Shown: one piece after another, positions 1 through 32,692 of the stretch
How the letters are laid out: the number at the start of each line of letters is the position of its first letter
Position numbering within the stretch: the stretch's first letter is position 1
Source of the DNA: Methanobacteriota archaeon
GTDB lineage: Archaea; Thermoplasmatota; Poseidoniia; Poseidoniales; Poseidoniaceae
Assembly (NCBI GenBank): GCA_009937025.1
Contig: JAACDG010000030.1
Location: forward strand, 1 to 32,692
Length of the DNA: 32,692 nt
Direction of reading: 5' to 3'
Translations under genes and position numbers: made by a program
The notes under the pieces: generated by a model
What the model saw: the letters and a program-made list of their open reading frames with translations, nothing else
Databases searched by the model: none
Told to the model about the DNA's origin: nothing

Positions 1-12
1 ATTCGGCGATTA

Positions 13-45
13 AAGTTTCATCGACAGTCGTCGTTCTTGAAACTT
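13..45. repeat. Inverted repeat upstream of nuoA
   Basis: AAGTTTCA (13-20) and TGAAACTT (38-45) form a perfect 8-bp inverted repeat around a 17-nt loop that itself holds CGAC/GTCG. No T-tract follows, so a simple terminator is not supported. It could be an operator or the tail of a transcript entering from the left. Nothing else gene-like is recognisable in the first 180 bases. Confidence 0.35.
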
Positions 46-114
46 GAGTATTCAACTCGCAGTGGCCTTGTTTTCCCTACTCCATCTTTGCCGATTTCTA
101 CTGTTTGATTTGGG

Positions 115-125
115 AATACTTATGG
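115..125 (+). promoter_or_regulatory. Possible TATA box of the nuo operon
   Basis: AATACTTATGG contains the ACTTAT core also found upstream of 17030 and 22616. A start site about 25 nt downstream would leave a leader of roughly 30 nt before the nuoA ATG. This is a pattern match only; no transcript data are available. Confidence 0.3.
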
Positions 126-180
126 GGGACCTTCAAGTCGGAAAGACTGCCGAGCGTATGCTTTGCACATGGGTGAAAAA

Positions 181-654
181 ATGTCTGGGCTTGAATCCGT
201 CCCAAGTGCGTATTTGTCTATTGGTTTTTTGACAGTTCTTGGAATCATCATGCCGCTGACAAATTTCGTCATTACATGGGTTGTCCGTCCACGAGTTGAC
301 CCTGCCAGACCCCACATTACACGTTCCTATCTCTTAGAAGGTTATGAGCGAGACCACAGCCTTTATCCTCGTCGTTTGACGACTTTTGAATGCGGCAGTG
401 AACCCGTTGGCGATGCAATGATTCAATTCCATTTCCAATATTATTGGTATGCAATTATTTTCCTTGTCTTTGATGTGGCCTTCATGTTCCTTGTTCTGGG
501 TGGAATGGTTGCATCAGACGCAACTTCTGCAGGCGCCGCTGAAGGGGCGCTTGCTGATGCTAAGAGCGCTTTGATGCTGCTCGGCCTCTTCTTTGCCATC
601 ATGTCTTTGGGCGTGTGGTATGTGTTCCGAAAGCGAGGTCGCATTTACATTTGA
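181..654 (+). CDS. nuoA: NADH-quinone oxidoreductase (complex I) subunit A
   Basis: Small membrane subunit of complex I that contacts NuoH, NuoJ and NuoK at the start of the proton path. The 157-residue protein has three membrane helices (about 10-35, 90-115 and 130-150) and the family signature FECGSEPVG, followed by QFHFQYYWYAIIFLVFDV. The start at 181 is chosen over the in-frame ATG at 163 because GGTGA at 172-176 lies 4 nt before it. In most homologues the helix continues FDVE, where Glu is a conserved acidic residue; here it reads FDVA, with LGG where PWA is usual. First gene of the operon; its TGA overlaps the Shine-Dalgarno site of nuoB. Confidence 0.93.
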   Translation: MSGLESVPSAYLSIGFLTVLGIIMPLTNFVITWVVRPRVDPARPHITRSYLLEGYERDHSLYPRRLTTFECGSEPVGDAMIQFHFQYYWYAIIFLVFDVAFMFLVLGGMVASDATSAGAAEGALADAKSALMLLGLFFAIMSLGVWYVFRKRGRIYI

Positions 655-664
655 GGTGGATTTT
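652..664 (+). promoter_or_regulatory. Stop/Shine-Dalgarno composite, nuoA-nuoB
   Basis: TGAGGTGG: the nuoA stop codon forms the first bases of a strong Shine-Dalgarno site for nuoB, whose ATG follows at 665. This decides the nuoB start against an earlier in-frame ATG at 593 inside nuoA. Confidence 0.7.
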
Positions 665-1258
665 ATGGCAGAAGCAGGAGATAATTTCGCAGCTTTCAAC
701 AGTCGCGCTTTGGTTGAAATGGTCGGTGGCGTCACCGATGAAGCACTCAAGGCAACTCGCATCAAAAAGTTCCTCAGCGTTCTTGCAGGCCGATATTTCA
801 ACTGGGCTGGGCGTAAATCCTTGTTCACTCTCCATTTGGGGATCAAATGCTGCGCAATCGAGATGGCTGCAGCCGCAACTCCTCGATTCGATGGCGACCG
901 ATTCGGAGTTCTGTTCCGTTCATCTCCTCGTCAATCAGATGTTTTGTTGGTCAATGGCCCGATATCAAAGAAATTTGCAGATAAAGTGGTTCGACTTTGG
1001 GAACAAATGCCTGAACCAAAATATTGCATTGCAATGGGCGAATGCGCAATCTCCGGCGGCCCTTACTTCCAATCCTACAATATCCTCGAAGGCGTTGACA
1101 CGGTGATTCCAGTCGACGTCTACATCCCTGGATGCCCACCTCGGCCTGAGGCACTTATCGATGGCTTTGGCCTACTCCGAGAGAAAATCATTCGAATTGG
1201 TGCTGCTCCAAGCCCTGAGCGTGCCAGCGACAAACCAGTAATTGTGGGAGAGGACTGA
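665..1258 (+). CDS. nuoB: NADH-quinone oxidoreductase subunit B
   Basis: Peripheral-arm subunit that carries the terminal [4Fe-4S] cluster N2, the electron donor to quinone. The 197-residue protein shows the four expected ligands: the tandem Cys62-Cys63 (GIKCCAIEM), Cys127 (MGECAISGG) and Cys157 (YIPGCPPRPE). The length is normal for the family. The start is set by the Shine-Dalgarno site at 653-659. It sits between nuoA (10-nt gap) and nuoC (1-nt gap), so co-translation is likely. Very secure call. Confidence 0.97.
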   Translation: MAEAGDNFAAFNSRALVEMVGGVTDEALKATRIKKFLSVLAGRYFNWAGRKSLFTLHLGIKCCAIEMAAAATPRFDGDRFGVLFRSSPRQSDVLLVNGPISKKFADKVVRLWEQMPEPKYCIAMGECAISGGPYFQSYNILEGVDTVIPVDVYIPGCPPRPEALIDGFGLLREKIIRIGAAPSPERASDKPVIVGED

Positions 1259-1259
1259 A

Positions 1260-1913
1260 ATGGGCGTATCGATTACACCCCAACAAAATTCTACAGCAGC
1301 CGAAGCATGCATGGCGGCAATCAACGGTCGTTTCGGCGGAAGTGGAATTGAAACATCGGTCGAAAACCACTCGAATGCAAAGAAGTATGCTTTTGTCCGA
1401 ATTGTGTGCCCACCGCAGCACTGGATTGCACTCGCAAAATGGATGAAATACGACCTTGGCGTCAATTACTGTTCCATGGTTACGGGAACTCATTTCCCTG
1501 ACGGTTCACCTGAACGGGGATGGGAAGTTGCGTATCATTTCCTCCGTCAACCGATAAAGGACCAAACACCAAACACCTGTACTGTTCACGATGTTGAAGC
1601 ACTTTCCGGCATGGACATTCCGATGGAATTTGAAGTCTTCATCCCGCTTGCTCAAGGCGATTCGCCAACCGTACCTTCGATTCAAAGCATTTGGATTGGA
1701 GCGGACTGGAACGAAAAAGAAACTTGGGATTTAGTTGGTATCAAATTCGAGGGCCATGATAACATGCACCGCGTGTTGAACCCAAACGATAGCCCAGAAG
1801 GATTCCATCCATTGCAAAAACAGCATAAAATTCGTTATCACGATTACAATGAAATGTACGATGACCCACAAGGATTCATTCGTAAACCTGCGGACGAGGG
1901 CCGTGTTAAGTGA
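1260..1913 (+). CDS. nuoC: NADH-quinone oxidoreductase subunit C
   Basis: The 30-kDa peripheral-arm subunit, which packs on NuoD and NuoB and carries no cofactor. The 217-residue protein includes the family core around WEVAYHFLR, the acidic WIGADWNEKETWDLVGI segment and FEGHDNMHRVL near the C-terminus. The segment WxEREVWDLxGI is the usual NuoC signature; here it reads WNEKETWDLVGI. The ATG at 1260 starts one base after the nuoB stop; GGGAGAGG just upstream acts as ribosome binding site. NuoC and NuoD are separate genes, as in most archaea. Confidence 0.95.
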   Translation: MGVSITPQQNSTAAEACMAAINGRFGGSGIETSVENHSNAKKYAFVRIVCPPQHWIALAKWMKYDLGVNYCSMVTGTHFPDGSPERGWEVAYHFLRQPIKDQTPNTCTVHDVEALSGMDIPMEFEVFIPLAQGDSPTVPSIQSIWIGADWNEKETWDLVGIKFEGHDNMHRVLNPNDSPEGFHPLQKQHKIRYHDYNEMYDDPQGFIRKPADEGRVK

Positions 1914-1922
1914 GGGGTTGCT

Positions 1923-3062
1923 ATGGCACGAATGTGGATTACAATGGGGCCTCAGCATCCAATGACCCACGGGTTATGGACGCTACGTGTAAAAGTCGAT
2001 GGAGAAACCGTCGTCGATACCGAAGCAGAACTTGGATACATCCACCGTGGTGTTGAGAAGATTTGTGAAGCACGTGATTTTACACAAATCACGCCTTACT
2101 GCGACCGTCTTTGCTATGTAAGCGCAATGACTTGGGCAAACTCGTACATTTATGCTGCTGAAGATTTACTTGAAGCAGACGTCCCAGAACGGGCAGAATA
2201 CATCCGCCTTATTTCGGCAGAATTACAACGGCTTGCATCTCACTTGATGTGGCTTGGTGCATTTGGACCCGATATTGGAAACTTGACCCTCATGACATGG
2301 TGTATGCGAGATCGTGAAATGTTCCTCGACTTGCTCCAAGAACTTGGAGGCTCCCGAATGCATTACAATTACCCGCGTATTGGTGGGGTTAAGCGAGATA
2401 TGCCAATCGGATTTGCTGACCGAGTTATCGCTAAAACCAAATTATTCGAAAAGCGTCTTGATGAATACGAAATGATGCTCGATGAATCGACCATTTGGCT
2501 TGTCCGCCTCCAAGGTGTAGGCTATGCCAATGCAGAATCGATGGTTGACGCAGGAGTTTCAGGGCCAAACGTCCGAGCCGCTGGTGTCAACTATGACGTT
2601 CGCTGGGCTCACCCGTATTCCGTGTATGATGAAATCGATTGGGAGCCTTCGGTTGAAAAGCCAACTTCAGTGAAAGGTGCAGATTGTTATGATCGATATC
2701 GAGTTCGTATGGAAGAAATGCGACAATCATGCCGCATGGTCCTCGATGCTCTCAACAAAATCCCTGGTGGAAAGAATACCAATTATGCAAACGGTGATGA
2801 AATGATTTACACCAAAGCACCAACCCGTGCACCAGAAGGTGCAACAGGATTCAGTAACTATGAATGCACACGCGGTGCTTCACAATTTTACATTCAAGGT
2901 GGCGGAGAAGGACGTGGAAAGTATCCTTATCGTGTTTCGATTCGTTCACCGATGTTCATCACAATTCCTTATGTTGCAAAGACTATGATTGGCTATAAGA
3001 TTGCAGATATTCCTGCAATCATGGGTAGCTTTGACCCATGTATCGGAGAAACGGACCGCTGA
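1923..3062 (+). CDS. nuoD: NADH-quinone oxidoreductase subunit D
   Basis: The 49-kDa, hydrogenase-derived subunit that forms the quinone-binding cavity with NuoB and NuoH. The 379-residue protein begins with GPQHPMTHG, where His12 and His16 belong to the conserved quinone-site loop, and has DRLCYVSAM, where Tyr65 matches the quinone-contacting Tyr of the family. The end is IMGSFDPCIGETDR, the conserved C-terminal strand (family form GSxDxxxGExDR). The Shine-Dalgarno GAGGGG lies 5 nt before the ATG. Length and motifs are normal. Confidence 0.97.
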   Translation: MARMWITMGPQHPMTHGLWTLRVKVDGETVVDTEAELGYIHRGVEKICEARDFTQITPYCDRLCYVSAMTWANSYIYAAEDLLEADVPERAEYIRLISAELQRLASHLMWLGAFGPDIGNLTLMTWCMRDREMFLDLLQELGGSRMHYNYPRIGGVKRDMPIGFADRVIAKTKLFEKRLDEYEMMLDESTIWLVRLQGVGYANAESMVDAGVSGPNVRAAGVNYDVRWAHPYSVYDEIDWEPSVEKPTSVKGADCYDRYRVRMEEMRQSCRMVLDALNKIPGGKNTNYANGDEMIYTKAPTRAPEGATGFSNYECTRGASQFYIQGGGEGRGKYPYRVSIRSPMFITIPYVAKTMIGYKIADIPAIMGSFDPCIGETDR

Positions 3063-3072
3063 GGTGATTGCT
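3060..3072 (+). promoter_or_regulatory. Stop/Shine-Dalgarno composite, nuoD-nuoH
   Basis: TGAGGTGATTGCT precedes the ATG at 3073. GAGGTGAT can pair over 8 bases with the usual archaeal 16S rRNA 3' end (AUCACCUC). It fixes the nuoH start; an in-frame ATG at 2989 lies within nuoD and is rejected. Confidence 0.75.
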
Positions 3073-4581
3073 ATGGATGACATCTATGACTTACGCAGCA
3101 TTTTCCTTGGTAAGGACAGTCTTGTAACCACTCTTATCACTTCAGCGCTTGAAGGGACACCTTTGGAAGAGAACGCCTCAGACCTTTCGTTCCTCGTTGG
3201 AACCTTTGCAGTCGTCAACATCGTGTTCTTGATGCTGTTTTTCAGTCAATTCGCAATCCTTTGGATTGAACGAAAGGCTGTTGCTCGTATGAATGACCGC
3301 CGTGGTGCAACCACTGCACTCCGCTCCCTTTGGGTTGGAGAAAACGGTGTTACTGCTGGCGAATGGTGGAAGATGCTACCGTTTGGCGGAGGTATCGTTG
3401 GCGCGATTAACAAATTCCTCAACAAGCGATTTGGGAACCGTGATGAAAAGTTCCCGACCGTCGACCGAGTAAACAACCGTTCATGGATGGGCTACTCAAT
3501 TCTCCCCGGTTTCTTTCAAAATGTTGCAGATGGAATGAAATTTTTACTCAAAGAACACATGGTTCCTCGACGAGCAGACAAACTGATTTTCGAAGTATCG
3601 CCTTTCCTCATCGTTTCTTCTACTTTGCTGATTCTTGGAATCATCCCACTTTCCAGCGGGATTTATGCAACCAATCCTGACCTTTCAATTCTTTACGCCA
3701 TTGCGATCTTTGGTATTGCTCCAATTGGGGTATTCTTCGCAGGTTGGTCTTCGAATAACAAGTACACCTTGATTGGAGGTATTCGTTCAGCAGCCCAACT
3801 CACCGCTTACGAAATACCTCTACTTCTCACTCTTCTCTCCGTTGCCATTCTCTCGGGCACCTTCAACATCATCGAAAGTATTCATTTCCAGCACGCAGCC
3901 GGTTCTTGGAACCTGTTCTTGATGCCTTTGGGCGCAGTTCTGTTTTTGGTTACCATGATTGCTGAAGTCGAGCGAGTTCCGTTCGATATGCCAGAGGCCG
4001 AAGCCGAACTGGTTGAAGGATGGTGGACTGAATACGGTGGAATGCGTTTCGGAATGCTGTTTATGGCTGAATATATCCGAACCTATGCTGCTTGTTTCCT
4101 GTTCACACACTTTTTCTTGGGAGGATGGCACCTACCGTTCCAAGGCACCATCAGCCAAATCCCAATACTTGGCGATGCATATGTCTTGATTCCAGGTGCA
4201 ATTGTCGTTCTGTTGAAGTCTTGGCTGGTCTTCCTCGTCGTCTTCGTTTGGGCACGTTTCTCTCTTGCTCGTATCCGAACTGACCAAATTCTCGAATTCG
4301 GTTGGAGAATGCTTTTGCCACTGTCTGTCGTTCAAGTTATACTTTCAGTTCTTTACCGATTGTATCTCTTCCAACCAGACAACATGTCCTATACTGCAGA
4401 AGGTGGCGACGCTTGGAGTGCATGGGGCGTTCCTATGCTTGTTCCACTCATTACAACGCTTGTTTGGCTTGGAGTATTTTATATTCTTCTCAACGATGAA
4501 GACAAAGAAGCAGCTCCAGATCGAATGTATCATGTTTACACATTACAGCCCGCGGGAACGCACACTCCGGGAAAGGACTGA
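3073..4581 (+). CDS. nuoH: NADH-quinone oxidoreductase subunit H, enlarged
   Basis: Membrane subunit that joins the peripheral and membrane arms and forms the quinone entry channel. At 502 residues it is much longer than typical NuoH (about 325-365). Recognisable landmarks are the first helix ending in IERKAVARM (65-73), the amphipathic helix VADGMKFLLKE (151-161), and the acidic loop EVERVPFDMPEAEAELVEGWWTEY in two runs, which carries conserved Glu residues. Extra length comes from about 60 residues between the first helix and the amphipathic helix (79-143), an N-terminal extension, and a further membrane helix and tail at the C-terminus. The insert faces the quinone entry region. Spacing and Shine-Dalgarno are normal. 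Confidence 0.95.
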   Translation: MDDIYDLRSIFLGKDSLVTTLITSALEGTPLEENASDLSFLVGTFAVVNIVFLMLFFSQFAILWIERKAVARMNDRRGATTALRSLWVGENGVTAGEWWKMLPFGGGIVGAINKFLNKRFGNRDEKFPTVDRVNNRSWMGYSILPGFFQNVADGMKFLLKEHMVPRRADKLIFEVSPFLIVSSTLLILGIIPLSSGIYATNPDLSILYAIAIFGIAPIGVFFAGWSSNNKYTLIGGIRSAAQLTAYEIPLLLTLLSVAILSGTFNIIESIHFQHAAGSWNLFLMPLGAVLFLVTMIAEVERVPFDMPEAEAELVEGWWTEYGGMRFGMLFMAEYIRTYAACFLFTHFFLGGWHLPFQGTISQIPILGDAYVLIPGAIVVLLKSWLVFLVVFVWARFSLARIRTDQILEFGWRMLLPLSVVQVILSVLYRLYLFQPDNMSYTAEGGDAWSAWGVPMLVPLITTLVWLGVFYILLNDEDKEAAPDRMYHVYTLQPAGTHTPGKD

Positions 4582-4592
4582 GGTGATTTATT
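4579..4592 (+). promoter_or_regulatory. Stop/Shine-Dalgarno composite, nuoH-nuoI
   Basis: TGAGGTGATTTATT precedes the nuoI ATG at 4593; the nuoH stop codon is again part of the ribosome binding site. Confidence 0.7.
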
Positions 4593-5825
4593 ATGCCAAT
4601 GCACCCACACGCAAAACCGAATTTCAGAAATCTCTTCTGGTATCCGTTTAAGATTACACTGATAACCGCCCTTCGTACTTTCCCATTCTTTGGAAAGTGG
4701 CTGGGTAAGAAATTGGATTGGGGCTACCACAACTCCGAACATCCTGAATTCCTTGATGCTGGTAGCAAAGCCCGAGCGTCGAAAACCTCTGAATTCAATG
4801 ACATCAGTGTTCAAACATTCGCTCCTGACCGAGTTACTTCGGATTTGTTCCCGACACTTTGGAAGCCACAAACTGTTCAATACCCTTACGAACGTCTTGA
4901 GGAAATGGAACCTTGGCTGTTCGTTCCTGGGAATTATAACGGCCGAATTGGTGTTATTTGGGAAACATGCACAGCATGTAAATTGTGCGTAACCGCCTGT
5001 CCGAACGATTGTCTTCACATGACTACCGAATTACGCGTAGATGTATTGGATGGAGCAGATGGTGAACACGGTGGCATGGGTGGAGAACTCGAAGTCGGTG
5101 GGCACGCAGCAACTCTTCTACCGGAAGTTGCAGCAACTCTTGAAGATTTCAATCATGTTACTGCACACACCGACACTCCGAATGAGTGGAGATTTGGTGA
5201 AGTGCTTGACCTAACCGGAAGTACAGCGACCGTTCGGTGGAATGATTCCGGTGAAGAAGTCGAAATGGACCAATCTGACCTGCGAGTTGCAGACGACCAA
5301 ATCGTCTCAGGCCGTATTGACTTGGGGCGATGTATGTTCTGCGGTTTGTGTATGGAAGCATGTGGTTTCACTTCTTTCTTCATGACCAACGAATACGACG
5401 GAATGTCCGGATTCACTCGACAGGAACTTTGGATGGATGCCAGCAGAACACGTGTCTTGCCAGGAATCCATCAAGAAGCAGTCGACACCGAGTTGGCTAA
5501 GCGTGCTACCAAGGAACGCACAAAGCGTGCCAAGAAAGCAGCAAAGGCAGCAAAGGCCGCTGAACCTGTAGCAGCTGTCGCCGAGCCGGCTCAGGTGGTC
5601 GAAGTGAAGGTCGAAGTCAAAACTAAGGTTGAAGATGACAAGCCAATGAGTAAAGAAGACAAGAAAGCAGCCGAGTTGCAACGAATCAAAGAGCGATCGG
5701 AAAACATTGATTTCAATATTCTCGGAATGGCTAGCGTTGATGAAAAAGATGATCTTCAAGCAATAATGGGTATTGGGCCGTTTATTGAAGAGAAGTTAAA
5801 CGCTCTCGGAATCTACACTTTTTAA
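4593..5825 (+). CDS. nuoI: Complex I Fe-S subunit I with insert and truncated HhH domain
   Basis: Ferredoxin-like subunit that carries clusters N6a and N6b and passes electrons toward NuoB. The 410 residues include the first motif CTACKLCVTACP (Cys126, 129, 132, 136) and the second CMFCGLCMEACG (Cys247, 250, 253, 257). Usual NuoI is about 180 residues with the motifs about 30 apart; here 110 residues lie between them, including a beta-rich stretch near 200-232. After the Fe-S domain comes an Ala/Lys-rich linker (302-365) and the first half of a helix-hairpin-helix domain (DDLQAIMGIGPFIEEKLNALG, in two runs around 387-406). That domain usually ends NuoE in proteobacteria. A TAA at 5823 interrupts it, though the frame stays open to 5954 (separate entry). 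Function of the Fe-S part is secure. Confidence 0.92.
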   Translation: MPMHPHAKPNFRNLFWYPFKITLITALRTFPFFGKWLGKKLDWGYHNSEHPEFLDAGSKARASKTSEFNDISVQTFAPDRVTSDLFPTLWKPQTVQYPYERLEEMEPWLFVPGNYNGRIGVIWETCTACKLCVTACPNDCLHMTTELRVDVLDGADGEHGGMGGELEVGGHAATLLPEVAATLEDFNHVTAHTDTPNEWRFGEVLDLTGSTATVRWNDSGEEVEMDQSDLRVADDQIVSGRIDLGRCMFCGLCMEACGFTSFFMTNEYDGMSGFTRQELWMDASRTRVLPGIHQEAVDTELAKRATKERTKRAKKAAKAAKAAEPVAAVAEPAQVVEVKVEVKTKVEDDKPMSKEDKKAAELQRIKERSENIDFNILGMASVDEKDDLQAIMGIGPFIEEKLNALGIYTF

Positions 5826-5954
5826 CAAATCAGTAAAATGACGAATGAGTTGGAAGATCAAGTCAACGAAGCTATCGAATTATTCCCTGGTCGTGTTAAG
5901 CGGGACGAATGGGCCAATCAAGCCAAGGTCCTGCTCGATAAGGGGGATGCTTGA
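5823..5954 (+). pseudogene. nuoI: In-frame continuation of nuoI beyond TAA (readthrough or decayed end)
   Basis: After TAA (5823-5825) the same frame reads on for 42 codons to TGA at 5952-5954, starting QISKMTNELEDQVNEAIEL and continuing FPGRVKRDEWANQAKVLL. This is the second half of the helix-hairpin-helix domain begun in nuoI: family members read GIYxFEQI... and end GRxxRDxWxxQAKxL. The stop replaces the residue expected to be Glu, so one base change (GAA to TAA) explains it. With the continuation, the gap to nuoJ is 1 nt; without it, 130 nt. Error, recent mutation and readthrough all remain possible. Confidence 0.8.
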
Positions 5955-5955
5955 A

Positions 5956-6231
5956 ATGGATATTGCAAGCATCGCTGAAACTGGCGTTTTCTTTTTATTC
6001 GCTACAATCGCCATTCTTGGTGCACTTGGTTTGGTTCTTGCACAGCGCGTTGCCCATTCGATGCTTTCTTTGATTTTCTCATTCATGGCCGTTTCAGGAA
6101 TTTTCATCCTTCTTGGAGCGGAATTTTTAGCCGCGATTCAAATTCTTGTATATCTGGCAAGTGTCGGTTTAGTGGTGCTGTTTGGTATCATGCTCACACG
6201 TCGTCAAATTTTAGAGGAGGACTTTGAATGA
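5956..6231 (+). CDS. nuoJ: NADH-quinone oxidoreductase subunit J, N-terminal part
   Basis: The 91-residue membrane protein matches the first three helices of NuoJ: helix 1 GVFFLFATIAILGALGLVL, then HSMLSLIFSFMAVSGIFILL, then the conserved AEFLAAIQILVYLASVGLVV, which ends near the central axis of polar residues. The start at 5956 follows GGGGGATG and lies one base after the TGA of the nuoI continuation. NuoJ is split into two genes, as known for FpoJ and halobacterial complexes; the C-terminal half is the next gene, overlapping by 4 nt (ATGA). Confidence 0.93.
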   Translation: MDIASIAETGVFFLFATIAILGALGLVLAQRVAHSMLSLIFSFMAVSGIFILLGAEFLAAIQILVYLASVGLVVLFGIMLTRRQILEEDFE

Positions 6232-6497
6232 AACTCGTCTCGCTCTTCACCCGTATGGGCTTACTCGCACTCGGAATGATTCTTGTTTCTGTCCTTAGCG
6301 CTGACAGCGTTTGGGCAAACAGCAGCGAGGAGTACCCAACAACAAGTGGTCTTGCAGATTCTTTACTGAGTGATTGGGCTTTACCGCTCTTGATTCTTGG
6401 AATCCTTATGTCCATGGCAATGATTGGTGCAGCCTACCTCGTTCGTGATGAGCGAATGGAAAACCTTCTTTGGGAATTTGGAGGTGAAGAGGAATGA
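6228..6497 (+). CDS. nuoJ2: NADH-quinone oxidoreductase subunit J, C-terminal part
   Basis: The 89-residue protein has two hydrophobic segments (about 7-30 and 50-72) joined by a polar loop rich in Ser and Glu, and ends with an acidic tail (EFGGEEE). Its place between nuoJ and nuoK, and its pattern of one helix, loop, one helix, match the second half of NuoJ, which is split in archaeal complexes. Sequence conservation in this half is low in the whole family, so the name rests largely on position. It overlaps both neighbours by 4 nt (ATGA), pointing to coupled translation. Confidence 0.8.
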   Translation: MKLVSLFTRMGLLALGMILVSVLSADSVWANSSEEYPTTSGLADSLLSDWALPLLILGILMSMAMIGAAYLVRDERMENLLWEFGGEEE

Positions 6498-6796
6498 TTG
6501 ATCCAGCATTGGTCTCCGGGCTCTCTGCCTTGATGTTCGTCATTGGATTGGGCGGTGCATTCACCCGAAAGAATGCAATTATTGTCCTCATGTGTATCGA
6601 ATTGATGCTCAATGCAGCAAACATGCAATTTGCTGCTGCTGCTGTCCATCATGGCGATACTACCGGATGGGTTTACACACTCTTTGCTATTGCTATTGCA
6701 GCCAGTGAGGTTGCGATAGGTTTGGCGATTTTCCTTGCTGTATATGGGCAACACGAAACGATATCATTGGACGATGTAGATGTCCTAAAGAACTGA
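6494..6796 (+). CDS. nuoK: NADH-quinone oxidoreductase subunit K
   Basis: MrpC-like membrane subunit with three helices in 100 residues. The two Glu residues of the proton path are present: Glu36 in MCIELMLNAAN and Glu72 in IAASEVAIGLAI, the same spacing as Glu36 and Glu72 of E. coli NuoK. The C-terminal DDVDVLKN matches the usual short tail. It overlaps nuoJ2 by 4 nt, and its TGA is part of the Shine-Dalgarno site of nuoL. Confidence 0.96.
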   Translation: MIDPALVSGLSALMFVIGLGGAFTRKNAIIVLMCIELMLNAANMQFAAAAVHHGDTTGWVYTLFAIAIAASEVAIGLAIFLAVYGQHETISLDDVDVLKN

Positions 6797-6805
6797 GGTG
6801 ATTGG
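6794..6805 (+). promoter_or_regulatory. Stop/Shine-Dalgarno composite, nuoK-nuoL
   Basis: TGAGGTGATTGG precedes the nuoL ATG at 6806; the fourth occurrence of the same stop plus ribosome-binding module in the operon. Confidence 0.7.
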
Positions 6806-8950
6806 ATGGCAAGTACAGAAGTTGCAGCAACAGTTCACTCAGAGTGGATGCAATTTGCACCACTGATTATTCTCTTGCCAATGGTGGCTTTTGCAGTCAT
6901 TTTATTCCTTGGCCGAGTGTTTAATGGTCATCCATTTTGGAAGAAGAATCTCAAGGAAGGAGGTCTCATTGCTTTGCCAGTAATGGCTGCAAGCCTCATT
7001 CTTTCCCTTTTACTCATCTCTGAATTCTTGAAAGGTAATTCAGGTGTTGACCAAATCTTCGAACAAATTGCCTGGGTGAATACTGGGATTTGGAACGGGG
7101 GTAGTACAACTGAACCGGTTTCATTTGGATTTGGAATATATGTTGACCACGTCACTGTGATGCTGCTCTTTGTTGCTGCATTCTTGTGTCTTCTCATCAA
7201 CATGTTCAGTATTGGATACATGAATACCGACCCAATCAACGATAACCGAAACCATCGGTTCTATGCTGAATTCGTATTGTTCTGTGCTGGAATGCTCGGA
7301 ATGGTTCTTGCTGATTCATTCCTGTGGTTGTTCATCTTCTGGGAGATTATGGGTCTCTGTTCTTACCTTCTCATCGGATTCTATTATGAGCGCCCAAGCG
7401 CAGCTTCTGCAGCGAAGAAAGCGTTCTTGACAACTCGTATTGGCGATGTGTTCTTGATGATTGGATTGGTCATGCTTTGGGACTTATTCGGTTCCCTTGA
7501 CTATGCAGTGGTCTTTGCTACTGAAAACATCGATGCGGTCGCAGCAACATCTGCTGGAACACTTCAATGGGCTCTCGGTTTGATGTTTATCGGTGCAGTT
7601 GGCAAATCTGCTCAATTCCCTCTTCACGTTTGGTTGCCCGACGCTATGGAAGGCCCAACTCCAGTTTCTGCTTTGATTCACGCAGCGACCATGGTCAACG
7701 CTGGTCTCTATCTTGTTGCTCGAATGTTCCCGTTCTTCGGAGCAGAATCTCTTCACGGAGAATTAGACGACCTTGCATTCATCATCGCAGCAATCGGTGG
7801 AATCACCGCTGTTATGGCAGCAGCTATCGCTTTTGTTCAAATGGATTTGAAGAAAGTCCTTGCTTACTCTACAATGAGTCAACTTGCCTATATCTTCACT
7901 GGTTTAGGATGCGCAATGTATCTGGCCAACACACTTGATTGGCACCATGACAGTGATGCCCATTACATCGTCGTTGTCGCCTTTGGAGCAGCACTGTTCC
8001 ATCTCTTCAATCACGCCATGGCGAAGGGAATGCTGTTTATGGCAAGTGGTTCAGTCATTCACGAAGTACATCATGCTCATCACCATTTACACCACGATGA
8101 CGACCACCATGACGATGACTTTGATGCTCAGTCGATGGAGAATATGGGTGGATTGGCCTCTAAAATGCCGATCACTGCTACGGCAATGTTGGTAGGTTCT
8201 GCTTCCATTATGGGGTTGCCTCTCATCGGAGGATTCTGGTCCAAAGAAGGTATCATCGCCAATGCTTGGCGAGTCGCTCAAGATGACCCACGATTCCTTC
8301 TTCCAGCTATGTGCGTTCTTCTTGGCGCTGCAATGACCGGGTTCTACATGTCAAGAATGTGGTTCAAAACCTTTGCAGGAAAACCAAACAACGAGATTGC
8401 AGCACACGTTGGTCCAACCAATACTTGGATTAAGACGCCTTTGTTTATCCTGACTTTTGTCACACTTTCTTCGATTCTTCTTGCAGGAATGGGCTTCACT
8501 CATTGGGCTGCAGATACCGAGTACAGTTTCCTTTCTGAGAAGAACATCATCGATGGTATTCTTTATGAATTGGGACATGCATTTGCAAACAGTGATTCCT
8601 TCTTCTTCATCCTCACATATGTTGCCATCTTCTTAGGTGCAGTCATTGGCCCCGGACTTGCCATGGCCCTCTACGGCGGTAAATTAGCAGAAGGTGAAGA
8701 AGCCAAGCCTTGGATGCGCCCTGTGATTGCACTCAGTGCATGGGTCAACAAGCGGTTCCATTTCGATAACAGTGCCTTTACCGAATCCAGTTTGGCTACT
8801 GCTCTTGAAAACCGACTTTACATCGATGAATATTATGACAAAGCAATGGTCAATATCGTTGCTGGATTCTCAAACAAGGTTGCTGAAGCTGATACTGAAG
8901 TTATCGATGGAACCATCAAAGCAATTGAAACAGGTTCACAATCACTTTAG
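6806..8950 (+). CDS. nuoL: NADH-quinone oxidoreductase subunit L, last helix cut off by TAG
   Basis: Distal antiporter-like proton-pumping subunit of the membrane arm, 714 residues as read. It has the core WEIMGLCSYLLIGFYY, AFLTTRIGDVFLMIG, and then GKSAQFPLHVWLPDAMEGP followed by TPVSALIHAATMVNAGLY, all hallmark stretches with the buried Lys and Glu of the proton half-channel. Residues 419-440 are a loop of ten His and seven Asp not typical of the family. The long lateral region at the C-terminus is present, but a TAG at 8948 ends the protein just before the final membrane helix, whose codons follow in frame (separate entry). Confidence 0.95.
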   Translation: MASTEVAATVHSEWMQFAPLIILLPMVAFAVILFLGRVFNGHPFWKKNLKEGGLIALPVMAASLILSLLLISEFLKGNSGVDQIFEQIAWVNTGIWNGGSTTEPVSFGFGIYVDHVTVMLLFVAAFLCLLINMFSIGYMNTDPINDNRNHRFYAEFVLFCAGMLGMVLADSFLWLFIFWEIMGLCSYLLIGFYYERPSAASAAKKAFLTTRIGDVFLMIGLVMLWDLFGSLDYAVVFATENIDAVAATSAGTLQWALGLMFIGAVGKSAQFPLHVWLPDAMEGPTPVSALIHAATMVNAGLYLVARMFPFFGAESLHGELDDLAFIIAAIGGITAVMAAAIAFVQMDLKKVLAYSTMSQLAYIFTGLGCAMYLANTLDWHHDSDAHYIVVVAFGAALFHLFNHAMAKGMLFMASGSVIHEVHHAHHHLHHDDDHHDDDFDAQSMENMGGLASKMPITATAMLVGSASIMGLPLIGGFWSKEGIIANAWRVAQDDPRFLLPAMCVLLGAAMTGFYMSRMWFKTFAGKPNNEIAAHVGPTNTWIKTPLFILTFVTLSSILLAGMGFTHWAADTEYSFLSEKNIIDGILYELGHAFANSDSFFFILTYVAIFLGAVIGPGLAMALYGGKLAEGEEAKPWMRPVIALSAWVNKRFHFDNSAFTESSLATALENRLYIDEYYDKAMVNIVAGFSNKVAEADTEVIDGTIKAIETGSQSL

Positions 8951-9052
8951 ACTGTTGTACGTTCTTGGACCACAGGTTCGGCCCGAGATTACATCCTCAT
9001 GGTTGCGGTGGGAACACTAGCGATTTTCTTGTTAATTTGGGGGGTGGCTTGA
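8948..9052 (+). pseudogene. nuoL: In-frame continuation of nuoL beyond TAG (last membrane helix)
   Basis: After TAG (8948-8950) the frame stays open for 33 codons to TGA at 9050-9052, directly followed by the nuoM ATG at 9053. It encodes TVVRSWTTGSARDYILMVAV and then GTLAIFLLIWGVA. This matches the standard end of NuoL (RxxQTGxxRxYxxxMxxG and a hydrophobic helix). A single base change would restore the frame (for example TCG or GAG to TAG). Without it nuoL-nuoM would have a 102-nt gap, out of line with the operon. The nuoM Shine-Dalgarno (GGGGGG at 9039-9044) lies inside this stretch. Confidence 0.8.
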
Positions 9053-10693
9053 ATGCAAGATTGGATTTCTATGCCTCTTGTAGGATTCCCATTGGTGGCA
9101 AGCATCGTTTTACTTGCCTTTGTTTCGAATACCAACGAATCTATGCGAAAGCGTTTGTCTGACCCAATTCGAATGGCTTCACTGCTCTTTTCATTGATTC
9201 TCTTGACCTTCACAACAGGAATGTTCTTCCAATATTTCGGAAATGTAAGTTGGGAAGGAATTTCCTTTAACAATTACGAGTTTACTCATCGCTACACGTG
9301 GATTGAATCTCTTGGTATACATTGGACTGTTGGTTTGGATGCATTGTCATTCCCAATGGTTTGGCTGACAACCTTCTTGCTTCCAGTTACCATCATCGCC
9401 ACATGGAATGAAAAGAACGGTGCTGTATATTTCCCTATTCTCTTGGCTATGGGTGGCGCTCTTATCGGTGTCTTCGTCGCACTCGACTTGTTCATGTTCT
9501 ATGGGTTCTGGGAGTTGACATTGATTCCAATGTTCTTCTTGATTCTCAAGTGGGGTGGCAAAGACCGCAAGTATGCTTCGCAGAAATTCTTCATCTACAC
9601 TTTTACTGCCTCTGTGGTCATGCTCCTTGGTTTGATTACACTCTACTTCTTCCAAGACCCCGTCAATCCATTACAGTATGCAGGTTCAATGACAGGTCGA
9701 ACCTTCGACATTCCAACCATCACTCAACACGCATTGATGGAGAACAGCAATGGAAACTGGTATCTTGGAGCAAATATTCAGAAAGTTCTGTTTGCAATGT
9801 TGATGCTTGGATTCCTTGTCAAACTTCCAGCAGTTCCATTCCACACTTGGCTGCCTGATGCTCACGTTCAAGCACCAACTGGCGGTTCGATGTTGTTGGC
9901 AGGTGTTATGTTGAAGATGGGCGCTTATGGAATGTTTAGACTTCCAATCAGTCTCTTCCCTCACGCATTACAATACTTCCAATTCGTTCTGATGACCATT
10001 GGAATGGTCTCACTGGTTTGGGGCGCCATCGTCTGTCTTGGACAAACGAATCTCAAGAAAATGGTTGCCTATTCTTCAGTCTCTCACATGGGAGTCATTC
10101 TCATCGGTATCGCTACAATGCAACCAATGGGATGGGCAGCCGCACTGTTCATGATGTTCGCTCACGGAATCATCAGCCCAATGCTGTTCGCAGTATGTGG
10201 TGCATTCAAACACCATTACCACAGCATGGAAATTGGCGCTATGCGTGGAATGGCAAAACATTCGCCTTGGCTTGCTACATCGATGATGTTCGCTTGGATG
10301 GCTTCTCTTGGCCTGCCTCTCTTGGCAGGGTTTGTTGCAGAGTTGATGATGCTCATTGCACTGTGGTATTTCCTTGTCGCAGAAGGATGGAGCGTCTTTT
10401 GGATGGTCGGACCAGCCTTGGTCCTGGCCGTTACTGCAGCCTACTACCTTTGGTCGATGCAACGCACGATCTTTGAAGGCGGAGATGAAACACAACCACC
10501 GACTTCTTTGGATGGAGAGCCTATCCCAGACATCGCAAACCCTGAGAAGTTAGCGATGATTATTCTGGCGTTATTCACCATTGTCTTTGGTGTCATGCCT
10601 TGGATTGCATTGGATATGATGCACGATTGGACGATTCAAATTTTCGAAGGATTGATTTTACCGATTCTTGGTGGTTTTAATGGAGGTGCCTGA
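9053..10693 (+). CDS. nuoM: NADH-quinone oxidoreductase subunit M
   Basis: Antiporter-like proton-pumping subunit, 546 residues with about 14 membrane helices. Key stretches are ALDLFMFYGFWELTLIPMFF with the conserved Glu, the PAVPFHTWLPDAHVQAPTGG region with LLAGVMLKMGAYGMFR after it (buried Lys), and LGQTNLKKMVAYSSVSHMG. The length is slightly above the bacterial norm (about 500), with some extra in loops. The stop TGA is one base from the nuoN ATG, and GGAGGTG of the nuoM end serves as the nuoN ribosome binding site. Confidence 0.97.
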   Translation: MQDWISMPLVGFPLVASIVLLAFVSNTNESMRKRLSDPIRMASLLFSLILLTFTTGMFFQYFGNVSWEGISFNNYEFTHRYTWIESLGIHWTVGLDALSFPMVWLTTFLLPVTIIATWNEKNGAVYFPILLAMGGALIGVFVALDLFMFYGFWELTLIPMFFLILKWGGKDRKYASQKFFIYTFTASVVMLLGLITLYFFQDPVNPLQYAGSMTGRTFDIPTITQHALMENSNGNWYLGANIQKVLFAMLMLGFLVKLPAVPFHTWLPDAHVQAPTGGSMLLAGVMLKMGAYGMFRLPISLFPHALQYFQFVLMTIGMVSLVWGAIVCLGQTNLKKMVAYSSVSHMGVILIGIATMQPMGWAAALFMMFAHGIISPMLFAVCGAFKHHYHSMEIGAMRGMAKHSPWLATSMMFAWMASLGLPLLAGFVAELMMLIALWYFLVAEGWSVFWMVGPALVLAVTAAYYLWSMQRTIFEGGDETQPPTSLDGEPIPDIANPEKLAMIILALFTIVFGVMPWIALDMMHDWTIQIFEGLILPILGGFNGGA

Positions 10694-10694
10694 A

Positions 10695-12419
10695 ATGTCT
10701 AAATTGACCACAGTCGAACCTTTTGGTGATGGATTTGTTAGTGCTCTCTGCCCTGAATTGATGTTGTTCGCTGGAATGCTGTTGTTGATTCTTATTCCGA
10801 ATTTGGGACGAGGAACATTCCGTATCCCCGGCACTCAACTTCGGCTGCCTTGGCTCTTAGGTGGTACACGGTTCAAATTTACCAGCGACCCTCGGTTGCC
10901 AGCATGGATTGCTTCAATCACACTTGGTGGCGCCTTTTTGAATGTTCTTTACATCTTTAGTCAAGGGCTTGAACGTGTGAGTATTGTTTCTGAATCCGGC
11001 AAGGAATTACTTCTGGTCAATGGATTCAGTCGTATTTTTGAATTGATTTTCTTCGGAGCTTTAGCCTTGGCTGCATTCTCAAGTATGAATCGGCTTCAAG
11101 TCAAGGGCATCGGTTCGAAAGTAACAGAGCAAGAGTTGTATAACAACCGAAGACAAGCCGACTTCTACATTCTCATGGTTACCTGTGCACTTGGAATGTC
11201 GGTTGTCGCACTTGCGCAAGACTTGTTTGTTTTGTTCATCGGCCTTGAACTTGCTTCGTTCTCAACATATGTTCTTGTTGCATTCCTTAAGGAATCGAAA
11301 GTTGGTGTCGAATCTGGCATGAAGTATTTTATCGTCGGTTCAGTTGCTTCAGGCGTTGGTCTTTACGGCCTTTCAATGCTCTATCTATGGGCAGGTTCGC
11401 TTCAATTCACTGTTCTCGCTGCGACCTTTGCTGAATCTGGAACCACCGCTCTACCGCTTATTGGAATCGGCTTTGTTTTGGTTGGATTTGGATTCAAAGT
11501 GAGTGCAGCACCGTTCCACTTTGCAGCACCAGATGCTTATGCTGGTGCGACCAGTCCAGTTGCTGGTGTTCTTGCAACAGCAAGTAAGGCCATGGGAATG
11601 ATTGGCTTGGTTCGAATGCTGTTGATTGTTGCAGCGCCTGAATCCAGTGATGGCAGTGCAGTTTGGCTTGTCTGTCTTGGAGCTATGGCGGCTATTACCA
11701 TGACATGGGGCAACCTTGCTGCTCTTGGAAGCGATAATCCAAAGCGAATGCTGGCATATTCATCTGTAGCACATGCTGGCTACATGTTGGCTGCATTAAC
11801 GGCAGTTGGAGCATGGAACTGGGATGCAGCGGTCTCTGGTGATGCCAGTGCAGCAGCCGTTGCCGTTATGACAGCCCTTCTCTTCCACCTCGTGGTCTTG
11901 GTCGCCTTCAAACTCGGTGCTTTCCTTGTGCTTTCCATTCTCGAATCAGAAGGTGGGGCCTCTCGTCTCTCTTCACTTGGTGGATTAGCCAAGAGAGAAC
12001 CGCTTCTCGCTGTTGCTATGTTCATCTTCATGATTTCACTTGCCGGCGTCCCTCCAATGGCTGGATTCCTATCGAAATTACTTGTCATCATGGGAATCGT
12101 TCGTGTTGCTGTAGGCGACATGGGTGCAGAAATTGCTGATGGCGGAATATATGCTCTTGGAGATATGCATTGGGTTTGGTGGCTCGCGTTGTTGATGGTT
12201 ATCAATTCCGCCATTTCAGTGTTCTATTACCTCCGTGTTGTTGTTGTCATGTTCTTTGAAGAACCTGAAGAAGGACGTGAAGGGCCTCTACCAAATGGTT
12301 GGCAAGTGCGTGTTGCCATTCTTGCTTGTGTCCTCACCACTGTGTTGGTGGGCATCGCCGGAGATTCGCTCATCCGTTTGTGTGAAATGGCTGCTCAAAG
12401 TCTCAACTACAACTGGTGA
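10695..12419 (+). CDS. nuoN: NADH-quinone oxidoreductase subunit N
   Basis: Third antiporter-like subunit, 574 residues, last gene of the operon. Family landmarks are FIGLELASFSTYVLVAFLKE, FKVSAAPFHFAAPDAYAGAT, SPVAGVLATASKAMG with a buried Lys, and DNPKRMLAYSSVAHAGYMLA. An insert of about 35 residues after the second helix (TFRIPGTQLRLPWLLGGTRF and following) makes it longer than E. coli NuoN (485). The start at 10695 follows GGAGGTG; an in-frame ATG at 10668 lies inside nuoM and is rejected. No nuoE, nuoF or nuoG follows, so the electron donor is likely ferredoxin or another carrier rather than NADH. Confidence 0.96.
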   Translation: MSKLTTVEPFGDGFVSALCPELMLFAGMLLLILIPNLGRGTFRIPGTQLRLPWLLGGTRFKFTSDPRLPAWIASITLGGAFLNVLYIFSQGLERVSIVSESGKELLLVNGFSRIFELIFFGALALAAFSSMNRLQVKGIGSKVTEQELYNNRRQADFYILMVTCALGMSVVALAQDLFVLFIGLELASFSTYVLVAFLKESKVGVESGMKYFIVGSVASGVGLYGLSMLYLWAGSLQFTVLAATFAESGTTALPLIGIGFVLVGFGFKVSAAPFHFAAPDAYAGATSPVAGVLATASKAMGMIGLVRMLLIVAAPESSDGSAVWLVCLGAMAAITMTWGNLAALGSDNPKRMLAYSSVAHAGYMLAALTAVGAWNWDAAVSGDASAAAVAVMTALLFHLVVLVAFKLGAFLVLSILESEGGASRLSSLGGLAKREPLLAVAMFIFMISLAGVPPMAGFLSKLLVIMGIVRVAVGDMGAEIADGGIYALGDMHWVWWLALLMVINSAISVFYYLRVVVVMFFEEPEEGREGPLPNGWQVRVAILACVLTTVLVGIAGDSLIRLCEMAAQSLNYNW

Positions 12420-12441
12420 AGTTAACCAAAATCCAATAAAC

Positions 12442-12473
12442 GCCTTATTGCGACACAGTAAGAGGCTTTTTTT
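12442..12473 (+). terminator. Likely terminator of the nuo operon
   Basis: GCCTTA (12442-12447) and TAAGAGGC (12459-12466) form an imperfect hairpin followed directly by seven T (12467-12473). The T-run is the main archaeal termination signal. It lies 23 nt after the nuoN stop and before the aIF1A ribosome binding site. Confidence 0.6.
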
Positions 12474-12524
12474 GGGTGCTGTATTCAAGAAGGGTCGGCT
12501 GTTGGGCTGAATAGGTGAGGCTGA

Positions 12525-13214
12525 TTGGGTCGACGTTATGAAGAAAAAGTGGACATAGAAGAGCTTGCTCGTCTTGAAAACCCTGAAGACTCTTCTGGAG
12601 GCAAAATCCGTGTCAAAATGCCAAACCGAAAAATCAACGAAATGTTTGCTTTTGCTGAACAAATTCTCGGCGGTCGTCGAGTCACCGTTTTATGTGAAGA
12701 TGGTGAAACGCGTATGGCCCGTATTCCAGGTAAAATGCGCCGTCGACAATGGGTCCGTGATGGCGATTTGATTATTGTCTGGCCCTGGGACTTTCAAGAT
12801 TCAAAAGCAGATGTCAAGCACCGTTATTCGAAAACACAAGCCATGTATCTCTCTCGTAAAGGCGTCTTGCCAAAGGAACTTGATTTCTTTGGAATGAATA
12901 CGGCAAGCGATGATGACGACGATGAATTCTCAGACACTTTTGGTTCAGTAGATGCTCCGGAAGTTGAAGAAGACGAGATGGCTGCTAACGCAGATTCGGA
13001 TGGTGAAGAAGATGACTTGTTTGGTTCAGATGGCGACGATGACGAAGATGATTTGTTTGGTTCAGATGACGACGATGAAGCATCTTCGGAAGAAACAGTT
13101 GCCGAAGAAGTCGTTGAAGAAGAACCCCATGTTCCCGTTGAAGAATATCCTGCTGAAGACGAAGAGAGCAAAGACGACGATGATGATGACGACCTTGAAG
13201 CCTTATTTGGCTGA
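12525..13214 (+). CDS. eif1A: Translation initiation factor aIF1A with long acidic tail
   Basis: OB-fold initiation factor that binds the A-site region of the small ribosomal subunit. Residues 28-112 hold the family core: RVKMPNRKINEMFAFAEQIL, RVTVLCEDGETRMARIPGKM, RRRQWVRDGDLIIVWPWDF, and YSKTQAMYLSRKG. The start is TTG at 12525, supported by GGTGAGG at 12514-12520; the archaeal N-terminus MGRR fits. Usual archaeal proteins end near residue 110. Here residues 128-229 form a strongly acidic tail with a repeated DDLFGSD and the ending DLEALFG. The tail recalls the acidic C-terminus of eukaryotic eIF1A that contacts eIF5B, but this similarity is inferred, not shown. It sits upstream of RIO1. 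Confidence 0.95.
   Translation: MGRRYEEKVDIEELARLENPEDSSGGKIRVKMPNRKINEMFAFAEQILGGRRVTVLCEDGETRMARIPGKMRRRQWVRDGDLIIVWPWDFQDSKADVKHRYSKTQAMYLSRKGVLPKELDFFGMNTASDDDDDEFSDTFGSVDAPEVEEDEMAANADSDGEEDDLFGSDGDDDEDDLFGSDDDDEASSEETVAEEVVEEEPHVPVEEYPAEDEESKDDDDDDDLEALFG
13011..13082 (+). repeat. 36-bp tandem repeat within the aIF1A tail
   Basis: Two units of 36 bp (13011-13046 and 13047-13082), each coding for DDLFGSD plus five further acidic or small residues. The copies differ at a few third positions and near the end. A degenerate related stretch (TTTTGGTTCAG) lies near 12939. Likely a source of length change in the tail. Confidence 0.75.
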
Positions 13215-13245
13215 AACCGTATGATGCGTGACCGTGGGTGTGCGT

Positions 13246-14256
13246 ATGGTAAAAAACAACGACTGGGATGACGAGTTGGGTTCCAACAAACGTCAGCGTA
13301 AGCGTCGTCGTCAGCACAGACAACCGCGCAAAGATGATGCTTCTGAACAACGTAAGGATGAAGATTTTGCCAAATCGGAACAAGACCATTTCCTCAGTAA
13401 TCTCGAAGCAAAGTCGGGCACCTTCAAATGGATGAAAGAAGATCGTTACAAACGAATGTTCAGAGATATTGAGTCCAAAATCCAAGGCGCTATCGGTGCT
13501 GGGACATACGATTGGGTTGACCGTAGAGTCTTCGACCAGGTGTTTGACCGAATGACACTCATGTCATTGTACAAATTGATGAAAGGTGGTGTCATTGATA
13601 CGCTTGATTTCCCTATCGCTCGTGGTAAAGAGGCTCACGTATTCCATGCTACTGATATCGATGGAAAAACAGTGGCAGTCAAAATTTTTCACACTTCGAA
13701 TGCGGTCTTCAAAAACCTGATACAATATATCGAGGGCGACCGACGATTTGGAGGCTTACGCCGCCGTCATCGAGACCTTGTGGATATATGGGTTCGCAAA
13801 GAGCATCGAAATCTCTCAAGGCTTGCACGTTGGGGTTTGAATGTCCCGAAGCCAATTGGAATTCATAAGAACGTCTTGGTGATGGAATATTTGGGGACTG
13901 AAGTTTCAGCCTCTCCTAAACTTCGAGAAGTTCATGTCGAGAATCCAGAAGTTGTGTATGATGATTTACTTCAATTTTTGGCGATTTGTTGGCAAAAAGC
14001 AAATTTGGTTCATGGTGATTTTTCACCTTACAATATCCTTTGGCACAACGATGCTGCTGTGGTCATTGATGTGGGGCAAGCAGTCATAAAGACGCATCCA
14101 AAGGCTCAAGAGTTCTTGGTAAGAGATGTAACTCGGTTGGTCGAATGGGCTACTAAAAACGGTATCGAAATCTCTCTTGCAGAGGCTATGTATGAAGTAC
14201 TCAATATGGATGTAGACCACATAGAACCTGTTGCCTTTTCAGATGAAGAAGAATAA
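13246..14256 (+). CDS. rio1: RIO1-type atypical serine kinase
   Basis: Protein kinase/ATPase of the RIO1 family, which acts in late small-subunit maturation. The 336-residue protein has a basic, Lys/Arg-rich start and acidic end, and the RIO fold: GKEAHVFHA nucleotide loop (about 127-135), VAVKIF with the ATP-binding Lys146, LVHGDFSPYNIL with catalytic Asp258 and Asn263, and the metal-binding IDVGQAV (Asp275) in place of DFG. The following KTHPKAQEFLVRDVTRLVEW is typical of RIO1. The ATG at 13246 is preferred; GTG at 13228 is possible. It follows aIF1A closely and converges with the KH protein with no bases between the two stops. Confidence 0.94.
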   Translation: MVKNNDWDDELGSNKRQRKRRRQHRQPRKDDASEQRKDEDFAKSEQDHFLSNLEAKSGTFKWMKEDRYKRMFRDIESKIQGAIGAGTYDWVDRRVFDQVFDRMTLMSLYKLMKGGVIDTLDFPIARGKEAHVFHATDIDGKTVAVKIFHTSNAVFKNLIQYIEGDRRFGGLRRRHRDLVDIWVRKEHRNLSRLARWGLNVPKPIGIHKNVLVMEYLGTEVSASPKLREVHVENPEVVYDDLLQFLAICWQKANLVHGDFSPYNILWHNDAAVVIDVGQAVIKTHPKAQEFLVRDVTRLVEWATKNGIEISLAEAMYEVLNMDVDHIEPVAFSDEEE

Positions 14257-15003
14257 TCATTCTTCTTCCCAACTAACATCTTCATCTTCAGCAAGTTCCA
14301 TCATATCTGTGACAGCCGCAGCATCTTCAGGGTCGACTTGAGATGCACGCATACGTCGAGAGCGACGTTGAGCAAGGTCGGAAAGACCCGGAACTAATTC
14401 TTCGAAACCAGCTGCAGGCATCTTCATATCTTCTTTGATTTCAATTGATTCAAGTTGTCGATTTGAAAGACGAGAACGTCGTCGGTCTCGTTCGAGGAAA
14501 TTGAGAACAGTTCCGTGCTCAGCACCACCAGCAATCATTTCGACCGCTTGGCGGGCTGCGGCCAACCCCTCCTCTTCTCCAACCAAAACAACCGTTGAAT
14601 TGTAAATGGTGATTTGAGTATCTGTGAGGCCTTCAATTAATTTCCGAATTTTTCCATCACTACCGATGATACGTCCGCGAATTCGGCGTTGTTGATTTGA
14701 CCTTTTACCAACGTATTTCCGAATATCGACCAATTCGAAAAAGTGATGGTCATCGAGCAATTGAATCGCTGCCTTTGGAGCCATTCCTCGGCCAATTGCT
14801 TTGATAACATTTGGTAATTTCATGGCCTTAACAGGGTCGTATGTTCCCGGTTCACCCCATACCACTTCGACATCTCCTGTTTCAGAATCGATGTTAAATT
14901 CTTTACAGCCTGAAGCAAACCTCAACGATTTTGCTGTCGCTCCTTTAACTCCAATAAGAACCGCAATTCGGTTCATGGGTACACGAGGTAGCGGTTGGCG
15001 CAT
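14257..15003 (-). CDS. KH-domain ribosome-assembly protein (Dim2/Pno1-like)
   Basis: The 248-residue protein has two KH domains. The first (about 7-60) holds VPMNRIAVLIGVKGATAKSL with a GVKG loop, and the second (about 108-165) RRIRGRIIGSDGKIRKLIEG with a GSDG loop. This pair is that of archaeal Dim2/Pno1, which binds the 3' end of pre-16S rRNA and works with RIO1 and aIF2. The tail (190-248) is longer than usual and ends acidic (DEDVSWEEE). The start at 15003 is chosen because it matches the family N-terminus and lies 25 nt after the upstream stop; longer in-frame starts would overlap the preceding gene. aIF1A, RIO1 and Dim2 are commonly clustered in archaea. Confidence 0.9.
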   Translation of the reverse strand: MRQPLPRVPMNRIAVLIGVKGATAKSLRFASGCKEFNIDSETGDVEVVWGEPGTYDPVKAMKLPNVIKAIGRGMAPKAAIQLLDDHHFFELVDIRKYVGKRSNQQRRIRGRIIGSDGKIRKLIEGLTDTQITIYNSTVVLVGEEEGLAAARQAVEMIAGGAEHGTVLNFLERDRRRSRLSNRQLESIEIKEDMKMPAAGFEELVPGLSDLAQRRSRRMRASQVDPEDAAAVTDMMELAEDEDVSWEEE

Positions 15004-15028
15004 GGCCAATCCTGTGGCCGACCTCTTT

Positions 15029-16834
15029 TCAATCTCTTGTTCTTCGTTGCCATATCGCAATTGCAAATCCAGTGAGTATGAGCAGTATAATTGAAGGGGC
15101 AAATGAGGGGACTAAACCGGGAGAACCAATCGATGCTCCAGTGACAACCATGTGGTTGTAGTTATTTCCTTCATCGTATTCATCGATGACATTGACATAA
15201 TCAATTACCAACCGTAAATCAAATTGTCCAGTTTGTGGCACAGTATAATTCCAAATTAATTCTTCTTGGGTATCTTCTAATGTTCCAGAACCAAGTGTTC
15301 GAGATTCCATCACCGTCCAACTCACGGTCGACGTTCGGTCGGCTGGAGCTGATTCGAGGCGAACAACGACGCTTCCCCTATACACTTGGTTCGATTCAAG
15401 CACACTGGTAATGACAATGTTTCCATCGGTTTCACCTGGTCGAACGATGAGGCGGTCAAGATTGGTTTGAGTTGCATTCCAATACAAATCCAATCCTGGT
15501 AGGATTTGGTACGAACTTGGACTTGAGGTGTATTGGTTTCCAGCGTCATCCATTACGACGGCTCTGAACATCAAATATTGACGAGATTTTGTCGCCCAAC
15601 TGGAGATTCCAATAGTTCCGGATAATCCAGATGTTCCAAGTTGCATCCAATTGAGTGAAAGGTCTGGACTCTCGCCTACACCATTTGAATCGAAACCAAA
15701 TTGGAGATAGGAATTTGCCAGGTCAATTCCAGAGCCATCATCAACAGCACTAAAACTCACATTCGCAGGCCCATTGCGACTGGTAGTAAGTTCATCAACG
15801 GTCCAACCAATCGCTTCTGGAAGCGTTTCATCAATGCGCACATCGACGTTTATGGCGCTGCCTATATTTCCGACTCGGTCGACAGAGCGAACCGATAATA
15901 CGTGCACTCCTTCATCGAAATTGAGTGTTAAAGAATCAGAAGAAGCCGAACTCCAATTGGTTCCATCAAGTGAATACTCGGAGAAAGAAACTCCACTTCC
16001 TTGCCCATCATCTGCATTGTTCATCAAGCCAGTCAGGGTTACTGAAGATGATTTTTGCCAACTTGCTCCATCGCCAACAGTTACACCCGAAAGCGTTGGA
16101 CCGGTTCGGTCAATGCCAATGAACAGCGTTTGTGATGCAGAAAGGCCAGAATCATCGTAGACTGAAATCCGAGAATTCCATGTTCCCTCGGACATTGCCC
16201 CACTGCTCCAGTCCCATCCATAGGAAAGACTGCTCGGGCCATCGTTCGAAGGTGCCCCAGGACCGGGTACGTTGGAAATCGATGCATAACTGATATCGGC
16301 ATCACTCACGCCCCAGCGATAAGCCAGAGTGCCGTCAGCCTCAAGACCAAACCAGGTCCTGTCTGATGGTGAATTTCCTGTCCCGACAACGGCATTTAAT
16401 GCAGAGAAAAGAGTGATGACCGGGACTTGATTCACGATGTTGAATGTACCTGAAGAGACAACGACCGCTTCATTGACATCATCATCCCATGCGGATGCTC
16501 GAAGAGTATAGGTGCCATTGCTGTGAGCAGTCGAATCAAAAAATGTGAGCCACGGAACTGAAGTAATGTTGCTCACGCTTGTCCAATTACTGCCATCGCT
16601 TGAGATTTCGATCAGCATTGAGGAAACATTTGCATCACCTGACATTCCAAAAGTAAGGCTGTGAAGACCAGTAATATCTTGATTTGAAGTCGGTCCATTT
16701 GTGAAGGTCAAGACAAGGTTTGACGATGAAAATGTGGGCAATTCAAGTTCTTCGAGATGATTGCCGACCAATGGTGACGAACTGAGACCGAGCAGAAGAA
16801 CGACGAGAAAAGCGCTCGACCAAGTTCTGCCCAT
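15029..16834 (-). CDS. Secreted Ig/CARDB-like cell-surface protein with C-terminal anchor
   Basis: Predicted 601-residue exported protein of unknown function. It begins with a signal sequence (TWSSAFLVVLLLGLSSSPLV) and ends with a membrane helix plus basic stop (SIILLILTGFAIAIWQRRTR), so it is anchored with the bulk outside. Between lie several beta-sandwich-like repeats rich in Ser, Thr, Asn and Asp; two contain the pattern SxDGxNW (EISSDGSNWTSVS, YSLDGTNWSSAS). The last domain (about 450-570) resembles CARDB, ending DEYDEGNNYNHMVV. The start at 16834 gives a compact signal peptide; ATG at 16891 is an alternative. Probably a surface or adhesion protein; no enzyme motif seen. Confidence 0.8.
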   Translation of the reverse strand: MGRTWSSAFLVVLLLGLSSSPLVGNHLEELELPTFSSSNLVLTFTNGPTSNQDITGLHSLTFGMSGDANVSSMLIEISSDGSNWTSVSNITSVPWLTFFDSTAHSNGTYTLRASAWDDDVNEAVVVSSGTFNIVNQVPVITLFSALNAVVGTGNSPSDRTWFGLEADGTLAYRWGVSDADISYASISNVPGPGAPSNDGPSSLSYGWDWSSGAMSEGTWNSRISVYDDSGLSASQTLFIGIDRTGPTLSGVTVGDGASWQKSSSVTLTGLMNNADDGQGSGVSFSEYSLDGTNWSSASSDSLTLNFDEGVHVLSVRSVDRVGNIGSAINVDVRIDETLPEAIGWTVDELTTSRNGPANVSFSAVDDGSGIDLANSYLQFGFDSNGVGESPDLSLNWMQLGTSGLSGTIGISSWATKSRQYLMFRAVVMDDAGNQYTSSPSSYQILPGLDLYWNATQTNLDRLIVRPGETDGNIVITSVLESNQVYRGSVVVRLESAPADRTSTVSWTVMESRTLGSGTLEDTQEELIWNYTVPQTGQFDLRLVIDYVNVIDEYDEGNNYNHMVVTGASIGSPGLVPSFAPSIILLILTGFAIAIWQRRTRD

Positions 16835-17029
16835 GGGGACATGACGGGTGCGGTTATCCTTCAATGCTCCCCTTCTTCTCCATCCTTTCATTGAATATTT
16901 GTACCGAGTGAACCTATGCGAAACATCTTTTGCCCGGTTGCTGGATAAATTGAAAACACCAGTGTGGGCTCAATTATCACCCACTTATGGAGATGGGTTC
17001 AAGTGCTTTGCAGGTAGTCGATTACTTAC
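16835..17029. promoter_or_regulatory. Divergent promoter region between two surface-protein genes
   Basis: This 195-nt stretch separates two exported-protein genes. On the minus strand AAATATT near 16896-16902 could be the TATA box for the 16834 start. On the plus strand ACTTATGG (16983-16990) lies 40-47 nt before the ATG at 17030 and matches the core seen before nuoA and 22616. No gene recognised. Confidence 0.35.
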
Positions 17030-19834
17030 ATGGCGAGCGCATGGAAGCCGACAATTGTGATTCTTCTCCTATGTGTCGCCGCGATACCCATGCCGATTTC
17101 AGCAGAACAGAGCGGTTCAATACAGGCTTCTCCAAGTAACGTGGCGTTTTCCAACAACACCCTTGAAGCAGGCCAAGATGTTCGAATTTTTCTTCAATTG
17201 TATAACAGTGGAAATTATGCTACCGATGTTGCTTATGCTTTTTACCGGAATGGTATAGGTTCAACCAAGTTAATTGAATCTTCAATCGTGGATATTGATA
17301 CCGATTCGATGGTGGTTGTTTCTGCAGTTTGGGAAGGGCTTGTAGAAGGCGACCATGAAGTGCACATCACCTTTGAGCACCCCCGGGGTTCGGGTAATGA
17401 GGCTCAATTTTATGTAGAATTTTCTGTAGCAGGTCTTCCGAATCTGAAAGTAACGGAAACTCATATCTCGCCTTCATCGGGATTCTTTGCAGGCGACACA
17501 ATCACTCTATCATCATTGGTTCGTAACCTCGGCAGCGAGCCTGCAGTTGCGAGTACTCTCCACATCGACCTCCCCGGCTCAACCGATTTAGAAATCCCAA
17601 CTCCTCCACTTGCGGCGGGTTCAAGTGAATGGGTCAATACCACTTTCACGGCTCCTGAAAGTGGCCCTCATACCTTGAGGGTCACTCCAGATTACGAAAA
17701 TGCAGTGCATGAATCTTCAGAATCAAATAAAATGGTAGAAGTTCAATTTGTCGTCGATACTCGAATGGATATCTATCACATAGGGGACTTAACCGTTAGC
17801 ATCGAAGAAGATGCTCTCGAAGGGCCTTGGGTTGTTTCAGGTAAACTGGGCCGCTCCAATGGTACGGGCGTCTCAGAAGTCCCACTTTGGCTTCAGGTCA
17901 CATTACCATCTGGTGGCTTGATTACCACTGCTCCTTTCATGGTGAACCTCATTGGGACTGGTTTTGCACAGACTGATTGGAGCCATGTTCTCACCGCCAC
18001 ACAACTAAGCGCCTTGCCGGCAGGAATTCATACCTTGAGTGCAAAAATTGACCCTTTTGGAACCGGTTCATTCATTCAAGAAACTACTTCCAATGATGTC
18101 ATCTCAACCACACTCTTAAAATCTGAAATTCCAGATGTGGTTGTCGATTCCAATGCAATAGCATCATCCCCTTCAGTCAATTCAGGCGATTCTGTTTTAT
18201 GGAATGTAAGTATGTTCAACGCTGGGGACGTACGGATCTCTGGAAAGGTGCATTATCTCTGGGAAGGTGTCGAAGCAACATCGGACACAATCTACATCGA
18301 TTCTAAAAAGAGTTATACATGGACGGTTGAATTGATAACTGCAATCGGTGCTCATAATGCTACTTTTGATTCTCAATGGGTGGCATCTGCAAACAGTTGG
18401 GATTCAAACCCCACCAACAGTGTAGCAACGGGGATGGTTTTGGTCGAAGCAGAATTGCGTTTGGCTTTTGCTTTATCAACACTCGAAGTTTTGGATTCAG
18501 AAGGCTCTTCTGTTGTTTTGCCAATGACGCAAGGAGAAAGCTATTCGCTTCAAGTTGATTTGACAAGCGATGCTACAGGTTCAGCATCCTATAATTGCTT
18601 AGACGGCAGTGATACAATCCTGTCAACAATGGACGTTGAAGTGGTCAACCTTGGCGATAAAGTCACTCTCGACTGTGAATTTACTGCTACAGCCCCTTCA
18701 ACAGTTATCAAGTTGGTTCCTTTAGATTCAACGATTTCAAGGTCGGAAACCCGAACCTTTTCGACAATAATGAGTGAACAAGACCTTGAAGAGTTGAACT
18801 CCAATTCAGATATGGGTACCTTTACACTCATCGGATTAGGTGCCTTAGCGTTGATTGGAATTTTAGCCATCTCCATCTTCCTCTCCCGTGAAACAGAAGA
18901 AGAAATCGAACGCGATATTTTCGAATATTGCCCTTCATGCGATGGAGAATTAGAAGGCGATGAAGACCGTTGTCCTTGGTGTTCGTTCAATCTCAACAAA
19001 GCAAGAAAGCAGTTCCATGATTGCAATGAATGTGGCGAATCAATACCGGATTTACTTGACAATTGTGTCTACTGCGGTGCAGATCAAGATGTATCGTCAT
19101 ATTTCGAACAACGGGAACGCAAAGAGAAAGTGGAAAAAACAGTTATTGCCCTTCCTGAAGAAATTGACGAAGATACTATTGTAGCCGGAACTGAGGATTT
19201 TGCTCAAGCAGTACAAGAGTTTGGTTTCGATGAGGAACAACTCGAAGAGGAATGGGATGAAAACATTTTGAGTGCTGAAGCAGAAGTTGAAGCAGCCTAT
19301 GACCGTAGAAACGCAGAGGAAATCCTCCAAGAAGACATGACTGAAGAGGAACTCGAAGCGTACCAAAACACCGTTACTACGACACTCAAGAACATGACCG
19401 AACTTGGCAATGCAAGTAACGACATTGATGCCATTTTGGCTTCGAAAGGCGAGATTATTGCTCATAAAGACGACGGAAAAGACCTTTCTGCGAGTGATGC
19501 GGATATCCGTGGGCGATTGTTCGAAATCACTGGTGAAGATGGAATAATGCCTGGCGACAAAGTACATGTCGGCATGCAATTGACGGATTCCGCTTTCGCA
19601 GGGAATGAAGTTTCTGAAACCACCTCAGACTTCACAGTTTTGGATGATGACAAACCGATTGCCATTATCGACGAGTTAACGCCTCAAGCAGCAAAACCTG
19701 CGCGTCGAAGAGGTGCTCGACGTAAGGCAGCGGAAGAGAAACAAGAATCCGATGTCGCTGAATGCGGTGCATGCGGTGCAGACCTACCTGTTGAAGCCAC
19801 AGAATGTGGGACCTGTGGAGCAAAGTTTGAGTAA
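17030..19834 (+). CDS. CARDB-type surface protein with cytoplasmic zinc ribbons
   Basis: A 934-residue membrane protein of unknown function. It has a signal peptide (1-25, PTIVILLLCVAAIPMPISA), then about four CARDB or related beta-sandwich units (about 30-480; for example GDTITLSSLVRNLGSEPAVA, ending ENAVHESSESNKMVEV). One membrane helix follows at about 595-620 (IGLGALALIGILAISIFL), so the rest is predicted to be cytoplasmic. Inside are two Cys4 zinc ribbons (CPSC/CPWC near 633 and 647; CNEC/CVYC near 664 and 679), a long acidic helical stretch, a basic segment (ARRRGARRK) and a last ribbon (CGAC/CGTC near 913 and 926). The layout suggests a surface sensor or anchor coupled to cytoplasmic partners, which is inference. 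Confidence 0.85.
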   Translation: MASAWKPTIVILLLCVAAIPMPISAEQSGSIQASPSNVAFSNNTLEAGQDVRIFLQLYNSGNYATDVAYAFYRNGIGSTKLIESSIVDIDTDSMVVVSAVWEGLVEGDHEVHITFEHPRGSGNEAQFYVEFSVAGLPNLKVTETHISPSSGFFAGDTITLSSLVRNLGSEPAVASTLHIDLPGSTDLEIPTPPLAAGSSEWVNTTFTAPESGPHTLRVTPDYENAVHESSESNKMVEVQFVVDTRMDIYHIGDLTVSIEEDALEGPWVVSGKLGRSNGTGVSEVPLWLQVTLPSGGLITTAPFMVNLIGTGFAQTDWSHVLTATQLSALPAGIHTLSAKIDPFGTGSFIQETTSNDVISTTLLKSEIPDVVVDSNAIASSPSVNSGDSVLWNVSMFNAGDVRISGKVHYLWEGVEATSDTIYIDSKKSYTWTVELITAIGAHNATFDSQWVASANSWDSNPTNSVATGMVLVEAELRLAFALSTLEVLDSEGSSVVLPMTQGESYSLQVDLTSDATGSASYNCLDGSDTILSTMDVEVVNLGDKVTLDCEFTATAPSTVIKLVPLDSTISRSETRTFSTIMSEQDLEELNSNSDMGTFTLIGLGALALIGILAISIFLSRETEEEIERDIFEYCPSCDGELEGDEDRCPWCSFNLNKARKQFHDCNECGESIPDLLDNCVYCGADQDVSSYFEQRERKEKVEKTVIALPEEIDEDTIVAGTEDFAQAVQEFGFDEEQLEEEWDENILSAEAEVEAAYDRRNAEEILQEDMTEEELEAYQNTVTTTLKNMTELGNASNDIDAILASKGEIIAHKDDGKDLSASDADIRGRLFEITGEDGIMPGDKVHVGMQLTDSAFAGNEVSETTSDFTVLDDDKPIAIIDELTPQAAKPARRRGARRKAAEEKQESDVAECGACGADLPVEATECGTCGAKFE

Positions 19835-19981
19835 TGTCCGTCGGCTTTCATAGGGCTCGTCATCGCTCTTGCTCGGCAACCACTTCGCGTCATTCGGACA
19901 GTTCACGCTATGGCTCTAAGGTATCAAACCCTTGTATCGTCCTGCATTGGATTCATATGTGGGGCAAACTTAGCCCGACCG

Positions 19982-20551
19982 ATGAAGAAGAGTTGGATTC
20001 TGCCAATTATGATGGTGATGATTTTCCTTCTGAGTAGTTCATCTGGATGTTTAGGACTTTTGCAATCTCGAGAAGTAATGGAGAATTTACGAGGTCTCCC
20101 CGAAACCAAATCGGAATCGGTCAAATATACGCATGAACACGTGGTCACCAGCCTCATCGACCCAGAGGTACATGAAAACACCACCACTTTTGAAGTCGAT
20201 GAATCGGTCTCAGAGATTGTAATCTGGCGAAAAGTAGAGATAACTGGTTCTGACGTCATTGAAGATGTCTTCGGTGGATGCTTAGAGAACTACTCACGTT
20301 ATGTTCGCGCCGACCTTTGGGCACCGAATACTGGCCCAGGAGATTCACCGGCTTGGTCGTTGGATGAATGCAAGAATTTACCTGCAAATTCAGTGGAGAT
20401 ACTCCCGCCGTTTGAGGCTGGAACGTGGACATTAGACATCGTTGCACGAGGAGGCGGAACGGCAAATTCCGCTCTGCAAGACCAATTTGAAATCAGTATA
20501 TCTCTCACGCGGACTTGCACTGAGTATCCACTGGAAGATGATTGCATTTGA
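19982..20551 (+). CDS. Predicted lipoprotein of unknown function
   Basis: 189 residues. The N-terminus is a lipoprotein signal: MKKSWILPIMMVMIFLLSSS followed by SGC, where Cys23 is the predicted lipidation site. The mature part is acidic and includes four later Cys (around GGCLENYSRY, LDECKN, TRTCTEYP and DDCI) that could form disulfides outside the cell. It contains a beta-rich domain with FEAGTWTLDIVARGGGTAN near 150, as seen in extracellular binding modules, but no named family is recognised. The start at 19982 is preferred over 19910 because it gives the standard signal. It ends one base from the convergent nuclease gene. Confidence 0.75.
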   Translation: MKKSWILPIMMVMIFLLSSSSGCLGLLQSREVMENLRGLPETKSESVKYTHEHVVTSLIDPEVHENTTTFEVDESVSEIVIWRKVEITGSDVIEDVFGGCLENYSRYVRADLWAPNTGPGDSPAWSLDECKNLPANSVEILPPFEAGTWTLDIVARGGGTANSALQDQFEISISLTRTCTEYPLEDDCI

Positions 20552-20552
20552 T

Positions 20553-21767
20553 TCAGACTAACGAATCATTACATGCGTAAAGCCGAGAACAATTTCGACA
20601 CTTTCCAGGACGGTCGTGATTTCGTATTGCTCCTCCCTGGACCATCAAACGTTGAACTTCGTTGACAGCATCACGCAATTCTTGCTTTGCAACATCATTC
20701 CATGGGATTTGATGAAGATTTTCTTTACCATAGCGAAGAACTCCATAAGGCGCACTTTTCTTTGTATTTATTTCGACGAGGTGTAAGTAGGCGAGTAACT
20801 GCATTCGGTGGGATGGATGTGGGCGAATGGGGACTTTGCCTGTTTTTAGTTCGACTGGGATAAACTCGCCATCGACGATGACAATTTGGTCAGGGCGTCC
20901 ACGTAGGCCCAACTTCTCATCAACAAGCAGGTTCGATGTAGAATCGTCATCCGAATAGGCAATTTCTGCTTCTGTTTCTATATCGATATCATGTTTAATT
21001 GATTGAAGTTCATTTTCAGATAACAACACTTTTTGCAGTTGCCAAGAGGCGGCAAGTGTCCAAGCCATGGCTGTAATGAAAAGAATAAACGTCGCTTGAT
21101 TTCGGTCTTTTGCCCATACCAAAGCAATTGCATGTAATCCTAAAACAATCGAACCAAACAGCAAACTGGCTTCGATTCGCCCTGCTTCAAACCACCCACC
21201 TATGAATCCCTTCGGCTCCCAAAAATAGGCGAAGTCTTCGCTTGAAGCCAAGAACATTGTTTTTTGGCGAGGAATCGTTTCATTGATACCAATCCATGAC
21301 CTCCATGGGACGGAGATTGCAATAAATCCAACCAACAGTGTTGTGAAACTCCACAAAGCGAGATACCGAGCCATGTCCATGGGTGTGATGACTTCATCGA
21401 TATAATTGAAAGCGAGAGCATCAATGGTCAATGCAATAATGACCGAAAACCACCATGTCCAAATGGTGACAGAACGTCGCTTTTGAGCTTGAATTTCCTG
21501 AAAATCTTTCATTTTTTCATGAATTTTTGCATGCCTTTTGATACCGGCAACGATGGCTTCACCTTGGCCAGAATTCCCTTGCCGAGACAAAGACCAAGAC
21601 AAAGGGCAATATTCGTGGCGTTCTAAATCGCTTGCACTTACTGGAAGCGCAATGCCATCGGCATCACGCCAAGTCTTGTCATCGGAAAGAGTGGCGCTCA
21701 GTAGTTCTGTTTGTTCAATATTACCATCCAAACCATCCCCCCCACAGACCTCACAGAAAGGCTTCAT
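20553..21767 (-). CDS. Cas4-like PD-(D/E)XK nuclease with four inserted membrane helices
   Basis: A 404-residue protein with the hallmarks of Cas4/RecB-type nucleases. An Fe-S cluster set of one plus three Cys: Cys54 (HEYCPLSW), Cys390, Cys393 and Cys399 (CRNCSRLYAC). Nuclease motifs: a His in GIKRHAKIHE (His79 or His83), Asp293 (GLRGRPDQ), Glu306-x-Lys308 (PVELKTGK) and QLLAY (323-327). Between the His and the Asp motif sit four hydrophobic helices (about 102-122, 134-156, 200-220, 224-243), so the nuclease appears tethered to the membrane. CEVCGG at the N-terminus adds an extra Cys pair. No cas gene or CRISPR array is present in the window; the role is unknown. Confidence 0.85.
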   Translation of the reverse strand: MKPFCEVCGGDGLDGNIEQTELLSATLSDDKTWRDADGIALPVSASDLERHEYCPLSWSLSRQGNSGQGEAIVAGIKRHAKIHEKMKDFQEIQAQKRRSVTIWTWWFSVIIALTIDALAFNYIDEVITPMDMARYLALWSFTTLLVGFIAISVPWRSWIGINETIPRQKTMFLASSEDFAYFWEPKGFIGGWFEAGRIEASLLFGSIVLGLHAIALVWAKDRNQATFILFITAMAWTLAASWQLQKVLLSENELQSIKHDIDIETEAEIAYSDDDSTSNLLVDEKLGLRGRPDQIVIVDGEFIPVELKTGKVPIRPHPSHRMQLLAYLHLVEINTKKSAPYGVLRYGKENLHQIPWNDVAKQELRDAVNEVQRLMVQGGAIRNHDRPGKCRNCSRLYACNDSLV

Positions 21768-21847
21768 GTTTTGAGTTCTTTCGTGGCAATCCCACTGAAA
21801 ATACCTTGAGGTTACAGAAGATGTCCCCCCGCCCCTCTACGAAGCGG

Positions 21848-21856
21848 TTTAATATG
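21848..21856 (+). promoter_or_regulatory. Likely TATA box of the uS2 gene
   Basis: TTTAATATG lies about 33-41 nt before the ATG at 21889. A start site about 25 nt downstream would give a very short or nearly leaderless mRNA. No strong Shine-Dalgarno site is seen before this ATG, which fits. Confidence 0.45.
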
Positions 21857-21888
21857 GAGTCCAAGTCGGTCCACTGCTGGGAATTACC

Positions 21889-22497
21889 ATGTCCGAGGAA
21901 ACGAGCCTACTCTTGCCCTTTGAATCCTATGAAGAGAATGCTGTAAATATCGGTACTCAACAAAAGAGTGCAGATATGGCACGATTCATTGAACGGGTTC
22001 GCGAAGACGGATTATATTTGCTTGATGTCAACATGACTGACTCACGAGTTCGTTCGATTGCAGAATTCCTCAACAAATATGACCCATCCCGCATCATGGT
22101 CGTCTCTGCTCGTCAATATGGGCAACGCCCTGCCCGCCTCTTTTCTGAAGCAATTGGCGCCAATGCTGCTGTAGGCCGCTTTATTCCAGGCTCCCTTACC
22201 AATCCTGTGCTCCGTTCCTATGTCGAACCTGATGTCCTGTTTGTCACCGACCCTGCTGCTGACCAACAAGCACTTCGTGAAGCAGTCAACTCTGGTCTGC
22301 CGATTGTTGGCATCGTTGATGCTAACAACAATCTTCGCAACGTCGATATCGCTCTTCCAGCGAACAACAAAGGTCGCCGTTCACTTGCTTTGATTTACTG
22401 GCTTCTCGCTCGTGAAGTTCTCAAGGCTCGAGGAAAAATGACCGATGAAGATTGGGCAGCTTCCCAAGACTTGGAAGAATGGCAATCCACCTTCTGA
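21889..22497 (+). CDS. rpsB: Small-subunit ribosomal protein uS2
   Basis: Ribosomal protein S2, 202 residues, the normal archaeal length. Family stretches are HIGTQ-like NIGTQQKSADMARFIERVR, DGLYLLDVNMTDSRVRSIAEF, FIPGSLTNPVLRSYVEPDVL, DPAADQQALREAVNSGLPIV and GIVDANNNLRNVDIALPANN; the last gives the conserved cluster before the KGRRSLALIYW helix. Archaeal uS2 is often found with rpoN, rpl13, rps9 and enolase; here it stands alone between a nuclease and an FkbM methyltransferase. A TATA-like box lies upstream and a hairpin terminator downstream, so it is probably a single-gene transcript. Confidence 0.97.
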   Translation: MSEETSLLLPFESYEENAVNIGTQQKSADMARFIERVREDGLYLLDVNMTDSRVRSIAEFLNKYDPSRIMVVSARQYGQRPARLFSEAIGANAAVGRFIPGSLTNPVLRSYVEPDVLFVTDPAADQQALREAVNSGLPIVGIVDANNNLRNVDIALPANNKGRRSLALIYWLLAREVLKARGKMTDEDWAASQDLEEWQSTF

Positions 22498-22514
22498 AGC
22501 TCTTCATTGCAGTA

Positions 22515-22563
22515 ACTTTCGAATGAAAGTGAATATCTTTGATATTTACTCAATTTATTTTTC
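22515..22563 (+). terminator. Tandem hairpins and T-rich tract after uS2
   Basis: Two perfect 6-bp hairpins in a row: ACTTTC/GAAAGT (22515-22530, loop GAAT) and AATATC/GATATT (22532-22546, loop TTT). A T-rich run follows (TTTATTTTT, about 22554-22562). Likely terminator of the uS2 transcript. Confidence 0.6.
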
Positions 22564-22570
22564 AACATGA

Positions 22571-22579
22571 ACTTATAAA
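22571..22579 (+). promoter_or_regulatory. TATA box of the FkbM methyltransferase gene
   Basis: ACTTATAAA, a near-ideal archaeal TATA box, lies 37-45 nt before the ATG at 22616. GGGGG at 22604-22608 lies 7 nt before the ATG and could be the ribosome binding site. Confidence 0.6.
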
Positions 22580-22615
22580 CAAGTAGGCTTTGCCATTCTA
22601 TAAGGGGGCTTTAAG

Positions 22616-23518
22616 ATGTCAAAGTTTGGAAAAAAAAGAAGTTTCCCAGTTCGTGCAGTTCTCTACGGCCTTCGAACACCAGGACGATTGTTCAATCGAT
22701 TTGTGTTTCATCCCATGCTTGACCGTAAAATTGCATCGAGTGATTTGGAACTCTTCGTACATGACCAAGACCGTGGCCTCATGCGCGTCTTGAACTACGG
22801 AGAACGCCTTGATTGGAGTTTGGATTCAGGAAAGGCTTGCGATGCTGTGCCTTGGCTTGATCGAATTGAACCATTGATTCACAAAGATGACCTCATCTTG
22901 GATGTCGGCGCAAACATGGGCGTGGTGAGTCTCTGGTTTTCACAACGCTGCGACCATGTCCATGCCTTCGAACCTCACCCAGAAAACATCGCAATGATTA
23001 CTTCCCAAATGAATCTAAGAAACAGCAAGAACATCACTCTTCACCAATGCGCATTAGGAAAAGAAGAAACTGAAATGCAATTGCATGTCAAGAATTTTCA
23101 TGGACATCATTCCCTTGGTGATGTCGATAACAGTCCGACAGTCGGCAAAATGCGAGTCAAAGTTCGGACAATGGATGATGTATGCAAGGAGTTGAATGTG
23201 GAACAGATTCAGTTCTTGAAAATAGATGTTGAAGGTTTCGAGTCAGATGTATTGCTCGGTGGAAGTCAACTTTTGGCAGAGAAAAAAATTGATTATATTC
23301 TGTTTGAACTGCAAGAAACAATTCTGCATTCAATCCAGCGCACATCCCAAGAAGTGTTTCAAATTCCTTTCGATTCAGGATATGAAATCATAGACTTGAA
23401 TGGAACGAAGATGGAAGAAAAAGATTCCATGCATATTCCAAATGGCGATTATTTGGCTTGTATCAATGGGATTGAAACAGCAAAGAAATTGGGTTCATCA
23501 CCTTTCGATTTAATCTAA
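22616..23518 (+). CDS. FkbM-family SAM-dependent methyltransferase
   Basis: A 300-residue class I methyltransferase. The SAM-binding motif LDVGANMGVVSLWF (95-108) is followed by HAFEPHPEN (117-124), with the acidic residue that holds the SAM ribose, and by FLKIDVEGFESDVLLGG near 200, the FkbM signature. The C-terminal part includes YILFELQE. FkbM enzymes methylate hydroxyl groups on glycans or small molecules; the substrate here cannot be told. The basic N-terminus (1-30) precedes the domain. The gene has its own TATA box and converges with dus with 6 nt between stops. Confidence 0.9.
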   Translation: MSKFGKKRSFPVRAVLYGLRTPGRLFNRFVFHPMLDRKIASSDLELFVHDQDRGLMRVLNYGERLDWSLDSGKACDAVPWLDRIEPLIHKDDLILDVGANMGVVSLWFSQRCDHVHAFEPHPENIAMITSQMNLRNSKNITLHQCALGKEETEMQLHVKNFHGHHSLGDVDNSPTVGKMRVKVRTMDDVCKELNVEQIQFLKIDVEGFESDVLLGGSQLLAEKKIDYILFELQETILHSIQRTSQEVFQIPFDSGYEIIDLNGTKMEEKDSMHIPNGDYLACINGIETAKKLGSSPFDLI

Positions 23519-23524
23519 ATGATT

Positions 23525-24559
23525 TTATTCGCTTGTGTTCGCCGCCAAATAATCCGAAATTCCTTTTGCAAAATCCTCTGGTGTAGGTGCGCCATGCATC
23601 CTATTGCGGATTTTCTTAGCCCCGGGCAGTCCTTTGGTAAAGGCAACAGCATGTCGCTGCATCCACCGAGGTTGCAAGCCACTGGTTTGGTGAGAGTACT
23701 CGATGTATTTGTCCCAACACCATTTGCGCGTGGCAAAAGCACGACCGATGGTAGAACGTTGATACCAATCTTCACCCAATTCTTTAATCCACGGCAATTC
23801 TTCTTCAGCTATCCAACCCAATCCTACTTTGATTTCTCCAAAGATGGCAGGTCGTCCAATAGCACCGCGCCCAATCATGAGCCCTGCAGCGCCAGTTGTT
23901 TCTAAACACAATTGAGCACTCGCTGCATCAACAACATCGCCATTGGCAACAACAGGAACTTCAACACCATCGACGATGCGTTTGATTGAATTCCAATCCG
24001 CTTCTCCAGAGTATCGTTGTCGAAGAGTTCTGCCGTGAACACAAAGTCGAGAAGTCCCGATATTTTCGAGTTCTTTACAGATATCGAGAGCATTATTTGC
24101 ACCTTGGCCAGTTCCTAACCGCATTTTAGCAGTGACGGGAACATCAACACGCTGAATAATCCCATCAACCATGGAAACAAGACTCTCCGGTTCCCCCATC
24201 AACGCTGCTCCAGCACAAATTTTGGTTACCTTTGGAGCGGGGCAGCCAAAATTCAAATCGATAATATCGGCAGTTGGGGCTAACATTTCTGCTGCAGTAG
24301 CCATATCCCCAGCATCACCGCCAAAGATTTGTGGGATGAAAGGAATTTCAGTTGCATGAGATTCCATCTTCCGCCAAGACATCGCTGCTTCTCGAGAAAG
24401 AGCTGTGCTGTTGGTAAATTCAGTGATTGTGACATCGGCTCCGCATGCTTTGGCAAGCAATCGAAACGGGAGGTCGGAAACACCAGCCATTGGAGCGAGA
24501 AACAGTGGTCGTGCTTCACCTTCCCACGCCCCAGGTTTGGCCCCGATATGTTCGCTCAT
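23525..24559 (-). CDS. dus: tRNA-dihydrouridine synthase
   Basis: FMN-dependent enzyme that reduces uridine to dihydrouridine in tRNA. The 344-residue protein starts the TIM barrel with PLFLAPMAGVSDLPFRLLAK, followed by TEFTNSTAL, IIDLNFGCPAPKV with the catalytic Cys, TAKMRLG, LCVHGRTLRQRYSGEADW with the conserved HGR, and FMN phosphate-binding VVANGDV and MIGRGAIGRPAIF. These are DusB-like motifs. The start at 24559 gives the standard N-terminus; longer in-frame starts upstream have no family match. It lies 61 nt after the regulator gene on the same strand and may share its transcript. Confidence 0.95.
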   Translation of the reverse strand: MSEHIGAKPGAWEGEARPLFLAPMAGVSDLPFRLLAKACGADVTITEFTNSTALSREAAMSWRKMESHATEIPFIPQIFGGDAGDMATAAEMLAPTADIIDLNFGCPAPKVTKICAGAALMGEPESLVSMVDGIIQRVDVPVTAKMRLGTGQGANNALDICKELENIGTSRLCVHGRTLRQRYSGEADWNSIKRIVDGVEVPVVANGDVVDAASAQLCLETTGAAGLMIGRGAIGRPAIFGEIKVGLGWIAEEELPWIKELGEDWYQRSTIGRAFATRKWCWDKYIEYSHQTSGLQPRWMQRHAVAFTKGLPGAKKIRNRMHGAPTPEDFAKGISDYLAANTSE

Positions 24560-24620
24560 CAACAGTGGCTCAGAACCCTTGTTTTTCAAGGATTGGCTGT
24601 TTCTTGAACTGTATGACAAC

Positions 24621-25730
24621 TTAGGAGGCCATAGCTTGTTCAAGTAATTGAGCAACTCGCCTCATTCTTCGCAGTGTTTTGTCGATTCGTGCAGCAATTT
24701 CTCTGTGGACATCTTCGGAGGTATAGCCGACCATTCTATGGCCTAATGGCAATCTGCCTCCAAGAAGATTGAGCAAAAGCATTTGTTCATCTGAAGAAAT
24801 ATCTTTGATTACCTTTTCAACCTCTTCCACCTTGAATTTTCCTTTCTTGAGGCTGGAGAGAATTGAGGACTGTTGTTTCGTGTTAAGAATTCGTTGGAAT
24901 CCCCCTTTTTTCAGCATCCAATCTTCACCTCGGCGTTGGTATTGAGTTGTCATGGCAGACCAAAGAGCAACATTTAGCCGGTCGATACGAGGGACTCTTT
25001 GAACCATCCCAGTACTTCGAAAACGTTCCAAAATACGCCCAATGCGAGGTTTTTGTTCATCGAGAACTTCACTCGCTTCATCAAGAGAGAGTGGCAAATC
25101 TCGGTTCAATAACAATTGAAACAACTGTACTGATATCGATTCAGCATGAGCCTCTTTACCTGGACGTTCACCAAGCAACCCGAAGTCTCCCATCCACTGC
25201 GATAACATATTTTCTTCACTTTCGGGGAGTAATGGACGATGATCTACAATGCCTATACTGAGTGCAGGGGCCTCAGTAGGAATTGGCTCCGAACCAATAT
25301 TCGGGTTACTCCGGTTCCAAAGCGAAACGAGTAACATCATTCGTTGTCGAACGATTGTTTCACATTGCAAACTAAAAAATTCAATTGCATTGGTCAGTGA
25401 ACCACCGCGGAGAAAATATCTACGCCATCCTTTACCTTCATTGGAAAACCCGATTATTCCCGCTTCAACTAAACGTGTAAGATGGTGGTTCAATGAAGCA
25501 GGAGTCAACGCCAATTCATCAGCCAACATTTGAGCATCCCAACTGACCTCTGGTTGAGCAAATAAGTAATCTCGCAGAAGGCGGTGAACAGGACCGGCTC
25601 TTCCTTGGTCAGCAGTTGCTTCTCCTCGTTTTCGAACCAAGCATAATGTGTCGATAAACCACCCAACTAAGTTGTCGATTTCGCGTTCACTGGTTGGTAA
25701 AGCAACCTCTGTTAAACGAACACTGAACAT
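24621..25730 (-). CDS. Two-domain winged-helix transcription regulator
   Basis: A 369-residue protein, likely DNA-binding, with no named family recognised. Residues about 48-110 form an ArsR-like winged helix (DAQMLADELALTPASLNHHL, then TRLVEAGIIGFSNEGKGWRR). A second helix-turn-helix-like unit lies around 200-260 (LSLDEASEVLDEQKPRIGRI). The C-terminal third is helical and basic (EIAARIDKTLRRMRRVAQLL). A palindrome and TATA-like sequence sit right upstream, which suggests autoregulation. It is the third of three regulator genes in a row on this strand. Confidence 0.75.
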   Translation of the reverse strand: MFSVRLTEVALPTSEREIDNLVGWFIDTLCLVRKRGEATADQGRAGPVHRLLRDYLFAQPEVSWDAQMLADELALTPASLNHHLTRLVEAGIIGFSNEGKGWRRYFLRGGSLTNAIEFFSLQCETIVRQRMMLLVSLWNRSNPNIGSEPIPTEAPALSIGIVDHRPLLPESEENMLSQWMGDFGLLGERPGKEAHAESISVQLFQLLLNRDLPLSLDEASEVLDEQKPRIGRILERFRSTGMVQRVPRIDRLNVALWSAMTTQYQRRGEDWMLKKGGFQRILNTKQQSSILSSLKKGKFKVEEVEKVIKDISSDEQMLLLNLLGGRLPLGHRMVGYTSEDVHREIAARIDKTLRRMRRVAQLLEQAMAS

Positions 25731-25770
25731 ACTACTCAGTGATGGTTTTCGGCGAGGGTCTTTGAAGGCT

Positions 25771-25795
25771 ATGTATTATTTGCCGCTCAAGCGGC
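25771..25795 (-). promoter_or_regulatory. Palindromic operator next to a TATA-like box
   Basis: GCCGCTCAAGCGGC (25782-25795) is a perfect 6-bp palindrome with a 2-nt centre. On the minus strand it directly precedes AATAATACAT (25780-25771), a TATA-like box 41-50 nt before the regulator ATG at 25730. The palindrome occupies the place of the BRE, so a bound regulator would block TFB. It is flanked by the stop of one winged-helix gene and the start of the next. Confidence 0.5.
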
Positions 25796-25809
25796 GAAAA
25801 ATAGTAGTT

Positions 25810-26526
25810 CTATCGGCGGTCATCATGCCAATCATAGTCGACACCTTTCGTTCCATGCCATTGGATATCCATGTCGATATGAGGCATCATTTCAATCCGG
25901 TCTTCTCGAAGAATACCTCGACGACGCAGGACTTTAACAGCAGAATGCACAGTTGCTCTCGAACGCCCGATACGCCGTGCTAGAGCAGCCTGAGAGCGAG
26001 GGACACCTTCTTTCTGGATATCTTCAATGATTAATTTTTGAACAAGAGATAATCCAATTGGAAGGGCAGAGGCAGCTCGTTGTTCATTAACAGCAATTCC
26101 TCGAAGGACTTCCACTTGACTGGGGGCGCCAGCAAAATAGCATGTTCTTCCATTGACCGGTAAAACCGTCACACTGCGACGAGTTTGCAAGACATCAAGA
26201 TGATGGCGAAGCGTTCCATTTGCAGCATTGAGTGTCGATTGCAACTCCCGATAGCACAATCCTGGGTGCTGTTCAAGTGTTGAGAGGATACGTTGGCGTA
26301 ATGGATGTTCATGTGAACGCGCTTTTGTAGATACACCGCCCATGGCGAGTGCTCCTACAGCGGTAGCAGCTGCAGCGACCCCACTTGCGATACCTACGAC
26401 TCCACCAGCAGCACCAGCAAGGCCAGCCGACAACCATGGTCGCTGACGGACCCATTGTGCAAGCAGAGGCATAGACAGGGTTTTCCTTTCTCCTTTCTTA
26501 ATCCATCCCTTGAGTGCGTCTCTCAA
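25810..26526 (-). CDS. Membrane-associated double winged-helix regulator
   Basis: A 238-residue protein. A Gly/Ala-rich hydrophobic stretch at about 33-65 (LAGAAGGVVGIASGVAAAAT) looks like one or two membrane helices. Two winged-helix units follow: an ArsR-like one (about 73-130; HPLRQRILSTLEQHPGLCYR, NAANGTLRHHLDVLQ) and a MarR/sigma-like one (about 165-215; SQAALARRIGRSRATVHSAV, KVLRRRGIL). It is probably a membrane-bound transcription regulator. The start is uncertain: TTG at 26526, 8 nt after the HxlR stop, or ATG at 26472. It stops with TAG. The order suggests co-transcription with the HxlR gene. Confidence 0.72.
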   Translation of the reverse strand: MRDALKGWIKKGERKTLSMPLLAQWVRQRPWLSAGLAGAAGGVVGIASGVAAAATAVGALAMGGVSTKARSHEHPLRQRILSTLEQHPGLCYRELQSTLNAANGTLRHHLDVLQTRRSVTVLPVNGRTCYFAGAPSQVEVLRGIAVNEQRAASALPIGLSLVQKLIIEDIQKEGVPRSQAALARRIGRSRATVHSAVKVLRRRGILREDRIEMMPHIDMDIQWHGTKGVDYDWHDDRR

Positions 26527-26534
26527 AGAGGTGG

Positions 26535-26996
26535 TTAATCATGGGCCATAACAGTGCCCAAATGAATTTTCAAATGAGCAACAAGTGGCGAGAGTAGTCG
26601 TCCACAAGTTCGTCCATGTTCAGTTAGAAGATAGGTTACTCGAATGGGTGGGCCATCGGAAACTTGACGAGAAACAAGTCCTTCCTCTACCAAATAGCGC
26701 AATTTATCTGAAAGAGTACGAGATGAAATACCTTCGAGGAGATGTTTCATTTGATTGAATCTTCGAGGTCCTGAAATGTAAAGTGCTGAGAGGATTTCTA
26801 TTGTCCAACGAGAGCCGAAAACACTCAAAGCTTCACTTGCCCGATAGACTTCATTATGCAAATCATTTGTTGGGTTCAATTCACTTTGAGAACCCAAAAC
26901 ATTCCGAATTTCTCCTCCAATGGTAATTGCAGATTCTATTGATGCACGAACACTGTTGTAATCTTCACGAGTAACTTTAAGCGGCAGAATTGGCAA
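26535..26996 (-). CDS. HxlR-family winged-helix regulator
   Basis: A 153-residue DNA-binding protein. The HxlR core runs from about residue 55 to 140: ALSVFGSRWTIEILSALYIS, GPRRFNQMKHLLEGISSRTL, SDKLRYLVEEGLVSRQVSDG, then PPIRVTYLLTEHGR. The N-terminal 50 residues are an extension. The start is TTG at 26996, backed by GAGGAGAT (minus strand, 27008-27001) four bases upstream. HxlR regulators often respond to redox or aldehyde stress; no ligand-binding Cys pattern is obvious. First gene of the regulator row and divergent from the glycosyltransferase. Confidence 0.85.
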   Translation of the reverse strand: MPILPLKVTREDYNSVRASIESAITIGGEIRNVLGSQSELNPTNDLHNEVYRASEALSVFGSRWTIEILSALYISGPRRFNQMKHLLEGISSRTLSDKLRYLVEEGLVSRQVSDGPPIRVTYLLTEHGRTCGRLLSPLVAHLKIHLGTVMAHD

Positions 26997-27019
26997 AACT
27001 ATCTCCTCAATGCGAGGCT

Positions 27020-27040
27020 AACTACTGAACTACTTAATTC
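27020..27040. promoter_or_regulatory. Shared divergent promoter with direct repeat
   Basis: ACTACTGA and ACTACTTA (27021-27036) are a direct 8-bp repeat with one mismatch in the seventh base, running into CTTAATT (27033-27039), which can act as a TATA-like element on either strand for the HxlR gene and the glycosyltransferase. If the plus transcript starts about 25 nt downstream, the ATG at 27058 would be leaderless. Confidence 0.35.
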
Positions 27041-27129
27041 CATTTCTACACCAACTCATGTTTCGAGAAGGGGATTCATCACTCACAATTCATCTCACCT
27101 TTGAAGAAGTCTCACGCCTACGGCTCAAT

Positions 27130-28299
27130 ATGGCCAAACAGGTGTTGCTCGTACGTGGCGGCGCTCTGGGCGTCAATACCGGCATTGGTGGCGCACATCA
27201 CAATCTCGCCACATCGCTTGCCCAAGGCGATATCAAGGGGTGGGGAAGCAATGTGACCTGTGAATATCGAATCAAAAAGCGAATGAATCCGTTTTCTCGC
27301 TTGTTTCAACGATGGTATGCACATCCAAAACGTGTTGCAATAGCACTCAAAAAGAATCACAATTACTCTCTTCTCCACATTACAGACCAAGAACAAGCAC
27401 ATCTCATTCCAGAACAGTGTTCAATCCCAGTCGTAGTTACGGTCCATGATCTGTTTCACTTCTTTCCAGAACAAATCAAAATCGGTGATGAGTCCATCGA
27501 TGTCGGAGAACAAAAACCCCGCTGGTATCGTCGCCGAGACCTCAAAAAATTACGAGCAGGTCTTGCACGAGCAGACCTCCTTGTCTGCGGTTCTCAAGCG
27601 ACTTTATCTGCCTGCCAGAAGTATTTCCCGAAGGTCGATTCCGTGTGTGTTCCACTTGGTTTGAATGTCCAAAACTTTTCTCCGAAGAGTCAAGAAAATG
27701 TCGAGGTTGTTGGCCCAGCATCGAACTTATCCAAGAGTTGTCATTTGCTGGTTGTTGGAAGTCATGCACCGCGAAAACGTCTTCATTTTCTCTGTCAAAT
27801 TCTCGGTAAAATAGACGAAGACATAAAGCGCAACATCACTATACATCACGTTGGTAATGAAACGTGCCCTTATGGGGGTAAATCAGCATCGCAACTCGCC
27901 CAGCAATTCGATGTATCTCATTGGGTTTCACATGGAGGAGAACTTTCCAGTGATGAATTGATGCATTTGCGTCATGCGAGTGAAGCATTATTGTTCCCAA
28001 GTGCCAGTGAGGGTTTTGGTTATCCTCCACTCGAGGCAATGGCCAGTGGAACCCCAGGTTTGTGTTCAGACCTACCTTCTCATAACGAGTTAATGCCTGA
28101 TGAAACATGTCTTCGACCCGACGATAAAGAAGCATGGAAAGAAGCCATAATGGCGGTGTACTCGAATTGGCAAAGCCGAAGTAAAAGCGATGAGCAACAT
28201 GTTTGGCCGAAACCGCGTTCGGGATTGATTGAATTTGCATCCCGTTATGACCAAAGTCGTTTTTGCCTTCGAATGGCTGATATTTACGATTCTTTGTAG
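27130..28299 (+). CDS. GT4-type glycosyltransferase
   Basis: A 389-residue family 1/GT4 glycosyltransferase with two Rossmann-like halves. The N-terminal half begins VLLVRGGALGVNTGIGGAHH and has VVTVHDLFHFFPE. The C-terminal half holds LLVVGSHAPRKRLHFL (donor-binding basic residues), and SEGFGYPPLEAMASGTPGL around residues 291-309, the EX7E donor-site motif. Sugar donor and acceptor are unknown; it likely works in glycan or glycoprotein synthesis. The start at 27130 fits the family; an in-frame ATG at 27058 would add 24 residues and could be leaderless from the TATA-like site. It stops with TAG. Confidence 0.88.
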   Translation: MAKQVLLVRGGALGVNTGIGGAHHNLATSLAQGDIKGWGSNVTCEYRIKKRMNPFSRLFQRWYAHPKRVAIALKKNHNYSLLHITDQEQAHLIPEQCSIPVVVTVHDLFHFFPEQIKIGDESIDVGEQKPRWYRRRDLKKLRAGLARADLLVCGSQATLSACQKYFPKVDSVCVPLGLNVQNFSPKSQENVEVVGPASNLSKSCHLLVVGSHAPRKRLHFLCQILGKIDEDIKRNITIHHVGNETCPYGGKSASQLAQQFDVSHWVSHGGELSSDELMHLRHASEALLFPSASEGFGYPPLEAMASGTPGLCSDLPSHNELMPDETCLRPDDKEAWKEAIMAVYSNWQSRSKSDEQHVWPKPRSGLIEFASRYDQSRFCLRMADIYDSL

Positions 28300-28349
28300 A
28301 GTTATTTGGAAACAATATGCTCATATGTAGAAGCAGTGCGTCGTCGAGC

Positions 28350-29099
28350 ATGGCCGATGACACCTCACCTCAGAGTATGGATTCAATCAAATGGTTTCAT
28401 TCAATTCCATTGAATGATGGTGTTGTCACTCCAGGATTGGATGCATCAATGGCAAAATTGGAACAGATTTCTCTTCCAAAAGATTTGACTGGTAAGACGG
28501 TTCTTGACATTGGTGCTTGGGATGGATTTTTCTCATTCCAAGCAGAGAAAGCAGGTGCAAAGAGAGTTCTAGCGACCGATAACTTCTGTTGGAGTGGCCC
28601 TGGATGGGGGACAAAAGATGGATTTAACTTCGCTCATAAAGCTTTGAATTCAAACGTTGAATCATTGGACATTGATGCAATGGATGTATCTCCTGAGAAT
28701 GTTGGAGAATTTGATGTCGTCATGTTCCTCGGTGTTTTGTATCACTTGCAAGACCCAATGGCGGGGCTACGTGTAGCTGCAAGTGTCTGTAAAGAACTGC
28801 TCATCATCGAAACTGCAGTTGATGACTTGCATCGCTGGAAACCCTCAATGGTCTACTATCCAGGCGATTCTTTCAACAGTGATGATACAAATTACTGGGC
28901 TCCAAACGTCGGTGCCATGAAAGGTATGCTCAAGGATTTGGGCTTCTCAAGAGTTGAAGTTGTCTATCCAAAGAATCCATGGATTCGTTATTCATTACCG
29001 GTTCGATTGTTCTCGTCAATCAAGGGTATGTTCACCGGGCGAGGTCCGTTCCGGCAGACCATTAACCAAGGCCGAATGTCTTTCCACGCTTACCGCTGA
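28350..29099 (+). CDS. CmoB-like SAM-dependent methyltransferase (DUF1698 type)
   Basis: A 249-residue class I methyltransferase. The N-terminal WFHSIPLNDGVVTPG matches the FHSIDLGDGVVTxG motif of CmoB/DUF1698 proteins. The SAM motif is TVLDIGAWDGFFSFQAEKAG (about 50-69), followed by VLATDNFCW and FDVVMFLGVLYHLQDPM. Canonical CmoB modifies the wobble uridine of tRNA with carboxy-SAM, but relatives methylate other substrates, and glycan or lipid work is possible given the glycosyltransferase next door. The start at 28350 is chosen; 28317 and 28377 are alternatives. Confidence 0.82.
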   Translation: MADDTSPQSMDSIKWFHSIPLNDGVVTPGLDASMAKLEQISLPKDLTGKTVLDIGAWDGFFSFQAEKAGAKRVLATDNFCWSGPGWGTKDGFNFAHKALNSNVESLDIDAMDVSPENVGEFDVVMFLGVLYHLQDPMAGLRVAASVCKELLIIETAVDDLHRWKPSMVYYPGDSFNSDDTNYWAPNVGAMKGMLKDLGFSRVEVVYPKNPWIRYSLPVRLFSSIKGMFTGRGPFRQTINQGRMSFHAYR

Positions 29100-29150
29100 G
29101 CGAGAACTTCTCTCCGCAGTGTTCTTGAGTGGAGTTTCGTTGGCACGTTC

Positions 29151-31235
29151 ATGCAACCTATTCAGCGTGTAGCGATTGTTGGTGCGGGAAACATGGGTTC
29201 CGGTATTGCTCAAAAAACGGCTCAAGAAGAATTTGATGTTCAAATGGTTGACAGAGAGCAACAATGGGTCGATAGAGGTCAAAGTATCATCGCAAATTTC
29301 CTTTCAGAGGCTGTTGAGCGACGCATTTTTTCTCCTGCCCAAGTTGAAGCGATTGAAGGTCGAATCACCGGTGTTGTTGGAGTTGAAAACACGGCGGTAG
29401 ATACGGATTTAGTGATTGAAGCAGTGTTCGAAGATTTCGATATCAAAACTGCGGTTTTCAACACGCTTGACAAAGCATGTGGGCCCGATACAATCCTTGC
29501 CTCAAACACTTCCTCGTTATCGGTCAACGCATTGGCTGAAGCAACCGGTCGTTCAGACCGGTTTGTTGGATTGCATTTCTTTTATCATCCTGCAAAAAAT
29601 CGTTTAGTCGAAGTCATTCCAGCACATGCATCGAGTCCAGAGACCGTGGAAAAGGTCGTTCAATATTGTAAGATGCTTGGTAAGGTTGTCATCGTCTGTG
29701 CAGACCGCCCAGGTTTTGTCGTGAACAGATTCTTCGTTCCTTGGTTAAATGAAGCATGCCTACTCCTCGAAGAAGGCGTTGCCACCGCCGCCCAAATCGA
29801 TGCTGCTGCACGCAAAGCATTCCGCATTGGACTTGGTCCATTTGGATTGATGAATCTCACCGGTCCGCCGATTGCTCTCCATTCGACCGATTATTTGTCT
29901 GAGCAGTTGCACACACCTCGTTACAACGGTGCCCAAAATCTGCGCGATCTAATCGAAGCCAATGAGCAATGGGATATCGAAGGAGATGAATCCTATTCCG
30001 ATGAGCAATACACCACTGTTTCTGAACGCTTGTATGGCGTGGTTTTCGGTGTTGCTGCTCAAATTGTTGATGAAGGCGTCTGTTCGATGGAAGATGTGTA
30101 CCGTGGAGCAAAAGTAGGACTTCGTTGGGCTCGTGGTCCATTTGAATTAATGAATAAAGTCGGTGTTAGAGCCTCAACCCAGATGGCTCAAAAATATGCA
30201 GACTTAGCCGCAGAATCCGACCCATCTCGTGCTTGGAAGGTTCCACAATTCTTTGTCGACCAAGGCGATGCGAAGTGGACTTTCTCTTATGTTGATACAG
30301 CCATTGAAAATGGAGTCGCTACCATAACAATCAATCGACCAGAGGCAATGAATGCACTCAACGAAACAGTCGTTTCTCAACTTGGAGAAGCGTTGGATAA
30401 CGTCAATGGGAATGATTCTGTTCACACGATTGTATTGGATGGAGCAGGAAAAGCCTTTGTTGCAGGTGCAGATGTCAAATTCTTCGTCGATAAAATTCGT
30501 GCTGATGCTCTACCCGACATCGTTGAATTTACTGCTGACGGTCACGTGGTACTTGACAAACTTGAATCCTCATCAAAAACGACGGTAGCATTGACCACCG
30601 GTCTTGCACTTGGTGGTGGTTTGGAATTGGCCTTGTCGTGTGATTATCGCGTTGGAACTCGTCGAACACAATTCCGTTTCCCAGAGACTTCAATTGGAAT
30701 TTACCCGGGGCTTGGCGGCTCGCAGCGACCTGCTCGAATCAGTGGTATTCCAGCCGCCCGATGGGCTGTTCTTGCAGGGAACTTCATGGATGCCACCACC
30801 GCCGCAGACCTTGGTTTACTCACTCATTTAGTCGATGTCTCAGGTGTTAATGCATGTGTAGCTGAACTTGCTAAGAATGGCAAGCCAGTCAACAAATATC
30901 CAGGAAGTCCAGCGAATCCCGAGAGTGCAGTTGCAACCTTTTCGAGTTCATTTTTCGCCGATAAGAACATGGCTGATTTAATGGCAGGTACATGTCCAAC
31001 AGGTTTTGATGCCGAAGACCGTAACGTCTCACGGCAACTCAAATCACTTTCGCGCACAGCACCAATTGCTTTGTCGATGGCCAGTGCTTTGATTGATGAA
31101 AGTGCTAACACACCTCTTTCACAGGGTTTGCAGTTGGAGCTCGACCGACTTACTGAGATATTTTCAACCGCAGATTCACTCGAAGGCCTGTCAGCATTAA
31201 TCGAGGGTCGAAAACCGACCTATTCGAATGCATGA
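29151..31235 (+). CDS. Fused 3-hydroxyacyl-CoA dehydrogenase / enoyl-CoA hydratase
   Basis: A 694-residue bifunctional enzyme that hydrates enoyl-CoA and oxidises the hydroxyacyl-CoA, in beta-oxidation or crotonyl-CoA metabolism. The dehydrogenase is N-terminal: NAD-binding GAGNMGSGIA (11-20), ASNTSSLSV, and the catalytic pair His142 (GLHFFYHPAKN) and Glu154. A second HAD C-terminal unit follows (about 290-350). The hydratase begins near 385 (ATITINRPEAMNALN), with the oxyanion stretch AGADVKFF, catalytic Glu492 (LGGGLELALSCDY) and Glu512 (FPETSIGIYPGLGGSQRP). The 20-residue spacing equals that of Glu144/Glu164 in rat enzyme. Dehydrogenase-first order is common in archaea. Its stop abuts that of the next, convergent gene. 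Confidence 0.95.
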   Translation: MQPIQRVAIVGAGNMGSGIAQKTAQEEFDVQMVDREQQWVDRGQSIIANFLSEAVERRIFSPAQVEAIEGRITGVVGVENTAVDTDLVIEAVFEDFDIKTAVFNTLDKACGPDTILASNTSSLSVNALAEATGRSDRFVGLHFFYHPAKNRLVEVIPAHASSPETVEKVVQYCKMLGKVVIVCADRPGFVVNRFFVPWLNEACLLLEEGVATAAQIDAAARKAFRIGLGPFGLMNLTGPPIALHSTDYLSEQLHTPRYNGAQNLRDLIEANEQWDIEGDESYSDEQYTTVSERLYGVVFGVAAQIVDEGVCSMEDVYRGAKVGLRWARGPFELMNKVGVRASTQMAQKYADLAAESDPSRAWKVPQFFVDQGDAKWTFSYVDTAIENGVATITINRPEAMNALNETVVSQLGEALDNVNGNDSVHTIVLDGAGKAFVAGADVKFFVDKIRADALPDIVEFTADGHVVLDKLESSSKTTVALTTGLALGGGLELALSCDYRVGTRRTQFRFPETSIGIYPGLGGSQRPARISGIPAARWAVLAGNFMDATTAADLGLLTHLVDVSGVNACVAELAKNGKPVNKYPGSPANPESAVATFSSSFFADKNMADLMAGTCPTGFDAEDRNVSRQLKSLSRTAPIALSMASALIDESANTPLSQGLQLELDRLTEIFSTADSLEGLSALIEGRKPTYSNA

Positions 31236-31475
31236 TTATGCCCATTCATTTTGAATCTCAGACATCTCTTTGATTAAAGCGACAATATCGATTGTTTCTT
31301 CTTGCTCATGAGCAAGTTCAATACGATTCCGAACCGCTTCCACAAATTCTTCATCTGGTTTTTCCTTGAGAATACCTTCAATAAAATCTGCTAATGATTT
31401 TCCTTTCCCATGAGCGATAGCGATACGCGCACGTAACTTTTCAGCGTCATCTTTTGGTTTACGAACTCCACTCAT
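31236..31475 (-). CDS. 79-residue helical repeat protein of the E1-JAMM operon
   Basis: No family recognised. The protein is charged and predicted helical, with two similar units: RARIAIAHGKGKSLADFIEG then ILKE (about 16-39), and RNRIELAHEQEETIDIVALI then KE (about 49-70). Shared positions are RxRIxxAH, a later Asp and a terminal KE. It ends NEWA, so it lacks the Gly-Gly tail of a ubiquitin-like modifier. The ATG at 31475 overlaps the JAMM stop by 4 nt and follows GAGGTGA, so translation is coupled. It may be an adaptor or substrate of the E1-JAMM pair; that is inference from position. Confidence 0.8.
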   Translation of the reverse strand: MSGVRKPKDDAEKLRARIAIAHGKGKSLADFIEGILKEKPDEEFVEAVRNRIELAHEQEETIDIVALIKEMSEIQNEWA

Positions 31476-32023
31476 AGTTTCACCTCTTCTGCATTGAAAT
31501 GGTTGGCATACCAATCTTCCCATTGAATCACTTCTTCATCTGACCATTCACTCAGTGAACCTGTTGTAGAAAGTCGGAGTGAATCCGAAGACAAGGGGAG
31601 CATGGTTGCATTATGGGCGCATTTGACTCCAGGTGAACCGAGTACCATGGCTTTCTCAACAATTCCAAGTCCAATAGACAAACTATTGGTGTCCGTTCCA
31701 GACCAATAGGCGGCAAATCCAGGATGTGTGTGAACCCAGAGTTTGAACGGCGCTATACAACCAATCGGGGGCGCGAGTTGAACTTGTCCAGCAGTACCCC
31801 AATCGATAGAGATAACATTTTCAGCATCGATAAGAACCGATGTTTCAAGCCCAGCAAGATAAGAAATTGCATAGACGACATCCCAACGACCTTGTTGTGA
31901 AGCATTTCGTTGCACATCAAGAAGAACCTCATCATCGATTTGACGTTGTTCAGCCTTTTCAGTCACATGGTCCCAAACATCTTGGGTAATACCCAGTTGT
32001 TCTAAAGCAGGAATGAAAATCAT
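31472..32023 (-). CDS. JAMM/MPN+ metalloprotease-like protein
   Basis: A 183-residue protein with the zinc-binding JAMM signature HTHPGFAAYWSGTD: His98, His100, Ser108 and Asp111 in the spacing HxHPx6SxxD. JAMM enzymes cut isopeptide bonds or process ubiquitin-like and sulfur-carrier proteins. The N-terminal 90 residues include a predicted helical part and strands before the motif; the acidic residue that completes the active site is not certain. The tail (130-183) is acidic. The gene overlaps the E1-like gene by 4 nt (ATGA), with GGAGGTGA as ribosome binding site, and overlaps the next gene by 4 nt too. Confidence 0.88.
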   Translation of the reverse strand: MIFIPALEQLGITQDVWDHVTEKAEQRQIDDEVLLDVQRNASQQGRWDVVYAISYLAGLETSVLIDAENVISIDWGTAGQVQLAPPIGCIAPFKLWVHTHPGFAAYWSGTDTNSLSIGLGIVEKAMVLGSPGVKCAHNATMLPLSSDSLRLSTTGSLSEWSDEEVIQWEDWYANHFNAEEVKL

Positions 32024-32661
32024 ACTTTCACCTCCATGGTCTCTTTTTTCACACGCGGAAACTCAAAGGCTCCATACGTTAGACTTCCAATCGATTGAGA
32101 AGGTGCATGTCTGCCCCTAAGCCTTTGAACCAACCACTGAGCACCAAAAGTTCCAGCAATGGAAAATCCAAATTCAAGATTACCAGCATCGAGCGCTCCT
32201 TCGACTTGACAACTCATTGGTTCATGGTCAGGAGTCATTTGTTCAACCAATGACGTTTCAGAATCCGAAGAAAGGACCATCCACCCATCTCCCGAGCATC
32301 TCAAGTCAATCCCAGGCACATCAAGGGCGTGAACCAAGCGGCGAGGTTCAGGCCTGTCGACACAAATCACGACCAAGTCATATTCTTCAAGCTGTTCAGG
32401 CGTCCTCAAGTTTTCAACTTGAGATTGAAGTTCAACGTATCCAGTTCGCCCAGCATATCGTTGAGAAAGGGCCAATACCTTTGGAGTACCAATTTCATCA
32501 TGCGTGAATCGTTGGTGTCCAAGGTTGGTGGCCTCAACAATGTCGCCATCCATCAGCGTAATTTTGGCATTCATTTGAGTACGTTCCAATGCGGGTACAA
32601 TCAGTTCAACAAGGGTTGTTCCAATTCCACCAGCGCCGACGATAAGCACGTTTTTTGACAT
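32020..32661 (-). CDS. E1-like (ThiF/MoeB) adenylating enzyme
   Basis: A 213-residue E1-like protein. The ATP-binding Rossmann start is VLIVGAGGIGTTLVELIV (5-22; Gly9, Gly11, Gly14), then the acidic ITLMDGDIVEATNLGHQRF (35-52) with Asp38, Asp40, Asn46 and Arg51, IGTPKV with Lys61, and VVICVDRPEPRR with Asp102. These residues adenylate the C-terminal Gly of a ubiquitin-like or sulfur-carrier protein. The CxxC zinc pairs of MoeB are absent; Cys100, Cys122 and Cys151 remain as possible catalytic Cys. The start at 32661 follows GGAAGAAG. It is the first gene of the operon inside the window, 31 nt from the edge, so a modifier gene could lie upstream. Confidence 0.9.
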   Translation of the reverse strand: MSKNVLIVGAGGIGTTLVELIVPALERTQMNAKITLMDGDIVEATNLGHQRFTHDEIGTPKVLALSQRYAGRTGYVELQSQVENLRTPEQLEEYDLVVICVDRPEPRRLVHALDVPGIDLRCSGDGWMVLSSDSETSLVEQMTPDHEPMSCQVEGALDAGNLEFGFSIAGTFGAQWLVQRLRGRHAPSQSIGSLTYGAFEFPRVKKETMEVKV

Positions 32662-32692
32662 AGATTCTTCTTCCACGTTGAAGGAAGAATTC

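Follow-up and report, generated by a model that had tools for sequence, protein, structure and literature searches.

A Cas4-Like Nuclease Gene Interrupted by Membrane Helices

The window (the whole stretch of 32,692 nucleotides that was analyzed, from a marine archaeon) carries at 20553..21767, on the minus strand, a gene with an ATG start whose 404-residue product is recognized by profiles as a Cas4-like nuclease and is predicted to be embedded in the membrane. Two neighbors mark the locus and are not taken as functional parts of it: the divergent rpsB for ribosomal protein S2 (21889..22497, plus strand; Pfam Ribosomal_S2) and a convergent gene for a conserved predicted lipoprotein with no Pfam match (19910..20551, plus strand). 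The same conserved block includes, at 17030-19834 on the plus strand, a gene for a 934-residue CARDB-domain protein that also matches a double zinc ribbon weakly, under the cut-off.

The nuclease sequence comes in two halves. The N-terminal half (residues 43-101; 21465..21641, minus strand) contains SASDLER..YC, whose cysteine is C54 (Cys1), and the histidines H79 and H83. The C-terminal half (residues 271-404; 20556..20957, minus strand) contains GRPD (D293), E306-x-K308, Q323-xxx-Y327 and a CxxCx5C motif formed by C390, C393 and C399. Aligning 83 orthologues shows H79, H83, D293, E306, K308, Q323 and Y327 to be invariant. Each of the four cysteines is present in 82 of the 83, where the departures are an ambiguous residue in one case and a broken or truncated reading in the other. 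At the ExK motif the window protein reads ELK, against EQK in 82 of the 83 orthologues.

Profile searches agree with these motifs. The C-terminal half matches Pfam PDDEXK_1 (PF12705) with an E of 1.2e-10 and 42.2 bits (curated cut-off 22) and Cas_Cas4 (PF01930) with an E of 5.4e-9 and 36.8 bits (curated cut-off 22.7), and since both scores exceed their curated cut-offs we discount a chance resemblance to Cas4. The match to NCBIfam cas4 (TIGR00372; E 6.2e-17) scores 62 bits, just below the cut-off of 65, so that the equivalog threshold is not reached; among six other family proteins with a C-terminal half, four score above 65 (66.3 to 77.6) and two below (60.1 and 62.9). A profile search of the PDB gave Cas4 matches to 4r5q (E 1.2e-9), 8d3l (E 3.3e-7) and 4ic1 (E 1.1e-5). 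The gene is the sole PF01930 match in its own genome, which is 82.9% complete. With Pfam scores above cut-off, the D, ExK and QxxxY motifs with an upstream His, and one plus three cysteines, the identity of the product as a Cas4-like PD-(D/E)XK nuclease is well supported, and the Cas4-type motif set proposed in the sequence-only reading is borne out by the 83 orthologues and by the Pfam and NCBIfam profiles.

Hydropathy places four hydrophobic segments, at residues 102-120, 135-153, 200-218 and 226-244, all between H83 and D293. The corresponding membrane helices, all encoded on the minus strand, are helix 1 (about residues 102-121; 21405..21464), which is a helix in both structural models described below; helix 2 (about residues 134-153; 21309..21368), preceded by a first loop almost free of Lys and Arg; helix 3 (about residues 199-218; 21114..21173), which starts a hairpin matching the two-helix form of relatives; and helix 4 (about residues 225-245; 21033..21095), which is also covered by the hairpin profile. 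As four segments are likewise found by hydropathy in 81 of the 83 orthologues, the earlier claim of four helices inserted between the His and Asp motifs stands. Lys/Arg residues average 0.04 in the first loop (12 residues counted) and 3.7 in the 15 residues preceding helix 1. The near lack of positive charge in the loop would place it outside; both nuclease halves are then predicted to be cytoplasmic by the positive-inside count. In two loci of the Poseidoniaceae genus g20 (L225 and L226) an extra segment of ~100 residues lies in this first, predicted-outside loop.

A Family With Variable Helix Number

A PF01930 search of the 389 surveyed genomes of the phylum, which we take to be Thermoplasmatota, returned many half-profile matches in over-long frames with the same protein plan. 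A profile built from 18 such family proteins (profile A2, threshold E 1e-5) finds relatives in 251 of 389 genomes, a count to which other Cas4-like proteins may have contributed some weak matches (e.g., L307; L numbers are our locus labels, and f2, f6, f16, f27 and f35 are family codes). The same profile finds them in 131 of 203 good genomes and in 110 of 155 genera. The family looks like an old, CRISPR-independent nuclease of the membrane that is present across this phylum.

We then compared 83 family loci picked for diversity, two of which (the split loci L250 and L292) come from one genome. The insertion point is fixed across the family and holds two, four or eight helices arranged as tandem hairpins. 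Four helices are present in 47 loci, two in 11 and eight in seven, while 15 loci are split between two genes and three are borderline; these proportions are not frequencies because the loci were chosen for diversity. Among the borderline entries (scored as three or five helices), one of the three-helix entries (L256) is a wrong extraction and the others lie at the hydropathy cut. The 11 two-helix inserts were used to build a hairpin profile, which gave at least two matches in 41 of 57 longer inserts, compared to 0 of 285 shuffled and 0 of 57 reversed controls. Single matches are weak evidence, as 13 of the 57 reversed inserts also give one; the Poseidoniales examples shown have one match only, to the second hairpin, and the eight-helix insert L291 has no match to the hairpin profile.

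The nuclease residues persist through these changes of architecture. In a tally of 82 loci of all architectures, which leaves out the misextracted L256, the N-terminal module, Cys1, D, K, Y and Cys2-4 are each present in 82, the His in 80 and the Q in 81, while the E is present in 79 and replaced by Asp in the other three. The catalytic residues are therefore kept both in the 83 orthologues and in these 82 loci, and the loss among homologues that the sequence-only reading had named as counting against it is not seen. A tree of the C-terminal halves (107 rows and 137 columns, by a quick method, with L256 included) separates the family from 24 soluble PF01930 proteins by a branch that has no support; it needs 13 architecture changes and leaves the order of the architectures unresolved.

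The Split Two-Gene Form

In 15 of the 83 family loci the protein is encoded by two adjacent genes, each with one nuclease half and one helix, and such pairs occur in families f6, f16, f27 and f35. All 18 loci first seen as a C-terminal half only (16 distinct genes) have an upstream ORF of ~80-105 codons on the same strand that contains Cys1 and terminates in one helix. The downstream ORF has one helix before its nuclease part, from the predicted start in most loci; in five loci checked this helix lies in open frame upstream of the first ATG. At L186 and L189 none of the usual start codons precedes the helix of the C-terminal half, which suggests either an odd start or a frameshift. In the pair at L184 the N-terminal half corresponds to PDDEXK_1 positions 1-50 (E 4.8e-4, 20.6 bits, below the cut-off of 22) and the C-terminal half matches positions 121-247. 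With Cys1 on the first chain and Cys2-4 on the second, the set of four cysteines is divided one plus three between two chains.

Among the 16 distinct pairs the frame offset is -1 in 13, +1 in two and 0 in one, and given the prevalence of -1, some of them may be joined into one protein by programmed frameshifting. At L246 and L248 an ATG immediately follows the upstream stop, which argues for separate chains in those two pairs. Assembly error is rejected as a general cause of the split, given the recurrence of pairs in the four families and the placement of the ATG at L246 and L248.

Predicted Fold of the Interrupted Nuclease

It is important to consider whether the two nuclease halves can close over the helices, a check that the sequence-only reading had called for. 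The first model (41 rows, mean pLDDT 68.0) lacks the core strands, and the leading Foldseek match to it, Cas4 8d3q_J, is not significant. In the second model (72 rows, mean pLDDT 66.2, pTM 0.48) three strands (model residues 246-248, 253-256 and 259-263) are followed by a helix (276-293) and two further strands (299-304 and 308-313), which is the order expected for a PD-(D/E)XK core. The first eight Foldseek rows for this model hold Dna2 (at the top), Cas4, Cas4/Cas1, MGME1 and ACE1; no Foldseek match has an E below 0.001 for either model.

The best re-alignment is to Cas4 8d3l_J (Z 13.7, rmsd 4.6, 170 residues aligned, model range 1-362), followed by Cas4 7mi5_A (Z 13.5, rmsd 4.1, 153 aligned, model range 1-338), and these ranges mean that both nuclease halves take part. 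MGME1 (Z 10.3), LHK-Exo (Z 9.3) and ACE1 9iab (Z 8.7) align less well, on a scale where unrelated coiled coils matching the helices alone reach a Z of about 10. Structure prediction, at low model confidence, thus supports a PD-(D/E)XK core, the halves being predicted to close over the helices into a domain most like Cas4.

A Fixed Locus in Poseidoniales

The close relatives of the gene belong to Candidatus Poseidoniaceae or Poseidoniales. Of 99 near genomes (the window's own and 98 relatives), 67 have the nuclease. They comprise 56 of the 59 genomes in the window's genus, counting its own, and 11 of the 40 in sister family f2; the other 29 f2 genomes lack it. Among 93 Poseidoniales loci, rpsB is the next gene upstream and divergent in 83, and the lipoprotein gene is convergent at +1 downstream in 88. 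When f2 genomes that lack the nuclease were examined, rpsB was found in 7 of 8 and adjoins the lipoprotein gene in 7 of these 7, which indicates a clean absence in place rather than island turnover. As the Poseidoniales neighborhood is wholly syntenic, the neighbors say little about function. One genome has a second, broken copy of the nuclease gene with in-frame stops (L123, G003:C6).

The statement that this is a single gene away from CRISPR holds: no cas gene is among the scanned neighbors, and Cas1 is found in 0 of the 99 genomes, in a search whose controls gave hits. A role in CRISPR adaptation is rejected for the window's own genome and its 98 relatives, Cas1 being absent. The observations support placing the family with the solo-Cas4 proteins, being Cas4-like, outside CRISPR loci and mainly vertically inherited.

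Copies on mobile elements were also sought. Profile A2 found no relative on viral contigs, and with L172 (a family member, not the window protein) as query there was no match in phages. The same query matched six plasmid records, over 34-37% of its length, of which the annotated ones are Cas4, Cas4/Cas1 or Dna2/Cas4-type proteins, and one match (H6) sits in a cas operon. Viral origin or carriage is therefore rejected, as viral contigs and phages gave no match and plasmids only ordinary Cas4-type ones.

Neighboring Genes in Other Families

Among the chosen genes scanned with Pfam, the neighbors in other families, co-directional or not, are of the housekeeping kind, including those for ribosomal L15e, ribonucleotide reductase, arginyl-tRNA synthetase, IF-2B, PurH, PurL, a dCTP deaminase-like protein and ABCE1. 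In f27 the split pair lies directly downstream of SMC and ScpA-like genes in 17 of 17 genomes with the pair (four loci examined and 13 more by tblastn). This linkage is seen only in those four f27 loci among the 83 family loci, whose flanks differ in length. The ScpA-like label rests on gene position and on a weak best match in the PDB (E 0.15), the protein having no Pfam or NCBIfam match. In f27 genomes without the pair the SMC and ScpA-like ORFs are still together in 9 of 9, so the nuclease is dispensable in those genomes.

In 9 of 60 loci (L164, L162, L259, L282 and five more), spread across seven family codes, the gene at -1 belongs to the TPD family (CDIN1-like); Pfam confirmed this in the four that were scanned. 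These loci share wider synteny, and the adjacency may thus be partly due to descent. The TPD family presumably includes a human protein. That human protein is predicted to be a PD-(D/E)XK nuclease, and no activity was found for it (PMC7261414).

Proposed Function and Alternatives

We consider it probable, with moderate confidence, that the product is a solo-Cas4-type nuclease integral to the membrane, closed across its helices and working on the cell's own DNA near the membrane. The N-terminal half, with Cys1 and His, would meet the C-terminal half, with D, ExK, QxxxY and three Cys, on the cytoplasmic side; the four cysteines would presumably hold an Fe-S cluster, and the even number of helices would fasten the nuclease domain at the inner membrane face. 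By analogy with Cas4, Dna2 and MGME1-type nucleases, the activity may be metal-dependent cleavage of DNA ends or flaps. Close to the membrane the enzyme would act in repair or segregation, on the chromosome of the cell itself or on intermediates of replication, rather than in CRISPR adaptation. This processing of own DNA at the membrane is, as a function, our guess; the SMC/ScpA-like link in f27, the TPD neighbor and, in Poseidoniales, the fixed locus lead us to place it first, with defense as the main rival.

A defense or competence role had been suggested for the protein at the outset, and this reading has weak support. Its defense version would make the protein a nuclease posted at the membrane to degrade incoming virus or plasmid DNA, in f27 perhaps together with SMC in the manner of MksG/JetD. 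Its membrane position and Cas4 ancestry are consistent with such a task, as are matches of the C-terminal half to the PADLOC Cas4 and, weakly, DruK models and the SMC and ScpA-like genes upstream in all 17 f27 genomes with the pair; moreover, PMC5704561 suggests that solo-Cas4 proteins may act in defense, and PMC10123090 describes SMC-coupled nuclease defense. However, none of the scanned neighbors is a defense gene, copies on viral contigs, phages and plasmids are lacking in the searches above, and the fixed locus with its clean absence in place does not resemble the shuffling of defense islands, and MksG is a TOPRIM nuclease and not PD-(D/E)XK (PMC10123090). We regard defense as unlikely.

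The two remaining alternatives fare worse. Co-directional neighbors of nucleotide metabolism, namely ribonucleotide reductase (L172), a dCTP deaminase-like gene (L286), PurH (L281) and PurL (L285), could point to a Cas4-derived scaffold, a membrane Fe-S sensor or a protein acting on RNA or free nucleotides in place of a working DNA nuclease, but D, K and Y in 82 of 82 loci and E or D in 82 of 82, across all architectures, make this quite improbable. A part in DNA uptake, trimming or degrading DNA that comes in across the membrane, whether for transformation or to be used as food, would suit the membrane position, and marine heterotrophs could use DNA; in one locus (L256) a type II/IV secretion ATPase is the divergent neighbor. 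Against it, ComEC (PF03772) is found in 0 of the 99 genomes, with hits in 10 of 14 controls, and the positive-inside count places the nuclease on the cytoplasmic side. A competence role of the ComEC type is thus not supported, and we judge an uptake role very improbable.

Returning to the membrane nuclease acting on own DNA, it can be set against several known systems. CRISPR Cas4 (TIGR00372, PF01930) has the same PD-(D/E)XK core with His, D, ExK, QxxxY and one plus three cysteines, but here membrane helices are inserted into or split the domain, Cas1 is found in none of the 99 genomes and the score falls below the TIGR00372 cut-off. Dna2, MGME1 and the lambda/LHK-type exonucleases align with the predicted fold, Dna2 being the top Foldseek row; unlike Dna2, the window protein has no helicase part, and to our knowledge none of these enzymes is a membrane protein. 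ACE1, the Argonaute-associated Cas4 family protein, is similar in predicted fold (9iab, Z 8.7), but no Argonaute is among the Pfam matches of the window neighbors. MksG (JetD) of MksBEFG/Wadjet shares linkage of a nuclease gene to an SMC complex (PMC10123090), but is TOPRIM whereas the nuclease here is PD-(D/E)XK, in the membrane and linked to SMC in f27 only. The archaeal solo-Cas4 proteins of PMC5704561 are likewise Cas4-like, outside CRISPR loci and mainly vertically inherited, but a membrane or split form is not described in the available text of that paper, in which "transmembrane" is never used and "membrane" appears once, in another sense. We found no description of a membrane-inserted or split Cas4 in the open-license literature searched.

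Solo-Cas4 proteins are common in archaea and, as PMC5704561 states, experimental work on them was lacking at the time of that publication. Their job becomes testable through a membrane form that is widespread, keeps the catalytic residues and has a natural two-subunit version. The linkage to SMC and ScpA-like genes offers a concrete hypothesis on chromosome processing at the archaeal membrane, and if the own-chromosome reading with SMC-ScpA is true it would give Cas4 a CRISPR-free job. We also entertain a broader proposal, possible although doubtful, of an ancient class of membrane nucleases in this archaeal phylum. In it the Cas4 fold would be put together from the membrane-anchored ends of one or two chains, an Fe-S cluster shared by two chains would license DNA cutting only at the membrane, and at least one lineage would have the SMC-ScpA condensin as a partner on the chromosome.

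Where two genes encode the halves, the putative cluster would be completed by cysteines of two chains, and the nuclease would then assemble only when its subunits meet within the membrane. If the shared cluster is real, this would be a new way of making a nuclease depend on subunit assembly. One genome (G196) holds both forms together, a split pair at L179 and the one-gene four-helix form at L283.

Follow-up and report, generated by a model that had tools for sequence, protein, structure and literature searches.

At the end of the window, which is the whole stretch of DNA that was analysed (32,692 nucleotides), three genes follow one another on the reverse strand. It makes up all of contig C114, which belongs to a Candidatus Poseidoniales (Marine Group II) genome that is 83% complete. 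The features that concern us are:

32020-32676, reverse strand: E1-like (ThiF/MoeB-fold) adenylating enzyme, 218 aa, matching Pfam ThiF
31472-32023, reverse strand: JAMM metalloprotease (predicted maturase or deconjugase of a ubiquitin-like protein, UBL), 183 aa, with an EXnHTHX7SXXD motif
31236-31475, reverse strand: small helical protein (SML), 79 aa, with two predicted helical-hairpin repeats (AF2 model and internal repeat)
32020-32023, reverse strand: 4-nt ATGA overlap of the E1 stop and the JAMM start
31472-31475, reverse strand: 4-nt ATGA overlap of the JAMM stop and the small-protein start
32300-32692, no strand assigned: overlap with contig C183 of the same genome (G000:C183), 393 nt, 97.5% identical by blastn

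The two 4-nt overlaps confirm the gene layout given by the first-pass annotation, and we read the one between E1 and JAMM as putative translational coupling. A convergent hydroxyacyl-CoA dehydrogenase/enoyl-CoA hydratase gene occupies 29151-31235; its stop codon abuts that of the small-protein gene at 31233-31238 with zero spacer. The conservation of the trio, proposed earlier as a check, is clear: the same three genes stand in the same order in about 17 relatives of the genus. All three evolve under purifying selection, with dN/dS against close relatives of 0.08-0.14 for E1, 0.06-0.08 for JAMM and 0.04-0.06 for the small protein. The ThiF match (E = 2.8e-17), the recurrence in about 17 relatives and the dN/dS range of about 0.04-0.14 together argue that the trio is not a chance arrangement. 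One genome, G003, carries an extra trio copy (L038, on G003:C6) beside a broken hydroxyacyl-CoA dehydrogenase gene, and its intact locus lies on C7.

The E1 gene starts at GTG 32676 (218 aa) or at an alternative ATG at 32661, and the enzyme is therefore essentially complete inside the window. It scores 63.1 bits against Pfam ThiF (cut-off 28.1) and has the GxGGxG and DxD nucleotide-binding residues that mark membership of the ThiF superfamily. GxGGIG, D43, D45, N51, H54, D107 and C156 are invariant in 17 homologues and K66 nearly so; C156, in the context SCQ, is the invariant one of three cysteines. The sequence contains neither a CxxC zinc motif nor a rhodanese domain. Relatives in the PDB include MccB, UBA6, UBA3 and Cap2.

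The JAMM protein carries E60 and H98-T-H100-x7-S108-x-x-D111, matching the JAMM/MPN+ motif EXnHS/THX7SXXD (defined in PMC300881), and all 19 homologues compared keep E60, H98, H100, S108 and D111. Against Pfam Prok-JAB it reaches 14.1 bits, under the cut-off of 25. A profile of the family matches the Rpn11-like structure 6fjv and AMSH in the PDB (E 0.002-0.02), the Rpn11-like protein being best; we take 6fjv to be the Caldiarchaeum protein. With the Pfam match for one and the full motif, its key residues invariant, for the other, the E1 and JAMM identities of the first pass hold. A second JAMM-like protein of 252 aa, HTHPNAPAIPSNAD, is encoded in the same genome (L053, G000:C181:2228-2986) beside a phosphoglycerate mutase-like gene. 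It is possible that this protein is an alternative UBL protease, which would count against our reading of the trio.

The small protein has no match in Pfam or NCBIfam, nor by fold in Foldseek. An ATG further upstream would extend the ORF to 95 aa, but the conserved start gives 79 aa. A single-sequence AF2 model is all-alpha (pLDDT 73), and the sequence contains an internal duplication at an offset of 34 residues (0/300 column shuffles), so the label "repeat protein" was apt. Its gene is kept downstream of JAMM in most loci of family f1, the E1/JAMM family of the window, and is present at nearly all of that family's E1/JAMM loci that were inspected. The idea that it might replace a modifier failed: the protein is predicted to be all-helical, lacks a GG, has no Foldseek match and co-occurs with a real UBL.

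Does the modifier lie just past the window's edge, as had been suggested? Contig C183, which appears from its overlap to be a strain-variant contig of the same genome, runs on upstream of E1 into a glycosyltransferase gene and then a GDP-mannose dehydratase gene (blastn). Relatives show the same upstream order, so a modifier just beyond position 32692 is ruled out. The contig of the window probably ends there through strain variation, given the 393-nt overlap at 97.5% identity. These neighbours equally rule out a thiamine or Moco operon, and the plain ThiS/MoaD operon that would have spoken against the first-pass reading was not what we found upstream. In several genera, the window-type locus is syntenic, lying between the GDP-mannose dehydratase gene and the hydroxyacyl-CoA dehydrogenase gene.

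The modifier came to light through more distant loci. In these Poseidoniales loci, a protein of 73-102 aa ending ...RVLPGLVGG adjoins a homologous E1. Searching the window's own genome with it gave two adjacent matches on another contig, C66:

G000:C66:6958-7389: tandem UBL gene, 144 codons, two ubiquitin-sized domains

Its neighbours, named from sequence and general knowledge, are presumably rpoP and an RFC gene. The search for a small beta-grasp protein thus succeeded. The earlier remark that no Gly-Gly modifier is visible stands for the window locus; the genome encodes a modifier on C66 that ends in Ala-Gly. The two repeats end ...VPALQAG-KGPSEE and ...VPALLAG-Q. That they end in AG rather than GG counts against a conjugation reading; the same Ala-Gly ends are seen in the species group (L150-L152, L154-L162, L165 and G000:C66), and relatives mostly end ...PGLVGG plus a short tail.

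G10, W32, P60 and G65 are invariant in a profile of 14 UBL repeats. The family has no Pfam or NCBIfam model at cut-off. With a limit of E = 5, the matches listed for seven UBL proteins include neither Prok_Ub (PF14454) nor Multi_ubiq (PF14452), which we take to be the poly-UBL of bacterial type 6e operons. Profile searches of the PDB nevertheless return almost only ubiquitin and polyubiquitin, in register with the C-terminal GG; a single domain matches monoubiquitin marginally (E about 0.3-1). An AF2 model built with 45 natural repeats has the topology EE-H-EE-h-E (mean pLDDT 83). When it is compared with the PDB by Foldseek, ubiquitin and UBLs make up nearly all of the best 50 matches, including a bacterial UBL from an E1-E2-UBL complex, at E 0.02-0.2, none of the 50 reaching E < 0.001. 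TM-scores are mostly 0.4-0.5, and the best among the matches listed is 0.66, for the UBL of the sulfurtransferase structure 5ztb, which we take to be TtuB. As modelled, the tandem modifier is a member of the ubiquitin-like beta-grasp family.

When about 85,000 prokaryote species were scanned, close relatives of the UBL (26 loci) were found only in records labelled Poseidoniales or Poseidoniaceae or, less precisely, Euryarchaeota. IMG/VR viral contigs scanned with the UBL gave no relative, and a viral origin was rejected on that basis. Genes in relatives hold one to four copies (four in L324). Each repeat found in the 26 Poseidoniales loci closes with GG or AG, and after it comes a linker to the next repeat or a tail of 1-6 residues, for example F, N, IC, LY, Q or AQEASC, which points to a precursor in need of processing. 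Judged by its sequence, the gene layout is that of a polyubiquitin precursor.

What ties this UBL to the E1 and JAMM of the window? A draw of 390 genomes from the phylum contains 66 with a match to the JAMM profile and 66 with a match to the UBL profile; 61 genomes have both, five JAMM only, five UBL only and 319 neither (Fisher p about 5e-59, descent ignored). All 61 belong to the order of the window. At genus level, 12 scorable genomes have both, seven have neither and none is discordant, with the apparent genus exceptions arising from contig ends or missing contigs (UBL absent in G001, G016 and G023; JAMM or the trio absent in G005, G026, G030 and G035). Co-occurrence exceptions in other genera are G210, G228, G301, G265 and G327, with G289 and G343 further cases. 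On the genus tree, each trait changes twice, together both times; two independent changes are too few for the phylogenetically corrected genus test to be significant alone.

Individual genomes link the two loci more directly. G020, sister of G028 on the tree, lacks the trio and the UBL alike, each of the two unlinked sites being cleanly empty. At the trio site, the gap between the aligned glycosyltransferase and dehydrogenase blocks is about 40 nt in G020 and about 1.5 kb, with the trio, in G028; the UBL site measures about 70 nt versus about 655 nt. Elsewhere the genes are physically joined. In other genera, the UBL gene lies immediately upstream of E1 (L044-L047, L052 and L326-L329), and in L330 the JAMM gene sits between UBL and E1. 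E1 and JAMM are fused in L052 and L326-L328. L318, L319 and L320 encode UBL-UBL-E1 fusions in a single ORF, with JAMM and the small protein next, and the fusion in L320 stands at the GDP-mannose dehydratase locus, the neighbourhood of the window's trio. In G074, a single contig of 2.06 Mb, the trio and a di-UBL gene are about 395 kb apart, so broken contigs alone do not explain why the two loci lie apart in the window species. Co-occurrence, joint empty sites, adjacency and fusions all support the original proposal that this E1/JAMM pair works with a ubiquitin-like modifier.

Some loci contain a further protein family, C11/C17x, defined by an invariant Cys in [IV]CI...GD..A..LALxND and, in some members, by zinc-ribbon-like N-termini. 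It stands beside the system in L034, L035, L038, L039, L044-L048, L318, L319, L322, L326, L327 and L329, and in L321 it is apparently fused to the UBL, as judged by eye. Members beside UBL, E1 or JAMM genes include:

L318:1473-3110: C11/C17x member
L322:6180-7289: C11/C17x member
L039:3188-4135: C11/C17x member
L044-L048: C11/C17x members
L321:4259-5341: C11/C17x member

The family has no database match. Its ICID motif is suggestive of an E2, but hhalign against UBE2D2 gave a probability of 0.2%, Pfam offered no support and a PDB profile search returned unrelated proteins. No E2/UBC homologue was recognised in Pfam scans of selected neighbour proteins. C11/C17x could be the missing transfer enzyme. 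The bolder proposal, that tagging proceeds without a UBC-fold E2, with C11/C17x as a new class of UBL-transfer protein and the 79-aa protein as a new UBL-binding adaptor, strikes us as unlikely.

Compared with the window type, the distant loci L044-L048 have a more accessory appearance. Proteins of 1282-1288 aa are encoded upstream of the UBL/E1/JAMM genes at L045:249-4115 and L046:6582-10430, that of L046 having no NCBIfam or PADLOC match. An AAA ATPase is present in L047 and L048, with similarity to IetA in L047.

We consider it likely that the trio is the enzyme half and the unlinked tandem UBL the modifier half of a two-locus conjugation system of Poseidoniales. We infer a polyUBL pathway that would be matured by JAMM and activated by E1. 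The UBL would start out as a precursor of head-to-tail repeats that ends in a short tail, the form in which the gene encodes it. JAMM would then cut after Gly-Gly or Ala-Gly, so that each monomer has a free Gly at its C-terminus, and would probably strip the UBL off targets too; both activities are suggested by its motif, the gene coupling and the Caldiarchaeum precedent. E1 would adenylate the UBL C-terminus and may hold the UBL on C156, the sole invariant candidate cysteine. Transfer to target lysines might proceed straight from E1 or, more speculatively, via the C11/C17x accessory protein found beside the system in other lineages. Haloarchaeal sampylation is a case of conjugation without an E2. 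The 79-aa helical protein might, most simply, be an adaptor or a UBL- or substrate-binding subunit of the E1/JAMM module.

Could the UBL instead be a sulfur carrier? In that case, the E1-adenylated UBL would become a thiocarboxylate sulfur donor for tRNA thiolation or cofactor synthesis, with JAMM merely maturing or recycling it. TtuB, SAMP2 and Urm1 are models of such carriers, and archaeal SAMPs serve both conjugation and sulfur transfer. The E1 is of the ThiF/MoeB type and the UBL match with the highest TM-score comes from a sulfurtransferase structure, as would suit this role; tRNA modification is a topic of PMC2948915. We nevertheless find it improbable. Sulfur-transfer, thiamine and Moco genes were not seen near either locus, the E1 has neither the CxxC motif nor the rhodanese domain, and JAB genes were not seen in thiamine or Moco operons (PMC1779556). 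Moreover, tandem UBLs and a multi-copy precursor better suit a consumable tag. The trio might also serve the ordinary MoaD/ThiS/SAMP proteins of the genome, with the tandem UBL belonging elsewhere, an arrangement that the separation of the loci in the window species and in G074 would allow. We give this almost no credence, since presence and absence, empty sites, operon adjacency and the UBL-UBL-E1 fusions all join the UBL to the trio.

An anti-phage conjugation cassette akin to BIL, CBASS type II or Bub, hinted at in the first-pass annotation, is very unlikely for the window locus. The E1, JAMM and UBL set does resemble these systems, and the extra proteins of L044-L048, including the ATPase with IetA similarity, fit such a role. 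However, the window-type locus is common to several genera and syntenic there, the UBL gene lies by rpoP/RFC, the scanned viral contigs contain no relative, and neither an E2 nor another effector was recognised. PADLOC gave no specific model match: its E1-E2 models were hit in their generic E1 portion alone. The synteny and the rpoP/RFC position of the UBL suggest vertical core inheritance with losses, and we infer that both loci are conserved core positions rather than a mobile defence cassette. Our preferred reading remains the two-locus conjugation system.

Why does this matter? Ubiquitin precursors with tandem copies are characteristic of eukaryotes, and some bacterial operons encode them too. 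An archaeal polyUBL with its own E1 and JAMM, encoded at conserved core loci in an order of archaea common in the surface ocean, is a small natural system in which to ask which parts ubiquitin tagging requires. Can it function without an E2, and why is the tag kept as a polyprotein? Among the papers searched, none was found to link Poseidoniales with such a system. No database holds a model of the UBL family, so many marine genomes probably list the genes of this pathway as "hypothetical".

How does it compare with known systems? The Haloferax SAMP/UbaA/HvJAMM system is an archaeal, E2-less UBL conjugation system with an E1 and a JAMM, and its SAMPs are single-domain and MoaD/ThiS-like; the E1 described here scores 33 bits against the NCBIfam SAMP-E1 model, whose cut-off is 450 bits. 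Its best NCBIfam match is the PRTRC-type E1 (TIGR03736), yet at 49.7 bits it is far under the cut-off of 144.75. The Caldiarchaeum ubiquitin/Rpn11 system is also archaeal, its JAMM cuts the UBL precursor tail exactly after GG (PMC6043591), and an Rpn11-like protein is the best PDB match of our JAMM. However, Caldiarchaeum has an E2, a RING E3 (PMC5654768) and a single-domain ubiquitin, whereas the present system has tandem UBLs and no E2 or E3 was recognised. BIL (BilABCD) shares a two-domain UBL, a JAMM that trims the UBL precursor and an E1 (PMC11354881). It differs in its E2, BilB, and in an E1 built of two parts, an inactive and an active adenylation domain; the E1 described here is a single adenylation domain of 218 aa, and no E2 was recognised.

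The type 6e operons predicted by Iyer, Burroughs and Aravind in 2006, sporadic in bacteria, combine an E1, a JAB/JAMM and a protein of one to three tandem UBL domains, with zinc-finger-like and E2/RWD-like proteins nearby (PMC1779556). Extra neighbours occur in Poseidoniales too. In type 6e, however, JAB is mostly at the N-terminus of E1, whereas the Poseidoniales JAMM is separate or C-terminal. The Poseidoniales system is archaeal, its UBL has no Pfam match above cut-off and lies at a separate core locus or is fused to E1, the 79-aa helical protein is added, and no E2/RWD domain was detected. It would operate much as type 6e and BIL do, yet by the features tested it does not belong with them: Multi_ubiq and Prok_Ub gave no match, no E2 was recognised in the neighbour proteins scanned, the E1 is far under the PRTRC cut-off and the domain order differs. 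Bacterial cassettes are patchy, whereas several genera keep the window-type locus at the same core position. The Poseidoniales system is a variant of the bacterial E1/JAB/polyUBL operons that is itself new.
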